Source: Kangiella sediminilitoris (GTDB lineage: Bacteria > Pseudomonadota > Gammaproteobacteria > Enterobacterales > Kangiellaceae). From it: a stretch of DNA of 64,000 bases. The translations under genes were made by a program, and so were the position numbers. Shown one piece after another: positions 1 to 64,000 of this stretch. Each line of letters begins with the position of its first letter. The first letter of the stretch is position 1. Location of the stretch: assembly GCF_001708405.1 (NCBI RefSeq), contig NZ_CP012418.1, forward strand, positions 310,001-374,000. The letters are read 5' to 3'. The notes below the pieces were generated by a model. It saw only the letters and a program-made list of their open reading frames with translations, searched no databases and was not told the DNA's origin.

Positions 1-1137
1 ATGATCCGTCACCAGTTTGGCGTTCATCTCAGGCTGTAAATCATAAGTCGCTACATCAGGCGATGGGATCAGCTCACGATCTTCCCCCTCAAAGGGTGTT
101 TCTAGTCCACCATTAAAGAAGAAAGTGACATGGGCGTATTTTTCGGTTTCGGCGATTCGAAGCTGTTTCTTACCAAGTTTCATCAAATGTTCGCCTAAAA
201 CGTTATCCATCGAAATAGGGGGGTAGGCAATGCTGGCATCTATATCTGATGCATACTGCGTCAACATAACGAAATCTGATAACTGCGGACGAGCTTTACG
301 CTCAAAGCCTTCAAAGTCGTCATTAGCAAAAGCTTTGCTCAGCTGTCGTGCGCGGTCTGCACGATAGTTCATAAAAATAACGCTGTCGCCATCTTCTATG
401 GGGGCAGTTTCTCCAATAACGGTTGGTTTAACAAATTCATCGTTTTCATCACGCGAGTAAGCCGCGCTTAGCGCATCAACGCCAGTGTCAAAGCGATAGT
501 CGGCGGTCGACTGAGTCAGCGTGTTGTAAGCTAGTTCGATACGGTCCCAGCGGTTGTCTCGATCCATGGCGTAGTAGCGGCCAACCATTGTGGCCAGTCG
601 GCCTACGCCAACTTGCTGGCAAACATTATCGAGCTTCACAAGACTCGCTTCGGCGCTACGAGGAGGCATATCACGTCCATCGAGGAAGGCATGAATATAG
701 ACTTTTTCCGCGCCACGTTTCTGGCACAACTGTATTGCAGCATGAATATGGTCTTCATGACTATGCACACCGCCAGGAGATAGTAAGCCCATGAGATGAA
801 CCGCTTTACCTTGGGATACAGCTTTATCTACTGCTGTTACAAGAGCTTGGTTGTCGAAAAACTCACCAGTTTCAATCGCCTTACTGATGCGGGTGTAATC
901 CTGATAGACCACTCGACCAGCACCAAGATTAAGATGACCCACTTCTGAGTTGCCCATTTGACCTTCGGGTAAACCTACGTCGGTACCAGAGCCTGAAATC
1001 AGGGTATGACTGTATTGGTTCCAGTACTTATCCCAATTAGGCGTATTGGCCGCCATGATGGCATTATCTTTCGGATCTTCGCTATATCCCCAACCATCCA
1101 AGATGATCAGAGCCACAGGTTTTGGACTTTTGCTCAT
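1..1137 (-). CDS. gpmI: 2,3-bisphosphoglycerate-independent phosphoglycerate mutase (3' part cut off by window edge)
   Basis: Interconverts 3- and 2-phosphoglycerate in cytosolic glycolysis/gluconeogenesis. The frame is open from an ATG at 1137 to base 1, giving 379 residues of a family usually near 510, so only the C-terminus is missing. The N-terminus [19 protein letters not shown] carries the alkaline-phosphatase-superfamily metal-binding Asp. The catalytic Ser motif follows as [17 protein letters not shown], and further on come GGVHSHEDH and the substrate-binding [14 protein letters not shown]. These together identify the Mn-dependent iPGM family. No frameshift is seen. It is transcribed away from the SPFH gene. 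Confidence 0.96.
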
Positions 1138-1259
1138 GAGTATTGAATAAAATGACAAACTTGGGCGCTATTGTAGCGTGCCAGTGGTGCCTTAACCAGT
1201 GATCGAGTCTAATCTTTAATCAGTTTAAATATTGGGAAAGTGCTTTTCACTAAAAGTCA

Positions 1260-1289
1260 TTGAATTGCTAACCGGAAACATTCTATATT
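1260..1289 (+). promoter_or_regulatory. candidate sigma70 promoter of the SPFH/NfeD pair
   Basis: TTGAAT at 1260-1265 and TATATT at 1284-1289 are separated by 18 bases. They lie about 50 bases before the SPFH start. Assignment is by eye only. Confidence 0.4.
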
Positions 1290-1339
1290 GTTGAGCCAAT
1301 AATAATCTTAAAAAACAAAAATTTTAGAGGAATATTTGA

Positions 1340-2245
1340 ATGGAATTTATTATTGCTTTAGTTGCCCTGGTCGTGATTGGCATTTTCTTAGGGGTCAAAA
1401 CGGTTTCCCAGGGAAGTCAGTATACGGTCGAACGTTTCGGGAAGTACCGCAAAACTCTCTCGCCAGGCTTGCATATTATTATCCCAATTATCGATCGCAT
1501 CGGTGCTAAAGTGAATATGATGGAGCAGGTTCTGGACATTCCTGCGCAACAGGTTATTTCACAGGACAACGCTACCGTCACGATCGATGCTGTCTGTTTT
1601 TATCAGGTGGTGGATCCGGTCAAAGCGACGTATGAAGTCAATCAACTTCATCGTGCTATGCAGAACCTGGTAATGACGAATATCCGTACCGTATTGGGTA
1701 GTATGGACCTGGATTGGATGCTATCAAAGCGTGATGAAATTAATGCACGAATTTTGACGATTGTGGATGAGGCAACTAATCCATGGGGCGTAAAAGTTAC
1801 TCGTATAGAGATCAAAGATATTCTGCCACCGCGTGATTTGGTGGATGCCATGGCACAGCAGATGAAGGCGGAGCGTTTAAAGCGTGCGCAAATTTTAGAA
1901 GCTGAAGGCAGCAAGCGTTCTGAAGTGCTGGAAGCAGAAGGTGAGAAGCAGGCACAAATTTTAAAGGCTGAAGGTGAACGAGAAGCGGCGTTCCGTGAAG
2001 CAGAAGCACGTGAGCGTCTGGCCGAAGCCGAAGCTAATGCAACGACCATGGTATCGAAAGCAATCGCCGAAGGTAACGTGCAGGCTATTAACTATTTCGT
2101 GGCACAAAAATACGTTGAGGCTTTAGGCGAGATTGCCACCTCGGATAATCAGAAAGTGTTGATGCTACCGCTGGAGGCATCGTCAGTGATCGGCTCGGTC
2201 GCAGGTGTGGCTGAAATCGCCAAAGAAGCATTTGGTAAAAAATAA
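1340..2245 (+). CDS. qmcA: SPFH/stomatin-like membrane protein (QmcA-type)
   Basis: A 301-residue SPFH/band-7 protein, probably a membrane scaffold that influences protease access or microdomain organisation. The N-terminus (residues 3-20) is one hydrophobic anchor. It is followed by the stomatin core ([18 protein letters not shown], then a region ending near residue 180), an Ala/Glu/Lys-rich coiled coil with repeated AEGEK-like units (about 180-240) and a short C-terminal hydrophobic stretch. The start is supported by AGAGGA about 7 bases upstream. It is followed 12 bases later by an NfeD-family gene, the usual partner (E. coli qmcA-ybbJ). Length matches QmcA (about 305). Confidence 0.9.
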
Positions 2246-2257
2246 TTAGGAGGCTCT

Positions 2258-2713
2258 ATGGAGTTTTTCTCAGGACTTGATTACTGGCACTGGCTGGTAC
2301 TTGGTTTACTATTACTAATTCTTGAAATGTTCGCACCGGGTGCGATCCTTTTATGGTTTGGTATCGCAGCCTTAATTGTCGGCAGCTTAATGCTGTTCCT
2401 GGGAGAGGTCTTAGACCCGCAGTGGCAATGGCTCATATTTTCTGTTTTTTCCGTCGTCAGTATTTTAGTCTGGCGGGGTTTCAGCAAAAAACGACAACGT
2501 GAACACCCTGAAGAAGAAGAGTCATTGAATCAGCGTGGCAAGGCTTTGATCGGACAAACTTATACTCTGGCTACCGCGATAGAAGATGGCGTAGGCAAAG
2601 CCAAAGTTGGCGATACTTACTGGCGCGTGACGGGACCTGATTTACCACAAGGGGAGAAAGTAAAAGTGATTGGTTTTGAAGGTGCGACACTTAAAGTTGA
2701 TAAAGCTAACTAA
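2258..2713 (+). CDS. NfeD-family membrane protein (YbbJ-like)
   Basis: A 151-residue short NfeD protein. Two or three hydrophobic helices occupy about residues 10-70 (WHWLVLGLLLLILEMFAPGA, then a second and third span). A C-terminal OB-fold-like segment follows (GKALIGQTYTLATAIEDG to the end). NfeD proteins pair with SPFH proteins and are thought to modulate their assembly. The gene sits directly after the SPFH gene with a strong ribosome-binding site (TAGGAGG, 6 bases from ATG), so the two are almost certainly co-transcribed. It lacks the N-terminal ClpP-like protease domain of long NfeD proteins. Confidence 0.88.
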   Translation: MEFFSGLDYWHWLVLGLLLLILEMFAPGAILLWFGIAALIVGSLMLFLGEVLDPQWQWLIFSVFSVVSILVWRGFSKKRQREHPEEEESLNQRGKALIGQTYTLATAIEDGVGKAKVGDTYWRVTGPDLPQGEKVKVIGFEGATLKVDKAN

Positions 2714-2738
2714 CGTCTATATGAGTATTGGAATATCA

Positions 2739-2766
2739 AAAAGCCCCGATTATCGGGGCTTTTTTT
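2739..2766. terminator. bidirectional rho-independent terminator
   Basis: The inverted repeat AAGCCCCGAT/ATCGGGGCTT is flanked by A-runs on the left and T-runs on the right. It lies between the convergent nfeD-like and ahpF genes and can serve both strands. Confidence 0.9.
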
Positions 2767-2770
2767 GACG

Positions 2771-4387
2771 TTATGCAGCGTCTCTTGCTTGCTGTGAAGA
2801 CTGATGGTCTTCGTACATGTTTTCGAGTTTACTGGAGTTAGCCAGTAAGTATTCGAAAGAGGCAAGTGAAGCTTTAGAGCCTTCGCCCATGGACACCACA
2901 ATTTGTTTATACGGTACTGTCGTAACGTCACCGGCGGCATAGATTCCCGGCTGTGAAGTTTCGCACTTTTCGTTAATCACGATTTCGCCGAACTTCGTGG
3001 TTTCGACCACATCACCCAGGAAGCTGGTGTTCGGTACTAATCCAATTTGTACAAATACACCGTCAAGGTCGATGCTGTGGGTAGTTTCAGTCGCACGATC
3101 CTGATAAGAAATCGATGAAACCTTTCCTCCGTCAGCGTGAATTTCCTGAGTGGCTACATTTTTCAAAATGGTGATATTGTCTTTGCCTTCTGCCTGGTCG
3201 ACTAACACTTGGTCAGCCTTCAGCTCAGGCATAAATTCAAAAACCGTTACCGATTTTACAATACCCGCCAAGTCCAGTGCCGCTTCGATACCCGAGTTAC
3301 CGCCACCGATTACTGCTACGTCTTTTCCTTTAAAGAATGGACCGTCACAGTGCGGACAGTAGGCAACACCATTACCAACATTTTCTTTCTCACCAGGAAT
3401 GCCTAGTTCTCTCCATTTGGCACCCGTAGCAATGATCACTGTCTTGGTGTCAATGACTTCGCCTGATGATAGTGCGATGCTTTTAATGTCACCTTGGTTT
3501 ACTTCCGTCACTCGCAGATGTTCTTTAATGGTGATGTCATATTCATCCATATGTGTCTGCAGCGCGCCGACTAATTCTGGCCCTGTTGTTTTAGGAACAG
3601 AAATTAAGTTTTCGATGCCCATGGTGTCTTTAACCTGACCACCAATACGGTCGGCAATCAAGGTCACTTTTAAGCCTTTTCGTGCACTATAAATTGCACT
3701 GCTAACGCCGGCTGGGCCACCACCAATGACTACTACGTCCTGTAGTGGAAGCTTTTCATTAGAGTCAGCTTTTGCGATGGACGGATCTTTCTCCAGTAAT
3801 TTATCAATCAGCTCTGCTGCGGTGATTTTACCGTTAGCGAATAGTTCGCCATTCAGATAAACACTTGGTACACCTTGAATATCACGCTCTTCAATAACGT
3901 CTTGGAACAGGCCGCCATCGATCATCTCAGCTGAAATGTTTGGATTGAGCACGGCAAATTGGTTCAGGGCCTGTACGACATCAGGGCAGTTGTGACAGCT
4001 AAGGCTGACAAACACCTCAAACTTCATTTCGTGATCAACGTTCTTGACCATGTTTTGCAGTGAGCTGTCCAGTTTAATGGGGGTTCCCGCTGATTGAAGT
4101 ACAGCCAGCACCAATGAGTTAAATTCATGGCCTGAAGGGATGCCCGAAAACTGAAGGCCTGTATCTTGCCCATCAACTTCTAGCAGGAAGCTGATCGGAC
4201 TACGTACTTTGCCGTTAAGGTCGCGTTCTTCAAATTGAACTTTATTGCTGACGCTGGCAAAGCCTTTTAAGAATTCTATTAATTCGTTGCGCTTTGAATG
4301 TTCACCGGTTTGCAAGACGAAAGTCACCGTCTTTTGCATATCTGCGGTATAGCCTTTCAAAGCTTCTAAGATTTGATTGTTTAACAT
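2771..4387 (-). CDS. ahpF: alkyl hydroperoxide reductase subunit F
   Basis: An NADH-dependent flavoprotein disulfide reductase that reduces AhpC. Its 538 residues are slightly longer than the usual 521, mostly from a C-terminal tail. Domain order is: tandem thioredoxin-like N-terminal domain with redox CHNC (C131/C134), FAD-binding IGGGPAG at about 221-227, the CPHC redox centre (C344/C347) within [11 protein letters not shown], an NAD-binding AVIGGGNSG, and the C-terminal YAAGDVT FAD motif. All catalytic cysteines are present. It lies downstream of ahpC in the same direction, 122 bases away, with a hairpin in the gap. Confidence 0.97.
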
Positions 4388-4447
4388 TGTCGCTCACCTT
4401 GTCTTGCAATTTTAAATGAATTCTCAGTAAAACTTAATTTGTTAGGT

Positions 4448-4477
4448 GCCTGGTGAGCCTTTATAGACTCACCAGGC
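4448..4477 (-). other. hairpin in the ahpC-ahpF gap
   Basis: A perfect 10-bp inverted repeat (GCCTGGTGAG/CTCACCAGGC) with a 10-base loop and no T-run. A partial attenuator or an mRNA-stability element that raises ahpC over ahpF fits its position. This is inference. Confidence 0.6.
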
Positions 4478-4509
4478 TATCTATAGGATTAACTAATCAG
4501 ACGCGATGA

Positions 4510-5073
4510 TTAGATTTTGCCTACTAAGTCTAGTGAAGGAGCTAGAGTATCTTCGCCTTCTTTCCATGCTGCTGGGCATACCTGACCTGGGTTGTCACGT
4601 ACGTACTGAGCCGCTTTAATTTTGCGTACCAGCTCTTCTGCATCACGGCCAACACCTTCAGCAGTGATTTCCATTACTTGGATTACGCCGTCAGGGTCTA
4701 CTACGAAAGTACCGCGGTCAGCTAAACCCTGTCCTTCACGCATAACATCAAAATTACGCGTAATTTCACCAGTCGGGTCACCGATCATGCCGTATTTGAT
4801 TTTGCCGATAGTGTCTGACGTTTCATGCCATGCTTTGTGCGTGAAGTGGGTGTCCGTTGATACTGAGAACACTTCTACACCGCGCTTTTGCAACTCTTCA
4901 TAATGATCAGCCAAGTCGCCAAGCTCTGTCGGGCATACGAAAGTAAAGTCTGCTGGATAGAAAAAGAACACAGCCCACTTGCCTTCGATATCCTTGTTAG
5001 ATACTTCGACAAACTCGCCGTCTTTGAATGCTGTTGCGTTAAACGGCTTAATTTCAGTGTTGATAAGTGCCAT
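4510..5073 (-). CDS. ahpC: alkyl hydroperoxide reductase subunit C (typical 2-Cys peroxiredoxin)
   Basis: A cytosolic peroxidase that reduces H2O2 and organic hydroperoxides and is recycled by AhpF. It has 187 residues, as in E. coli. The peroxidatic cysteine is C47 in FTFVCPTE and the resolving cysteine is C166 in QVCPAAW. The GGxG-type motif of sensitive 2-Cys peroxiredoxins appears as IGDPTGE and the C-terminus is normal. The start is supported by AGGAGG 7 bases upstream. It is divergent from oxyR, whose product is the expected activator. Confidence 0.98.
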
Positions 5074-5172
5074 GATTTGGCCTCCTGTTAATAAATATCA
5101 TTGGTTTCAATTGATTTCGGGGACTACTTTAAAGAACAGTGTTTGTTTAGTAAATTTGAATATATTGATGTT

Positions 5173-5195
5173 TATGTTCTAAAATATTGAACATA
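5173..5195. promoter_or_regulatory. dyad in the ahpC/oxyR divergent region, candidate OxyR operator
   Basis: TATGTTC and GAACATA are perfect 7-bp arms separated by 9 bases. The dyad is 32 bases before the oxyR ATG and about 100 before ahpC. LysR-type regulators commonly bind such dyads near their own promoter and a divergent target. It differs from the E. coli ATAG/CTAT consensus, so the assignment is inferred from position. Confidence 0.45.
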
Positions 5196-5226
5196 GAGTA
5201 AGTTAAAACGCTTTGCTGGAGTTATC

Positions 5227-6123
5227 ATGATCTCTTTTAAACAGCTCACCTACGCCTTGGCAGCAGGAGAAACTCTACATTTCAAGAAGGCGGCGGAGAA
5301 ATGCAACATCAGTCAATCGGCTCTCAGTACGTCATTGACACAGTTAGAAGAACAACTTGGGGTGCAGGTATTCGAACGGGATAATAAAAAGGTTCTGGTC
5401 ACCCCCATTGGTCAGGAAGTACTGAACCGAGCCAGAGATATTGTCATGCAGGTCAACTCCTTACAGCATCTCGCTGAGGGACTGAAAGATCCGTTGAGCT
5501 TTCCTTTATCGGTTGGCGTGATACCGACCATCGCACCGTATTTGTTACCCAGAATGTTCCCTTTACTTAATGAAAAGTACCCCGATGCTGAGCTTTGTAT
5601 TGTTGAAGAGCAGTCTCACGTATTGGTGGATCAGGTTAGAAAAGGCGAGCTTGATACGGCGATTCTGGCCTTACCATTTCCCCATGATGGGTTGTTAGCG
5701 CTGGAGTTCTGGCAGGAAGATTTTTATTGGGTGACGCTTAAGGGTGACAGGCATAGTCAGCAAAAAGAAATCACCAGCGATGAATTAACTCAGAGCAATC
5801 TGATGCTACTTAAGGATGGACATTGTTTAAAGGATCACATTCTTGATGCATGCAAGCTGGGGGAAGAGGCAACGGAACATGGTTTTGGAGCGACCAGTTT
5901 AAACACTTTAATACAGATGGTTCTTGGTAGGCTTGGTACTACCCTGATTCCTGAAATGGCAATGGAGCAGCTAATCTCTCAAAATAAAGCATTGTCTGCC
6001 GTTCACCTTAACGAGCCGGGGCCTCATAGGAAAATAGCGTTCCTGATTCGTCCCAACTTTACACGACTTTCGAGCGTGGAAGCCTTAAAGGACGTGTGTC
6101 AGGTTGCACTGAAGGCGAGCTGA
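5227..6123 (+). CDS. oxyR: hydrogen peroxide-inducible LysR-family activator OxyR
   Basis: A peroxide-sensing transcription factor of 298 residues. An N-terminal LysR winged HTH (about 1-60, HFKKAAEKCNISQSALS) is followed by the substrate-binding-like regulatory domain. The two redox cysteines that form the activating disulfide are present as C200 (DGHC) and C209 (LDAC), spaced exactly as C199/C208 of E. coli OxyR. This separates it from generic LysR proteins. It is divergent from ahpCF. The start is preceded by GGAG 5 bases away. Confidence 0.95.
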   Translation: MISFKQLTYALAAGETLHFKKAAEKCNISQSALSTSLTQLEEQLGVQVFERDNKKVLVTPIGQEVLNRARDIVMQVNSLQHLAEGLKDPLSFPLSVGVIPTIAPYLLPRMFPLLNEKYPDAELCIVEEQSHVLVDQVRKGELDTAILALPFPHDGLLALEFWQEDFYWVTLKGDRHSQQKEITSDELTQSNLMLLKDGHCLKDHILDACKLGEEATEHGFGATSLNTLIQMVLGRLGTTLIPEMAMEQLISQNKALSAVHLNEPGPHRKIAFLIRPNFTRLSSVEALKDVCQVALKAS

Positions 6124-6181
6124 GTTTAGCGGAAATCGAAGCTTATGATGGGATTTCAAATATTATTTAGCCTTGTCGGCT

Positions 6182-6210
6182 ATAGGCTCAGCCTTGGTTT
6201 TGTGTATAAT
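6182..6210 (+). promoter_or_regulatory. candidate promoter of the yibN-grxC-secB-gpsA operon
   Basis: A consensus TATAAT lies at 6205-6210, 44 bases before yibN. The -35 position (6182-6187, ATAGGC) is weak. Confidence 0.4.
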
Positions 6211-6253
6211 GCTGTGTTTTAATTTCCAGTATCAATCCTAGGTTTTCTAGCAA

Positions 6254-6679
6254 ATGGAACAGTTATTCGAATTTTTTGGTAATCACCCTTTTTTAGGCAC
6301 AGCGTGGTTAGCATTTGCATTACTGCTTTTGGTCAGTATCTTAAAGACGGCGACCAGTGGCAGCAAGGCTCTTACTCCGCTCATGGCGACTCAGCTAATT
6401 AATAAAGAAGACGCTCAGGTGGTTGATCTAAGGGCTGTTGCTGACTTTAATAAAGGTCACATCCATGGGTCTGTTAACATTCCTTTTACCAAGCTAAAAG
6501 ATAGTGTTAAAGACCTTGAAAAATATAAGCAGAACCCCATTATTATGGTCTGCAACACTGGCATGCAGGCGGGTAGTGCAACTATTCTATTGCGTAAGCA
6601 TGGTTTTGAGCAGGTTCATAAGCTCAAAGGCGGGATTCAGTCTTGGAGCGGAGACAACTTACCGTTAGCGAAAAAATAG
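6254..6679 (+). CDS. yibN: membrane-anchored rhodanese-like protein (YibN-type)
   Basis: A 141-residue single-domain rhodanese behind an N-terminal membrane helix (about 13-31). The active-site Cys is C100 in the loop VCNTGMQAG. The CDC25-like fold markers VVDLRAVADFNKGHIHGSVNIP and GGIQSW are intact. In E. coli yibN precedes grxC-secB-gpsA, and the same order is kept here. A role in envelope sulfur transfer or protein translocation is plausible, but the substrate cannot be read from sequence. Confidence 0.92.
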   Translation: MEQLFEFFGNHPFLGTAWLAFALLLLVSILKTATSGSKALTPLMATQLINKEDAQVVDLRAVADFNKGHIHGSVNIPFTKLKDSVKDLEKYKQNPIIMVCNTGMQAGSATILLRKHGFEQVHKLKGGIQSWSGDNLPLAKK

Positions 6680-6691
6680 TAGGGGTGCATC

Positions 6692-6946
6692 ATGGCTAAA
6701 GTTGAGATGTACACGAAAGGCTACTGCCCTTTTTGTGTTCGAGCAAAACATCTATTGGAAAAACTGGATGTGGAATATAAAGAAATCCCTATTGATGGTG
6801 ACAGTGAGTTACGTCAGCATATGATTGAACTGACCGGAGGGCATACGGTCCCCCAAATCCTGATCAACGATGAGGCAATTGGCGGCTGTGACGATCTACA
6901 TGCGCTGCATGCAGCAGGCAAATTACAAACCATGCTAGAGAAGTAG
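6692..6946 (+). CDS. grxC: glutaredoxin 3
   Basis: An 84-residue dithiol glutaredoxin, reduced by glutathione, acting on cytosolic disulfides. The active site is CPFC (C12/C15), a common variant of CPYC. The glutathione-binding HTVPQI and GGCDDLHALHAAGKL motifs are present. It starts 12 bases after yibN with GGGGTG upstream, so it belongs to the same operon. Confidence 0.96.
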   Translation: MAKVEMYTKGYCPFCVRAKHLLEKLDVEYKEIPIDGDSELRQHMIELTGGHTVPQILINDEAIGGCDDLHALHAAGKLQTMLEK

Positions 6947-7005
6947 CAGGGTAAATTCATAATATTAAAACAATCAAAGCATCAGATTTATAAGAGAGAA
7001 CAGTT

Positions 7006-7503
7006 ATGGCAGAGAATGAAAACACAACAAATCCAGGTGAACAGAACGTTGAAACTCCAGAAGGCATGCAGTTAGTAGTTCAGACTATCTATGCCAAGGA
7101 CGTTTCTTTTGAAGCACCAAATTCTCCTAGTATTTTTCTTGAACAGTACAAGCCGGACATTAGCGTCAATTTAAATAACCGTGTTGAAGATCTTGAAAAT
7201 GATAGCTATGAAGTCGAGCTTCAAGTAACGGTTACTTCTAAAGTTGAAGATAAAACAGCTTATATAGCAGAAGTAAAGTATGGCGCAGTATTTGGCATCA
7301 AAGGCATGGAAGACGAAGTACGTAATCGTTTATTAAGAACTTTCTGCTGCGAACAATTATTCCCATACGTTCGTGAGGCAATCTCTGAGTCAATCTCTCG
7401 AGGTGGTTTCCCTCGCTTCGTATTGCAGCCAATCAACTTTAATGCTTTATATGAGCAAGCTCAGCAACAAGCTGCTCAGCAACAGGGTGAAGCTAACGCT
7501 TAA
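7006..7503 (+). CDS. secB: protein-export chaperone SecB
   Basis: A tetrameric cytosolic chaperone that keeps preproteins unfolded and delivers them to SecA. It has 165 residues with a disordered Asn/Glu-rich N-terminus and Gln/Ala-rich C-terminus. The conserved core includes QTIYAKDVSFEAPNSP, the SecA-contact and substrate-groove strands, and SRGGFPRFVLQPINFNALY. Its stop overlaps the gpsA start (TAATG), implying translational coupling. Confidence 0.98.
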   Translation: MAENENTTNPGEQNVETPEGMQLVVQTIYAKDVSFEAPNSPSIFLEQYKPDISVNLNNRVEDLENDSYEVELQVTVTSKVEDKTAYIAEVKYGAVFGIKGMEDEVRNRLLRTFCCEQLFPYVREAISESISRGGFPRFVLQPINFNALYEQAQQQAAQQQGEANA

Positions 7504-8507
7504 TGTCTGAGTCAAAGACCTTTGCGGTTCTGGGAGCAGGCTCTTACGGAACCGCATTAGCTATTGTTTTAGCTAGCAATGGCCATCAGGTAAAAATGTG
7601 GGCACGAGACGCGGAGCAGGCAGAAGCAATGCAAAGCGATCGTACCAACAGCAGGTATTTGCCCGACGTAAGCTTCCCTGAAACTTTGCAGGTATCAAAC
7701 GATATCAGTGAGGTCATGAAAGAACCAACGATGGTTTTGGTCGCTGTACCAAGCCATGCCTTTCGTGCGGCTCTTCAAACGATAAAACCTTATTTAAATG
7801 AAAAAACACCGATTATCTGGGCAAGCAAAGGGCTTGATCCTGATACTGGTGATTTATTGGGTAATGTTCTGGTTGAGGAGTTGGGAGCTAGTCAACCTCA
7901 TGCAATTTTGTCCGGGCCCAGTTTCGCCAAAGAAATGGCAAGAGGTATGCCTACCGCTATAAGTCTGGCATCCAGCAAAAGTGAGCTGGCAAAAGAGTTG
8001 GCTATCGACTTTCATAATGACCGATTCAGAGTGTATATCAGTACTGATGTCATCGGTTTGCAAATTGGTGGTGCTGTTAAGAATGTTGTCGCAATCGGCG
8101 CAGGTATAGCTGATGGTTTAGGATTTGGTTCTAATGCTCGAACTGCTTTGATTACTCGTGGCTTAGCTGAGATGAAACGTCTTGGTGTGGCTTTGGGAGG
8201 CAAGCCTGAGACTTTTAATGGCATGGCTGGCATGGGTGACCTGGTGTTGACCTGTACTGACGACCAGTCTCGTAATCGTCGCTTTGGTTTGGCACTAGGG
8301 CAGGGTGGTGACAGAGATGGTGCTGAAGAGGCTATCGGGCAAGTTGTTGAGGGTGTTCGCAATGCCCATGAAATTCATATGCTGTCAGAGCGCGTAGGTG
8401 TGGAAATGCCAATCTGCGAAGCTATCTATAGAATCATCTACGAAGGTGAAGATCCTAAAGTTGCCGCACATGAACTTCTAACTCGAGATCTAAAAGCCGA
8501 GTCTTAG
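7503..8507 (+). CDS. gpsA: NAD(P)-dependent glycerol-3-phosphate dehydrogenase
   Basis: Reduces dihydroxyacetone phosphate to sn-glycerol-3-phosphate for phospholipid synthesis. It has 334 residues. The N-terminal Rossmann motif GAGSYGTALA is followed by WASKGL, the GPSFAKEM loop, the catalytic Lys region GGAVKNVVAIGAGIADGL, and NARTALITRGLAEM. Fully intact. Last gene of the operon, overlapping secB by one base; 22 bases separate its end from the convergent trmL. Confidence 0.98.
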   Translation: MSESKTFAVLGAGSYGTALAIVLASNGHQVKMWARDAEQAEAMQSDRTNSRYLPDVSFPETLQVSNDISEVMKEPTMVLVAVPSHAFRAALQTIKPYLNEKTPIIWASKGLDPDTGDLLGNVLVEELGASQPHAILSGPSFAKEMARGMPTAISLASSKSELAKELAIDFHNDRFRVYISTDVIGLQIGGAVKNVVAIGAGIADGLGFGSNARTALITRGLAEMKRLGVALGGKPETFNGMAGMGDLVLTCTDDQSRNRRFGLALGQGGDRDGAEEAIGQVVEGVRNAHEIHMLSERVGVEMPICEAIYRIIYEGEDPKVAAHELLTRDLKAES

Positions 8508-8529
8508 TAATTCCATAGCCTTACTTTTC

Positions 8530-8991
8530 CTATTGGCAGTCTGTAAAGTTAAGTTGTCTTAATGCTTCAAAAGCCATTATGGCCACAGTGTTAGATAAGT
8601 TTAAGCTTCGGCTGCCTTGCTTCATTGGAATGCGCAGCAAAGTCTCTGAGAGCTCCTCCAGGATGTGATCGGGTAACCCACGGGTCTCAGGGCCAAAAAT
8701 AAAATAGTCGCCGTCCTGATAGCTGATTTGATGGTAATGTTTGGATCCCTTAGTGCTCAGGGCGAATAATCGATTTGGTTTCTGCTTTGATTTAAATTTT
8801 TCGTAATTGTCATGAATAATTACGTTAGCCCACTCGAGGTAATCGAGGCCGGCTCGGCGCATGCGCTTGTCTTCCAACTCAAAACCCAGAGGCTTAATCA
8901 GGTGAAGCTGCATTCCTGTATTCGCACAAAGGCGAATAATATTGCCAGTATTAGGCGGTATTTCAGGTTCAAATAATACGATATGGAGCAT
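8530..8991 (-). CDS. trmL: tRNA (cytidine/uridine-34 2'-O)-methyltransferase TrmL
   Basis: A SPOUT-class enzyme that methylates the wobble ribose of certain tRNA-Leu species. Its 153 residues match the family. Motifs are EPEIPPNTGNIIRLCAN at the N-terminus, RRAGLDYLEW, and the knot motifs FGPETRGLP and IPMKQGSRSLNLSNTVAI. It begins 3 bases after the ntrC-like gene, so it is probably read from the ntrBC transcript, a linkage without an obvious functional reason. Confidence 0.95.
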   Translation of the reverse strand: MLHIVLFEPEIPPNTGNIIRLCANTGMQLHLIKPLGFELEDKRMRRAGLDYLEWANVIIHDNYEKFKSKQKPNRLFALSTKGSKHYHQISYQDGDYFIFGPETRGLPDHILEELSETLLRIPMKQGSRSLNLSNTVAIMAFEALRQLNFTDCQ

Positions 8992-8994
8992 TGA

Positions 8995-9627
8995 CTAGTC
9001 TTCTTTGTTTGGGTCGCTCTGCTGGTCCCAGTATTGTAGTTTACGGGTCAGTGTATTACGACCCCAGCCTAGTATTTTTGCAGCCTTTTGTTTGTGTCCC
9101 TGGCTGAGCCTTAAAGCAGACTCTGTGATGAACTGTTCAAACTCCTGCTGCATTTCTATCAGTACTTCACCGTTACCCTGATGATAATCGCTATCAATCT
9201 TTTTTTCTATTTGCTGTAGCCACAGTGGAATTTCACTACTGCTCCTCTGGCTATCCAAAGCGCGCTGACAGAGTTTAATAACGTGATTGATATCAAAAGG
9301 TTTCGGTAAATAGTCAAATGCTCCCAGCTCGTGGGTCTTGCTGCCAAGATCGGTATCGGCATAGGCCGTGATCATAATAACAGGGATATGTGGCCACTGC
9401 TGGTTAATGGCTTCGAGTAACTCAAGGCCTGTCATGCCGCTCATCTGGATGTCTGTAATGACGAGGTCAGGTGACTCTTCTTCGATAAGACTTAAAGCCT
9501 GTTGTCCACTGTCGCAGGCCAATACCTTAAATTGGGCATTGTTTAGCGCTCGTGCCAGCACCCAGCGTATGGAACTATCATCATCAACTACTAGAATGGT
9601 ATGGGTTAACTCGTTAGTCTGAGTCAC
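8995..9627 (-). CDS. ntrC: NtrC-type response regulator lacking the AAA+ domain
   Basis: A 210-residue protein where NtrC is about 470. Residues 1-120 are a complete receiver domain: acidic pocket D15-D17, phospho-acceptor D59 in DLVITDIQMSG, T88 and K110 in YLPKPFD. After a short linker the C-terminal 75 residues match the NtrC tail, including QGHKQKAAKILGWGRNTLTRKL, which is nearly identical to the Fis-type HTH of enteric NtrC. The GESGTGKE, GAFTGA and other sigma54-interaction motifs are wholly absent, with clean in-frame junctions. The start is GTG, overlapping the ntrB stop (GTGA). It cannot activate sigma54 in the usual way. RegA/ActR-like two-domain regulators are an alternative architecture, but the HTH sequence and the NtrB partner say NtrC. 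Confidence 0.93.
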   Translation of the reverse strand: MTQTNELTHTILVVDDDSSIRWVLARALNNAQFKVLACDSGQQALSLIEEESPDLVITDIQMSGMTGLELLEAINQQWPHIPVIMITAYADTDLGSKTHELGAFDYLPKPFDINHVIKLCQRALDSQRSSSEIPLWLQQIEKKIDSDYHQGNGEVLIEMQQEFEQFITESALRLSQGHKQKAAKILGWGRNTLTRKLQYWDQQSDPNKED

Positions 9628-10730
9628 GGGTTATTCTCCAGCTCGCTGGTTGCTTTTAAAGGTTTAAGTTCTTCGTCTTTGAGTATGGGTAAGTAAATAC
9701 TAAAGCAGGTTTTTTCAGCATTTGTGCTGAATTCTATAATTCCTTTCTGTTGCTGAATTAGACTCTGGGCGATTCCAAGGCCAAGTCCACTGCTATTTTT
9801 CCCACTGATTAAGGGAAAGAATATGTTTGGCTGAAGTTCAGCTGGGATGCCCGGTCCATTGTCTTCGACCTGAACGCAGACAGTGATAGGGTACTGGGTA
9901 TCACCAATTGTATGCCGGGGTAGTGCACGAGTTCGTATCGTTACCTGTCCCTGTTGCTGAGTTTCTACTGCCTCAATTGCGTTTTGAGTAAGGTTCAGTA
10001 CTGCCTGATAGACCGAGTCAGGTGCACCATAAAAGTCGGGGAGGCTGGGGTCGTAGTCTCGGATGAGTTCAATCTTGTCAGGCAGGTTGATTCTAGAAAG
10101 TTCCAATACCTTCTCGGTGGTTTCATGGATGTTCATTTCAACAAGAGTGGGCTTGTTGGTGGAGAGCAACATCCTATTAACCAGCTCTGTTAAACGGTTA
10201 CTTTCCTGTTCAATGATATCGGTAAGTTCACCAATGGATTCTTCAGGGCTTGAAGAAGATGCAGACTCGTGCTGCAACAACTGAGCGGCACCACGAATAC
10301 CACTGAGCGGATTTTTTATTTCGTGCGCCAGTTTCTGGAGTAAGCGTTCGCTGACCTGGTTCTGTTGTGATAACCCGCGAGCAAGGCCCCTGTGGGGAAA
10401 GTGCTGGGGGTTTTGCCACTCCACAATGAGGTAGGGTTCTTCTGCTGTAAACCAGTGCCCGGTGAGGTCTACCGTCAGTTGCTTGCCATTGAGGAGTTCC
10501 AGACTGACGCCGTCCAGGATGAACTGTCCATTTTGGCGTAATCCTTCAATTATATCATGCAAGGGGAGACTGTCGCTGGCAATGAAGTAACTGTAACGTT
10601 TGCCTTGAAGGACTTTGCTGCTGGTTGAGAAAGCTTTTTCTGCTGCTTGATTAAGGTAGGTAAAACGCCCGTGTGCATCAAATACGATAATAGATGTTGA
10701 GAGGTTGTCCAGAAGGCGGTCGAACTGCAT
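9624..10730 (-). CDS. ntrB: nitrogen-regulation sensor histidine kinase NtrB
   Basis: A soluble kinase/phosphatase acting on NtrC under PII control. From the ATG at 10730 (MQFDRLLDNLSTS) it has 368 residues: a PAS domain (about 1-110), the DHp domain with phospho-acceptor His in LAHEIKNPLSGIRGAAQLL, and a catalytic domain with NLTQNAIEAV (N box), DNGPGIP and GLGLGIAQ. The stretch LPDKIELIRDYDPSLP is typical NtrB. A GTG at 10790 would extend the frame by 20 residues, but it lies inside an NtrC-box-like palindrome and promoter, so I reject it. Intact although its partner lost the AAA+ domain. Confidence 0.94.
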   Translation of the reverse strand: MQFDRLLDNLSTSIIVFDAHGRFTYLNQAAEKAFSTSSKVLQGKRYSYFIASDSLPLHDIIEGLRQNGQFILDGVSLELLNGKQLTVDLTGHWFTAEEPYLIVEWQNPQHFPHRGLARGLSQQNQVSERLLQKLAHEIKNPLSGIRGAAQLLQHESASSSSPEESIGELTDIIEQESNRLTELVNRMLLSTNKPTLVEMNIHETTEKVLELSRINLPDKIELIRDYDPSLPDFYGAPDSVYQAVLNLTQNAIEAVETQQQGQVTIRTRALPRHTIGDTQYPITVCVQVEDNGPGIPAELQPNIFFPLISGKNSSGLGLGIAQSLIQQQKGIIEFSTNAEKTCFSIYLPILKDEELKPLKATSELENNP

Positions 10731-10762
10731 TAAAATAATTCTTAAACGTTGACAGAGAAGGT

Positions 10763-10802
10763 AGTATAACAGTTCATGAGTTAAATGCACCGTTTTGGTG
10801 CG
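10763..10802 (-). promoter_or_regulatory. ntrB promoter overlapped by an NtrC box
   Basis: TGCACCGTTTTGGTGCG at 10786-10802 matches the NtrC consensus TGCAC-N7-GTGCA except for the last base. Downstream on the minus strand an extended -10 (TGTTATACT; hexamer 10763-10768) is seen. The box covers the -35 position, which predicts autorepression, as at the E. coli glnL promoter. Confidence 0.7.
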
Positions 10803-10809
10803 AGGGTAG

Positions 10810-11349
10810 TTATTGGTTGCCCGTTGAAGGCTTAGTAAAGCTAAAGCTAACAGCTGAAGTTGTCTGTAGCTGCTGACCGCTTTCTTTATCTATGACGACT
10901 ACTTCTGCCTTATGTCTACCAGCATCTAATTGCCTCACATTGAAATAAGGGGAGTTTTGCGGGGAGCCGTGGTTCTTTCCATTCAGTCTGAGCTGAAGTT
11001 GGTGCTCCGGTTTCAATCTAGGGGTGATACCAATAATAAGCGTGACATTACCATCGGCATTTATGACCTCATCACCTTGTTTAGGGCTATCAATAGAAAA
11101 CACACTGTATACCGGCTCTTCTGGAGCAGGCTCCTCGGGTTGCTTTTTCTCTTGTGGCTTAACTTTGGGTGTTTCGACGACATTTATGCCAGTGTTAATT
11201 TTGACTTCCTGCGAACCGGGAATTGGCTTATCTGTGAAGGTGACTTTTCCATCCTTATCAACTTTTTTGTATAGCACTACTTCGTCGGCAGCATATGCAG
11301 CAGGTGCTAGCATGAGAAAAATGGCAGGTAGGTAGTCAAGATACTTCAT
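10810..11349 (-). CDS. secreted DUF4124-domain protein
   Basis: A 179-residue exported protein. Residues 1-20 are a signal peptide ending AYA. DUF4124 follows (VLYKKVDKDGKVTFTDKPIPGSQEV), then a Pro/Glu-rich linker (KVKPQEKKQPEEPAPEEP, about 62-79) and a C-terminal Ig-like fold resembling a bacterial surface beta-sandwich (GNVTLIIGITPRL to VSFSFTKP). DUF4124 proteins often lie near glnA-ntrB in gammaproteobacteria, but their function is not established. Located between glnA and ntrB on the same strand. Confidence 0.85.
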   Translation of the reverse strand: MKYLDYLPAIFLMLAPAAYAADEVVLYKKVDKDGKVTFTDKPIPGSQEVKINTGINVVETPKVKPQEKKQPEEPAPEEPVYSVFSIDSPKQGDEVINADGNVTLIIGITPRLKPEHQLQLRLNGKNHGSPQNSPYFNVRQLDAGRHKAEVVVIDKESGQQLQTTSAVSFSFTKPSTGNQ

Positions 11350-11413
11350 CTTAAGTCTGGCTCCCTGTGTAACTATTGTTAGTTTTAGTATCTAAGACTG
11401 ACTTGTTTCTGTC

Positions 11414-11444
11414 AAAAAAAAAGCCCGGTGATACCGGGCTTTTG
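11414..11444 (-). terminator. glnA rho-independent terminator
   Basis: AAGCCCGGT/ACCGGGCTT with a 3-base loop; on the minus strand it is followed by nine T. It separates glnA from the DUF4124-ntrBC genes, which therefore need read-through or their own promoter. Confidence 0.92.
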
Positions 11445-11465
11445 TATGGGTAAGTAGGTTCTCGA

Positions 11466-12875
11466 CTACAGGCTGTAGTATAGATCGAACTCAACCGGAG
11501 ATGGTGTTAGTTTCAAGCGCTCAACATCTTCTTTCTTAAGAGCGATGTATGCATCTAACATGTCATCTGAGAACACGCCGCCGCGAGTTAAGAACTCACG
11601 ATCTTTGTCTAAAGCGTCTAACGCTTCTTCTAAAGAACCGGCAACCTGTGGGATAGCCTTAGCTTCTTCTGCAGGAAGATCATATAGGTCTTTATCCATT
11701 GCATCACCTGGGTGAATTTTATTTTGGATACCGTCTAAACCAGCCATCATCAACGCTGCAAAAGCTAGGTAAGGGTTAGCCATTGGATCTGGGAAGCGAA
11801 CCTCAATACGACGGGCCTTAGCACTTCCTACGTGTGGAACGCGAATAGACGCTGAACGGTTTTTAGCTGAGTAAGCCAACATGACCGGTGCTTCGAAGCC
11901 AGGAACCAAACGTTTGTAAGAGTTCGTCGATGGGTTAGTTAGAGCATTCAATGCGCGTGCGTGCTTGATGATGCCGCCAATGTAATACAGTGCTTCCTCA
12001 GACAGACCTGCATATTTGTCACCTGCAAAGATGTTGTTGCCTTCTTTGGCTAATGACATGTGTACATGCATACCAGAACCGTTATCACCAAAAACAGGTT
12101 TTGGCATAAAGGTCGCGGTTTTACCATAGGCATGAGCAACGTTATGAACAACATATTTATATGTTTGGATCTCATCAGCTTTTTTAACTAAAGAGTTAAA
12201 TTGAGTTGCGATCTCATTCTGTCCAGCGGTACCAACTTCGTGGTGGTGAGCTTCAATCACTTGCCCCATGCTTTCTAGGACAAGACACATTTGAGAGCGA
12301 AGGTCTTGTGAAGAGTCAACCGGAGGAACTGGGAAGTAACCACCTTTTACACGAGGGCGGTGACCGATGTTACCACCTTCGTAACTTTTGTCAGAGTTCC
12401 AGGCAGACTCTGGATCGTCAATTTTGTAAAAAGAGCCACCCATGTCAGTTTTAAACTTAACATCTTCAAATACGAAAAACTCTGGCTCTGGACCGAAAAA
12501 TGCTGAATCAGCAAGGCCTGTTGATTTTAGGTATTCTTCTGCGCGCTTAGCAACTGAGCGTGGGTCGCGGTCATAACCGCTCATGGTAGCGGGTTCAAGA
12601 ATATCGCAGCGTAATTGTAATGTTGCGTCTTCATAAAAAGGATCCATGACTGCAGAGTCCGTGTTTGGCATTAGAACCATGTCAGACTCGTTGATTCCTT
12701 TCCAGCCTGCGATTGAAGAACCGTCGAACATTTTACCTTCGCTCAGAAGATCTTCATCCACCACGCGGGCAGGGATAGTGACGTGCTGCTCTTTACCTTT
12801 GGTATCAGTAAAACGTAAGTCAACAAACTTAACGTCATACTCTTCAATCATTTTTAAAACATTGTCTACTGACAT
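11466..12875 (-). CDS. glnA: glutamine synthetase type I
   Basis: ATP-dependent synthesis of glutamine from glutamate and ammonia; a cytosolic dodecamer. It has 469 residues, identical in length to E. coli. The beta-grasp N-terminus, [12 protein letters not shown], the catalytic [23 protein letters not shown], the His/Glu metal ligands in [10 protein letters not shown] and [27 protein letters not shown] and [16 protein letters not shown] are all present. [12 protein letters not shown] contains the adenylylation Tyr near residue 398, so GlnE-type control is expected. Upstream lie an NtrC box and an extended -10 promoter. Confidence 0.98.
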
Positions 12876-12920
12876 AGTTAAACACTCCGATTTCTAGAAG
12901 ATTGAAATAAATATGGCAGT

Positions 12921-12995
12921 ATTATACCAACGGTGAAAAACAAAACTATTTAGAAGTAATTAAAAACAAGAATGTATTGCACTAAATTGGTGCAA
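12921..12995 (-). promoter_or_regulatory. glnA promoter with canonical NtrC box
   Basis: TTGCACTAAATTGGTGCAA (12977-12995) is a textbook NtrC site with perfect 6-bp arms. On the minus strand an extended -10, TGGTATAAT (hexamer 12921-12926), lies 46 bases before the glnA ATG. The box is centred about 72 bases upstream of the implied start site. No GG-N10-GC sigma54 core is visible between box and gene. Confidence 0.75.
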
Positions 12996-13310
12996 GCAGA
13001 ATTTGAAGAATAGTTAATATGATGGCTGTCATAAATTAAATTTATATAGGTTATAAAATGTACAGGTGTACGCTTTAATTTATTAAAAGTATATCAGCGC
13101 CAAGCCTAATTAAATCAAAGCCTTGAAAGCTTGTTAGAGCAATGCATCACTGAATTGTTGCTTGTAAATTTTGTTGACCAAGGAATTTTAATATGGTACC
13201 TATAGCATACTCCAAGGCTATATTTTGCCATGGCCCCTTTTTTGTGGGAGGCGAAAGTGGTTTTGGGACAACAAAGAAAATTTACCAACTTATCTATAGG
13301 TAGGAATTTT
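12996..13310. other. long non-coding stretch and leader before the TonB receptor
   Basis: AT-rich and without a credible gene. It holds the receptor promoter candidate near 13174 and an mRNA leader of about 100 bases with a palindrome (GCCATGGC at 13228-13235) and a possible pairing of CCCC with GGGAGG. I could not match it to a known riboswitch. Confidence 0.5.
13174..13202 (+). promoter_or_regulatory. candidate promoter of the TonB-dependent receptor
   Basis: TTGACC (13174-13179), a 17-base spacer and TACCTA (13197-13202) preceded by TGG, an extended -10 feature that may compensate for the poor hexamer. Confidence 0.4.
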
Positions 13311-15908
13311 ATGACTAACAAGACAATGATAGCTAAAGCTGTAAAAGTCGCTTTGTATAGCGGTTTTGCTGCTTCGCTAGCTGTTAGTGCCCCAGCAACT
13401 TTTGCTGCTGATGAAGAAGGCGCTGACGAAGAAGCAGAACGAATTGTTGTTACGGGTTCACGTCTAAAAAGAACAGACGTTGAAGGCGCTCTTCCTGTAA
13501 CAGTAATCGACCGTGAACAAATCGATTTAAGCGGTGAGAGTAATGCTGCGGACTTTTTACGTAGCTTAACATTCAACAGTGCGGGTTCTTTCCGTCCTCA
13601 ATCTGGTAGCTCAGCTCAAGGTACTGCTTCTATCAGCTTAAGAGGTATTGGTTCTGACCGTACTCTAGTACTTATCGACGGTCGTCGTTTGCCTAAGTCG
13701 GGTTCTACAGGTTCTACTCAGGATCTTAACACTATCCCAATGGCTGCAATCGAGCGTATCGAAGTACTAACAGACGGTGCATCAGCTGTATACGGTTCTG
13801 ATGCAATCGGTGGTGTTGTAAACATCATCACACGTTCTGATTTCGAAGGCGTTGAACTAATGTATGGTCAGCAAGACGTTAGCCTACCAGCTGACGGCGG
13901 TGACCGTGAAGAAGGTTCTATCGTATTCGGCGCTGCGGGTGACCGTGGTAACATCATGGCTGGCGTTTCTTGGAACGACCGCGACATCATTTTTGCTCGC
14001 GACTTCCCTTGGAACACTCCAGGCGGCTCAATCTACGGTAACAGCTTCACAACTCTTACTGGCGGATTCGATAACTTCAACTGGACTTCAATCCCAGATG
14101 GTCAAGGCGGTACAGCGTGTGACTTCGCTGGTACAGGTTTCTATACATTAGCAAGCCCATCGTCAATCACTGGTGAGCGTTGTGCATACGACTTCACTCT
14201 AGTAAGTGCTGACGAAGCGTCAATCAAAAACAAAGGTTTGTTCGTTAAAGCTGACTATCAGATCAACGATGACTGGTCACTTTACATGGATACTCGTGTA
14301 ACTCGTACTGAATCTTTCGGTCGTTACGCTCCAGTACCTGATTCGAGCTTCTTCTCTACGCCATTATCGGCAGACAGCCCGAACAACCCAACGAACCCTA
14401 ATGGTAACGTTTACGATCCTAACCTTGGTTTAGCTCAGCAAGAAGTTAACTGGTGGCACCGTTTTGACGCATTAGGTAATCGTGACAACACTATTACTAA
14501 TAACATGACTGACGTACTATTCGGTACAACAGGTTATATCGGTAATGTTGAAGTTGACGTAGGTTACCGTCGTACAGACAACAAAACTGACGATGTAGGT
14601 CGTAACTACTTGCTACGTTCAGCTGCGTCTAACCTAATCGAGTCTGGTGCGTACGATCTATCTAACCCTTACGCGAACCCAGAAGACGTTCTTAACTCAA
14701 TGAAGGTTACTGTTTACCGTGAAAGTGTCTTCGACCAAGAAGAAGCTTACGCAACTGCACAGTTCGACTTGTTCGAAATGGGCGGCGGTACGTCTTCAAT
14801 GTTATTAAACGTTGAGTACAGAAAAGAAATCTACGCTGACATCTATGATCCGCTATCAGAAGCTGGCCAAATCGGTGGTTCTGCTGGTAACACAGCTGGC
14901 GGTACTCGTGACGTAAGAGCGTTCGCATTCGAATCAATCTTCCCATTCACTGATAATCTAGAAATGAACCTAGCGGCTCGTTACGATGATTACTCAGATT
15001 TCGGTAACAAAACTTCTCCAAAAGTTTCTTTCCGTTACCAGCCAATGGATGAATTGACTCTACGTGCTTCTTATGGTCAAGGTTTCCGTGCACCATCGCT
15101 TCCTGAGTTAACTCAGAAGCCATCGTTCAGTGCAACTTCTGTTTCTGACCCTCAGACGTGTATCGCGCAAGGTCAGCCAGCAGACTGTTCTGTACAGATC
15201 AACGACACTATCCAGTCTAACCCTGAGTTAGGTGCGGAAGAGTCTGATCAGTACTCTGTAGGTGCTGCATACGAGCCAACAGATTGGTTGAACTTCACAG
15301 TTGATTACAGCAACATCGAAATCACTAACCAAATCGACCAAATCACAGCACAAGAAATCATCAACGCTGAGCTTACTGGTGTACCAGTACCAGCAGGTCT
15401 AGGCTGTGACCGTGCTCCAAGTGGCGCAATCGTTGAGTGTTTCACTGGTTTCGGTAACCAAGGTAAACTTGAAGTTGACCAGTTTGACTTCAACATGCGT
15501 TTGAACTTTGAGATTGCTGGTGGTCGTTTGACTTCACAGACTCAATGGTCACGTGTTCTAGGTTACGCATTTGACGATAACCCAAGCATCGTTCGTAACG
15601 CTGGTCTACCAAAAGACCGTTTGGTTCTTTGGAATCGTTACGCAATCAGCGACTTCACATTCGGTTATAACTTGAACTTAATCGGTGAGAACGGCTCTGG
15701 TGACAACCGTGTACCTACTTGGGTAACTCATGATGTTCAGTTCAACTATGACACTCCATGGGATGGTCGCATCACTCTAGGTGCTCAGAACGTTGGTGAG
15801 AAAGAACCACCAATCGGTTTGGGTAACGTAGGTGTACGTGACTACGACTTCAACCTATACAACGGTTATGGTCGTGTAACATACTTACGCTATACTCAAT
15901 CTTTCTAA
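13311..15908 (+). CDS. TonB-dependent outer-membrane receptor
   Basis: An 865-residue outer-membrane active transporter. The start at 13311 (MTNKTMIAKAVKVALYSG) is chosen because AGGA lies 6 bases upstream and a normal signal peptide ending TFAAD follows. An in-frame ATG at 13230 would add 27 residues that hide the signal. A TonB box-like AERIVVTGSRL precedes the plug (LPVTVIDREQIDLSG ... SISLRGIGSDRTLVLIDGRR ... YGSDAIGGVVNIITR), then a beta-barrel ending in aromatic Phe. The barrel type resembles receptors often linked to peptide or polysaccharide uptake rather than siderophores, but the ligand cannot be assigned. Even, strongly biased codon use suggests high expression. Confidence 0.93.
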   Translation: MTNKTMIAKAVKVALYSGFAASLAVSAPATFAADEEGADEEAERIVVTGSRLKRTDVEGALPVTVIDREQIDLSGESNAADFLRSLTFNSAGSFRPQSGSSAQGTASISLRGIGSDRTLVLIDGRRLPKSGSTGSTQDLNTIPMAAIERIEVLTDGASAVYGSDAIGGVVNIITRSDFEGVELMYGQQDVSLPADGGDREEGSIVFGAAGDRGNIMAGVSWNDRDIIFARDFPWNTPGGSIYGNSFTTLTGGFDNFNWTSIPDGQGGTACDFAGTGFYTLASPSSITGERCAYDFTLVSADEASIKNKGLFVKADYQINDDWSLYMDTRVTRTESFGRYAPVPDSSFFSTPLSADSPNNPTNPNGNVYDPNLGLAQQEVNWWHRFDALGNRDNTITNNMTDVLFGTTGYIGNVEVDVGYRRTDNKTDDVGRNYLLRSAASNLIESGAYDLSNPYANPEDVLNSMKVTVYRESVFDQEEAYATAQFDLFEMGGGTSSMLLNVEYRKEIYADIYDPLSEAGQIGGSAGNTAGGTRDVRAFAFESIFPFTDNLEMNLAARYDDYSDFGNKTSPKVSFRYQPMDELTLRASYGQGFRAPSLPELTQKPSFSATSVSDPQTCIAQGQPADCSVQINDTIQSNPELGAEESDQYSVGAAYEPTDWLNFTVDYSNIEITNQIDQITAQEIINAELTGVPVPAGLGCDRAPSGAIVECFTGFGNQGKLEVDQFDFNMRLNFEIAGGRLTSQTQWSRVLGYAFDDNPSIVRNAGLPKDRLVLWNRYAISDFTFGYNLNLIGENGSGDNRVPTWVTHDVQFNYDTPWDGRITLGAQNVGEKEPPIGLGNVGVRDYDFNLYNGYGRVTYLRYTQSF

Positions 15909-15929
15909 GATTGTACTGTAAGTACGAAG

Positions 15930-15957
15930 AAGGCGAGGTTTTCCTCGCCTTTTTTTT
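15930..15957 (+). terminator. rho-independent terminator of the TonB receptor
   Basis: AGGCGAGG-TTTT-CCTCGCCT followed by a T-run, 22 bases after the receptor stop. Confidence 0.92.
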
Positions 15958-15978
15958 AAGGTTTTGAAAAGTAAAGTA

Positions 15979-16956
15979 ATGAATATTAAAGAACGAAAAA
16001 AGAACTGGTCTAATTATTGGAAGAGCAACTCAATTGACTCTTGTAGCCAGGGTGTAAAGTCAACTGACTCAGAAATCGATACGTTTTGGAAAGATACTGC
16101 CAAATCTCTGAATAAAGATAGTCAAGTGCTGGATCTATGCACTGGTAGAGGCGACGTCGTTGATAAAATGATCTCGGCGCAAGAAAGTGCCGGTAAAGAC
16201 ATTTCTCATTATACGGGTGTCGATCTCTCAGAAATACCATCTGAATTAGCCATGAGTCGTTTTAAAAGTCATGCCCAACGCGTGAATTTAAATTATGGTA
16301 CATCAGTAGCGGCATTGCCTTATGATGACAATAAATTTGACCTAGTAACAAGCCAATTCGGTATCGAATACGCTGTCAGTAAAGATTCGCTAATTGAGAT
16401 TTTCAGAGTTTTAAAAAATGAAGGTAAGCTAAGGTTAGTTATTCATCATCAAAATTCAATCCTGACAAAAGTAGCAAAGGAAGAGCGGTCACATATTGAA
16501 TACCTTATTGATGAGTCAAACTTTTTTGATTTAGCACAAAAGTTAATTCCAGTATTTGCGAAACTACGTAATCCTGCCAATGCTGAAAAACTGAATAAAG
16601 ATCAGGAGGCAATTAGCTTGAGAAGCCTCTTTAACAATGCCAGCAAAGGGATACTTGATAGAGCAGCTAAAAGTAACCATCCTGATGCGTTAAAAGAAGT
16701 CTTAAGTTTCACGGAAGGTCTTTTCCGTGTTGCTCGAGAGCAGGGTGTAAAACCGGCAAAAGATGAGCTTTCAAAATACATTGACGAATTAAAGCAAAGT
16801 AAGGTTCGAATGCAAGAACTCATTGATTGTGCTTTTACTGAAGAAGATATCAAGGGGCTCGAACAACAAGTTAACCAGTTAGGTCATAAGATAGTTAAGA
16901 CGTCCGAGTTAACCAGTAAAAGTTACATTGTTGCCTGGGGCTTGGAAATATCCTAA
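15979..16956 (+). CDS. class I SAM-dependent methyltransferase of unknown substrate
   Basis: A 325-residue protein. Motif I is VLDLCTGRGDVVDKM, motif II/III is YTGVDLSEIP, and the post-I loop is LPYDDNKFDLVTSQFGIEYA, typical of a Methyltransf_11 fold. The C-terminal half (about 170-300) is helical and Lys/Glu-rich with no match I recognise. I chose the ATG at 15979 over an in-frame TTG at 15964; neither has a strong ribosome-binding site. It immediately follows the receptor terminator and ends just before the convergent TusA-like gene. Substrate unknown. Confidence 0.75.
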   Translation: MNIKERKKNWSNYWKSNSIDSCSQGVKSTDSEIDTFWKDTAKSLNKDSQVLDLCTGRGDVVDKMISAQESAGKDISHYTGVDLSEIPSELAMSRFKSHAQRVNLNYGTSVAALPYDDNKFDLVTSQFGIEYAVSKDSLIEIFRVLKNEGKLRLVIHHQNSILTKVAKEERSHIEYLIDESNFFDLAQKLIPVFAKLRNPANAEKLNKDQEAISLRSLFNNASKGILDRAAKSNHPDALKEVLSFTEGLFRVAREQGVKPAKDELSKYIDELKQSKVRMQELIDCAFTEEDIKGLEQQVNQLGHKIVKTSELTSKSYIVAWGLEIS

Positions 16957-16999
16957 TCTTGTGCCGTATAGTTTGATGACCCTGCTCTGGGTCATCAAT

Positions 17000-17221
17000 T
17001 TACTTTTTGATTTGGAAAATAATTTCATGCCCCTGTTCTTCTGTTGAAAGAACAGTATGGCCATTAATACGACACCAGGTAGGTATGTCGTTTAGGGTTC
17101 CCGGATCGGTACAAACAACTTCAAGTGTTTCACCTTCAGCAATATCCTTGAGAGCATTTTGAGTACGGATAACCGGCATCGGGCAAAGTAGGTTCCGGCA
17201 GTCTAATTGATGTTGGCTCAT
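17000..17221 (-). CDS. TusA/SirA-family sulfur-carrier protein
   Basis: A 73-residue TusA-fold protein. The invariant sulfur-carrying motif is present as CPMPVIRTQNAL (C13), followed by the family pattern EGETLEVVCTDPGTLNDIPTWCRINGH. The chosen ATG (17221) overlaps the stop of the upstream PP-loop gene as ATGA; a GTG three codons earlier is less likely. Translational coupling to a PP-loop ATPase suggests that it delivers persulfide sulfur to that enzyme or its target. Whether it is functional TusA of the mnm5s2U pathway or a paralogue cannot be told here. Confidence 0.88.
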   Translation of the reverse strand: MSQHQLDCRNLLCPMPVIRTQNALKDIAEGETLEVVCTDPGTLNDIPTWCRINGHTVLSTEEQGHEIIFQIKK

Positions 17222-18303
17222 ACATGCCACTCTTGTTTTACTGCATCGGCAGTCATTGGCTCAACGTCCAGTACAAACGAACTACCTTGATAGTTTTCAA
17301 CCTGGACAGTAACTTTGTCTGCATGTTTACCACCAGAGTACCTTGCAGCAATTCTTGCCGCCAGTTTGATATCGTCTTTATCAAACTCACCGTCAAGTAA
17401 TGTCAGTGGCCCACCATGGCTAACGGTATGAATACTAGTAAATTGTCTCTTATAGCCTCGGAGGAAGTTGTTTTCACCTTCTTCTCGGCTAACGATAAGC
17501 TTAAAGTTCTTTTTAGGACGAATGTGTCTGCCTACTTTTAAAAGCATAATATCATCAAGCTCATAGCGACGTTCACCGCGAGCTTCCCATAAATCAGCTA
17601 ACTTTTTGGAGTAGTTAGCATCTGTAAGGAAGCAGCAACCACCGGCGGGCTGAGCAAAGTCCTCAAAACCAAACTTCTTGGCAAGTTCAAACTGAGGTTT
17701 GCGACTGCGCCCAGAAAAGTCATAAAGCTCTTCACGGTTAACCCAACCTTCACGCTCAGGTAACGTTGGGATTAGGTTTTTTGCACAAAGTGGACGCAGA
17801 AGTCTGTCATCTGCTCCTGACTCACGGGCAATAATCGGCATGGTTTCCTTGCGCTGTGATTTAGGACGCTGACCGATAACTTCGCCAGTGATGATAAAAT
17901 CAAAACCGTTCTCTTCAGCCCATGCCCAGGCCTGAGCTTGATTGACCATGAAGATTTTACAGTCGAGGCAAGGGTTTAAGTTTGCACCGTAACCATGTTT
18001 GGGGTTAAGGACAATGTCTTTATATTCTTCTGAAATATCAATGATATGAAGTTTTATGCCCAGTTGCTCAGCAACCCATAACGCATTATTCCGCTTTTCC
18101 TTTTCCTTGTCTTTTTTGCGAATAGCATGGGTATGCCCTTCAACGCAGAACCCAGTATAAAAGTTAATACCTTCAACATGGACTCCTTGCTCCTGAACAA
18201 CTTTGGCAGCAAGCAAAGAGTCGAGGCCGCCTGAAATTAAAGCCACAGCTTTCGGTTGCTTTGACTTGGGTGCAGTATTTTGTAGAGTTTCTAGATTAGA
18301 CAT
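17218..18303 (-). CDS. PP-loop ATPase of the ThiI/MnmA-like group, probable sulfurtransferase
   Basis: A 361-residue protein. The N-terminal adenylation domain has the pyrophosphate loop SGGLDS (24-29), as in ThiI, MnmA and TtuA. Cysteines C112 and C115 (NPCLDC) and the pair C223/C224 (GGCC) could ligate an Fe-S cluster, as in TtuA and archaeal ThiI. There is no THUMP or rhodanese domain. The C-terminal part (about 240-361, LKVGRHIRPKKNFKLIVSREEGENN) resembles an NFACT-R-like RNA-associated module. ATG at 18303 is preferred to an upstream TTG at 18333. It probably thiolates an RNA or small molecule; the exact product is unknown. Confidence 0.78.
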   Translation of the reverse strand: MSNLETLQNTAPKSKQPKAVALISGGLDSLLAAKVVQEQGVHVEGINFYTGFCVEGHTHAIRKKDKEKEKRNNALWVAEQLGIKLHIIDISEEYKDIVLNPKHGYGANLNPCLDCKIFMVNQAQAWAWAEENGFDFIITGEVIGQRPKSQRKETMPIIARESGADDRLLRPLCAKNLIPTLPEREGWVNREELYDFSGRSRKPQFELAKKFGFEDFAQPAGGCCFLTDANYSKKLADLWEARGERRYELDDIMLLKVGRHIRPKKNFKLIVSREEGENNFLRGYKRQFTSIHTVSHGGPLTLLDGEFDKDDIKLAARIAARYSGGKHADKVTVQVENYQGSSFVLDVEPMTADAVKQEWHV

Positions 18304-18581
18304 AACGGAAAAACAATAACTTATAGAGAACAAGCGCTCAAAAAATGGACAGCGATTATATATTAGCTAGGCGCCTGTGGCAAAGGCATCTGATAAAATT
18401 TTTCAGGGGCTTGTAAGTTTTTGAATAAACTGGGATATTAGGTTTGTAAAAAGAGAAGGGGGATACTCTGCAACAGAATTCAGATAAAAAAATTATAAAG
18501 CAGGATTGGAAGTATATCCTGATTTTTGGAGGGTTAGCATTCCTTATCAATTATGCTGCTCTGATTCCAGTCTACGGGAAT

Positions 18582-20597
18582 ATGAATATTCACCTGGGAT
18601 TGCTCTTTGTAGTTACATGTTTAATCACGAGAGGTACCTTGCCGGCTTTAATGGCAGCGGCAATATCAGCCACTGGCCTGTATTTATCCACAAATAGCAT
18701 ACCACTGCTTGCATTAACCTTATTGGAATCCACTGCACTAGTCATTATGTACCGTAAAGGGGTCATACTGATTCTTGCAGATCTCTTCTTCTGGTTGTTG
18801 ATTGGTATCCCTGTTGTTCTAGGTATCATTATTCTCTTCTCTGACATTACCTCCCAGGACTTCATGCAGGTTGTATTAATTAAACAGGCGTTAAATGGTC
18901 TGTTGAACGTATCTATAGCTTCTATATTCCGCGCTTTTATTCCAATTCGCTGGTATTCTCTGAGTCATCATATTCCACTACCGAGATTATCCAGTAGAAT
19001 ATTTGAGCTCTCGTTAATCAGCATTGCTTTACCCTCTCTGATAATTACTTTCATGCTGAGTGATAGCACTGCTGACAGGTTTGAAGAGCAGCTTTCGAGA
19101 CAATTGGAAATTAGGGTAGGCCATCTAAGCGAATTGGCGCAGGATCATACTGAATTCCATCTAAAAGCTATTCAAAATTTATCAGACGTGCTTAACCATA
19201 AAGGACATAGTGAAGACCTGAAGCAGAGTTTACTCGAGTCCTGGAATAAAAAATACCCCGGGTTTACTACCATGATAGTAGCCGATGAAAAGGGAATAGT
19301 GACACAGGGCAGTCCTTACGAAACGTTCCAGGTACTATTAGAAAAGCCAGTTGCGGAACGAGATGTCAGTGATAGAGACTATTTCATAGAGGTTAAAAAG
19401 ACGAAGCAGTATTTTGTATCTAAGGTATTTAAAGGGCGCGGTTTTGGTAACGATCCGATTATTGCTATAAGTACCCCATTGCTGATTAATGGTGAATTTC
19501 AGGGGGTTGTTGAAGGTTCGTTAAATTTACCTGATTTCGAAGCGATAGATCATTCTGGAGATGAGAGCTCAGTAATGGTTTTGGATGAGTCAAATACTGT
19601 GATTTACGCATCACAAGAGTTAGGCTTGAGCGCTCTGGACACTTTGGAATTGAATGAAACAAGCCAACCTTACACTAATAGCCTCGCTGCGATAGAAGTA
19701 AACGGAAGCTCATATAATTATAAGCAGGCAACAACTGAGCATGGCTGGACAATTTACGTTCTGACACCATTTGATGGTTTGATTGAATCCTACAAGAATG
19801 ACTTTTTTGGTCTGATCATTGCTTTAGTGGTGATTTCAGTACTCGCCCTAGAAGTCGCCCGTCGGTTTGCATCTCAGGTTACACGTCCGTTAGAACGGTT
19901 GGTAACTTACTTTGCGATGCAACGTCCAGTTCCACGAAAAGCCGCTACTTTGTTTTCCAGCCAGGAAGTCGAGTCTGTTAGAGAGCAGTTACAGGACTCT
20001 CAAAGACTGATGATGGACTTCCAGCATGAATTAGAGGAGCAGGTAGAGGAAAAAACTAAGGAATTGAGAAAATTAAATAAGCAGCTGGAAAACCTTAGTA
20101 GTCACGATCCTCTGACAGGCGTGCTAAACCGCAGGGGTTTTGAGAACGAGGTCGATAAGGTTTACCAGCTTGCCTGTAGAAATAAGACAACGGTGACCAT
20201 CGCCATTATGGATTTGGACAAGTTTAAAAACATTAATGATACCTATGGCCATGAGGCGGGTGATCAGTGCCTTATCGAAGTGGGTAAGGTCCTGCACAGC
20301 GTATTTCAACGAGAAACAGACTTTGTTGCACGTTATGGAGGAGAGGAGTTCATTGTTCTTATTCTGGGGGATGATGTTGATAACCATCTGAAGTTACTTG
20401 AAAAGTTGAGACAAGAAGTCGCTGCGCTGGAAGTGAATCACAGCGGTCAACAAATAGAGTTAACAATCAGTATTGGGGCTTACAATCAGACAGAAGAATT
20501 TAGTCTAAGTTATCAGGAAATGGTTTCTAAGGCGGACAGTTTGCTCTACGCCAGTAAAAAGGGCGGGCGCAACCGTATCACAAGCGAGTCGCAGTAA
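18582..20597 (+). CDS. membrane diguanylate cyclase with dCache-type sensor
   Basis: Synthesises cyclic di-GMP in response to a periplasmic signal. From the first ATG it has 671 residues: several membrane helices (about 1-155), a periplasmic sensor of dCache type (about 160-400; VSDRDYFIEVKKTKQYFVSKVF and PIIAISTPLLINGEFQGVVEG), another membrane helix (about 405-425), a coiled coil (EELEEQVEEKTKELRKLNKQ) and a GGDEF domain. The active site is GGEEF, preceded five residues earlier by RETD, a complete inhibitory I-site, so product feedback is expected. The frame continues open upstream to 18450 and encodes another membrane helix, so the true start may be a non-ATG codon near 18468. Confidence 0.9.
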   Translation: MNIHLGLLFVVTCLITRGTLPALMAAAISATGLYLSTNSIPLLALTLLESTALVIMYRKGVILILADLFFWLLIGIPVVLGIIILFSDITSQDFMQVVLIKQALNGLLNVSIASIFRAFIPIRWYSLSHHIPLPRLSSRIFELSLISIALPSLIITFMLSDSTADRFEEQLSRQLEIRVGHLSELAQDHTEFHLKAIQNLSDVLNHKGHSEDLKQSLLESWNKKYPGFTTMIVADEKGIVTQGSPYETFQVLLEKPVAERDVSDRDYFIEVKKTKQYFVSKVFKGRGFGNDPIIAISTPLLINGEFQGVVEGSLNLPDFEAIDHSGDESSVMVLDESNTVIYASQELGLSALDTLELNETSQPYTNSLAAIEVNGSSYNYKQATTEHGWTIYVLTPFDGLIESYKNDFFGLIIALVVISVLALEVARRFASQVTRPLERLVTYFAMQRPVPRKAATLFSSQEVESVREQLQDSQRLMMDFQHELEEQVEEKTKELRKLNKQLENLSSHDPLTGVLNRRGFENEVDKVYQLACRNKTTVTIAIMDLDKFKNINDTYGHEAGDQCLIEVGKVLHSVFQRETDFVARYGGEEFIVLILGDDVDNHLKLLEKLRQEVAALEVNHSGQQIELTISIGAYNQTEEFSLSYQEMVSKADSLLYASKKGGRNRITSESQ

Positions 20598-20634
20598 ACA
20601 GCCATATCTAGAAATATTTGATTATTTTCTGTGC

Positions 20635-20673
20635 GAATGGCGCCATCTGGTATAGAATGGCGCCAATTTTTTT
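20635..20673 (+). terminator. hairpin with T-run; loop holds a typA promoter-like -10
   Basis: Two copies of GAATGGCGCCA (20635-20645, 20655-20665) place palindromic TGGCGCCA twice. They can form an 8-bp stem with a 12-base loop followed by seven T, a terminator for the cyclase gene. The loop contains TGGTATAGA, an extended -10 for typA. Confidence 0.6.
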
Positions 20674-20688
20674 GCGCAGAAGATATTT

Positions 20689-22509
20689 ATGATTGATAAG
20701 TTAAGAAACATCGCGATTATTGCCCACGTTGACCATGGTAAAACGACACTGGTAGATAAGCTACTGGAACAGTCCGGAACACTTGGTGAGCGAGCTGGTG
20801 AGCAGGATCGCGTAATGGATTCCAACGATCTGGAAAAAGAGCGTGGAATCACTATTTTAGCTAAGAATACAGCTATTAAATGGAACGATTACCGCATTAA
20901 CATCGTAGACACTCCCGGACACGCCGACTTTGGTGGCGAGGTTGAACGAGTTATGTCGATGGTGGATTCGGTACTATTGCTGGTTGATGCTCAGGAAGGC
21001 CCTATGCCGCAAACACGCTTTGTGACACAAAAAGCGTTCGCTCAGGGATTAAAGCCTATTGTTGTTATCAATAAGGTTGATAAGCCAGGAGCTCGTCCAG
21101 ACTGGGTTATCGACCAGGTATTTGATTTGTTTGATAATCTTGGTGCAACTGATGAGCAACTAGACTTTGATATAGTTTATGCTTCTGCCATTAATGGTTG
21201 GGCTAGTATGGATGCCGAGCAGGAAGGCTCTGACATGACACCATTATTTGAAACTATTGTTGAGTGTGTATCACCACCTCCGGCAAATTCAGAGGGTGGC
21301 TTCCAGATGCAGGTCTCTCAACTGGATTATAACTCGTATGTAGGAGTTATTGGAGTAGGACGTATCAAGCGCGGTACCGCTAAAGTCAATCAGCAGGTTA
21401 CAGTGATCTCGGCCGATGGTACAAAACGTAACGGTAAAGTTGGTCAGGTTCTTGGCTATTTAGGTCTGGATCGACATGAAGTTACCGAGGCTCATGCGGG
21501 AGATATTATCGCGGTATCGGGTTTAGGTGACTTAAAGATTTCTGACACCATCTGTGATCCAAATGCTGTGGAGGCACTTCCTGCGCTAAGCGTTGATGAG
21601 CCGACGGTTACCATGACATTCCAGGTCAATACATCTCCTTTTGCGGGTAAAGAAGGTAAATATGTGACATCACGTAATATCCTGGAGCGTTTAGAGCAGG
21701 AGTTGGTGCATAACGTAGCTTTACGCGTCGAAGAGACCGATGATCCGGATAAATACCGTGTCTCTGGTCGTGGTGAATTACATCTGGGTATTCTTATTGA
21801 GAATATGCGACGCGAAGGCTATGAGCTGGCTGTATCCAGACCTGAAGTAATTATCCATGAGAAAGACGGTCAGCTTGAAGAGCCATATGAAACAGTCACT
21901 ATTGACGTACATGAAGAACATCAGGGAAGCGTCATGGAGCGTCTCGGCGAACGTAAAGCCGAAATGACTAATATGTCACCTGATGGTAAAGGCCGTATCC
22001 GTATGGACTTTATGATGCCAAGTCGAGGTCTTATCGGCTTCCAGACAGAGTTCCTGACGTTAACTTCAGGTAGCGGTCTGATGTACCATACATTTGACCA
22101 CTATGGTCCACACAAGGGTGGCGAAATTGGTCAGCGTGTCAATGGTGTTCTGATATCTAACTCACAGGGTAAAGCGTTAACCAACGCCTTGTTTAACCTG
22201 CAGGAGCGTGGTCGATTATTTACCAAGCATGGTGATGAAGTTTACGAAGGCCAGATCGTTGGTATTCACAGTCGAGCAAATGACTTAACGGTTAACTGCC
22301 TTAAGGGTAAGCAGTTAACCAACGTTCGAGCTGCTGGAACGGATGACGCCCAGGTGTTAACTCCTCCTGTTAGGCTTACATTGGAACAGGCCTTAGAGTT
22401 CATCAATGACGACGAACTGGTTGAGGTGACGCCCGAAAATATTCGATTGCGCAAGAAATTCCTGACGGAAAGTGAGCGTAAGCGAGCATCACGTCCACCG
22501 AAGGGATAA
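20689..22509 (+). CDS. typA: ribosome-associated GTPase TypA/BipA
   Basis: A translational GTPase that helps ribosome assembly and stress adaptation. It has 606 residues, the family length. G1 is [10 protein letters not shown], the switch I region is EKERGITI, G3 DTPGHADF and G4 [13 protein letters not shown]-like domains II, III and V are followed by the BipA-specific C-terminal domain ([26 protein letters not shown] ... [17 protein letters not shown]). Intact, single-gene unit bounded by hairpins. Confidence 0.98.
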
Positions 22510-22514
22510 CCATG

Positions 22515-22546
22515 AAAAAAGCCGCTGCCTGTCAGCGGCTTTTTTG
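22515..22546 (+). terminator. typA rho-independent terminator
   Basis: AGCCGCTG-CCTGT-CAGCGGCT flanked by A6 and T6, starting 6 bases after typA. Confidence 0.93.
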
Positions 22547-22611
22547 TAATGAATGCAAGTATTGCTATGATATAGTTACTCTTGTTACCAATAAAAAAAC
22601 AGGAAATCTTT

Positions 22612-22977
22612 ATGGCCCAGGTAAGGCTTATTTTAGGCGCCTTAATTTGTGCGTTTATTTTGTCTGCATGTAGCTCAACTAATGGAAACGGTTTCTTTAA
22701 AACAATGAGTCAGTTGTTGGGCGGTCAGCCGGACAAAGAAGTCTTCAAGGATTCTACGGTTAAAGAAGAGCTCGAGTATCAATATCGAATTTGTAAAAGT
22801 GAGTACGAAGAACACACAGAAGAGATGAGTCTCTGTGTGAGAGAAGCGTACGAGCAAATTATTGAAGAGAAGGGAATTGGCGAGCGACCTGAGGGCGGCA
22901 GAGTCATCATCGAGGAAGTGGATGAGAGCGATGCCATCAACGAAGAACAACAAAAAAGTACAGGTGACGAACAGTAA
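22612..22977 (+). CDS. small predicted lipoprotein
   Basis: A 121-residue protein of unknown function. From the ATG at 22612 (AGGAAA 6 bases upstream) it has a lipoprotein signal ending in the lipobox LSAC, with Cys at residue 19, then a hydrophilic, Glu-rich acidic body with no recognised domain. An earlier in-frame ATG at 22582 would bury the signal. It ends one base before the dtd start codon, so the two genes are probably co-transcribed. Confidence 0.75.
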   Translation: MAQVRLILGALICAFILSACSSTNGNGFFKTMSQLLGGQPDKEVFKDSTVKEELEYQYRICKSEYEEHTEEMSLCVREAYEQIIEEKGIGERPEGGRVIIEEVDESDAINEEQQKSTGDEQ

Positions 22978-22978
22978 T

Positions 22979-23416
22979 ATGATTGCATTAATTCAACGAG
23001 TTACTGAATCAAAAGTAGTGGTCAGCGGACAAACGATTGGCTCAATCAATGGCGGTATAATGGCACTGATTGGTGTCGAAAAAAACGATACAAAGCAGGT
23101 TGCCGACAGGCTTCTAAAAAAAATACTGGGTTACAGAATATTTGCCGATGAAGAAGACAAAATGAATCTTTCAGTTGCCGATGTCGGCGGAGGATTGTTA
23201 TTAGTTCCTCAGTTTACACTGGCAGCTAATACCAAAAGCGGTATGAGGCCGAGTTTTTCCAGTGCCGCATCACCTGCGATAGGAGAGGAGATATTCAGCT
23301 ATCTTGCTGAGCAGGCGAGGCAGCAGCATGAAACTGTAGAGACAGGAGAGTTTGGCGCCGATATGAAGGTCCATCTGATAAACGATGGACCGGTGACTTT
23401 TACTTTGCAGGTTTAG
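22979..23416 (+). CDS. dtd: D-aminoacyl-tRNA deacylase
   Basis: Hydrolyses D-aminoacyl-tRNA (and Gly-tRNA-Ala) to protect translation. It has 145 residues. The N-terminal MIALIQRVTESKVVV, the cross-subunit catalytic motifs PQFTLAA (family SQFTL) and NDGPVTFTLQV (family NxGPVT), and DKMNLSV are present. The longer open frame beginning at 22862 overlaps the lipoprotein gene in another frame and is rejected. Its 3' end overlaps the convergent SRPBCC gene by 17 bases. Confidence 0.96.
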   Translation: MIALIQRVTESKVVVSGQTIGSINGGIMALIGVEKNDTKQVADRLLKKILGYRIFADEEDKMNLSVADVGGGLLLVPQFTLAANTKSGMRPSFSSAASPAIGEEIFSYLAEQARQQHETVETGEFGADMKVHLINDGPVTFTLQV

Positions 23417-23963
23417 TCCATTCTCCATTAAGTTTATCGGGGGCAGAGTTTTCAATCATTGATTTCAGCTTTTCCAAATTTTGCTGATGACCTTTGTCCA
23501 CTGATGAACTCATTAAAAATAATAGTGCATTCTGGACGATACCTTTGCCTGAGTAGTCGAGAGTTAAGCTAACTTGTGTCTGACCATTTTCTGTCTGCTG
23601 AAAACTAGCGGTACTTTGACCTTCTAACCATTGGTTAGAGTAGTTGTAGCTGAGTAACTCATCCTGAGTCATTGCCGTAAGAGTTTGCTCCAGCGTAGTT
23701 ACTTCTTCTGTGCCGGTAGTAAAGGTAAGGCGCTGCTTGTTACCAATCTCATTCGGCTTTCCTTCCAGCTGCTCGTAAGAATGGAAGTTACTCATCCACT
23801 GTTTATAAAGTAATGGGTTGTTATATACAGCGAAAACCTGTTTTTGGGGAGCGTCGATCATTACTGAAGCCTGGCTATGGTAATCCGTTTTAAAAATTCC
23901 AACAGCGACCAGACTTAATAGTAAGACGCCAATAAAAATAAAAACGTATTTAATGATATTCAT
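23400..23963 (-). CDS. membrane-anchored SRPBCC (START-like) protein
   Basis: A 187-residue protein. An N-terminal membrane helix or uncleaved signal (about 5-24, VFIFIGVLLLSLVAVGIF) precedes a polyketide-cyclase/START-like fold (ASVMIDAPQKQVFAVYNNPLLYKQWM ... VSLTLDYSGKG). ATG at 23963 has GAGAA upstream; longer starts are rejected because they overlap the fusion gene upstream. It probably binds a hydrophobic ligand in the periplasm, but no substrate is known. It follows the MFS-acyltransferase gene by 7 bases. Confidence 0.72.
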   Translation of the reverse strand: MNIIKYVFIFIGVLLLSLVAVGIFKTDYHSQASVMIDAPQKQVFAVYNNPLLYKQWMSNFHSYEQLEGKPNEIGNKQRLTFTTGTEEVTTLEQTLTAMTQDELLSYNYSNQWLEGQSTASFQQTENGQTQVSLTLDYSGKGIVQNALLFLMSSSVDKGHQQNLEKLKSMIENSAPDKLNGEWTKPAK

Positions 23964-23970
23964 ATTATTC

Positions 23971-25851
23971 TCACGGTTTGTTATTTCGTAATTTACTGAC
24001 AATAGTATACAGCTGTTCTTTAGTTGCTTCATCAGCTGGTATTGGCTTCCCTACGACTAAACGAACTTTAGTTCTCAGGCGTTTAACCCGATCGACTAAC
24101 TTATTGACCGTTTTACGACTGAATAAACTTTGCCAAAGGCCCTGTAAGGCCATTGGAACTACAGGGACCGGGGTTTCTTTCAGAATGCGCTCTATACCAG
24201 ATTTAAAATCATTCATTTCGCCGTCAGACGTTAATTTCCCCTCAGGGAATATACAAACTACCTCTCCTTGATCTAGAGCTTCTGAAATTTGGTACATGGC
24301 TTTGTTTAAAAGTTCTGGATTTTCTTTGTGTCCAGCGATTGGAATCGCTTTGGCTGTTCTGAAAATAAAACTTAAAACTGGGATCTTAAAAATTTTATGG
24401 TACATGACAAATCTAATAGGACGACGTACCGTGCCACCGATAATTAAAGCATCGACGTAACTGACATGATTTGATACGACAACACAGGGGCCTTCTTCAG
24501 GGATATTCTCTATGCCACTTTTTTTAACGCGGTAGATGGTATTGATCAAAATCCAAATCAGGAATCGCATTAAGAATTCTGGGATGAGGGTGAAGATATA
24601 AAGTGCGACTACAGCATTGAGTATGGCCGTAAGCATGAAGAACTGAGGTATCGTCATGCCATTGCCGAGGCAGACTGCTGCCAATAAAGCAGCAATAACC
24701 ATAAAGAAAGCATTGAGGATATTATTTCCCGCAATGACCCTGGATAAATGATTCTTCTCGCATCGTTCCTGTACCAGTGCATATAGAGGAACTATATAAA
24801 AACCGCCAAAGATACCAACAAAAGCACAGTTGACTAATGTCCGAATGGCTCCTTCTTGGATGAGAAAATTGAGAGCACCTAAGTCGCCAGTAAACTCGCT
24901 ATAAGGGTTTGCAAAATAAATATCGAGAGCAAACCAAGTCATACCAATTGCACCGAAAGGTACGAGGCCTAATTCAACCTTGCGGCCAGATAAAAATTCA
25001 CATAAAGCTGAGCCGAGGCCAATTCCTATGGAAAAAGTTGCAAGGATCATTGTTGCCACATTTTCATTGCCGTTAAGACTGACCTTGGTGAAGTTTGGTA
25101 TTTGAGTGAGAAACACTGCTCCATAAAACCAGAACCATGAAATACCAAGGATTGAGAGGAAAACGACTCTGTTGGTACGGGCATAATGGAATGTTTTCCA
25201 AGTTTCAGAAATTGGATTCCAGTTAATTTTTAAGTCTGCCTGGGCCGAAGGTGTTTGAGGAATATGACGACTGGATAAATATCCAGTTATAGAAACAACA
25301 AGTAAAAGAACGCATAAGATCTGGATCCCTGTATCACCGAAACCAATGAGCATACCGCCAATTACGGTTCCTATAATGATAGATAAAAAGGTTCCCATTT
25401 CTACCATGCCGTTACCACCAAGCAGCTCTTTATCACTTAAGTGCTGAGGCAGAATACTGTATTTAATGGGACCAAAAAGGCTTGACTGGAAACCCATTAA
25501 AAAAAGAATGCCTAGTAGAAACCAAATATTATTTATAAAGAACCCTAGAACAGCTAAGCTCATGATAGTGATTTCCAAGAGCTTAATTTTTCTTATCAAA
25601 GCGGATTTTTCGTACTTTTCTGCGACCTGCCCAGCCGTGGCTGAAAATATGAAAAAAGGCAAAATAAACAATCCTGCCGCTATATTATTGAGCAAGTCTG
25701 AGCTAAGCCCTAGTTCGTCGCCCGCTCTAAATGCAATAAATATAAGTAAAGCACTTTTATAAATATTATCGTTCAGTGCGCCAAGTGCCTGAGTGATAAA
25801 AAATGATGAAAAAAACTTTTGTTTAAATAATGAAAACTGATTTTGGGCCAT
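23971..25851 (-). CDS. MFS transporter fused to a 1-acylglycerol-phosphate-type acyltransferase
   Basis: A 626-residue inner-membrane fusion. Residues 1-about 425 form an LplT-like major-facilitator domain with about 12 helices. Residues about 435-626 form a PlsC-type acyltransferase with the HX4D motif (NHVSYVD), the glycerophosphate-binding FPEGKLTSDGEM and the VPMALQGLW block. In LplT-Aas systems the transporter flips lysophospholipid inward and the acyltransferase re-acylates it; here the acyl-ACP synthetase (AMP-binding) domain of Aas is absent, so an acyl donor must be supplied otherwise. The start has AAGGA 7 bases upstream. Phospholipid repair is the likely role. Confidence 0.85.
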   Translation of the reverse strand: MAQNQFSLFKQKFFSSFFITQALGALNDNIYKSALLIFIAFRAGDELGLSSDLLNNIAAGLFILPFFIFSATAGQVAEKYEKSALIRKIKLLEITIMSLAVLGFFINNIWFLLGILFLMGFQSSLFGPIKYSILPQHLSDKELLGGNGMVEMGTFLSIIIGTVIGGMLIGFGDTGIQILCVLLLVVSITGYLSSRHIPQTPSAQADLKINWNPISETWKTFHYARTNRVVFLSILGISWFWFYGAVFLTQIPNFTKVSLNGNENVATMILATFSIGIGLGSALCEFLSGRKVELGLVPFGAIGMTWFALDIYFANPYSEFTGDLGALNFLIQEGAIRTLVNCAFVGIFGGFYIVPLYALVQERCEKNHLSRVIAGNNILNAFFMVIAALLAAVCLGNGMTIPQFFMLTAILNAVVALYIFTLIPEFLMRFLIWILINTIYRVKKSGIENIPEEGPCVVVSNHVSYVDALIIGGTVRRPIRFVMYHKIFKIPVLSFIFRTAKAIPIAGHKENPELLNKAMYQISEALDQGEVVCIFPEGKLTSDGEMNDFKSGIERILKETPVPVVPMALQGLWQSLFSRKTVNKLVDRVKRLRTKVRLVVGKPIPADEATKEQLYTIVSKLRNNKP

Positions 25852-25867
25852 TCAAATTCCTTGGCTT

Positions 25868-26677
25868 TTATAATTGTGTCATTGGTAAATTGAAAAAGCG
25901 AACCGCATTGTTGTAACAGTTGTCAGCTAACTCTTCCAGAGGCTGCCGTCGACATTGAGCTACTTTTTGTGCCACCTGAGGGAGTAGAAATGGCTCGTTA
26001 CGGTTGCCTTTGAGCTCAGATTTTTGCACTTTGGTCAGGTCCCTGGGAGTCAAATAGGGAGCATCAGTCTCCAGCATCAGTCGATTATCAGGAATTAAAT
26101 CGACCATATTAGCTAATTCAATCCCACGGCGTTCATCACAAATCCATCCGGTAATGCCGATATAGAGTCCCATCTCGATATATTGCTCAAGGTTTTCACG
26201 TGAACCAGTGAAACAGTGGATAACTGCGTCAGGCAGGTGTTCGCTGTACTCTTGTAGCAGGTGCACCATAGTATCACCAGCGTCACGCTCGTGAATAAAT
26301 AAAGGCTTCTGTACTTCGCAGGCGAGTTCAAGTTGCTGTTTAAATACGTTTATTTGCACATCCTGAGGCGAAAAATTACGGTTAAAGTCCAGGCCACATT
26401 CTCCAACCGCAACCACTTTATCTTGCTCTAGAAGATGTTTAAGCCGAGATAGGTCTCCAGTTTTAAAGTTCTTAGCATCATGGGGGTGACAGCCAGCCGT
26501 TGAAAATAATGACGGATAGTGTTCCGTTAGTTTGAAAGCTGCTTCACTTTCTTCCGGAGAAGTGCCAGTAATGATCTGAGTGCTGACGCCGACGCTCTCT
26601 GCTTTTGCTAGAACGTCATCACGGTCGTCATTAAAGCGGTTGTTAGTCAGATTGACCCCGATATCGATAAACAGCAT
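25868..26677 (-). CDS. tatD: TatD-family metal-dependent nuclease
   Basis: A 269-residue TIM-barrel hydrolase of the TatD group (3'-5' DNase/RNase and quality-control roles in other bacteria). MLFIDIGVNLTNNRFNDDRDDVL closely follows E. coli TatD rather than YcfH/YjjV. Metal ligands are visible in VGECGLDFNR, IHERDAG, IHCFTGS and LETDAPYL. It lies 16 bases before the fusion gene on the same strand and well away from tatABC (36.3-37.7 kb). Confidence 0.92.
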   Translation of the reverse strand: MLFIDIGVNLTNNRFNDDRDDVLAKAESVGVSTQIITGTSPEESEAAFKLTEHYPSLFSTAGCHPHDAKNFKTGDLSRLKHLLEQDKVVAVGECGLDFNRNFSPQDVQINVFKQQLELACEVQKPLFIHERDAGDTMVHLLQEYSEHLPDAVIHCFTGSRENLEQYIEMGLYIGITGWICDERRGIELANMVDLIPDNRLMLETDAPYLTPRDLTKVQKSELKGNRNEPFLLPQVAQKVAQCRRQPLEELADNCYNNAVRFFNLPMTQL

Positions 26678-26773
26678 AAGTTTGGACTAATTATTGGTTT
26701 GCGGTTTGTGCTTTTGAGTTCTTGTTATAAACTATTTTGACGAGAAATTATACCTATTCACTCAGGGAGTCGT

Positions 26774-27820
26774 ATGACAATTGAGACAAGTCGTGTCACC
26801 AATGTGCTTCTGTCCATTGCTGCAACATTTATTATTATTGCTGGACTCAAGGCTGCCAGCAGTTTCGTTGTTCCAGTTATCTTATCGCTGTTCGTTTCGA
26901 TCATTATTGGTCCGTTATATTTTGCGATAGCTAATTTTGAAATTCCTAAGACCCAAAAAACGGTGCCGGACTGGTTGGCTATGATTTTAGTCGTTCTTTT
27001 TATGTCGGGACTCTTCTTTCTGATGGGGCGTTTTATTGGTAACTCAGTCGAACAGTTTTCATCAAACTTACCTGAGTATGAAAAGATGCTCAGGGAAAAA
27101 TTTGAGGGCATACTGATTTGGCTTGAAGGACTTGGATTTAATATCCCAGAGCAGTCACTAGCTGAGCGATTTTCCCCAAGTACTGTGATGAGTCTTTCGG
27201 CATCGGTTCTGAATGGTCTAGGAGGGATGGTCAGTAATGTTTTCTTGATAGTGCTGACTTCGATCTTCTTATTGATGGAAGCCAGTGTCTTTGGTGAGAA
27301 GATGCAAAGAGCCTTTCCTAACGCAGAAAGTAAAGCCCACTTAGGTTTAAATCAGGTGATTCAGAAGATTAAGCGGTACGCCACCATTAAGTCTATTGTT
27401 AGCTTATTAACCGGTGTTCTGATCAGTACCTGGTTAGTCATTCTGGATGTCGAGTATCCTTTCCTATGGGGGCTTGTGGCTTTCATGTTTAACTTTGTGC
27501 CCAATATCGGTTCGATTATCGCTGCAATTCCCGCTGTCCTGATGTCGTGGCTCACAGAGGACGCTATCACTACGCCTTTGCTGGTAGCTGCCGGTTATTT
27601 AATGGTGAACTTTGTGGTTGGTAACTTGGTGGAACCAAAGTTTATGGGGAAAGGGCTTGGACTGTCCACTTTGATAGTCTTTTTATCGTTACTGTTCTGG
27701 GGTTGGGTTTTAGGACCCGTTGGAATGCTATTGTCTGTACCATTAACCATTATCGTGAAAATTGTTCTGGATAGTAATAAGGAAACCCAGTGGATTGGGA
27801 TTATGCTGGGAGATAAGTAA
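26774..27820 (+). CDS. AI-2E-family (TqsA/PerM-type) membrane permease
   Basis: A 348-residue inner-membrane protein with about seven to eight hydrophobic helices. N-terminal TM helices (about 12-40, 62-85) are followed by a long amphipathic cytoplasmic region and the C-terminal motif FMFNFVPNIGSIIAAIPAVL, which marks the family, then LFWGWVLGPVGMLLSVPLT. Members export AI-2 or exchange ions; the substrate cannot be assigned. The start has CAGGGAG upstream. Confidence 0.9.
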   Translation: MTIETSRVTNVLLSIAATFIIIAGLKAASSFVVPVILSLFVSIIIGPLYFAIANFEIPKTQKTVPDWLAMILVVLFMSGLFFLMGRFIGNSVEQFSSNLPEYEKMLREKFEGILIWLEGLGFNIPEQSLAERFSPSTVMSLSASVLNGLGGMVSNVFLIVLTSIFLLMEASVFGEKMQRAFPNAESKAHLGLNQVIQKIKRYATIKSIVSLLTGVLISTWLVILDVEYPFLWGLVAFMFNFVPNIGSIIAAIPAVLMSWLTEDAITTPLLVAAGYLMVNFVVGNLVEPKFMGKGLGLSTLIVFLSLLFWGWVLGPVGMLLSVPLTIIVKIVLDSNKETQWIGIMLGDK

Positions 27821-27859
27821 CAAAGCCACTTTAACCAATGAGTTTTAGCTACCTATATA

Positions 27860-27882
27860 AAGCCCTGCGCAAGGCAGGGCTT
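27860..27882. terminator. hairpin between convergent genes
   Basis: AAGCCCTGC/GCAGGGCTT with a 5-base loop, between the permease and the RND outer-membrane gene. Only a short T-rich tract follows on either strand, so termination may be weak. Confidence 0.55.
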
Positions 27883-27920
27883 AGAGCAAAGGAGCTTTAT
27901 AACTCAAATCCAGCAGACTG

Positions 27921-29399
27921 TTATTCGGTTTCTCCAGAGCTGCCTTCACTGTCACCTTGTGGCTCGTCATTATGCGGTTGTTGGGACAAAACGACCGCCT
28001 TATCACCGCCGCCAAGAGCCTTGTACAATGAAATGACATTCGCCAGTTGCGCTCTCTCGGTTTCCAGCAAGGCCTGTTCGGCTGTAAATTTATCCTGCTG
28101 TGCATTTAGTACCTCAAGATAGCTGGCAAGCCCGGCTTTATATTTTGCTTCTGCAAGTTTAAGACGCTTGCTTTGTGCCTTCACCAATGAGCGGTTTGCC
28201 TCTAATTCTCCGCTATAGGTGGTTCTATTGGTCATCAACTGATAGACCTCGGCGAAAGCCTGTTGAACAGCTTTTTCATACTCAGCAATCAAACGTTCCT
28301 GCTGAGCTTGTGCAATATCGAGGTTAGCCTGTAACCCATTATTAAAGATGGGGATCCGAATGGATGGAATAAAGCTCCAGGTGTTCGATTCGCTATCAAA
28401 CAGATTGTCAAATTCCGTACTGGAGTAGCCATATTGTCCGGTAATGCTAATCGATGGGAAGAAAGCGGCGCGGGCAGCACCGATATTAGCATTAGCAGCA
28501 TACAGGCTTTGCTCAGCAGAAAGTACATCGGGCCTGCTGAGTAAAACTTCAGAGCTGATACTATCAGGTAGATCCAATGCCATTTCATTCAACTGAAGTT
28601 GCTGTTGATCTAACCTGACTTGAGACAGAGGTTTTCCAATCAATAGCTCCAGAGCACTTTTTGCAGCGGCATGAGCACGTTCAAACTGAGCTTTCTGAGC
28701 TCTGACAGTGGCCAGAGAAGCCTGTGCCTGGGCAAGGTCCAGTTCGCTGGCGATACCTGTATCCAGACGCTTCTGAATTAAGTCGAGGCTCTCCTGGCGA
28801 CTATGCAGTGTTTTTTCAGCAAGGTTTAAGCTACGGTTGGCTGAAACCCAGCTGTAATAGGCATTGGCCGTTTGGCTGATGACGCTTAAGCGTACCGAAC
28901 GAGCAGCTTCTGTACTGGATAAGTATTGTGCCAGGGCAGAGTCACTCAAGGATCGAACACGCCCAAACAAGTCCAGCTCATAAGAGGTTAAACCGACGCT
29001 TGCACTATAGACGTCCTGGATGCTGTCTACTCCGGGGATGGTGAAAACATTGGCCGAATTTTTAGTTCGTGTCTGACTCACTTCACTCTGGACTGAAGGG
29101 AAGAGAGCTTCACGTTGAATTTGATAACGGCCCTCAACTTCAGACATGCGAGCAAGGGCAATCCGAAGATCAGTATTGGATTGTAATGCTTCCTGTATTA
29201 CTCGGCGGGCATTATCATCAGGGAAAAAGTCCTGCCATGCCTCCAGTGTCAGCGATGCATGTGGAGCTTCGGGCTGTTGCCCGAAGTTCTTTTCTATTGC
29301 CACCTGTGGACGTTCGTTATCGGGTGCCATGGTAAGGCATCCGGATAAAACAAAACTGGCGGCCAACGCTGTAAAGCTGGTTACTATGCTTTTAGTCAT
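27921..29399 (-). CDS. RND efflux outer-membrane lipoprotein (OprM/NodT family)
   Basis: The outer-membrane channel of a tripartite pump. It has 492 residues with a lipobox LSGC (Cys near residue 21), then two OEP repeats (about 55-260 and 265-460) with the typical long helices (YQIQREALFPSVQSEVSQT ... SRPDVLSAEQSLYAANANIGAARAAFFPSI). The acidic C-terminal tail (DNDEPQ-like, ending SSGETE) is not conserved in the family. Its start overlaps the transporter stop by 8 bases. Confidence 0.94.
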   Translation of the reverse strand: MTKSIVTSFTALAASFVLSGCLTMAPDNERPQVAIEKNFGQQPEAPHASLTLEAWQDFFPDDNARRVIQEALQSNTDLRIALARMSEVEGRYQIQREALFPSVQSEVSQTRTKNSANVFTIPGVDSIQDVYSASVGLTSYELDLFGRVRSLSDSALAQYLSSTEAARSVRLSVISQTANAYYSWVSANRSLNLAEKTLHSRQESLDLIQKRLDTGIASELDLAQAQASLATVRAQKAQFERAHAAAKSALELLIGKPLSQVRLDQQQLQLNEMALDLPDSISSEVLLSRPDVLSAEQSLYAANANIGAARAAFFPSISITGQYGYSSTEFDNLFDSESNTWSFIPSIRIPIFNNGLQANLDIAQAQQERLIAEYEKAVQQAFAEVYQLMTNRTTYSGELEANRSLVKAQSKRLKLAEAKYKAGLASYLEVLNAQQDKFTAEQALLETERAQLANVISLYKALGGGDKAVVLSQQPHNDEPQGDSEGSSGETE

Positions 29400-32300
29400 C
29401 TTTAATCTCCATGCCTTTGGCGGCGAGTTCGTAGTGTTTTAGTTTTCTTGGGAAAATCTTACGAACCAGCAGGTAGAATACCGGTACAAAGAATATTGCC
29501 AATATCGCGGCTGATATCATGCCACCCATGACGCTGGTACCTATGGCCTGGCGGCTGGCGGATCCCGCGCCTGTAGCTATGACAAGTGGCAGTACACCCA
29601 TAATGAAAGCTAGGGAAGTCATAAGAATAGGCCGCAAGCGTAGGCGACAGGCTTCGGTAACAGCCTCAAGAGCACTTTTACCTTCGCCCTGAGCTTCACG
29701 TGCAAATTCGACGATTAGAATTGCGTTCTTTGCTGAGAGACCGATGATAGTGATCAGTCCAACTTTAAAGTAGATATCATTTGGCATTGAGCCAATCCAG
29801 GCAAACAATATCGAGCCGAGGATACCCAGCGGAACAACCAGAACGACAGCTAATGGAACGGACCAGCTTTCATATAATGCTGCCAGCACAAGAAATATCA
29901 CCAGAAATGAAAGGCTGAATAGTAAAGCTGTCTGGTTTCCAGCGACTTTTTCTTCTAATGATTGTCCTGACCATTCGTAGCCAATGCCTTTAGGCAGGTT
30001 TTGCGCAAACTGCTCCATCAGCATCATTACTTCACCGGAACTTACCCCAGCAGCTCCGCTGCCAGTAAGAGGTATAGATGGTGAACCGTTATAACGAGTT
30101 AGTTTCGCCGGAGCTTCGGTCCATTCTGCCGTTGCGACCTCGGATAATGTGACCAGGTCTCCTTGAGCATTTCGAACCTGCATGCTGAGTATTTCTTCAG
30201 GGGTAGAGCGCGTTTCTGCGTCTGACTGAATCCATACCTGCCGCACTTTCTGACCTTCAACATAATCATTGATATAGGAAGAGCCCAGCGCAATCTGTAA
30301 GGTGCTGTTTAGATCACCAATATCGACACCCAGTGAGCGGGCTTTAATCCGATCTACCTCAAAAGTTAGTAGTGGTGCTGGTGGCAGGGTATCCGGGCGA
30401 ATTTCAGCAAATTTGCCAGACTGCCCAGCCATTCCAATGAGCTGGTAAGCTGCGCCCATGAGCTGTTGTACTCCTACTCCAGACTTATCCTGAAGCTGGA
30501 AGTCAAAACCGCTGCTGTTACCCAGGCCTGGAATAGAAGGCATATTGAACGCGAAAGTATTTCCCTCAGTGTACTTGGCAAATTCAGCAGTAGCTGCCGC
30601 TGCCAATTGGTCGGCATTGCGCATTTCTTCCCGAGCTTCCCACGGCTTCAGGTTAACGAAGGTAATTGAAGTGTTTTGACCGGTACCGAAGAAGCTAAAG
30701 CCTGCAACCGTAATAATACGCTCGACTTCAGGTTGATTGAGGAACCAGGCGTCGGTTTTTTTCGTCAACTCGAGTGTGCGCTGCCGGGTTGAACCCGAAG
30801 GCATTAATGATGATGCTACAATAAACCCCTGGTCTTCTGATGGAACAAAGCCTGTCGGCATGCTAGCGAAACGCCATCCAACAAATGCTGTAATCAAAGC
30901 AAAAACACCCATGGTGATCAGTAAACCAGTTTTACTGAACAGCTTTTTGACGTAGGTCATATAGGTTTCAGTAAACTTATTGAAACCTATGTTGAACCAG
31001 CGGAAAGGGGCCCACTCTTTTTTGCCTTCTTTTTCAGCCTTTAATAACCCCTGCGCAATTGCCGGACTCAATGAAAGCGATAGGAAGGCTGATATGGATA
31101 CGCTTAATACAATGGTTAGGGAAAATTGCTGATAGATTCTGCCAACGGAGCCAGAGAAAAATGCCATTGGGATAAATACGGCAACCAGTACTGCTGTTGT
31201 ACCAATAATGGCACCGGATATTTGTTTCATCGCCTTTTTGGTGGCGTGATAAGGCCCAATATCTTCTTCATCGAGAATACGTTTAATATTTTCAACAACG
31301 ATAATGGCATCATCCACCACAATACCAATAGCCAGTACCATGGCGAACATGGTTAGCATGTTTATGGAGAATCCAAGCAAATAAAGACCCATACCTGTAC
31401 CAATAAGAGATACAGGAACCACGATTAATGGAATGATGGTCGTGCGCCAGCTTTGCAGAAAGAGGAACATCACCAGCGTTACCAGAAACACGGCTTCTAT
31501 TAAGGTTTGTACAACCTGGCTGATGGAGCCTTCAACAAAGATCGAGGTGTCGTATGGAATAACCCACTCAACGTCATCAGGAAAGTATTGCTCCAGTTCC
31601 TCCATTTTTGCTTTAACAGCGTCGGCTGCCTCTAAAGCGTTGCCGTTGTTGCTGAGCTTTAAAGCAAAAGCGGCCGAATCCTGACCATTTAACATTGCCG
31701 CGGAACCATAGTTATTCGCTCCACGCTCAACTTCAGCAACATCCTTAAGTCGAACGACGGCACCATCGCTTGATGAGCGAAGAATGATGTTGCCAAACTC
31801 GTCAGGTGTTGAAAGGCGTGAAGGAACCAGAATCGTGGCGTTAATCTGTTGGTTATCAGGTGATGGTAGCGAGCCCAGTTCACCCGTTGCCAGCTGAGCA
31901 TTTTGATCACGTATAGCCTGAGAAATTTCTTCAGGTGTTATGGCATATGAAGCCATCTTCTTAGGATCAACCCATACACGCATGGCATATGTAGAGCTGA
32001 ATAGCTGAGCACTGCCGATACCGTCAATACGACGCATTTCGCCAAGTATTGCGCGATCTACATAGTCCCCTAGATCCACTGCATCAAGCGAACCGTTAGG
32101 AGAGTACAGGGAAACCACCATTAGAAAGTCTGGGCGGGTTTTATCAATGTTTACACCTTGAGTTCTAACCGAAGCAGGAAGTCTGGCTTCGACACGCTTC
32201 AGACGGTTCTGGACCTCTACACCTGCAATGTCCGTGTCGGTACCAGTGGCAAAGGTTAGAACAATTGTTGAGGTGCCTGTACGGGAACTGTCAGACTTTA

Positions 32301-32532
32301 TATAACGTAAGCCTTCGATTCCGTTCATCTCTTCTTCTATAATGCTGGTTACCGTGTCCTCGATAACTTTTGCTGAAGCGCCGGGGTAGTTAGCGGTAAC
32401 CGTCACCTGGGGTGGTGAAATATCTGGATAGGCCATTACCGGCAGGTTTTGCACTGCCAGCGCACCGCCAAGCAGAATCAATAAAGAAATTACCCAGGCA
32501 AAAATGGGTCTGTTGATAAAAAACTGTGCCAT
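29392..32532 (-). CDS. RND multidrug efflux inner-membrane transporter (HAE1, AcrB/MexB type)
   Basis: A proton-driven trimeric exporter of 1046 residues. MAQFFINRPIFAWVISLLILLGG is the canonical first helix. Large porter loops follow TM1 and TM7. The proton-relay pair is in GIVVDDAIIVVENIKRI. The second half repeats the fold (VGLITIIGLSAKNAILIVEFA; LRPILMTSLAFIMGVLPLV). No truncation. Substrate range cannot be read from sequence, but HAE1 family membership implies amphiphilic drugs, detergents or solvents. It begins 10 bases after the adaptor gene. Confidence 0.97.
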   Translation of the reverse strand: MAQFFINRPIFAWVISLLILLGGALAVQNLPVMAYPDISPPQVTVTANYPGASAKVIEDTVTSIIEEEMNGIEGLRYIKSDSSRTGTSTIVLTFATGTDTDIAGVEVQNRLKRVEARLPASVRTQGVNIDKTRPDFLMVVSLYSPNGSLDAVDLGDYVDRAILGEMRRIDGIGSAQLFSSTYAMRVWVDPKKMASYAITPEEISQAIRDQNAQLATGELGSLPSPDNQQINATILVPSRLSTPDEFGNIILRSSSDGAVVRLKDVAEVERGANNYGSAAMLNGQDSAAFALKLSNNGNALEAADAVKAKMEELEQYFPDDVEWVIPYDTSIFVEGSISQVVQTLIEAVFLVTLVMFLFLQSWRTTIIPLIVVPVSLIGTGMGLYLLGFSINMLTMFAMVLAIGIVVDDAIIVVENIKRILDEEDIGPYHATKKAMKQISGAIIGTTAVLVAVFIPMAFFSGSVGRIYQQFSLTIVLSVSISAFLSLSLSPAIAQGLLKAEKEGKKEWAPFRWFNIGFNKFTETYMTYVKKLFSKTGLLITMGVFALITAFVGWRFASMPTGFVPSEDQGFIVASSLMPSGSTRQRTLELTKKTDAWFLNQPEVERIITVAGFSFFGTGQNTSITFVNLKPWEAREEMRNADQLAAAATAEFAKYTEGNTFAFNMPSIPGLGNSSGFDFQLQDKSGVGVQQLMGAAYQLIGMAGQSGKFAEIRPDTLPPAPLLTFEVDRIKARSLGVDIGDLNSTLQIALGSSYINDYVEGQKVRQVWIQSDAETRSTPEEILSMQVRNAQGDLVTLSEVATAEWTEAPAKLTRYNGSPSIPLTGSGAAGVSSGEVMMLMEQFAQNLPKGIGYEWSGQSLEEKVAGNQTALLFSLSFLVIFLVLAALYESWSVPLAVVLVVPLGILGSILFAWIGSMPNDIYFKVGLITIIGLSAKNAILIVEFAREAQGEGKSALEAVTEACRLRLRPILMTSLAFIMGVLPLVIATGAGSASRQAIGTSVMGGMISAAILAIFFVPVFYLLVRKIFPRKLKHYELAAKGMEIKDD

Positions 32533-32542
32533 ATAAAGTTAC

Positions 32543-33673
32543 CTATTTCTGCGCGTGCGAGACTTGTGGTTGATTTGGCATGATTTGTACCGGCGTTCCG
32601 GGCTGTAGGAATTGAGTATTGCTGACGATGACTTTATCGCCTGCTTTCAAACCACTTTTAATGACCCAGCTTTTTCCCACCATAGGGCCGAGCTCAACAG
32701 ATTGGATGGCAAGCTTGCCATCTTTCACAACTTTAACCACCGCGCCTTTCGCCGTGACCTGAACTGCTTTCTGGGGAACCTGCAGTAATGTCTTCGAGTC
32801 TGCCACCGGAGCTTTTACACGGACAAACATACCGGGCAATAGCTTATGATCAGGGTTTTTTACCGTTGCACGAAGCATTACTGACCCAGTATCACGCTCT
32901 ACAGACAGGCTGGAAAACTCCAGTGTTCCCGGGTGCTCGTAGGGAGTACCGTCGTTGAATAGAATTTCAATCTGCTGAGAGTCTGAATCTGTAGCATCTG
33001 AGCTAGAAAACAATTCACGCATTTTATTAAGCTCTGTCGCTGAGCGAGTAAAATCAACATATACGTTATCCAGTTGCTCGATGGTTGCTAAATGGGTAGC
33101 ACTTGAGGCGCTGACCAGGGCTCCTTCTGTTACTAGCGCCCGACCAATTCGACCTGAAATTGGCGCATCAACCGTAGCATAATCAAGGTTAATCTGAGCT
33201 TTAGCCAGCTGGGCTTTGGCCTGTTCAACCTTGGCATCAGCCTGTTGGCTCTGGGCTAAATAAGTATCATATTCCTGTTGGCTAACAGCGCCTTGCTTGA
33301 GTAGTTCAGAGTAACGCTTTAAGGTCTGTCTGTTTAATTTCTGTTGAGCTATGGCTGTGTTCAGGTCAGCTCTTGCGGCAGCCACATTAGCTTTCATAAC
33401 TCGGTCATCGATTTGAAATAATGCCTGGCCTTGCTTAACGTCAACACCTTCGGAAAAGAGACGTTTTTCAAGAATGCCATCGACCCGGGCGCGAACTTCT
33501 GATGTTCTAAACGCAACGACACGCCCCGGCAGGTTTTGAGTAATTGTAGTAGTGTCCGCTGTTACTTCAGCAACCTGAACCGGCACAGCCTGTTGCTGTC
33601 CCTGTTGTGCAGCAAAAGCAGCGCTGGTATAGATGCTTAGGAGTAACGAGCTAATAAATAGTGTCTTTTTCAT
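32543..33673 (-). CDS. RND efflux periplasmic adaptor (AcrA/MexA type)
   Basis: The membrane-fusion subunit linking transporter and channel. From the ATG at 33673 it has 376 residues: signal peptide ending AAFAAQ without a lipobox Cys (AcrA itself is a lipoprotein), then VRARVDGILEKRLFSEGVDVKQGQALFQID (lipoyl half), a helical hairpin (about 90-160), APISGRIGRALVTEGALV (second lipoyl half), a beta-barrel and a membrane-proximal domain. A longer reading from 33775 overlaps the TetR gene and is rejected. Confidence 0.94.
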   Translation of the reverse strand: MKKTLFISSLLLSIYTSAAFAAQQGQQQAVPVQVAEVTADTTTITQNLPGRVVAFRTSEVRARVDGILEKRLFSEGVDVKQGQALFQIDDRVMKANVAAARADLNTAIAQQKLNRQTLKRYSELLKQGAVSQQEYDTYLAQSQQADAKVEQAKAQLAKAQINLDYATVDAPISGRIGRALVTEGALVSASSATHLATIEQLDNVYVDFTRSATELNKMRELFSSSDATDSDSQQIEILFNDGTPYEHPGTLEFSSLSVERDTGSVMLRATVKNPDHKLLPGMFVRVKAPVADSKTLLQVPQKAVQVTAKGAVVKVVKDGKLAIQSVELGPMVGKSWVIKSGLKAGDKVIVSNTQFLQPGTPVQIMPNQPQVSHAQK

Positions 33674-33677
33674 GATG

Positions 33678-34256
33678 TTAACCTTTAAGCGGAAGCTTTG
33701 GATTACGCAGTGCTGACCACGCAAAGTCGACCATTGATTGAATTCTTTCTTCAGTAATAGCTTCTTCGTGAACATAGAAGTAATGCATCAAATAGCTGAT
33801 GCCACCATAGATGGCCAAGTGCTGCTCTAGAATATCCGGAGAGCGTGTAGCGCCAGCGGCATAGGCTTCTTCGTATAGTTTGACGAAGGGTTCATAAAGT
33901 GGGTGAAGCTTGTCGCGGGTTTCCTGGAGAATAACCGGAGAAAACGCGTACAGGTGAATAAATCGGAAGTAGGGACAGTTATCCAGCATGAATCGTATAG
34001 TATTGCCGTAAACATTACGAAAACGCTGTTCGTAATCGGCTTCACGATCATGGTGTTTAAGCAGAAACTCTACCTCTTGTTGCTTAACGTAGAGGAAGCA
34101 TTCGTTAATCAGGTGTTCCTTCCCCTCAAAATAGTTATAAACGCTACCTGTGGCCACTTCTGCCTCTTTTGCCACGAGAGCCATAGAAGAGCCTTGAAGG
34201 CCGCGCTCAACGAATAAACGAACAGCTGCCTCAAGAATTTGATGTTTCTTGGACAT
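33678..34256 (-). CDS. TetR-family repressor of the RND operon
   Basis: A 192-residue regulator. The N-terminal HTH (ILEAAVRLFVERGLQGSSMALVAKEAEVATGSVYNYFEGKEHLINE) is followed by an all-helical ligand domain with no specific match. It is the first gene of the efflux operon, 4 bases before the adaptor gene, and a perfect 14-bp palindrome lies just upstream of its ATG. Drug-inducible autorepression is the likely scheme. ATG at 34256 is preferred to a TTG at 34268. Confidence 0.92.
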   Translation of the reverse strand: MSKKHQILEAAVRLFVERGLQGSSMALVAKEAEVATGSVYNYFEGKEHLINECFLYVKQQEVEFLLKHHDREADYEQRFRNVYGNTIRFMLDNCPYFRFIHLYAFSPVILQETRDKLHPLYEPFVKLYEEAYAAGATRSPDILEQHLAIYGGISYLMHYFYVHEEAITEERIQSMVDFAWSALRNPKLPLKG

Positions 34257-34271
34257 ATTAAGATGCAATAA

Positions 34272-34285
34272 AATGAACGTTCATT
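34272..34285. promoter_or_regulatory. perfect palindrome, candidate TetR operator
   Basis: AATGAACGTTCATT, with an extra ATTCATTTT on the right mirroring the left-hand AAAATGAA. It sits 16 bases before the repressor ATG, in the expected operator position. Confidence 0.6.
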
Positions 34286-34489
34286 CATTTTAAGTGGTGC
34301 ACTGATTTTACGCAAGTTAATAATTGTAAAGTATTCGGCTTTCGCTGATCTCATGCTGGATGAAAAGGAATCAATAGACAGACACAATGGTCGTGGTAGT
34401 ATCGTTAACGTACTGAAAATAAACGACTCATCTCAGTTGTGAGTGGCGATTTAAAGTATTCAACTGTGCGATATCAATAGAGGGCCTCA

Positions 34490-35845
34490 ATGACCAAATT
34501 TATAATTTATATACTACTGCTTGTATCTGTCTGTAGCTTGGAGGCAGTTTCGGCTAGCACTGTTAAGCAAGGCGTCGTGATTGAAAAGGTGCCGGGAGTG
34601 TTATCACCGAGGGAAAGAGTCGAACCCATTAATAAAATTCTAAAATACCGTCTGGATCATTTGCTGCCTAAGCTAATGCAGGAGTCCGATCTGGATATGT
34701 GGCTGGTGATTAACCGTGAGTATGGTGAGGACGCCTTGTTTTATACTTTAGTTCCAGAACCCACATTCGCTGCACGAAGAACCACTTTATTAGTTTTTGT
34801 AAAAGAGGGTGATTCCGTCGAGCGTTTCAGTGTCAGTCGCTACCCCATAAAGGGGTTTTATGAAACTCGCTGGAAAGGGGGTACAGTCGAAGAGCAATGG
34901 GGAAGGTTGGCAGAGATTATCGAGGACTATGATCCTGAGAAGATTGGTATTAATGTGAGTCAAGAGTGGGCTGTCGCAGATGGTTTAACACAAGGACTCT
35001 ATAAGAGGTTGAATCGGGCGTTACCGCAAAAGTATCAGCAAAGATTAGTCAGTGCTGAGGATTTAGTTATCCGCTGGTTTGAAACGCGAACAAAGCCAGA
35101 GCTAAAGGTCTATCCGCAGATTGTGAAAGTTGCACGAGGCGTTATTGCTGAAGCGTTTTCAGATCAAGTGATTACCCCAGGTGTAACGACCGATCAGGAT
35201 GTATCCTGGTATATAAGAGAACGATTCGAGGAGCTGGGGCTAAAGCCATGGTTCCAGCCGTATGTAACTGTACAGCGACAGGGCGATGACAACAGAAAAG
35301 ACTCTCCTTTTTTTGGAAAAAGTGACCGCACCATCCAACCCGGTGACATCATTCATACCGATGTTGGAATCTGTTATTTAAAGCTTTGCACGGATACTCA
35401 GGAAATGGGATATGTTGCCAGGTTTGGCGAGTATTCCGTTCCACAAGGTTTGACCAAAGCCTTAGCGGAGGGTAATCAGTGGCAAGACATTCTTACTGGA
35501 CAATTTAAGCTGGGTAGGAGCGGTAATGAGATTTTAAAAGCTACCCAGGAAGAGTCAAATCAGCAAGGTATATTTTCCAGCACCTACACTCATCCGTTAG
35601 GTTTTGTCGGGCATGCGGTAGGGCCAACCATTGGTATGTGGGACAATCAGGGGCCCACGCCAATAAAGGGCGATTGGCCACTGTATAAAAATACGGCTTA
35701 TGCCATCGAGGGAAACGTCAAAGTCGAACTTCCAGAGTGGGATAACCAGCTGATACAGATTATGCTCGAGCAATCAGCTCTATATGATGGGGAACGAGTC
35801 ATCTATCTAGGCGGTCGCCAGACTGAGTGGCATTTTATTCGATAA
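34490..35845 (+). CDS. exported M24-family (Xaa-Pro aminopeptidase-like) metallopeptidase
   Basis: A 451-residue protein with an N-terminal signal (about 1-23, ending VSASTV). An N-terminal creatinase-like domain (LDMWLVINREYGEDALFYTL) precedes the pita-bread catalytic domain. Metal ligands can be placed at HTDVGI, TDTQEMGY, GHAVGPTIG and EGNVKVELPEW. Export together with proline-directed peptidase folds suits periplasmic peptide degradation. Single-gene unit with its own terminator. The exact substrate is inferred from family. Confidence 0.85.
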   Translation: MTKFIIYILLLVSVCSLEAVSASTVKQGVVIEKVPGVLSPRERVEPINKILKYRLDHLLPKLMQESDLDMWLVINREYGEDALFYTLVPEPTFAARRTTLLVFVKEGDSVERFSVSRYPIKGFYETRWKGGTVEEQWGRLAEIIEDYDPEKIGINVSQEWAVADGLTQGLYKRLNRALPQKYQQRLVSAEDLVIRWFETRTKPELKVYPQIVKVARGVIAEAFSDQVITPGVTTDQDVSWYIRERFEELGLKPWFQPYVTVQRQGDDNRKDSPFFGKSDRTIQPGDIIHTDVGICYLKLCTDTQEMGYVARFGEYSVPQGLTKALAEGNQWQDILTGQFKLGRSGNEILKATQEESNQQGIFSSTYTHPLGFVGHAVGPTIGMWDNQGPTPIKGDWPLYKNTAYAIEGNVKVELPEWDNQLIQIMLEQSALYDGERVIYLGGRQTEWHFIR

Positions 35846-35862
35846 ACATAGAATATGCTTTT

Positions 35863-35895
35863 AGAAGGCAGTCAGGATGCTGCCTTCTTTTTTTT
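35863..35895 (+). terminator. rho-independent terminator of the M24 peptidase gene
   Basis: GAAGGCAG/CTGCCTTC with an 8-base loop and eight T. It overlaps the 3' end of the convergent DUF4442 gene. Confidence 0.88.
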
Positions 35896-36336
35896 GGCAA
35901 TATGGAGTGTTTTCCAGACTTTAGCAATTAAAGTGCCATCAGCATCAATAATGTCCACTTCAAAAACAGGCTCTATTTTACTCTGAGTTTCTAACTGCTT
36001 TTTAAACTCATCCAGCTGCTGTTCTTCGATATTAAACTCTGCGAAAACATCCTTACGTCCCGGCTTAATAAATTTTATTTCAGACTTTTTGTCCCAGACG
36101 ACATAATTACGTCCCATTTGATGCAAAAAAAGCAGCATGTAAAATGGGTCGGTCATTGAGAATAACGAACCTCCATAATGGGTGTTAACGTAATTTCGGT
36201 TATACCAGCGTTTACGGAGTCTTACTTTAGCAAAAGACCAGTCGTCGGATAATTCTATGACACGGATGCCAGCGGCCCAAAAAGGGGGCCATAAGTTCAA
36301 TACAAGCTTAAGAGTTTTCGGTTTCAGTGTCTTCAT
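35872..36336 (-). CDS. DUF4442 hot-dog-fold (thioesterase-like) protein
   Basis: A 154-residue protein of the DUF4442 family, a hot-dog fold related to PaaI-type thioesterases. Recognisable are LWPPFWAAGIRVIELSDDWSFAKVRL, NYVNTHYGGSLFSMTDPFYMLLF and FIKPGRKDVFAEF. No catalytic assignment is safe. The Lys-rich end KKKKAAS is unusual. ATG at 36336 lies within the last codons of tatC (29-base overlap). Confidence 0.78.
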   Translation of the reverse strand: MKTLKPKTLKLVLNLWPPFWAAGIRVIELSDDWSFAKVRLRKRWYNRNYVNTHYGGSLFSMTDPFYMLLFLHQMGRNYVVWDKKSEIKFIKPGRKDVFAEFNIEEQQLDEFKKQLETQSKIEPVFEVDIIDADGTLIAKVWKTLHIAKKKKAAS

Positions 36337-37081
36337 TGTATTCTGAATCGTTAGCTTTCTTAGGGGAATAGGCCTTGGCAAAGATAAGTCCAAGCTCAAA
36401 CAAAATCCACATGGGTATTGCCAGCAAGATTTGCGAAATCATATCAGGTGGTGTCAGTAGCATGGCAAATATGAAAATACCAACCACCATATAAGGGCGG
36501 GTGTTGGCTAATTTTTCGTGACTAACCAGGCCTGACCATATTAGTAGCATGGTAGCGATCGGTATTTCAAAGGCTAAACCAAAAGCAAAAAATAGCTTCA
36601 ATGCTATAGATAGAACGCTATTGATATCGGGTAAATAGTTAACGCCTTCAGGCCCGATGCTGGATAGGAAGCCAAAGATTATTGGAAAAATAATAAAGTA
36701 GGCGAAAGCAATACCGGCATAGAACAGAATTATGCTGCTGATGAGCAGGGGTATGGCAAAACTTTTTTCGTGCTTATACAACCCCGGAGATATAAATAGC
36801 CAAGCCTGATGGAGTACAAAAGGCATGGCGATAAACACCGAAGCAACGAAAGCTAATTTAAATGGTGCAAATAATGGTGCCGTTACATCAGTAGCAATCA
36901 GTGTGGAGTTTTCGGGAAGCTGTTCCACCAGCGGCTGGGAAAGCCATTGATAGAGCTCGTTTGCGAAAGCGGCCAAGGCAATGAATATGATAACAATAAC
37001 CAAAACAGAACGAAGTAAGCGCGTTCTAAGCTCGATCAGATGCGACAATAAGGGCATTTCTGTTGAATTGGAATCGCTCAT
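36308..37081 (-). CDS. tatC: Sec-independent translocase subunit TatC
   Basis: The six-helix inner-membrane receptor for twin-arginine signal peptides. It has 257 residues. MPLLSHLIELRTRLLRS is the conserved N-terminal cytoplasmic signature, followed by six hydrophobic segments and FAFGLAFEIPIATMLLI and LLTPPDMISQILLAIPMWILFELG. It ends with an acidic cytoplasmic tail. Third gene of tatABC. Confidence 0.97.
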   Translation of the reverse strand: MSDSNSTEMPLLSHLIELRTRLLRSVLVIVIIFIALAAFANELYQWLSQPLVEQLPENSTLIATDVTAPLFAPFKLAFVASVFIAMPFVLHQAWLFISPGLYKHEKSFAIPLLISSIILFYAGIAFAYFIIFPIIFGFLSSIGPEGVNYLPDINSVLSIALKLFFAFGLAFEIPIATMLLIWSGLVSHEKLANTRPYMVVGIFIFAMLLTPPDMISQILLAIPMWILFELGLIFAKAYSPKKANDSEYNEDTETENS

Positions 37082-37089
37082 AATATTCG

Positions 37090-37455
37090 TTATGACGGTT
37101 TATCTTGGTTAGCGGGACTTTCGCTATTGATTAAGTCTTTAGCTTGTTCTTTCGCTTTTGCCTGGGCTTCTTCGGCAGCCTTGATTTTTTGCTCGGCTTC
37201 ATCACGAAGCTTTTGGAGATCCGACCCTTCAGCCTGTCGTTTAATCATCTCTTCATGTTCAGCCAATTTTTTTTTCATTTGATCAAGTTCAAGCTCACGG
37301 TTGACTTGATGATTAAAATTACTGACAGTCTTTTTGGCCTTCCCAGCCCAGCGACCAAAAGTCTGCATTGCTCTAGGTAAGCGTTCTGGCCCCAAAACAA
37401 GCAGGGCCAGCACCATAACTAGCAATAATTCGGAAAAACCAATATCAAAGGGCAT
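37090..37455 (-). CDS. tatB: Sec-independent translocase subunit TatB
   Basis: A 121-residue protein: N-terminal helix with the TatB-type motif FDIGFSELLLVMVLALLVLGPERLP, an amphipathic helix, then a long Glu/Lys/Ala-rich coiled-coil tail. The ATG at 37455 gives the standard N-terminus MPFDIGFSE; an upstream extension overlaps tatA and is rejected. Confidence 0.95.
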   Translation of the reverse strand: MPFDIGFSELLLVMVLALLVLGPERLPRAMQTFGRWAGKAKKTVSNFNHQVNRELELDQMKKKLAEHEEMIKRQAEGSDLQKLRDEAEQKIKAAEEAQAKAKEQAKDLINSESPANQDKPS

Positions 37456-37465
37456 GAGGTTTATA

Positions 37466-37708
37466 TCACGATTTAGAGTTTGTGTCGGACTCTTTCTTTT
37501 CTGAGAACTCAGCATCAGCTTTTGGGGACTTATCGTTTAACTGCTCTTTGTTCTCTTCGTTGTCTTTACTTTCTTCGTCTTTGAACGCTTTTTTAAAGTT
37601 TTTCATGGCAGAGCCAATATCGCCACCAGCGTTTCGTAATTTTTTTGTACCAAATAATAATAAAATGATGACTAATATTATCACCAGCTCCCACACACCA
37701 AACTTCAT
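37466..37708 (-). CDS. tatA: Sec-independent translocase subunit TatA
   Basis: An 80-residue pore-forming subunit with one membrane helix (MKFGVWELVIILVIILLLFG), the FGTKKL hinge, an amphipathic helix (GSAMKNFKKAFKDEE) and an acidic tail. First gene of the tatABC cluster, 22 bases after hinT on the same strand. Confidence 0.96.
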   Translation of the reverse strand: MKFGVWELVIILVIILLLFGTKKLRNAGGDIGSAMKNFKKAFKDEESKDNEENKEQLNDKSPKADAEFSEKKESDTNSKS

Positions 37709-37730
37709 TTTTCTACCTCAGTCTGTTGGA

Positions 37731-38069
37731 TCAGGCAAACGGCAAGCGTCCGCCGCCACCTAAAATATGAATATGTATATGATACACTTCTTGACCGCCT
37801 TCATCACCTGTATTAATGATGGTGCGGAAACCTTTTTCGCAACCAGCTTCATGAGCAAGCTGGGGAACTTTAGTCATCATGTATCCAAGCAGCTCCTGGT
37901 GATCCTGGTTAACGTCCGCCAAGCTTGGAACGTGTTGCTTTGGAATCACCAGAAGGTGGACAGGAGCCTTTGGGGCAATATCTTTGAAGACAAAAATCTT
38001 GTCGTCTTCGTACACCTTATCCGACGGAATATCACCATCGATAATTTTACAGAATATGCAGTCGCTCAT
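37731..38069 (-). CDS. hinT: HIT-family purine nucleoside phosphoramidase
   Basis: A 112-residue HinT-like hydrolase. The histidine triad HIHIHILGG lies at the C-terminus (H97, H99, H101). CxxC (DCIFCKIIDG) starts the chain and a third metal-type residue is not obvious. It lies between ubiB and tatA, a common gammaproteobacterial position for hinT or his genes. Confidence 0.94.
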   Translation of the reverse strand: MSDCIFCKIIDGDIPSDKVYEDDKIFVFKDIAPKAPVHLLVIPKQHVPSLADVNQDHQELLGYMMTKVPQLAHEAGCEKGFRTIINTGDEGGQEVYHIHIHILGGGGRLPFA

Positions 38070-38098
38070 AGTAAAGTTGTAACTCCTTGATATTCAGT

Positions 38099-39748
38099 TT
38101 ACTTAACCTTTTTTGGCCATAAGCTCTTGGCCAGGAAGAATAGTGAAATTGATGCTGTGCCAATGGTTATTACTGAAAGCTCCTGGCTTAGATAAAACAT
38201 TCCGCCCAATAAACCAAAGCCAATGCCTATAATGGCATCGCGCTGAGCTATATTTTGTTTTAGTTTGTATTGCTCCAGCTGAGTAATATCCTTCTTAAGT
38301 TCTTCAAATTTTTCAAACTCATGACTCAGGCGCTGGATATTATCAAAAAGCATGCCTGGAATTTTCGGGGCTTTGTGTAGCCAGTCCGGTAATTGCTCTT
38401 TCACTTCACCGAAAACTGCTTTCGGACCTATCTGCTCTCTTAGCCAGCGTTTAAGGTAGGGTTGTGCCGTTTCCCACAAATCAAGTTCTGGATAAAGTTG
38501 TCTGCCCAAACCTTCGATATAAAGCAGTGTTTTCTGGAGAAGAACCAGCTGCGGCTGGACTTTCATATTAAAACGCCTGGCAGTCTGGAATAGTTGAATT
38601 AGGAAATGGCCAAACGAGATTTCGGCTAAAGCTTTACCGAAGATGGGCTCACAGGCAGCTCGAATTGCAGATTCAAATTCAGGAATTGATACGTCTTCAT
38701 CAATCCATCCTGATTCGACGTGTAGCTCAGCTATACGTCGATAGTCGCGATCAAAAAAGGCCAGGAAGTTCTGTGCCAAATAGCGTTTATCGTCTTCATC
38801 AAGTGTACCCATGATACCGCAGTCAATGGCAATATACTGTGGCTTGTCGGGGTTGGTTGTATCAACGAAGATATTGCCAGGGTGCATATCCGCATGGAAA
38901 AAGCTGTCACGAAAAACTTGCGTAAAGAAAATTTCTACACCACGATCTGCCAAAGCTTTCATGTTAACACCTTGCTCTTTAAGACTTTGAACCTGACCTA
39001 TCGGAGTACCTGAAATTTTTTCGACAACCATAACTTTGGTTCGAGTAAAGTCCCAATATATTTTTGGAACGTACAATAGCTCTGACTGTTTAAAGTTATG
39101 GCGTAAGTGAGATGTATTCGCTGCCTCAATACGTAAGTCAATTTCACGCTCCAAAGTGGCGTCATATTCCTTAACTACCTCTTTAACACGGAGTCGGCGC
39201 GCTTCACTGGAGTACTTCTCCGCCCAGCTAGCAAGTTCATGCATCATGTTTAAATCACGACGAATTTTCTGTCGGATGCTTGGGCGTAACACTTTTACTA
39301 CGACCTGCTCACCGTTTTTCAGTGTTGCTTCATGAACCTGAGCAATGGATGCTGAAGCAAGAGGCTGCGGATTAAAATGACTAAAAACGGCCGATACAGA
39401 GGTACCAAGTTGTTGTTCAATAAGGGTGAGCGCATCACTGGATGGGAAAGGCTCAACCTGATCCTGTAATAAAGCCAGCTCATCAGCAATATCAGGCGGG
39501 ATGAGATCGCGACGAGTGGATAACATTTGTCCCAACTTGACGTAAATCGGTCCCAGTTCGACTAAGGCTAAACGTAACCGTTGCCCTCTGGATTTATCCT
39601 GCTCTTTTCTTGAGAAACTGAATGAAAACAGCCTGGCAATTGGGCGTAAAATAGCCAATGGGGTTGGGGCAAGGAATTCATCAAGACCATAACGTACCAG
39701 TGTACGGTTTATTTTTAGAGCATGGTGAAGCTGTCGAATAATATTCAT
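38099..39748 (-). CDS. ubiB: ubiquinone biosynthesis regulatory kinase-like protein UbiB
   Basis: An ABC1/ADCK-type atypical kinase needed for ubiquinone assembly. It has 549 residues: KxGQ motif (YVKLGQMLSTRRDLIP), Ala-rich nucleotide loop ASASIAQVHEA, ERK-like RREINMM region, DMHPGNIF with catalytic loop residues, DCGIMGTLDEDDK, then two C-terminal membrane helices. Its start overlaps the ubiJ stop by ATGA. Confidence 0.97.
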   Translation of the reverse strand: MNIIRQLHHALKINRTLVRYGLDEFLAPTPLAILRPIARLFSFSFSRKEQDKSRGQRLRLALVELGPIYVKLGQMLSTRRDLIPPDIADELALLQDQVEPFPSSDALTLIEQQLGTSVSAVFSHFNPQPLASASIAQVHEATLKNGEQVVVKVLRPSIRQKIRRDLNMMHELASWAEKYSSEARRLRVKEVVKEYDATLEREIDLRIEAANTSHLRHNFKQSELLYVPKIYWDFTRTKVMVVEKISGTPIGQVQSLKEQGVNMKALADRGVEIFFTQVFRDSFFHADMHPGNIFVDTTNPDKPQYIAIDCGIMGTLDEDDKRYLAQNFLAFFDRDYRRIAELHVESGWIDEDVSIPEFESAIRAACEPIFGKALAEISFGHFLIQLFQTARRFNMKVQPQLVLLQKTLLYIEGLGRQLYPELDLWETAQPYLKRWLREQIGPKAVFGEVKEQLPDWLHKAPKIPGMLFDNIQRLSHEFEKFEELKKDITQLEQYKLKQNIAQRDAIIGIGFGLLGGMFYLSQELSVITIGTASISLFFLAKSLWPKKVK

Positions 39749-40365
39749 GACTCTTTAGTTTGTTGTTTTATATTGTGGAGGCGTTCAATCCGCATGGCCA
39801 GCCTTTCGACATCGGACTTAAGATCTGCAATATCGTCATAAAAGTTCTCCAGCTCTATTGAAGCAGGGGTAGAACGTGCTTCATACCTTAAATATTCGCT
39901 CAGATTGTTTTGAGCCGTGAGTGCTGTTCTGGTGAGCCAGCCTTTTAATGATTCTCCTGCTTTGACCAAGTGGTATGCAGGGATATCTCCAAAGTATAGT
40001 GATAAATGTTCTTCCCAATCGATATCCAGCTCAGAGAAGAAACTTTGAAAAGCCTGAGCAGTACCAATTTCTCCGGAAAAATGTACTTCGCCTTTAAAAA
40101 TTTGATCGCCACTATCGCTTGAGGCTAGATTAAAAAATGATAGCAGATTTCCTGAAAGCTCGGCATGGGGCGCTGTATCTAAATGACTTTTGACTACGAT
40201 GTACTCCTGGTCTATTAAGAAATACAAACGCTGGTCTATATCTGTAAAATGAAAGGCGATAACCTTTTGGTCAAGCTTGATTAGTTTTTTGGAGACCTCA
40301 GGGTCAAGCTTAATAACTTTATTAATGACCGTTTCAATGGTCGGAGCTAATAGCTCAGTCAGCAT
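39745..40365 (-). CDS. ubiJ: ubiquinone biosynthesis accessory factor UbiJ (SCP2 domain)
   Basis: A 206-residue soluble accessory protein that organises the Ubi metabolon. An SCP2-like lipid-binding domain covers about residues 15-115 and a C-terminal coiled coil follows (YDDIADLKSDVERLAMRIERL). It sits between ubiE and ubiB with TAATG and ATGA overlaps, so the three are translationally coupled. Confidence 0.93.
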   Translation of the reverse strand: MLTELLAPTIETVINKVIKLDPEVSKKLIKLDQKVIAFHFTDIDQRLYFLIDQEYIVVKSHLDTAPHAELSGNLLSFFNLASSDSGDQIFKGEVHFSGEIGTAQAFQSFFSELDIDWEEHLSLYFGDIPAYHLVKAGESLKGWLTRTALTAQNNLSEYLRYEARSTPASIELENFYDDIADLKSDVERLAMRIERLHNIKQQTKES

Positions 40366-41129
40366 TAGAACTTCTTCCCTATATGTAATGCTACAACGCC
40401 ACCTGTAAGGTTAGTATATTCAACCTCATCAAAACCTGCATCCGACATCATACCCTTTAACGTTTCTTGATCTGGATGCATACGGATAGATTCTGCCAGA
40501 TACTTGTAACTCTCTGAGTCATTGGCCACAACTTTTCCCATTGCTGGTAACAATGAAAATGAATAAATATCGTATGCTTTCGAAAGTAGTGGAAGAATTG
40601 GCTTGGAGAACTCCAATACAAGTAATCGACCGCCTGGCTTAAGGATGCGGTACATTGAGCGAAGTGCTTTATCTTTGTCAGTTACATTTCTAAGACCAAA
40701 AGCGATGGTTATTCTATCAAAGTAATTGTCGGGGAAAGGCAGCGACTCAGCATTGGCCTGAACGAAATCAACGTTGCCAACAACCCCAGAATCCACCAGT
40801 TTCGATCGTCCAACTTTTATCATTGAGTCGTTAATGTCAGCTAAAGTGACTTGACCTTCTGAACCAACGATTTTAGAGAACTTGGCTGTTAAGTCACCCG
40901 TGCCACCGGCGATATCAAGAATTTTCTGACCTGGGCGAGCGGCGGCCCGTTCTATAGTGTAGCGTTTCCATAAGCGATGAACTCCGAAAGACATAAGGTC
41001 GTTCATGACGTCATATTTTCCAGCAACAGAGTGGAACACCTCTGCAACCTTGCCCGCTTTTTCTTCTTTCGAAACGGTTTGATAACCGAAATGGGTAGTG
41101 TCTTCGTTGTGCTTATCGTTTTGTGTCAT
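40365..41129 (-). CDS. ubiE: ubiquinone/menaquinone methyltransferase UbiE
   Basis: A SAM-dependent C-methyltransferase of quinone synthesis with 254 residues. Motifs are [26 protein letters not shown] at the N-terminus, [12 protein letters not shown] (motif I), [41 protein letters not shown] and [13 protein letters not shown] at the C-terminus. First of the ubiEJB set, 17 bases after a DUF971 gene. Confidence 0.97.
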
Positions 41130-41146
41130 GACTGTAGTTCTTCATT

Positions 41147-41536
41147 TTAATTTGTTGGAGGGTTATAAACCCCAACACTTGGATCCGCGGAGCGCTCCAA
41201 ACCGGCTTGCTTTAATCTTTTAAGATAGGTTTCCCAGTTTTCTGCGTAGTCGCGACCTAATTCATATAATGTTTGCCAAGTATACAGGCCACTGTCGTGT
41301 CCGTCATCAAAGCTGAGCTTAATTGCATACTGACCGACAGGTTCAATATCTGTAACCTGAATGTTTTTCTTACCTCCAACCAGGGTTAGCTCTTGATTAC
41401 CATGCCCTCTGACTTCCGCTGAGGGCGAAAACACGCGAAGGTACTCATAGGGTAAAAAATAGGTATTTCCTGAAAAGCATACTTCGAGTTGTCTGGATTT
41501 TTGATGAAGCTTGATGGCACTGGGTGCTTCGCTCAT
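41147..41536 (-). CDS. DUF971 (gamma-butyrobetaine-hydroxylase-like N-terminal) protein
   Basis: A 129-residue one-domain DUF971 protein: LHQKSRQLEVCFSGNTYFLPYEYLRVFSPSAEVRGHG and the metal-type region DIEPVGQYAIKLSFDDGHDSGLYTWQTLYELG. In relatives this gene lies next to hslVU; here a protease gene lies between. It probably has an Fe-S or iron-linked function; not proven. Confidence 0.85.
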   Translation of the reverse strand: MSEAPSAIKLHQKSRQLEVCFSGNTYFLPYEYLRVFSPSAEVRGHGNQELTLVGGKKNIQVTDIEPVGQYAIKLSFDDGHDSGLYTWQTLYELGRDYAENWETYLKRLKQAGLERSADPSVGVYNPPTN

Positions 41537-41620
41537 GGTTAGAGATCACGGTTGTTTAAACTGAAGCTATTGTAGCAGAGATGATCGCTAATAAAAAAAC
41601 TTAGAACAGGTACATCATCA

Positions 41621-41650
41621 ATGAAAAAAGCCGGCACAAGGCCGGCTTTC
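41621..41650 (-). terminator. rho-independent terminator of the S8 protease gene
   Basis: AAAGCCGGC/GCCGGCTTT with a 5-base loop, followed on the minus strand by a T-run. Confidence 0.9.
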
Positions 41651-41678
41651 CTATCATCTAAAATGATATCGGTATCAA

Positions 41679-43529
41679 TTATTCCCAGACTACGTCTAGA
41701 GTCACACCTGAGTATGACTGGTAGCCACGAATACTGATGTAGTAACGATCTTCAGCAGGGCTGCTGATGTTGCAAGTTTCCTCGTTGCCCCATTTGTATG
41801 GGCGACAATCGTACGCAGAAGTAGTCGGCTGAGCACCACGACGAACATAGAGGTCAGCATCACCTGAACCGCCACTGATAGTCGCTGTCAGCGTGCTCAT
41901 ACCTGCTGGTACGTCTAGGTAGTAGTGGTTCCAGCTGCCTGATGCGCCAGAAATGTTATCGATAGTTTCACTACCGCCACCGCCTGGAGGAGGATTTGTA
42001 CCGCCACCATCGTGAGTAGCAACCAGGCTAGCGTTAGAGTAGCTAGTGTAACCACGTACCATTACATAATAAGTACCCGCTTGAGCCGTGAAGTCACAAG
42101 ACTCAGTGTTACCATTACGGTATGGACGACAGTCATAGCTTGAAGTTGTTGGCGCGCTACCAAACTTAACGTAAAGGTCAGCATCACCAGAACCACCGTT
42201 CATATCGAAGCTTACGTTAGAAGCATCAGATGGCACTTCAAATGTGTAATCAGTTTCAGAACCTTGAGCGCCTGAAATTGTTACCGCTACACCGTTTTCA
42301 AGCGTATCACCGCCTGGTGGTGGTGGTGGTGGCGTAGAGCCATCAAACAGGCTGTAAGCCAGTAGGTTTGGAGAACCTGATTTAGCGTCGCTTACAACAC
42401 CCGGAGTTGCTGCATCTACTATAGCCTGAGTTACCTGGCTTACTGAAGCTGTTGGGTTGTCAGCTAAGTATAGAGCTGCGATACCAGCAACGTGAGGAGA
42501 TGCCATTGACGTACCACTGATAGTGTTAGTACCGCCGTTTGACCATGCTGATGTAATGCTTGAACCTGGAGCATAAATGTCTAGGCATGAACCGTAGTTC
42601 GAGAAGCTAGAACGTGAATCACTTGAAGTTGTAGAGCCTACAGTGATTGCATTAGCTGCACGAGCTGGCGAGTAGTTACAGGCGTTAGAGTTATCGTTAC
42701 CTGCAGCAACAACAACAGTTACACCTGCGTCTACCATACCTTGTACAGCGTTATCAGTAGTAGATGATGCGCCACCACCTAAACTCATGTTAGCAACAGC
42801 TGGTTTAGTGTGGTTGTCTGCAACCCAGTCCATACCAGCGATAACGCCAGAGTTAGTACCGCTACCCTGACAGTTCAATACTCGAACACCAATCAGGTTA
42901 ACGTTTTTAGCAACACCATAAGTGCTACCACCAACGGTACCAGCTACGTGAGTACCGTGACCGTTACAGTCGGTAGCGTCACCATCGTTATCAACCGTAT
43001 CAATACCGCTTGTAGAACGTCCGCCAAACTCACTGTGACTGTTTAAGATACCAGTATCAATGATGTAAGCGTTCACGTTAGAAGCTGTCGTGTTGTAAGT
43101 GTAAGAATTGCTTAAAGGCAGGTTACGCTGATCAACGCGGTCAATACCCCAGGTTGGGTTACTTTGAGTTGCGTCGATAGACATGATTTGATCTTCTTCA
43201 ACTATTTCTACCGTAGGATCCTGTGCAAGCTTTTTAGCCTGTGCAGCTGTCATGTTATAAACACCGCCTTTTACGACGTTTTTATAAGTACGGCTGACAC
43301 GAGCGTTATACTTCATGCTCAAGCGATCGTTGACCATTTGTACAGCTTTTAAGTTTGCTTGTGAGCTGAACAGACCTTGATGCTCTTGAACGGCATCATC
43401 TTTAAGTACAACGATATATTGACCTTCAACAGCATTTGCTGGGTCATGCGCGGTTTTGAACTGACCAGCGTATGCGCCAGCAGCTCCCGTCGCAAGTAGT
43501 ACCCCTGTAACTACTTTAGTTAGTTTCAT
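41679..43529 (-). CDS. secreted subtilisin-like S8 protease with two PPC domains
   Basis: An extracellular serine protease of 616 residues. Signal peptide 1-21 (ending AYAG), I9 inhibitor prodomain about 35-118 ([16 protein letters not shown]), S8 catalytic domain about 125-395 with D158 (AYIIDTG), H191 (GHGTHVAG) and S341 ([11 protein letters not shown]). A proline linker (PPPPPPGG) leads to two pre-peptidase C-terminal (PPC) repeats, each with GDADLYV and a CRPY ... C pair. Intact and proteinase-K/aqualysin-like. PPC repeats are often cleaved off or bind surfaces. Own terminator and a long upstream region suggest a separately regulated gene. Confidence 0.96.
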
Positions 43530-43898
43530 AGTTTTTAACCCCTTAGTGTTAATGTTTTTTTTATGCTCTTTTTTAAAAAGCTCTTGGACTGTATAAAAAT
43601 TGATCGCTCAAAACAATTTCATTTCTGCATCATTGAGGCTTTGATTTGAGAATCTAGAGGTTAGTCAACTTTGTACAAGGCGTTACAAATTTTATTAACC
43701 TAAAAAGTAAGTGTACGCTTACGTTAGATGGAATATGGGGTAAAGAGAATATACTATTGCTTTTGTAACTTATTGATTTTATTGGTCGTCAGAGAGGGAG
43801 TAGCACACTGGTTTTATCTGGGGTATTATTTTCGCCATAAATGTTACTAATGGCTGATAGGAGTGAGAGCCACGGTATGTGACTCTCATCGGTTGCTC
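43530..43898. other. non-coding region between hslU and the protease gene
   Basis: 369 bases without a credible gene. It contains the protease promoter and leader. A near-palindrome GTAAGTGTACGCTTAC (one mismatched pair) lies around 43707-43722. A hairpin lies at the hslU end. No clear -35/-10 pair was found. Confidence 0.6.
43864..43888 (-). terminator. hairpin just after hslU
   Basis: TGAGAGTCAC/GTGGCTCTCA (one G-T pair) with a 5-base loop on the minus strand, 10 bases after the hslU stop. No T-run, so intrinsic termination may be weak. Confidence 0.5.
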
Positions 43899-45236
43899 TT
43901 AAAGAATAAAGCGGCTCAGGTCTTCATTGTCTGCTAGCTCAGAAAGCTGCTTGTTGACATAGTCTGCATCGATGATCAGAGGAGCATCACTCTCACTGGC
44001 TTCAAAAGATACTTCATCCAGCAGTCGCTCCATAACCGTATGCAGACGGCGTGCACCAATATTTTCCGTGGTTTCGTTAACCTGGAAAGAATACTCCGCA
44101 ACCTTTTCAATACCACTATCTGTGAACTCTACTTTCTTTCCTTCAGTCGCTAATAGAGCCTGATATTGTTTGGTCAAAGCAGCGTCTGGCTCAGTTAGAA
44201 TTCGTTTAAAATCTTCAGGGGTTAGAGCTCGCAGCTCTACACGAATAGGTAAACGACCCTGGAGTTCAGGAATTAAGTCCGAAGGTTTTGACAGATGGAA
44301 TGCTCCAGACGCAATAAACAGAATATGATCAGTTTTGATCATCCCGTACTTGGTATTTACTGTGCATCCTTCAACAAGAGGAAGTAGATCACGTTGTACG
44401 CCCTCACGTGAAACGCCTCCGTCATTATTTTCACTGCGCTTTGTTACCTTGTCGATCTCATCAAGGAATACTATGCCGTGCTGTTCAACTGATTCCACTG
44501 CTTTAATTTTCAGCTCTTCCTGATCAATCATTTTGGCAGCTTCTTCTTCGGTCAGCATTTTCATCGCATCTTTGACTTTGACTTTACGCTTTTTGCTTTT
44601 CCCTGGGCTCATATTCTGGAACATGGACTGGAGCTGGCTGGTCATATCTTCCATGCCGGGTGGAGCCATAATATCAATACCTACAGCCATCTGGGCGACA
44701 TCAATTTCTATTTCTTTGTCGTCGAGTTCACCTTGACGTAACTTTTTTCGAAATACCTGACGTGCGGAGGAATCTTCGGACTTTGGTTCTTCTTCCTGAT
44801 CCCATGCTGATTCAGACTTTCTGGCTGGCGGAAGCAGGGCATCAAGGACTTTTTCTTCGGCAGCGTCCTGGGCCCGGTTTTCTACCTTTGCCATTTCCTG
44901 CTCACGTAACATCTTGAAGGCGGCATCAACCAGATCTCGGATGATCGATTCCACGTCACGACCAACGTAACCTACCTCGGTAAATTTGGTAGCTTCAATT
45001 TTAATGAAGGGAGCGTTAGCTAACTTCGCCAGACGACGAGCGATTTCGGTTTTACCGACACCGGTAGGGCCAATCATCAGGATATTTTTAGGAGTTATTT
45101 CATTGCGCAAGCTTTCGTCTACTTGCATACGACGCCAGCGGTTACGTAGCGCGATAGCTACAGAGCGTTTAGCCCCACTCTGGCCAATAATGTGTTTGTC
45201 TAGTTCATGGACAATTTCACGAGGTGTCATAGACAT
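43899..45236 (-). CDS. hslU: ATP-dependent unfoldase subunit HslU
   Basis: The AAA+ ring that feeds substrates to HslV. It has 445 residues with Walker A GPTGVGKT (56-63), the I domain (about 110-240), Walker B FLDEIDKV, the sensor-2 IGARRLHTV and the C-terminal docking peptide SRFIL. Transcribed 64 bases after hslV. Confidence 0.98.
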
Positions 45237-45300
45237 AATCTGTTCTCTTTACTTTGTATTGTCATTTCCCACTAAGTAGCTTACTAGAGTAAGAAAGTGA

Positions 45301-45843
45301 CTATTCGTAGGTTAATTCTTCGATTGTCTGGCTGTGGTTTGTGTAGATACAAATATCACCAGCAATGGTCAATCCGGTTTCAACGATTTCGCGTGCATCA
45401 AGCTTGGTTTTTTGGAGTAGGGCTTTTGCTGCAGACTGTGCGAAAGCACCACCAGAGCCGATGGCTATTAAATCATCCTCTGGCTGAATAACATCACCGT
45501 TACCAGTGATAATCAGAGAGTGTTCTTTATCAGCAACGGCCAATAGGGCCTCAAGTTTGCGCAGCGCACGGTCAGTACGCCAATCTTTGGCAAGTTCGAC
45601 AGCCGCTCGCATCAGCTTTCCGCCATGTGCTTCGAGTTTAGTTTCAAAGCGCTCAAAAAGGGTAAAGGCATCAGCGGTGCCGCCAGCAAACCCGGCAATA
45701 ACCTGATCGTTATATAAGCGACGAACTTTGCGGGCGTTTCCTTTCATGATGGTGTTGCCTAGTGAGACCTGACCATCACCGCCAATAACAACTTTGCCGT
45801 TACGACGAACGGATAATATTGTGGTTCCACGATACTGTTCCAA
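45301..45843 (-). CDS. hslV: ATP-dependent protease peptidase subunit HslV
   Basis: A Thr-peptidase forming the HslVU core, 180 residues. Catalytic Thr7 follows the propeptide MEQYRG, a form known in other proteobacteria, whereas E. coli HslV starts [40 protein letters not shown] and [10 protein letters not shown] are intact. The start codon is TTG, supported by GGAG 6 bases upstream. Confidence 0.97.
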
Positions 45844-46007
45844 ACTATACTCCAGAGATATTTTTCTATCAGTTAACGGCTAGATGGGGGCTAGACGAAT
45901 GAATTCAAGGAGTTTTGGACATTATTGAGGGGCTAAAATGTTGCAATATATTAACAACGGCGGCTTTATCGCGGAACTGCTTTGACTTAATGCCCTAAGT
46001 ATTAAAA

Positions 46008-46595
46008 CTACAGGTCGAGAGAGAGTACAATTTCACTGTATTTATCTTTTTTGGTTACGGATAGCAGTTTCACTTGTTGGTAAAAGGAAGGCAGTTGTTT
46101 GTCATCCATAAACTTCATCAGATTTGAAATTTCGGGATTTGTCTTTGAACCGGCTGACACATTGGCCGTGAGAAAACAATGGTCATCCTTACAGTCGACA
46201 TCAACAATATCAGTTGAAGCATTGTCAGCATTGAACTGATGGACAAGGTTGGTGACGAAACTTTTTCTTTCGTAAGTGGTAACTGGAAGGACTCTTTCGG
46301 GCTCTGGTGCCGGAGAAGTGGTGGTACCCAGAACCTGCTTGAGCCTTTTGATTTCTGTATTTTTTTCGGTTAACTCTTCATTAAGACGTTTTTGATTAAG
46401 CTTCTGCCTGGATAGCTCATCCGATAATGTCACCAGCCTTTCTGTAACGCCCAGATCTTGAGACCCCTGCATTTCTTTACCCGAGGTTATTTTAGGGTAT
46501 TTCGTCTGCTTTCCTAAATGAAAGCCAATCGCAAACCCTGTACCAGCTACGATGGTTAAAACTGTTAGTACTAATAATGTACGCTTATTATTCAT
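46008..46595 (-). CDS. membrane-anchored coiled-coil protein of unknown function
   Basis: A 195-residue protein with an N-terminal membrane helix (about 6-26), a coiled coil (about 50-92, LSDELSRQKLNQKRLNEELTEKN), a Pro/Glu linker and a C-terminal alpha/beta region with a Cys pair (VDCKDDHCF). I recognise no family. Its position between hslV and the FtsN-like gene suggests a cell-envelope role, but nothing stronger can be said. Confidence 0.72.
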   Translation of the reverse strand: MNNKRTLLVLTVLTIVAGTGFAIGFHLGKQTKYPKITSGKEMQGSQDLGVTERLVTLSDELSRQKLNQKRLNEELTEKNTEIKRLKQVLGTTTSPAPEPERVLPVTTYERKSFVTNLVHQFNADNASTDIVDVDCKDDHCFLTANVSAGSKTNPEISNLMKFMDDKQLPSFYQQVKLLSVTKKDKYSEIVLSLDL

Positions 46596-46622
46596 TCCTT
46601 GCGCTCTTTTTGTTTTTCTGTG

Positions 46623-47204
46623 TTACCAGATTTGGCAGTTCAAATAATTATTGTCTTGTAGCCTGTGGCGCTCACTTTCTGCGGTCCGTTTACTGTTATA
46701 TGGGCCAAGTCTTACGCGGTGCCACTCCCCTTTACTTAGGATACTTGCCTGAAAACCGATAAAGGCTAACTCTGCTTTCATCTTTTCTGCATCGCTCAAT
46801 GTTTTGAATGCACCGCATTGCATGATATAAGTTTTGTCTGCATCAGCCACTTTGGGCTTGGTTACTTCCACTTCGACCTTTTTATTGGTTAAAGCTTCAT
46901 GGTAGGTAAACTCAGGATCATCAGATTTGGTTTTTTCAGTATTGCCTTCAACCTCAGGCTCTGATTCAGTCTCAACCTCAGCCGCAGCCTGTTTTTGAGT
47001 GTCTGTCTGAGCTACCTTCGACTCATCTTTCAATAGTTCGGGCTTTTTAACAATGGCCCATAAAAATACCGCGAACAGGGTAATTAAAATCCCGCTGATG
47101 AAAATGAGAATCGGCGATAGCGTTTTTTGGGGAGTGCTGTTACGCGGTGTCCGAGTATTTGTTTTTGTTCTTGAACGCTTACGTTTAGCATAGTCCTTGG
47201 TCAT
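46623..47204 (-). CDS. ftsN: SPOR-domain cell-division protein, FtsN-like
   Basis: A 193-residue bitopic protein: basic cytoplasmic N-terminus (MTKDYAKRKRSRTKTNTR), one membrane helix (about 32-52), an acidic Glu-rich linker and a C-terminal SPOR domain (YIMQCGAFKTLSDAEKMKAELAFIGFQAS ... HRVRLGPYNSKRTAESERHRL) that binds denuded septal glycan. The priA-ftsN-hslVU order matches other gammaproteobacteria. ATG at 47204 is chosen because upstream residues look non-coding. Naming rests on position and topology. Confidence 0.85.
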   Translation of the reverse strand: MTKDYAKRKRSRTKTNTRTPRNSTPQKTLSPILIFISGILITLFAVFLWAIVKKPELLKDESKVAQTDTQKQAAAEVETESEPEVEGNTEKTKSDDPEFTYHEALTNKKVEVEVTKPKVADADKTYIMQCGAFKTLSDAEKMKAELAFIGFQASILSKGEWHRVRLGPYNSKRTAESERHRLQDNNYLNCQIW

Positions 47205-47354
47205 TATTAGCTCTGTTTGCCTGATATCGCAGGGTAGTGAAGACTTACGCAGTATTGTAAGCAGTAAATGAGTTATGTCCAACTGACATCAGTAAGAAAT
47301 AGAAAAAATGTGACTCTGATAAGACATAAAGGCTTCAGTTTGTGCTCCAGGCGA

Positions 47355-49550
47355 CTAAAAAACCTCCTGTGGGTCAATATCCAGAGACCATCTGACTTTT
47401 CTTCCGCTGGCCAGCTGGTCAAGACCCGGGGTGATAGGAGATAATCGGCTTTGTAAAACTTTTCGTTGTTGATGTTGGACAATAAGCTGTGCTCGCATTT
47501 TGCCTGCACGTTTTGTCATAGGCGCTGGGAAAGGACCAAATACAGTCAGACCGGTATCGTTCAGTCTCTGCTTTACTTCATTAAGGAACGTCATGGGTAG
47601 CTGTAACTGGCTAGCTTCTGCCCTGAATATAGCCATTGCTGTGAAGGGTGGGAAGTCTCCTTCACGTCGTTCGGCTAAGATTTTTTCACTCAGGGTCTGA
47701 TAGTCCTGAGTAAATAAGTTTACCAATAGTGGGTGATCCGGGTGGTGAGATTGAATGACGACCTCCCCTTTAACATCTTTTGATCGCCCAGCGCGTCCAG
47801 CGACCTGTGTCAGTAGCTGTGCGGTACGCTCTGTTGCGCGGAAGTCAGCACTAAATAGGCAACCATCAGTGTCAATCACGCCGACAAGAGAGAGGTTAGG
47901 GAAGTGGTGACCTTTAGCGAGCATTTGCGTACCAACAAGAATATCAACCTCATCGTTCCTGATAGCTTTTATATAATTTTTCATCGCATCTTTTCGGCGC
48001 GTGCTGTCTCTATCAATACGCATCACGACTTTATCCGGAAATAGCTCAGATAGCACATGCTCCAGACGCTCAGTCCCTAGCCCAACTGGATTGAGCTGGG
48101 GTGACTGGCATTGTGGACAGGCCTTGGGGATAAAATGCTGCTTATCACAATGATGACAGTGCATGCGTTTAAAATGTTGGTGGTAGGTCATGTGTCGATC
48201 GCATCGCTCGCAATCAGCTATCCAGCCACATTCATGACACATTAATGTTGGAGCAAAGCCCCTTCGGTTCAGAAAAAGCAGGCACTGCTGTCCTTTAGAT
48301 AAGTGCTGGCGCATATTATCAATCAAGGGCTGGGATAGTCCTTGATTTAAATAGCGCTGTCTGACATCTAGCACCTTAATATGAGGAGGACTGGCATCTC
48401 CGGCTCGTTTGCTCAGCTTAAGTGCGAGCAGTTTGTCCTGTTGAACGTTATGTAGTGACTCCATTGAGGGAGTTGCGCTACCAAGAATGATCGGTGTTTT
48501 TTCGTATCTAGCCCTAACAAGGGCAAGGTCCCTGGCAGAATATCTGAAGCCCTCTTGCTGTTTATAGGATAGGTCATGCTCTTCATCAACGATAATGAGA
48601 CCCGGCTTCGCAAGTGGAGTGAATAGTGCTGAGCGAGTGCCGACGATAATTGATATTAGGCCTTCGCGGGCCTTGAGCCAAATATTGAGTCGTTGTTTAT
48701 CGGTCAGCCCCGAGTGAAGCATGGCGACCTCCACATTAAATCGCCGTTGTAACCGTTTCAATGTTTGCGGCGTTAGACCAATCTCCGGTACCAGCATTAA
48801 TACCTGCTCCTCACGTGCCAGGACCAGATGCATAAGTTGGAGGTAAACTTCTGTTTTACCACTTCCTGTAATTCCATCCAGCAAGAAGCCTTGAAAGCTA
48901 CCCAAGTGAGGAGCAATGGCGTCGATTGCGTCCTTTTGCTCATCGTTAAGCACAAGTTCTGATGAGTTAGCATTTATGTCAACCTGAGGAGGCGACACTG
49001 ATTTAACTTCCTCTTTGACGAGCCATCCTTTATCAACCAGAGTTTTAAGGTTGGAAGGTATCAGATCGTTTAGCGATAAAAACTGCTCGGTGAAAACTCC
49101 GTTGTTGTTTAGACAGAGGGTAAGGAGCTGCCTTTGTTTTACAGCATTCTTACGGAGTGAGTCTAAAGCTTGCTCTCCCTGTTTAGTTATGGTCCAAATC
49201 CATTCGGGTTCAAGTTGCGCTTTGGCTCCCTGGTTGAGCAATCCGGGCAAACAGCTTGAGAATACTTCACCAATCGGGTGCTGATAGTACTGAGACGCAA
49301 AGGTTATCAGTTTAAAAAGAGCCTCTGGAAGTAAAGGCTCACTATCAATTATCTCTTTTATATACCTTATTTTTTTGTCAGGGACAGATGTTGATTCTGG
49401 GTGTGCGATAACTGTAGCTACCAATGTCTGACGTCCAAAAGGAACCGTGACTCTGCTACCTACCATTGGGGGCGTGCCCTTGTATCGGTAGTCAAAAGTT
49501 TTTCGCAGTGGTGTTGGTACAGCGAGAGTGACTAAAGGTTGTTTTGGCAT
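47355..49550 (-). CDS. priA: primosomal replication-restart helicase PriA
   Basis: A 731-residue superfamily-2 helicase that reloads DnaB at stalled forks. The N-terminal DNA-binding domain is followed by Walker A (GITGSGKTEVY), the DEEH box, GSATPS, the zinc-binding cysteines (CHECGWIADCERCD ... CHHCDKQ ... CPQC), QMLAKGHHFP, and QVAGRAGR. All are present. Upstream lies an accessory insertion instead of the usual nearby rpmE. Confidence 0.97.
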   Translation of the reverse strand: MPKQPLVTLAVPTPLRKTFDYRYKGTPPMVGSRVTVPFGRQTLVATVIAHPESTSVPDKKIRYIKEIIDSEPLLPEALFKLITFASQYYQHPIGEVFSSCLPGLLNQGAKAQLEPEWIWTITKQGEQALDSLRKNAVKQRQLLTLCLNNNGVFTEQFLSLNDLIPSNLKTLVDKGWLVKEEVKSVSPPQVDINANSSELVLNDEQKDAIDAIAPHLGSFQGFLLDGITGSGKTEVYLQLMHLVLAREEQVLMLVPEIGLTPQTLKRLQRRFNVEVAMLHSGLTDKQRLNIWLKAREGLISIIVGTRSALFTPLAKPGLIIVDEEHDLSYKQQEGFRYSARDLALVRARYEKTPIILGSATPSMESLHNVQQDKLLALKLSKRAGDASPPHIKVLDVRQRYLNQGLSQPLIDNMRQHLSKGQQCLLFLNRRGFAPTLMCHECGWIADCERCDRHMTYHQHFKRMHCHHCDKQHFIPKACPQCQSPQLNPVGLGTERLEHVLSELFPDKVVMRIDRDSTRRKDAMKNYIKAIRNDEVDILVGTQMLAKGHHFPNLSLVGVIDTDGCLFSADFRATERTAQLLTQVAGRAGRSKDVKGEVVIQSHHPDHPLLVNLFTQDYQTLSEKILAERREGDFPPFTAMAIFRAEASQLQLPMTFLNEVKQRLNDTGLTVFGPFPAPMTKRAGKMRAQLIVQHQQRKVLQSRLSPITPGLDQLASGRKVRWSLDIDPQEVF

Positions 49551-49785
49551 TTTGTCTGACTGAGATTATTGAGCCTACAAGGATAGGAAGGCTCGCTAAT
49601 TATGGCAACACATATTTACATTGAAGTGGAAAGACTAAGGTTGGGAAAAGAAAAACAGTCAATCTGGTCGGACTTGTAGTTGTAAAAAAATCTGATAGTG
49701 TAATGCGGTCAATAAGTAAAACTAATAATGGATTGGCTTTAGATATACAAATAATAATGCTTTTAATTCGAAAGGGGGAGTGTCT

Positions 49786-50118
49786 ATGAAAATTGGCAAT
49801 ATAGCGTTCATTGTCGGACTGATCGTTGCGGTAGTTGGTGGGGTAGTTGATTTCAGCTGGTTCCCATTGTTGCTTGTAATAATAGGCTTGATTGTTGGTC
49901 TGCTAAATATTTCTGGCAGTGAGACAAAAGGCTTTTTAATTGCCTGCATTGCTTTTCTTATGGCAACTACAGCAATTGCACCATTGGAGGATGCACTGAA
50001 CAATTTCAGCAGTTTGGGGACTGTTGTCAGCATGATCATGTATAACATAGGCTACATGGTTGGCGCAGCGACCTTAATTGTCGCCATTAAAGCGCTTTTT
50101 GAGATGGCAAAAGACTAA
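49786..50118 (+). CDS. small polytopic membrane protein
   Basis: A 110-residue hydrophobic protein with about four short membrane helices (MKIGNIAFIVGLIVAVVGGV, WFPLLLVIIGLIVGLLNI, LIACIAFLMATTAIAPL and YMVGAATLIVAIKALF). No domain I recognise. The ATG at 49786 has GGGGGAG 5 bases upstream and is preferred over a GTG two codons earlier. A terminator follows. It forms a separate unit at the edge of the accessory block. Confidence 0.7.
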   Translation: MKIGNIAFIVGLIVAVVGGVVDFSWFPLLLVIIGLIVGLLNISGSETKGFLIACIAFLMATTAIAPLEDALNNFSSLGTVVSMIMYNIGYMVGAATLIVAIKALFEMAKD

Positions 50119-50160
50119 CAAGAATAAAATCAATAATAATAATAATAGATTAAACTGATT

Positions 50161-50187
50161 CAGCAGCCTCCGGGCTGCTTTTTTTAT
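50161..50187 (+). terminator. rho-independent terminator of the small membrane-protein gene
   Basis: AGCAGCC/GGCTGCT with a 4-base loop followed by eight T. Confidence 0.9.
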
Positions 50188-50327
50188 ATTAGGCACCCTA
50201 AATACATTATACTCCTAAAATTCTCATGCAGGTTCCAGTACAGGGCGCTATGGATGTTAGGACAGTTTTGAAGTCAGATTTGCATTGCGATTGTTTGAGT
50301 TTATTTTAAATTAATGGAAAAATACGA

Positions 50328-50354
50328 ATAAAGTGACAAATATTGTCACTTTAT
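50328..50354. promoter_or_regulatory. perfect 11-bp dyad upstream of the pilin-like gene
   Basis: ATAAAGTGACA, 5 bases, TGTCACTTTAT. A third half-site TGTCACT follows directly at 50354-50360. It resembles a dimeric operator extended by one more half-site. The binding protein is unknown. Confidence 0.65.
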
Positions 50355-50546
50355 GTCACTATTTAGCCAGTTTTTAACTCCTGTAAATGTTGAATAATTT
50401 TACAACTCTTTTGTTTAGGCACGAAGATTGGGCCGTGCTTTCTTTATAACCTGTTGTTATATATAGGTTTTATTAGCATGGATAGCATTTGAATGTGCAA
50501 AAAGTGAACAAATAATGCAAAAATGACTCGTTAATCTGCAAATTTA

Positions 50547-50562
50547 TGTGATACAGTTCACA
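50547..50562. promoter_or_regulatory. CRP/Vfr-type binding site
   Basis: TGTGA-TACAGT-TCACA, an exact match to the CRP half-sites with the standard 6-base spacer. It is centred 47 bases before the start codon of the first fibre gene, close enough to the coding start that repression is as likely as activation. Confidence 0.6.
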
Positions 50563-50601
50563 CCCTGTTAAACACCGAGTCCGATTCCTTAGGGGGTTTT
50601 T

Positions 50602-51147
50602 GTGAACTTATTGAAGAAATCAATGATTGCTGCAGGTATTGCTGCAGGACTTTTAGTGGTATCACCAGCGAAATCAGCGAGTTTGAACGTAGATACAGAC
50701 GTTACTGTTCCTGACGTGCTAATTCTTTATGCTTACACTGACATCGATTTGAGCTTCGGTGCAGGTGAGTTTGCTGCTTTATTGGATGGAAGCTGTACGT
50801 CTGAAGATTGTGGTTCTGCAATTTCTGCAGCTGAAGCAGGGACTATCACTGGTGGTGTTACTGACTTGGATATCGCTACTGACTTAGCAGCAACGGGCAC
50901 AACAGCATCAATTACAATTCAAAACAGTTGGGCGGTACGCGCGTTAGGTTATGGTACTTTTACAGCATCAGTTGCTGATAACGGAAGTGAAACGGCTGTT
51001 TCAGGTCTTACTGTTGCCCCTACTACTGGTACTCCATCAATGACAGCTACCACGGGTGATGTATCGTTCGATATCGATCTTACTTCAAGCGACCTTGATG
51101 ATGGTTTGATTGAAGCGAACTACACTATCACTGTAACTGGTTCTTAA
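50602..51147 (+). CDS. predicted fibre (pilin-like) major subunit
   Basis: A 181-residue secreted beta-rich protein. Signal peptide about 1-26 (MNLLKKSMIAAGIAAGLLVV ... KSA). The mature chain is Thr/Ser/Ala/Gly/Asp-rich with alternating hydrophobic residues, a Cys pair (GSCTSEDCG) and a C-terminal strand YTITVTGS, like chaperone/usher pilins. It starts at GTG with AGGGGG 5 bases upstream. It is 21 bases before the second structural gene. I infer a CFA/I-like or other alternate pilin from context; no domain match is certain. Confidence 0.65.
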   Translation: MNLLKKSMIAAGIAAGLLVVSPAKSASLNVDTDVTVPDVLILYAYTDIDLSFGAGEFAALLDGSCTSEDCGSAISAAEAGTITGGVTDLDIATDLAATGTTASITIQNSWAVRALGYGTFTASVADNGSETAVSGLTVAPTTGTPSMTATTGDVSFDIDLTSSDLDDGLIEANYTITVTGS

Positions 51148-51168
51148 TCTATCGTTTTTCGTCGGATT

Positions 51169-51780
51169 ATGTTTATCAGGACTATAAAGCCGAGCCTAAA
51201 GTGTTCGGCTTTTTTGACTCTAACAGCTGCCATTTTATTGCCTCAGACGTCTCAGGCAAAAATAAACTGTTACGGACAAAGTTTTTCTGACTCAGTAACG
51301 CGAAGCGATATTACAGGAAGTTCAGCTTCGGATCAGTCCACCAGTTTAACGGGCAGAAAAGTGGGTTCGCTCGTCAATGGTGCTATAGATTTAAATATTG
51401 CTTTAGACCTTGAAAGCTTAATCAATACTCAGGTAACTGTAGAAAGTGCAGATTGGGTGTGGTTTGTGGACGCTACCCCCTCTGAGAGGTTGAATGGAAA
51501 TATAACCGCTGAGTATAGCTTCTTATCAGTAGCTGGAAGCAATAACCAGATATGTAGTGACGTTAATGTAAACTCATGTATGACGGTAGTTGCAGTTGAA
51601 CCAATTGCTGAATTTGAAACACGCAAAACCCAGGGAGCCAACAGAGGGAGTATACTCCAGCGCTCGGAAGGTGTCCGTTTAACACTGGATCTTTCAAGGA
51701 TACAAAATGCAGGTAATTATTCTGCGCAAGTATTGATAGACTTGTACCATGACGGCATATCACTCGCATGCAGTAATTGA
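51169..51780 (+). CDS. predicted minor fibre/tip subunit
   Basis: A 203-residue secreted protein with a signal peptide ending TSQA (about 1-30), four or five Cys residues (INCYGQ, NQICSDVNVNSC, SLACS) and a beta-rich body (GRKVGSLVNGAIDLNIALDL, NYSAQVLIDLYHDGI). It resembles the preceding subunit in strand pattern more than in sequence. Position between pilin and chaperone suggests a minor or tip subunit. No recognised adhesin domain. Confidence 0.6.
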   Translation: MFIRTIKPSLKCSAFLTLTAAILLPQTSQAKINCYGQSFSDSVTRSDITGSSASDQSTSLTGRKVGSLVNGAIDLNIALDLESLINTQVTVESADWVWFVDATPSERLNGNITAEYSFLSVAGSNNQICSDVNVNSCMTVVAVEPIAEFETRKTQGANRGSILQRSEGVRLTLDLSRIQNAGNYSAQVLIDLYHDGISLACSN

Positions 51781-51788
51781 GGTATTTT

Positions 51789-52634
51789 GTGTTGAAGTTT
51801 TTGACTCCTTTTATTTTGTTTAGCTTAGTTGTTTTTAACTGCGTAGAAGCCGCAGAGGCTCCTAAAGGTTTACAGCCTCAGTTAGCTATCTCTCCATCAC
51901 GAATTGAGATCTCGCCAGATGAAGGTAAAAGTACCAAGAGCGTGACGGTATTAAATCTGGGAAATACGCCTATGCGTGTTCAGGTTTCTGTCCAGAACTG
52001 GGATTTTGACCATAATAATAACTATCGCCCGCTACCTCCTAATGAGCAAAGTTTAGACCAGTGGTTAATTATTAATCCAGTACAGCTTGAGGTACCTCCA
52101 AAGGGTCAGCAAACGGTAAGAATGGCAGTAAGACCTAGAGCAAAACCAGAAGATGGTGAGCACCGGGCTATGGTCTTTTTTAAGCAATTGAACGGCGGCG
52201 ATGAAAAAGGAGTTAATGTCAGGTTTAATGTGGGTGTTCCGATTTATGCTTTCTTTGGTGATGTGAAACGTGAAGCATCGCTGCACCACGTGAATTTTAA
52301 CCCAAAGAGCTCAATTCTAGAGTTTGATATTACCAACACAGGTAATGCCTATGTTCGTCCGGAAGGATATTACATGCTGGTCGACGGGGCTACTAAAGAA
52401 AGCAATGAAGGGCTGTTAAGTCGCCTGAGCGCTAAGTCCGGGGAAGTGGAAGGCGTCAGGCCGCTAGCAACTGGCAAAATTGCATCTAAACCTGTCTTTG
52501 CGGGAGAGCGTCGTCAGTTACAAGTATCAATATCAACCGAAGGTGAACTGCCAGATAATTATAAGCTGGTGGTAAAGGCTGATATTGCTGGCGAGCTTTA
52601 CGAGAAAGTGTACTCAATAGCCAAAGATAAGTAA
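51789..52634 (+). CDS. periplasmic fimbrial chaperone (PapD-like)
   Basis: A 281-residue protein. Signal peptide about 1-24, then an Ig-like N-terminal domain LAISPSRIEISPDEGKSTKSVTVLNLGNTPMRVQV with the family pattern, VPPKGQQTVRMAVRP (the F-G-type strand) and EHRAMVFFKQLNG. A second Ig-like domain completes the chain (HVNFNPKSSILEFDITNTGNAYVRPEGYYML). GTG at 51789 has GAGG 6 bases upstream; the TTG at 51777 overlapping the previous stop has no ribosome-binding site. It probably binds the pilin-like subunits and hands them to the usher. Confidence 0.8.
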   Translation: MLKFLTPFILFSLVVFNCVEAAEAPKGLQPQLAISPSRIEISPDEGKSTKSVTVLNLGNTPMRVQVSVQNWDFDHNNNYRPLPPNEQSLDQWLIINPVQLEVPPKGQQTVRMAVRPRAKPEDGEHRAMVFFKQLNGGDEKGVNVRFNVGVPIYAFFGDVKREASLHHVNFNPKSSILEFDITNTGNAYVRPEGYYMLVDGATKESNEGLLSRLSAKSGEVEGVRPLATGKIASKPVFAGERRQLQVSISTEGELPDNYKLVVKADIAGELYEKVYSIAKDK

Positions 52635-52639
52635 CTCAA

Positions 52640-55315
52640 TTGAAAGCTCACTTAAGGATAAATATTGGCATAGGGTTATTGCTGGCGGGTCTAGCTTTTA
52701 TTCCTATTACACAGGCAGTACCTAAACCAGAGCCACGTGCACAGTTCGAATCGGAAGATAATTACCTCGCTTATCATCGTCCACAGGAATTAGACGACAG
52801 GCTATTCGAGCCTACTTTTAATATGGCTACCGCCTCAGGATCTTCCTATGGCTTCCAGAAGATTTTAGTGGGATTGGAAGTTAATGATGAAGAAGTTCTG
52901 GTGCTGGATATTATTAAAACACCAAGTGATTACCTTGTCCCAATAAAAGAGGTATTTCCGGCAATCGGTGCAAGCTATAGTCTGGAACATGGGATTATGA
53001 CAATCCAGGTGCCAGGCAGTGATGTTGAGATCTCATCCAGAGTGACCTACCGTATTGATGGCGATCTATGGGCTTCGCTGGGAACCCTAAACAGGTATCT
53101 AAAATTAAATGCAAGTTTTGATCCTACTACTTATGCCATTAACTTCCTGCCTCCGTGGCGAAGGAGTGATAAAGGGGAATCTGGGGAGCAAGCCAAGACC
53201 CTAAAGCCGGAGTATTACCCTGATGCATTTAGTTTACGTCAGTTTCGCATATCACATCAGGTTGAAGCTCATAAAGATGGTGGACCTTTCGATTTTGATA
53301 TCGATTCTGAGCGAAGTGACTTACTGACCAGTGGTGCTGCCTGGGATGGTTCATGGCTGTTTGAAGCCAATAAAGTGGGCGGTCAAAGCTGGCGACCTGA
53401 TGAGTATTTTTGGTTAAAGAGAGACGACCATCAGCAATGGCTTTTGGGCAAACAGGTGGTGACGCCTTCGGTGGTAGCACCGAGTGTCACGCTAACCGGG
53501 GCACAATACTTTTATAGTAATCAGAGTATTCCGTTCGATCCCTACCAAGATATCAGTCAGTCGCGTTTTTTTAGAGAGCTGGGTTCTTCGGTACAAACCA
53601 TTCGTGGTAATGGTGAGCCTGGTGCGATAGCACAGTTATACGTCAATCAGCAGCTGGTCGATGAGGTGTTCGTAGACCTTGATGGCAGTTACGATTTTGG
53701 TGAGGTTCGCTCTGAGTCAGGGCTATACAATGAAATTGAAGTGGTGATTATTGACTCACTCACACGTACAGAGATTGAGCGACAGGATAAAACCAGACTG
53801 AGCTCAGATAACCTGTTGAATGAAGGGCAAATGGTAACCAGTGTAGCTTTTGGTAAAAAAGGCAACTGGCTGGATCCTGACTTTGATGATCAGGGCGAGG
53901 CGGGGATGCTTTTATATCGCTATGGTGTTAGCGATTCTACTACCGTTGAAACAGGGTATTTACTGGACGATGATGACACTATGACCGCTGGTGTTGCATC
54001 TGCCTTGGGTTCTAATTTCGTGGGTGCATACCGCGTAGCAAAGCGGAATGATGTGAACTCACAACAGCTGGAACTGGACGGTACTGGCCAAAATTGGCGG
54101 CTATCGACTTTTGTAAAAAAGCAGGAAGCAGGTTTTGTAGAGGGACAAACTGAAGATGCTACAACCGCTAATTCGTATTTCTACTACACCCCGGACGCAA
54201 ATTTACGACTAGAGATGATAGGTCGTTATCAGGAGCGGGGTGGGAGCCAGAATGATGTCAGTTACGTAAAACCGGGTGTTTTCTATAGTCCAACGGATAA
54301 TTTTTCGGTGGCGATGAGGCCCGACTATGACGGTGCCTACCGTACGGAACTCTATTATAGGCCTTATCTAGGCAAACGTTTCAGGGTAACGCATCGACCC
54401 GACGAGCAAACTATTCGATTTGATTACGATGTCAACGATGACCTGCAGGGCTATATGTCTGGCCGTATGTATGAAGATACCATCTTAGAGCGTAGCTATG
54501 AGAATACCGTGTTCGAGGAGGCCGTTGGGTTTTATTGGCAACCACGTGACTGGACCCGTTATGATCGTCTCCGAGTCGAGCTGAACCACTCAAGAGAATT
54601 CGGCATGGGTATGTTTGCGGAGTATCGAACACAATTGGCTGCTGGCCTTTATTTCGATCTGAGGTTAAGAGATGCGGATCCTCGTTTCGATGGTGGCTTT
54701 TCAGCATTTGCCCGTATATCCCTAGATTTTGCAGTTGCAGGGGATCGTTTTATACCGGCCACGCAACGCAGAAGCTACAATACTCATGGCACCATTGCGG
54801 GCACATTGAACATGGATACTGATGATTGCGATATAGAACATGTCAGTGTTTTAGTCGATGGCGCAAACCGTAAAGTGCCTGTGAGCGGATGTACTTTCTA
54901 TTTAGAAAAAGTAACTCCGGGTATCCACACTATTGCATTGGACGGAGAGTATCTACCCATTGAAGTCGTACCGGATACGAAAGAATATGTTGCGCAAGTC
55001 ACGCCTTCCTCAGTAACCCGAATTGATTTTGCTCTGAACACAGAGTACAGCGCGTCAGGTCAGGTCACCTTGTCTAGCGGTAAAGTAGTGCCCAATGCTC
55101 GGGTGACCTTGCTGAATAGCTCTGGTGAAGTGGTTATGCAGACTCTTACTGATCAATTTGGTTATTTCAGGGTCGATAGCTTATCAAATGGACGTTACTC
55201 AATTCAGGTAAAAGGTAATAAGGGACAGGTATTAGCCGAGAGAAAGCTCTTGATCAGTAATGATTTTGTTTTTGGTGCGGATATACAGCTTCCAGCGACG
55301 CTTCCATTAAAATAG
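52640..55315 (+). CDS. outer-membrane usher-like assembly protein
   Basis: An 891-residue exported protein with an N-terminal signal (ending TQAVPK). A globular N-terminal region (KILVGLEVNDEEVLVLDI to about 180) precedes a large beta-barrel-like stretch with Tyr/Arg/Asp alternation. An embedded small beta domain (TIRGNGEPGAIAQLYVNQQ ... YDFGEVRSESGLYNEIEVV) resembles an usher plug. Near the C-terminus lie a Cys-bearing beta domain (DDCDIEHVSVLVDG) and a carboxypeptidase-regulatory-like domain (SASGQVTLSSGKVVPNARVTL). Closest in layout to alternate (CooC/TcfC-type) ushers; start is TTG. Family naming is inference. Confidence 0.72.
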   Translation: MKAHLRINIGIGLLLAGLAFIPITQAVPKPEPRAQFESEDNYLAYHRPQELDDRLFEPTFNMATASGSSYGFQKILVGLEVNDEEVLVLDIIKTPSDYLVPIKEVFPAIGASYSLEHGIMTIQVPGSDVEISSRVTYRIDGDLWASLGTLNRYLKLNASFDPTTYAINFLPPWRRSDKGESGEQAKTLKPEYYPDAFSLRQFRISHQVEAHKDGGPFDFDIDSERSDLLTSGAAWDGSWLFEANKVGGQSWRPDEYFWLKRDDHQQWLLGKQVVTPSVVAPSVTLTGAQYFYSNQSIPFDPYQDISQSRFFRELGSSVQTIRGNGEPGAIAQLYVNQQLVDEVFVDLDGSYDFGEVRSESGLYNEIEVVIIDSLTRTEIERQDKTRLSSDNLLNEGQMVTSVAFGKKGNWLDPDFDDQGEAGMLLYRYGVSDSTTVETGYLLDDDDTMTAGVASALGSNFVGAYRVAKRNDVNSQQLELDGTGQNWRLSTFVKKQEAGFVEGQTEDATTANSYFYYTPDANLRLEMIGRYQERGGSQNDVSYVKPGVFYSPTDNFSVAMRPDYDGAYRTELYYRPYLGKRFRVTHRPDEQTIRFDYDVNDDLQGYMSGRMYEDTILERSYENTVFEEAVGFYWQPRDWTRYDRLRVELNHSREFGMGMFAEYRTQLAAGLYFDLRLRDADPRFDGGFSAFARISLDFAVAGDRFIPATQRRSYNTHGTIAGTLNMDTDDCDIEHVSVLVDGANRKVPVSGCTFYLEKVTPGIHTIALDGEYLPIEVVPDTKEYVAQVTPSSVTRIDFALNTEYSASGQVTLSSGKVVPNARVTLLNSSGEVVMQTLTDQFGYFRVDSLSNGRYSIQVKGNKGQVLAERKLLISNDFVFGADIQLPATLPLK

Positions 55316-55354
55316 GTCAGCGTAGGTTTTTACTAGGGTTGAGCCGCCTTTGGC

Positions 55355-55383
55355 TTGATCTTATCGCTGTCTAAGCGTATGAT
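55355..55383 (+). promoter_or_regulatory. rpmE promoter
   Basis: TTGATC (55355-55360), exactly 17 bases, TATGAT (55378-55383). The leader would be about 80 bases, room for the L31 autoregulation known from enterobacteria. Confidence 0.65.
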
Positions 55384-55470
55384 CGCGCTTCCTAAATATT
55401 CGAGTGGTGTTTGGCGTAGCAACTTTAAGGTTATAGCCCAAATGGCGACTCCAATGACGAGAGATATATT

Positions 55471-55680
55471 ATGAAACAAGGTATTCACCCAGAATATAAA
55501 GCCATTAAAGCAACATGCAGTTGCGGTAATGTTATTGAAGTAGGTTCAGCTGGTTCTGATATCAGCCTGGACGTATGTTCAGCTTGTCACCCATTTTACA
55601 CTGGTAAACAGAAAATGGTTGATTCAGGCGGCCGTGTTGATCGCTTCCGTAAGCGTTTCGGTACTCGTAAACTTAAATAA
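55471..55680 (+). CDS. rpmE: 50S ribosomal protein L31 (zinc-binding type)
   Basis: A 69-residue ribosomal protein of the large subunit. The zinc ligands are CSC (C16/C18) and CSAC (C36/C39), so this is the Zn-dependent paralogue rather than the Cys-free YkgM form. HPFYTGKQK is typical. It has its own promoter and terminator. In relatives it lies next to priA, which here is about 5.9 kb away. Confidence 0.97.
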
Positions 55681-55697
55681 TTATTTATTACGAAGCC

Positions 55698-55727
55698 AAA
55701 AAAAAGCACCTTTGAGGTGCTTTTTTT
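55698..55727. terminator. bidirectional terminator between rpmE and mrcA
   Basis: AAAAGCACCT-TTG-AGGTGCTTTT with A- and T-runs on both sides, serving two convergent genes. Confidence 0.92.
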
Positions 55728-55750
55728 ATGACTGTACATTTTTGCTGGGG

Positions 55751-58354
55751 TTAGAAAATCGAACCTGGCTCAGGCGGTTCTTCTTGCTCTTCCCTTTCAA
55801 TGGGTTCCTGTTCCATTTCGAGGTTTTCAGGATCATCTTGTAGCGACTGTATCAGCTGATCAAGCTCTTCCTGCTCTAATTGCTCCGGCGCCGACTGCTC
55901 TTGTTCAGAGTTATCAAGTCCCTCGGTATAAAGTTGACCAAAATCATCGCTTGCCTGGCTTACCTCAGAAGGTACATTGTCATCTCTGAAATATTCAAAA
56001 ATGGCGTTTTGCTGGCCAAGAGCTGCTAATTTACCAGTTTCAGGGTCGATTTTTGCCGAAACGACGCCCGGCGGCTGAATAATTTCTTGTTCCGGAACAC
56101 CGTTCAGAGCTTTTTCCATGAATTCAGCCCAGATAGGCAGAGCTGCCTTACCGCCATACTCATAGCGACCTAAGCTGCGCCGATGATCGGAAAAACCCAT
56201 CCAGGCACTGGCGACCAGTCGATCATTGAAACCCGAAAACCAGGCATCCTTATAGTCGTTGGCTGTTCCTGTTTTGCCAGCAAGGTCGTTACGCTCCAGA
56301 AGAGGACTATTTCGTCGACGAAGTTGCGTGGTAGCCGTACCACTATGGATAACATCCTTCATCATATCGTAGAGGATAAAGGCATCACGGGGATCAATTA
56401 CTTGCTGTGCAATCTTATTTTCCGGTAGCGGTAATTGTGGATAATTACGAATTTCCGGAGAGTACTTTGCTTCTCGGATCTGATTATTAATCTTGATCTG
56501 TTCGCATTCATCACAGACTACCTTAGGGGTAGCTTCATACAAGATGTCTCCGTAAGAAGTTGTGATCTTCTCAATATAGTAAGGCTCAACCTGATAGCCA
56601 CCATTCGCCAGAACCGCGTAGGCTGTGGCCATTTCCATCGGTGTAAAACTTGCAGTACCCAAAGCCAGAGACTGGTATGGATCCATATGCTCATCAGGTA
56701 AGCCGATATTGACTAAAAACTTTTCAGCGTAGGCTGGAGTGATGCTGTTAATCAAGCGAGTGGATATGGTGTTAATCGAGCGCTTTAACCCAACCCGAAG
56801 ACGTGTTGGGCCATTGTATTTCAGGTTATCATTCTGGGGACGCCATACTTCGTCAATTTCATTATTCACCTTTACATAAGGAGCGTCATTGACCAGACTC
56901 GCAGGCGTGAAACCTTTGGAAAATGCGGCTGCATAAATAAAAGGTTTAATGTTAGAGCCTGGCTGTCTCCGAGCCTGTGTTACAAGGTTGAACTTATTGG
57001 ACAGGTAATCAAAGCCACCGACTAAAGAGGTTATTCCTCCATCCTTTGAGTGCAATGATACGAAGGCCGCAGAAGCTTCTGGCAGCTGACTTAGAGCCCA
57101 TTTGTTCTCTCCGATAGGCCTTATGCGAATGACATCACCGGGGGCGGCAACCTCACCTGCCGAGTTGGGTTTTTCGCCGACACTGGTGTCGGTGATAAAC
57201 TTGGCCGCCCACTCAAGGCCTTCCCATTCAATAGTAATTTCCTGTCCCTTTGAATTGAGAACCTTAAGGCTTTTTTCATTGACCTGCATAACGATGGCTG
57301 GCTCAAGACCCCCAATTTCAGGGGTAGATTCAAGCAACTGCAGCAGTTCGCGGGTATTCTTCTGTGCAAAATCACCGATCTGAGCCTCAGGGCCTTTGTA
57401 GCCGTGTCGTTTATCGTAAGTGATTAATCCCTCACGCAATGCCTCATTGGCATATCGCTGGTGCTCTGAATCAATGGTAGTGACAATATCCAGTCCATGG
57501 TTATAGGCAATGTCTCTTCCAAAACGATTTATTACGTCTAGACGAACCATTTCAGCAACATATGGAGCTTCTACATCAAGATCTGCACTGTGCTTTTTTG
57601 CCGTCAGGGGAGTCTCTACCGCCAGCTCATAAGCTTCCTCTTCGATGTAACCTTCATCCAGCATGCGACTAAGAACCAGATTTCGACGGCCTATAGCCCT
57701 GTCAGGATGAGAGATAGGGTTATATGCTGACTCACCTTTAAGTAAGCCTGCCATCATTGCTGCTTCCGATAGGGTCAGCTCATTAAGTTGTTTGCCATAA
57801 TACACTTCCGCTGCTGCGGCCAGACCGTAGGCGCGATGACTGAAATGTACTTTATTCGTATACAGCTCCAGTATCTCTTCTTTTGACAGCTCTTGCTCCA
57901 TACTGATGGCAAGAAACATCTCAATCAGCTTTCTTTTAAGACGCTGATCACGTGTTAAAAACATATTTCGCGCAGTCTGCATGGTTAAGGTACTGGCGCC
58001 TTCAGAAAACTCACCAGTAGTTGCTGCAACTTTCATTACTCTCAAGAGACCTTTTAAGTCTACACCGCTATGTTCGTAGAAGCGTTGGTCTTCGGTTGCA
58101 ACCAGGGCATTGATAAAGTTTTTTGGGATCTGGGCGAACTCCACAGGTTCACGCCTAACGTCGCCAAACTCGCCAATGATCTTGCCATCAGCACTAAAAA
58201 TGCGCATAGGGGTCTGAAGCTTTACATTTTTTAATGAGTCGATTTCCGGCACTTGGGGCGTTGCGTACAGGAAAGCCCCGATTACCGTCATGATCACAAA
58301 TATTGTGATAAAACTCACAAATAAGCCTAATTTCTTCAATATATTGATGGTCAT
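55751..58354 (-). CDS. mrcA: penicillin-binding protein 1A (bifunctional class A PBP)
   Basis: A peptidoglycan glycosyltransferase and DD-transpeptidase of 867 residues. One N-terminal membrane helix (about 10-32), GT51 domain with EDQRFYEHSGVD and TQTARNMFL, an OB-like inserted domain (about 320-420), and the transpeptidase with SXXK as SNIK (PGSNIKPFIYAA), a SXN element and the KTG box GKTGTANDYKDAWFSG. The last 70 residues are an acidic Glu/Gln-rich tail ending PEPGSIF that is longer than in E. coli. It is divergent from pilM, the classical arrangement. Confidence 0.95.
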   Translation of the reverse strand: MTINILKKLGLFVSFITIFVIMTVIGAFLYATPQVPEIDSLKNVKLQTPMRIFSADGKIIGEFGDVRREPVEFAQIPKNFINALVATEDQRFYEHSGVDLKGLLRVMKVAATTGEFSEGASTLTMQTARNMFLTRDQRLKRKLIEMFLAISMEQELSKEEILELYTNKVHFSHRAYGLAAAAEVYYGKQLNELTLSEAAMMAGLLKGESAYNPISHPDRAIGRRNLVLSRMLDEGYIEEEAYELAVETPLTAKKHSADLDVEAPYVAEMVRLDVINRFGRDIAYNHGLDIVTTIDSEHQRYANEALREGLITYDKRHGYKGPEAQIGDFAQKNTRELLQLLESTPEIGGLEPAIVMQVNEKSLKVLNSKGQEITIEWEGLEWAAKFITDTSVGEKPNSAGEVAAPGDVIRIRPIGENKWALSQLPEASAAFVSLHSKDGGITSLVGGFDYLSNKFNLVTQARRQPGSNIKPFIYAAAFSKGFTPASLVNDAPYVKVNNEIDEVWRPQNDNLKYNGPTRLRVGLKRSINTISTRLINSITPAYAEKFLVNIGLPDEHMDPYQSLALGTASFTPMEMATAYAVLANGGYQVEPYYIEKITTSYGDILYEATPKVVCDECEQIKINNQIREAKYSPEIRNYPQLPLPENKIAQQVIDPRDAFILYDMMKDVIHSGTATTQLRRRNSPLLERNDLAGKTGTANDYKDAWFSGFNDRLVASAWMGFSDHRRSLGRYEYGGKAALPIWAEFMEKALNGVPEQEIIQPPGVVSAKIDPETGKLAALGQQNAIFEYFRDDNVPSEVSQASDDFGQLYTEGLDNSEQEQSAPEQLEQEELDQLIQSLQDDPENLEMEQEPIEREEQEEPPEPGSIF

Positions 58355-58597
58355 TTTTTTTGAAAGATTTATGGTGAAGCGATATTGCTGGTTTATTAAT
58401 TGTGTACCAGTATACCTTTTCTAAAAAAAAAGGCTGAATTTTTTTGTAAATCAGTGTAAATATAGTATCTTAGAAGTGTTAGTTAATAAAAAAGTTTAAC
58501 TTTTGAGTGAAATTGGATTCACTTTTGGGGACGTGTCTTAAGCACTCAACTAAAGATTAATTAAGAAGTTAGGGACATTGTTGAACCAACTAAATGA

Positions 58598-59676
<1,079 letters not shown>

Positions 59677-59677
<1 letters not shown>

Positions 59678-60279
59678 TGGCACGTATTAACTTACTAGAC
59701 TGGCGTGGAGAATTACGTCAGGAGAGAAATAAAGAGTTTTGGATTACCTTTGGTCTAATGCTGGTTTTGGCAGCTCTGATTTTTGTATTGGTACATTTTG
59801 TTATGCAGTCCAGGATCGATAACCAAGATCAACGTATTAACAAACTCAATACGGAGATTGGTATTTTAAAACAGCAAACAAAAGAAATTGAGAAGCTTAA
59901 GAAGGAAAAAGAAGAGCTCATAAAGCGCATGAACCTAATCACGGATCTACAACGTAGTCGTCCAGAAGTGGTGCGAATGTTTGACGAGTTAACTCGCGTA
60001 ACTCCTGAGGGGATCAACTTGACTACCTGGCAGCGTGTAGAAACAAGCGTTGGAAATAAGAACGAGCGAATTCTACAGCATAAACTGGTATTTACTGGAC
60101 AGGGTGAAACAAACCCCCGTATTTCTGAGTTTATGCGTAAGATGGACTCTTCTGAGCGTTTGCAAACCAGTTCTTTGAAAGATGTTAATAAACAAACTAA
60201 AGGCTTGCCTGCGCAAAACTTTACTTTGGAAGCAAAGCAGGTTGTTCCTGGTAAAGAAACGGTTGAGGAGGGCAAATAA
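59677..60279 (+). CDS. pilN: type IV pilus assembly protein PilN
   Basis: A 200-residue bitopic protein. The N-terminal cytoplasmic peptide MARINLLDWRGELRQER binds PilM; one membrane helix (about 24-45) and a coiled coil (about 48-85) lead to a ferredoxin-like periplasmic domain (VTPEGINLTTWQRVE). Overlaps pilM and pilO by one base. Confidence 0.95.
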
Positions 60280-60896
60280 TGGCCGATTTAAGTCAGTATC
60301 AAGATTTTAATAATATTGGTTCATGGCCTCTCCCAGGGAAAATCGTTTTTATTGCTATTGCGATGGTTGTTGTCTTAGGGTTGGGTTATTACTTCCACAC
60401 AAGCGAACAGATAAGTGAGCTTGAGTCAAAGCAGCGCAAAGAGACCCAGTTACTGGATGACTATAAAAGAGAGTACGAGAAGGCCGTAAATTTAGATGCT
60501 TACAGAAAGCAAATGGCTGAGATGAAAGAAACCTTTAAGGGACTTCTGGAGCAATTACCAAAAAACACGGAAATTCCTGGTTTGCTGGATGAGATCTCCT
60601 ATGCAGCTTCTGGTTCTGGAGTGGAGCTACTATCTCATAAGTATCTTAATGAAACGAAGAAAGAATTCTATATTGAAAAGCCGATTGAAATCGTTGCGAC
60701 AGGAAGCTATCACCAGATAGCTGACTTCGTGAGTCGGATTTCAAAGCTACCTCGTATTGTAACGCTGCATAACTTTAAAATTCAGCGGGCATCAAATACT
60801 GGTCGACGCGCAGGTACTGAAGAGCAGGGAGGTACTGAGAATTTAAGTTTCAGTGTCTTAGCAAAAACATACCGTTATGAGTCTGAGGAGGGGTAA
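60279..60896 (+). CDS. pilO: type IV pilus assembly protein PilO
   Basis: A 205-residue partner of PilN with one membrane helix (about 19-39), a coiled coil (about 43-80) and a periplasmic domain (LLEQLPKNTEIPGLLDEISYAASGSGVEL). The stop is two bases before the GTG start of pilP, so coupling is expected. Confidence 0.95.
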   Translation: MADLSQYQDFNNIGSWPLPGKIVFIAIAMVVVLGLGYYFHTSEQISELESKQRKETQLLDDYKREYEKAVNLDAYRKQMAEMKETFKGLLEQLPKNTEIPGLLDEISYAASGSGVELLSHKYLNETKKEFYIEKPIEIVATGSYHQIADFVSRISKLPRIVTLHNFKIQRASNTGRRAGTEEQGGTENLSFSVLAKTYRYESEEG

Positions 60897-60898
60897 CA

Positions 60899-61456
60899 GT
60901 GAAGTATTTAAATAAGACCAGCATCCTTCTCGGAGCAGCCTTTTCAATCCTATTTCTAAGTGGTTGTGAAGATGAGGGAATGGAAAGCTTGGACCAAAAG
61001 ATTGCTAAAATTAAGAGTGAAACCAAGCAAAGTGTTGAGCCATTACCAAAAGTAGCGGCTTATGAACCTTTTACTTACTCTGCTTCAGATATGCGGAGTC
61101 CATTTGCGCGCCTGGATCCTGAAATAGAATCTCGTACCATGGTGGTTGATGGAAATTGTGAGACTGATGTTAGACCTGATCCTAATCGTCAAAAGAATGA
61201 AATGGAAAAATTTGGTCTGGATGCCCTTCAATATATGGGCATGATTGCTAACAAGAAAGAGTTAAGAGGGTTAGTGAAAATCTTAAGTGGTGACAGCGCA
61301 GGCGTTATTCAACCCGTACATGAAGGTGAGTATATCGGCCTGAATGATGGGCGAATCAGTAAAATTGATAGTAATCAAATCACCATTGAAGCGATAATTC
61401 CGAATGGCCGAGGCTGTTGGGAAAATCGAACACAGTACCTGGTCTTGGGACAGTGA
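60899..61456 (+). CDS. pilP: type IV pilus lipoprotein PilP
   Basis: An inner-membrane lipoprotein of 185 residues that connects PilNO to the PilQ secretin. Lipobox LSGC near residue 22, a linker, and the beta-domain (YMGMIANKKELRGLVKI ... GEYIGLNDGRISKIDSNQITIEAI). Starts at GTG with GAGGAGGGG upstream. Confidence 0.95.
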   Translation: MKYLNKTSILLGAAFSILFLSGCEDEGMESLDQKIAKIKSETKQSVEPLPKVAAYEPFTYSASDMRSPFARLDPEIESRTMVVDGNCETDVRPDPNRQKNEMEKFGLDALQYMGMIANKKELRGLVKILSGDSAGVIQPVHEGEYIGLNDGRISKIDSNQITIEAIIPNGRGCWENRTQYLVLGQ

Positions 61457-61463
61457 GGGCTGA

Positions 61464-63638
61464 ATGATGCGAATTAAAAATGAAGAACGGATGAACAAGT
61501 CAAAATTGGGTAAAACGACTATGTTGATAAAGATGAAGAAGTTAATAAAGAATTGTTCAGTGTTAGCGGGTGCAATGCTGTTTTCATGGGGTGTCCACGC
61601 CAGTACGTTACAGTCTATAGACTATAACGTATTACCAGGTGATAAGGTCATGGTGCGACTGAGTTATTCGGATATGCCACCCACACCACAAGAGTTTACA
61701 ACGAATAGCCCAGCTAGAATTTCGATGGACTTTGCTGGCGTAGACTCCGGCTTGGACTACAAGACGAAAGATATTGGTGTAGGAGCTGTGGGCTCTGTTA
61801 CTGCTATTGAGGCAGGAGACAGAACTCGCGTTGTCATCAATTTATCAGAACTTGTATCGTTTAATAGTGAAATACAAGGCAATGCGTACGTTGTGACACT
61901 TGACGCTGGTTCTGGAGCAGGTTCGGCTGCGGCAAGCAAGCCGGGAACAAGCTCAAGTTATACTGCTAGCTCTGAGTTTGATATTACAGGCGTTGATTTC
62001 CGTAGAGGAACTGCTGGTGAAGGACGTGTTTTAGTCACGCTAGGTTCACCTAATGTCAACGTAGATTTACGCCAAGAAGGCCGCACAGTTATTGCTGACT
62101 TCATCGGTAGTGATATTGATCCTGACTTCATTCGTAGACTGGATGTGATTGATTTTGGCACGCCCGCCCAGCTTGTTGAAACGTCACGTCGTGGCGATAC
62201 TGTTCGCTTGTCAGTTCGTGGTAATGACCGTTTTGATTATTTAGCTTATCAAGCGGATGATCTTTACACTATTGAACTCAAGCCTTTATCAAAGCAAGAA
62301 ATAGAGCGACGTGAGCGTGAAAAGCCTAAGTACACAGGTGAGCGCCTGACATTGCAGTTCCAGGATATGGACTTAAAAGCAATCTTACATACTCTGGGCG
62401 ATTTTGCCGGTATAAACATCGTTATCAGTGATGATGTTCAAGGCTCTATGGCTTTAAACCTAGTTAATGTTCCATGGGATCAGGCTTTAGATATCATCTT
62501 GAAATCTAAAGGCTTGGACAAGCGCAAAGAAGGCAACGTGATGATGGTTGCTCCTGCGGATGTTATCGCTGCTCGTGAGCAACAGGAACTAGAAGCTAAC
62601 AAACAGCAAGAAGAGTTAGCGCCTTTGAGAACGGAGCTTATCCAGGTAAATTATGCTAAGGCGTCAGAAGTCGCAGCCTTGCTAGCAACGGCTGGAGGTG
62701 AAGGGGATAGTTCAAAAGTAGGTGTGCTTTCCGAGAGAGGCGCTGTATCTGTAGACGCTAGAACCAATACTCTAATCGTAAGAGACGTATCATCAAAATT
62801 AGAAGATGTCCGTCGACTAATAACACAGCTCGACATTCCAGTAGAGCAGGTACTTATTGAGGCCCGTATCGTGACCGCCAGTGATGGTTTCGTCCGTGAC
62901 CTTGGAGCTCGATTTGGGGTTTCTGATACCTTCAATTCACAAGAAGCAGCTACATCAGGTAGCTTAACGGATACCAACTTTAGACTCGGCTTACTTGATG
63001 GTCAGGCAACTCTTGATGACCGCATGAATGTGAATCTACCAGTGAGCAATGCAGCAGGGTCGCTAGGCCTTACCTTTGCTCGATTGGCTGATGGTATTAT
63101 TGTCGACTTGGAACTTTCAGCGTTAGAAGCTGAAAACCGCGGTGAAGTAGTGGCCAGCCCGAAGGTAATCACTGCAAACCAGAAAGAAGCATTTATCAAA
63201 GCGGGTGAAGAAATTCCATACCAGCAAAGTGCCGGTGGTGCAGCCGCTGGTGGTGGTGCGACAACCATCCAATTCAAAGAAGCTGTTCTTGAGTTGAAAG
63301 TGACGCCACAAATCACTCCTGATGGTCGTGTTATTCTTGACTTGGCCATTACACAAGATACGCGTGGTGAAGAACTGGTATTCGACGGTGTTTCAGGTGG
63401 TGCTCCTGCTATTAATACTCAGGAGATAGGAACTCAGGTATTGGTTGATAATGGAGAAACCATTGTATTAGGTGGTATTTTCCAACACAGAACCAAATAT
63501 GACGAGACGAAAGTGCCTTTACTAGGCGATATCCCACTACTGGGCTGGTTATTCAGAAATACTTCTAGAGAAAACTCAAAAGAAGAATTGCTGATATTCG
63601 TAACACCAAAAATTCTTAAGCAAGGCTTGAAAAACTAG
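61464..63638 (+). CDS. pilQ: type IV pilus outer-membrane secretin PilQ
   Basis: A 724-residue pore for the pilus fibre. The signal peptide begins near the second or third in-frame Met (MLIKMKKLIKNCSVLAGAM ... GVHASTL); the first ATG (61464) has GAGGG upstream and is kept. Two AMIN domains (about 50-260), an STN/N0 domain (TLQFQDMDLKAILHTLGDFAG), N1 (LIQVNYAKASEVAALLATAGG), and the secretin domain with VEQVLIEARIV and ETIVLGGIFQHR. Intact. Confidence 0.97.
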   Translation: MMRIKNEERMNKSKLGKTTMLIKMKKLIKNCSVLAGAMLFSWGVHASTLQSIDYNVLPGDKVMVRLSYSDMPPTPQEFTTNSPARISMDFAGVDSGLDYKTKDIGVGAVGSVTAIEAGDRTRVVINLSELVSFNSEIQGNAYVVTLDAGSGAGSAAASKPGTSSSYTASSEFDITGVDFRRGTAGEGRVLVTLGSPNVNVDLRQEGRTVIADFIGSDIDPDFIRRLDVIDFGTPAQLVETSRRGDTVRLSVRGNDRFDYLAYQADDLYTIELKPLSKQEIERREREKPKYTGERLTLQFQDMDLKAILHTLGDFAGINIVISDDVQGSMALNLVNVPWDQALDIILKSKGLDKRKEGNVMMVAPADVIAAREQQELEANKQQEELAPLRTELIQVNYAKASEVAALLATAGGEGDSSKVGVLSERGAVSVDARTNTLIVRDVSSKLEDVRRLITQLDIPVEQVLIEARIVTASDGFVRDLGARFGVSDTFNSQEAATSGSLTDTNFRLGLLDGQATLDDRMNVNLPVSNAAGSLGLTFARLADGIIVDLELSALEAENRGEVVASPKVITANQKEAFIKAGEEIPYQQSAGGAAAGGGATTIQFKEAVLELKVTPQITPDGRVILDLAITQDTRGEELVFDGVSGGAPAINTQEIGTQVLVDNGETIVLGGIFQHRTKYDETKVPLLGDIPLLGWLFRNTSRENSKEELLIFVTPKILKQGLKN

Positions 63639-63657
63639 TCTTTCATACCCAAATACT

Positions 63658-63698
63658 AAAAACCCGGGTATAATCGCGTGCCTGGGTTTTTGGTTTTT
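63658..63698 (+). terminator. hairpin after pilQ with a -10 sequence in its loop
   Basis: AAAAACCCGGG and CCTGGGTTTTT (one G-T pair) form an 11-bp stem around a 12-base loop that contains consensus TATAAT (63669-63674). It could end pilQ transcription and start aroK transcription. Confidence 0.6.
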
Positions 63699-63732
63699 AA
63701 ATTTGGTTAATTAAAAGAGTTCAATATTAATA

Positions 63733-64000
63733 ATGAAAGGTAAGCGCAATATCTTCCTAGTAGGACCAATGGGAGCGGGTAAAACCACCATTGGAAAGCA
63801 GTTAGCCGAAATCTTGAAGCTTGAGTTTGTAGATAGCGACCACGAGCTTGAAGAAAGAACCGGTGCGCCTATCGATTGGATATTTGATATCGAGGGTGAA
63901 GAGGGCTTCCGAAAGCGCGAAGAGAAAATTATTGAAGAGTTAACAGAACGGCAGGGGATTGTCCTGGCAACAGGTGGCGGAGCAATTGTGTCCGATAAGA
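63733..64000 (+). CDS. aroK: shikimate kinase (5' part, cut by window end)
   Basis: Phosphorylates shikimate in aromatic amino-acid synthesis. The first 89 codons are present: [21 protein letters not shown] (Walker A), the [18 protein letters not shown] shikimate-binding region, [11 protein letters not shown] and LATGGGAI. It follows pilQ, as in many gammaproteobacteria (pilQ-aroK-aroB). Confidence 0.97.

Follow-up and report, generated by a model that had tools for sequence, protein, structure and literature searches.

NtrC is the textbook sigma54 activator. Among the closest known systems to the locus analyzed here is enteric NtrC (NR-I, GlnG) with its partner NtrB, which has the same glnA-ntrB-ntrC locus, receiver, DNA-binding domain and type of palindrome. 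The enteric targets glnA and ntrBC are also found in Kangiella, along with amtB-glnK in three genomes. Compared with enteric NtrC, however, the Kangiella protein has no AAA+ domain, GAFTGA motif or ATPase, its glnA has no sigma54 promoter, and one palindrome near the glnA start takes the place of distant enhancers.

RegA, PrrA and ActR consist of a receiver and a Fis-type helix-turn-helix (HTH) in about 180-210 amino acids, and they act with sigma70 polymerase. The short NtrC of Kangiella resembles them in architecture but not in descent, its C-terminal domain being NtrC's own. The model for this family (NF033791) scored 70.9 bits against a cut-off of 250, and it matched residues 9-136 only rather than the whole length. 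The likeness is evidently one of convergent architecture, with the locus and the sister genera pointing to an origin by domain loss.

NtrC proteins without GAFTGA have been reported at sigma70 promoters of nitrogen genes in Rhodobacter capsulatus and Caulobacter; ATP binding is reported to be essential for the former, and the Walker residues are needed in the latter (PMC10274813, accessible portion). These proteins keep the AAA+ domain, whereas the Kangiella NtrC lacks all of it. Because the sigma70-using NtrCs described in that portion retain the domain, its complete excision, together with replacement of the promoter, appears new by comparison. Neither an NtrC lacking the whole AAA+ domain nor this Kangiella trait is described in the literature searched, which took in few subscription papers and included the accessible part of PMC11849500. 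Class I activators such as CRP bind roughly one or two turns ahead of where polymerase sits, at promoters with a weak -35, as at Kangiella glnA (PMC6301791, accessible part). The CRP fold is unrelated to the short NtrC, and contact with the alpha-subunit C-terminal domain (alpha-CTD) in Kangiella is a prediction.

The short NtrC of the window

The window, a stretch of 64,000 nucleotides from Kangiella sediminilitoris (contig NZ_CP012418.1, positions 310,001 to 374,000), contains the following two-component pair.

8995..9627, minus strand: short ntrC, receiver plus NtrC-type dimerisation/Fis-like HTH, AAA+ absent
Short NtrC residues 11-118: receiver (Pfam Response_reg) with phosphorylatable D59
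Short NtrC residues about 136-200: NtrC-type dimerisation/Fis-like HTH domain
9624..10730, minus strand: ntrB, complete sensor kinase, likely starting at the internal ATG 10730

The ntrC frame opens with GTG and encodes 210 amino acids without an internal stop. A Pfam search of the protein returned Response_reg over residues 11-118 (PF00072, E 2.2e-32), HTH_8 over residues 167-198 and a weak FleQ match inside the receiver; Sigma54_activat (PF00158) was not found. TIGR01818 and NF008176 scored 178.9 and 177.1 bits, below their cut-offs of 558.6 and 620. By Pfam, NCBIfam and alignment, the protein lacks the central AAA+ domain with GAFTGA and Walker motifs that defines an NtrC. Bacterial enhancer-binding proteins are recognized by an AAA+ domain with GAFTGA and by a sigma54 partner; here the domain is absent and rpoN was not found in the genome. 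Without the AAA+ domain, the short NtrC cannot act as a sigma54 activator.

When E. coli NtrC (NC_000913.3) was aligned with nine of the 19 genus proteins, all other than the window's own, the receiver and C-terminal domain were collinear on either side of the missing domain. A profile of the C-terminal domain gave 1ntc, the NtrC DNA-binding domain, as its top PDB match (E 1.1e-14), followed by a Fis-like protein (E 0.0019) and FIS (E 0.0066). The AlphaFold model of the short NtrC has a mean pLDDT of 66.7, with residues 169-197 (the HTH region) below 50. NtrB contains HisKA and HATPase_c (Pfam) and scored 262.7 bits with NF008293 (cut-off 240). ATG 10730 fits better as its start than the mechanically assigned GTG 10790, because the latter falls on the promoter, where it overlaps the palindrome.

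A sequence-only reading had described an NtrC with its AAA+ domain cleanly missing, an intact receiver with D59, an NtrC-type HTH tail, a complete NtrB and flanks that align with enteric NtrC, and each of these descriptions held. Descent, locus, partner and sites all mark the short protein as an NtrC. A RegA-type regulator in place of NtrC was ruled out by the locus, the tree described below and the 1ntc match. That reading had also named an intact ntrC elsewhere in the genome as a finding that would overturn it, and none was found by PF00158 scan and genus comparison. Of the six PF00158 matches that a search for other sigma54 activators yielded in the window genome, two were strong, one a PEP-CTERM PrsR and the other a degenerate PilR/AtoC-like regulator; the remaining four were weak (E 5e-6 to 7e-4).

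Conservation in Kangiella and the order of losses

Our family sample comprised 40 genomes, 20 of them from Kangiella. The short NtrC frame is present in 19 of these 20 with an open frame of 204-247 amino acids, so that the same deletion, which the earlier reading had proposed looking for in related genomes, recurs across the genus; a close ntrC match was not found in the remaining genome (G022), which is 55% complete. Receiver-to-HTH spacing is 171 or 172 residues and D59 is invariant in all 19 proteins. Of eight close pairs, the three with unsaturated synonymous sites gave dN/dS values of about 0.016, 0.05 and 0.05, and the gene is by this measure under strong purifying selection.

We compared these loci with four sister genera (g2, g3, g6 and g4, leaving aside g5). 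Eleven loci from g2, g3 and g6 encode a full-length NtrC with GAFTGA or GSFTGA behind ntrB, and NtrC is also full length in g4 (L115). The short NtrC query matched nine sister loci as two pieces roughly 800 bp apart. The neighbours of ntrB-ntrC are common to Kangiella and the full-length sister genera. The ntrB-ntrC pair is present in all nine sister loci; glnA lies beside ntrB in four of them (L110, L111, L115 and L118) and was not found within the stretch in the other five. In Kangiella, glnA adjoins ntrB-ntrC in 18 of 19 loci, the exception being G024, where it is on another contig. trmL follows ntrC in the 19 Kangiella loci; three sister stretches also contained it. A related-locus search returned five loci from Kangiella, together with 10 other response-regulator loci.

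Neither a Pfam domain search nor a full-length RpoN query detected RpoN in the window's one-contig genome. Across the sample, rpoN (PF04552) was detected in 12/20 Kangiella genomes and in 20/20 other family genomes. The full RpoN query found none in the eight rpoN-less Kangiella genomes, and it matched in the four rpoN-positive ones included. We built a maximum likelihood tree from NtrB and the two retained NtrC domains of 19 Kangiella, nine full-length relatives, three other short forms and E. coli (G022 was left out). Both the Kangiella clade and, nested within it, a clade of seven rpoN-less genomes had 100% support. The AAA+ domain was evidently lost on the Kangiella stem, and rpoN later, once in our sample. 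This order follows from the near-universal short NtrC, the retention of rpoN in most of the genus and the nesting of the rpoN-less clade. The suggestion that the lineage had lost rpoN was therefore right for the window genome and wrong as the setting of the domain loss, as 12 of 20 Kangiella keep rpoN together with the short NtrC. Loss of rpoN as the cause of the domain loss was rejected, since the order of events is reversed.

Sigma54 and its activators have been reported to match near-perfectly across genomes (Francke et al., PMC3162934, accessible portion). We located two other activator homologues in Kangiella.

L001:1060-2409 (G000:C1 about 149.8 kb) and L075-L080: PrsR-type regulator of the rpoN-less Kangiella
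L002:1084-2400 and L119-L131: PilR/AtoC-like regulator beside a pilin-like gene

The PrsR-type regulator was identified in L001 by TIGR02915 (620.3 bits) and at the other loci by similarity of its ends. All 12 rpoN-positive genomes have GAFTGA in this protein; in all seven rpoN-less ones the loop is altered (to ATGFS, ASGFS, AAGFN or similar), with intact Walker motifs in L001. This change appears to be an independent sign of the order of losses. In all 14 Kangiella genomes examined, eight of which are rpoN-positive, the PilR/AtoC-like regulator is missing both loop 1 and the acidic Walker B residues. Its best NCBIfam model is AtoC, below cut-off, and it was compared within Kangiella only; the PilR label is our assumption from its neighbours.

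The glnA and ntrB promoters

The promoter features upstream of short ntrC in the window are as follows.

10763..10768, minus strand: predicted -10 of ntrB, TATACT, 17 bp downstream of the palindrome
10786..10802, no strand assigned: NtrC palindrome over the -35 region of ntrB
10810..11349, minus strand: DUF4124 gene between glnA and ntrB
11466..12875, minus strand: glnA, glutamine synthetase, probable main target
12921..12926, minus strand: predicted sigma70 -10 of glnA, TATAAT, located 51 bp past the palindrome; no -35 is recognisable
12978..12994, no strand assigned: lone NtrC palindrome TGCACCAATTTAGTGCA ahead of glnA, centred at about -72 relative to the inferred start

The DUF4124 gene has low conservation; it lies between glnA and ntrB in 18 of 19 Kangiella loci, and L107 (G030) gave no match for it.

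The four sister loci with glnA carry a mismatch-free sigma54 element 70-71 bp before the ATG, and one to three NtrC-like palindromes (1-3 mismatches) 170-222 bp before it. None of 18 Kangiella glnA loci has a sigma54 element with at most one mismatch; four have a chance-like element with two. The E. coli glnA control showed two palindromes and a sigma54 element, with one mismatch each. In Kangiella the glnA palindrome is present with 0-2 mismatches in all 19 loci (the 18 plus L178), and TATAAT follows it at 51-53 bp in 18 of them. In the exception, L107, TATAAT occurs at 23 and 41 bp, with near-matches (TATTAT) at 50 and 53; if the copy at 41 bp is used, the centre falls at -62, one helical turn less. 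A further TATAAT lies at 33 bp in L101 and L102. At spacers of 16-18, the best -35 matches TTGACA at 1-3 of 6 positions in all 19 loci.

Shuffling of upstream regions produced a palindrome with one mismatch or none in 1 case out of 4400. In shuffled intervals, TATAAT fell at one of the three positions (51-53 bp) in 0.2-0.75% per locus (p 0.002-0.0075); the loci are related, so these values are not 19 independent tests, and the spacing appears in all four main lineages of the tree. Conservation of the glnA footprint is partly shared ancestry, though the intervening sequence has diverged.

With the start inferred from the -10 at an assumed distance, the site centres lie at -72 to -74 in 18 of 19 loci, and a class I site is expected at about -62 or -72 with a weak -35. 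CRP acts strongly in vivo at -61.5, -71.5 and -72.5 and hardly at all at -66.5 and -76.5; the values compared do not cover -73 and -74, the positions of many Kangiella sites (PMC6301791, accessible part). The geometry suggests a class I activator working at a sigma70 promoter.

At ntrB, an upstream palindrome with at most three mismatches is present in all 19 Kangiella loci. A -10-like hexamer (at most one mismatch) lies 16-19 bp downstream in 18 of them, the exception being L103. The downstream half of the palindrome would therefore occupy the ntrB -35. In the sister loci, 7/9 have a -10-like hexamer 15-20 bp past the ntrB palindrome, while none was found at 14-20 bp from the E. coli glnL palindrome. 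The ntrB site has the look of an ancestral control element whose function requires no ATPase, and it probably represses ntrBC. Autorepression of ntrC is reported in Caulobacter (PMC10274813, accessible portion).

NtrBC had been proposed to be rewired into an ordinary sigma70 activator or repressor. The glnA promoter does point to the housekeeping polymerase. As read from promoter geometry, the direction divides by site: at glnA the short NtrC is probably a class I activator, and at ntrB its site overlies the -35 region.

We also scanned the 20 Kangiella genomes for YGCACYNNNNNRGTGCR without mismatch and found 57 places. The glnA and ntrB sites of 19 genomes account for 38 of these; the other 19 compare with 16 for a reversed-pattern control. 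In six genomes the glnA and ntrB sites are the only strict-pattern matches. Eight of the 19 other places were inspected; three of these are palindromes just upstream of amtB-glnK, in the window genome (C1:1678038), G021 and G029.

L174:3039-3055, L177:1787-1803 and L179:1957-1973: NtrC palindromes upstream of amtB-glnK

By eye, the three amtB sites share no -10 spacing. Two PII genes are present. The visible regulon appears to be very small, consisting of glnA, ntrBC and, in three genomes, amtB-glnK.

Proposed mechanism and short forms elsewhere

The best explanation, to which we assign a probability of about 0.6, is that excision of the AAA+ domain was joined to a class I sigma70 promoter at glnA, activated by the short NtrC, with rpoN lost later. 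The domain was deleted in frame in a Kangiella ancestor, leaving a receiver, presumably controlled by NtrB, on an intact and probably dimeric NtrC DNA-binding domain. The glnA promoter lost its sigma54 element and distant enhancer sites, and a single palindrome became established some 72 bp ahead of a presumed sigma70-type start that has a perfect -10 but no -35. Under nitrogen limitation, the short NtrC, phosphorylated by NtrB, would bind this palindrome and recruit housekeeping RNA polymerase via the alpha-CTD as a class I activator. At its own ntrBC promoter it would bind over the -35 and probably repress, an arrangement seen in the sister genera too. In one subclade rpoN was later lost, and there PrsR lost GAFTGA.

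The short NtrC could instead be a repressor only, holding the glnA and ntrB sigma70 promoters down until its phosphorylation state changes, with no activation step. Repression is possible without an ATPase, and in 18 of 19 Kangiella loci the -35 region of ntrB lies under the palindrome. Caulobacter NtrC is reported to repress its own locus and some genes under sigma70-type control (PMC10274813, accessible portion), and outside Kangiella the L155 locus described below has two palindromes near the glnA ATG, one of which contains TATAAT. The Kangiella glnA site, however, ends 51-53 bp before the -10 in 18 of 19 loci, upstream of the -35 region; this position and the lack of a recognisable -35 suggest a need for activation, and we consider a repressor-only role unlikely. 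It seems distinctly improbable that the short NtrC works at glnA with or through another regulator, or by Fis-like DNA bending, rather than by polymerase contact. Its DNA-binding domain does belong to the HTH_8/Fis family, and a TAGT motif recurs near the -35 distance in one large clade. That motif is not shared by the other clade, however, and no second palindrome recurs in the interval by eye.

A decaying remnant with no regulatory role would fit the impossibility of sigma54 activation without AAA+ and the loss of rpoN in the window genome's clade. This is hardly credible against the low dN/dS, the invariant receiver and HTH residues and the operator sites kept across the genus; a pseudogene was ruled out by the 19 genomes and the dN/dS. 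A segment missing through an assembly or sequencing deletion, which the sequence-only reading had named as a refuter, has practically negligible probability given the same form in 19 genomes classed as separate species, and assembly error was ruled out on this ground.

Beyond the class I account of glnA, we see about even odds that Kangiella represents a stepwise exit from sigma54. The NtrC motor and the loop 1 and Walker B of the PilR/AtoC-like regulator would have been lost, glnA would have moved to class I sigma70 control, and rpoN and the PrsR GAFTGA would have gone later in one clade. One excision and re-tuning of a promoter would have turned an enhancer-binding protein into a class I activator, and the excision would have occurred more than once. 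Although Kangiella has lost the whole AAA+ domain, it keeps the operon and the binding sites, and selection on the gene persists. Both the state preceding the loss of rpoN and the state following it are represented in the genus, and with few visible targets it is a tractable natural experiment in how activator and promoter switch polymerase in concert and how bacteria leave sigma54.

In a search of 369 genomes of the class, the short form was also found, among the matches listed, in at least G756 and G661 (g333) and G404 (g121). rpoN is present in G756 and G661 and was not found in G404, a 1.7 Mb genome. Among the matches listed for the order (394 genomes) and the phylum (398 genomes), which are overlapping sets, there was no short form outside Kangiella. 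All three genomes have glnA-ntrB-short ntrC, and each protein comprises only a receiver and HTH_8. Upstream of their glnA genes are palindromes with 0-2 mismatches, no sigma54 element with at most one mismatch, and no 51-53 bp spacing. Near-consensus -10 hexamers lie at 30, 39 and 57 bp in L153 and at 18 and 67 bp in L154. In L155 (G404), upstream of 3594, two palindromes (0 and 1 mismatch) lie 30 bp apart just before the glnA ATG. As one of them contains TATAAT, the read-out may differ, and the arrangement looks more like repression. Two further genera of the class thus have the short-NtrC architecture, and their promoter spacing differs from that of Kangiella.

L187-L190 contain further activator homologues. 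In G032, G033 and G022, where rpoN was not found, the homologue has eroded GAFTGA and catalytic motifs; in rpoN-positive G031, the loop is eroded and the Walker motifs are intact.
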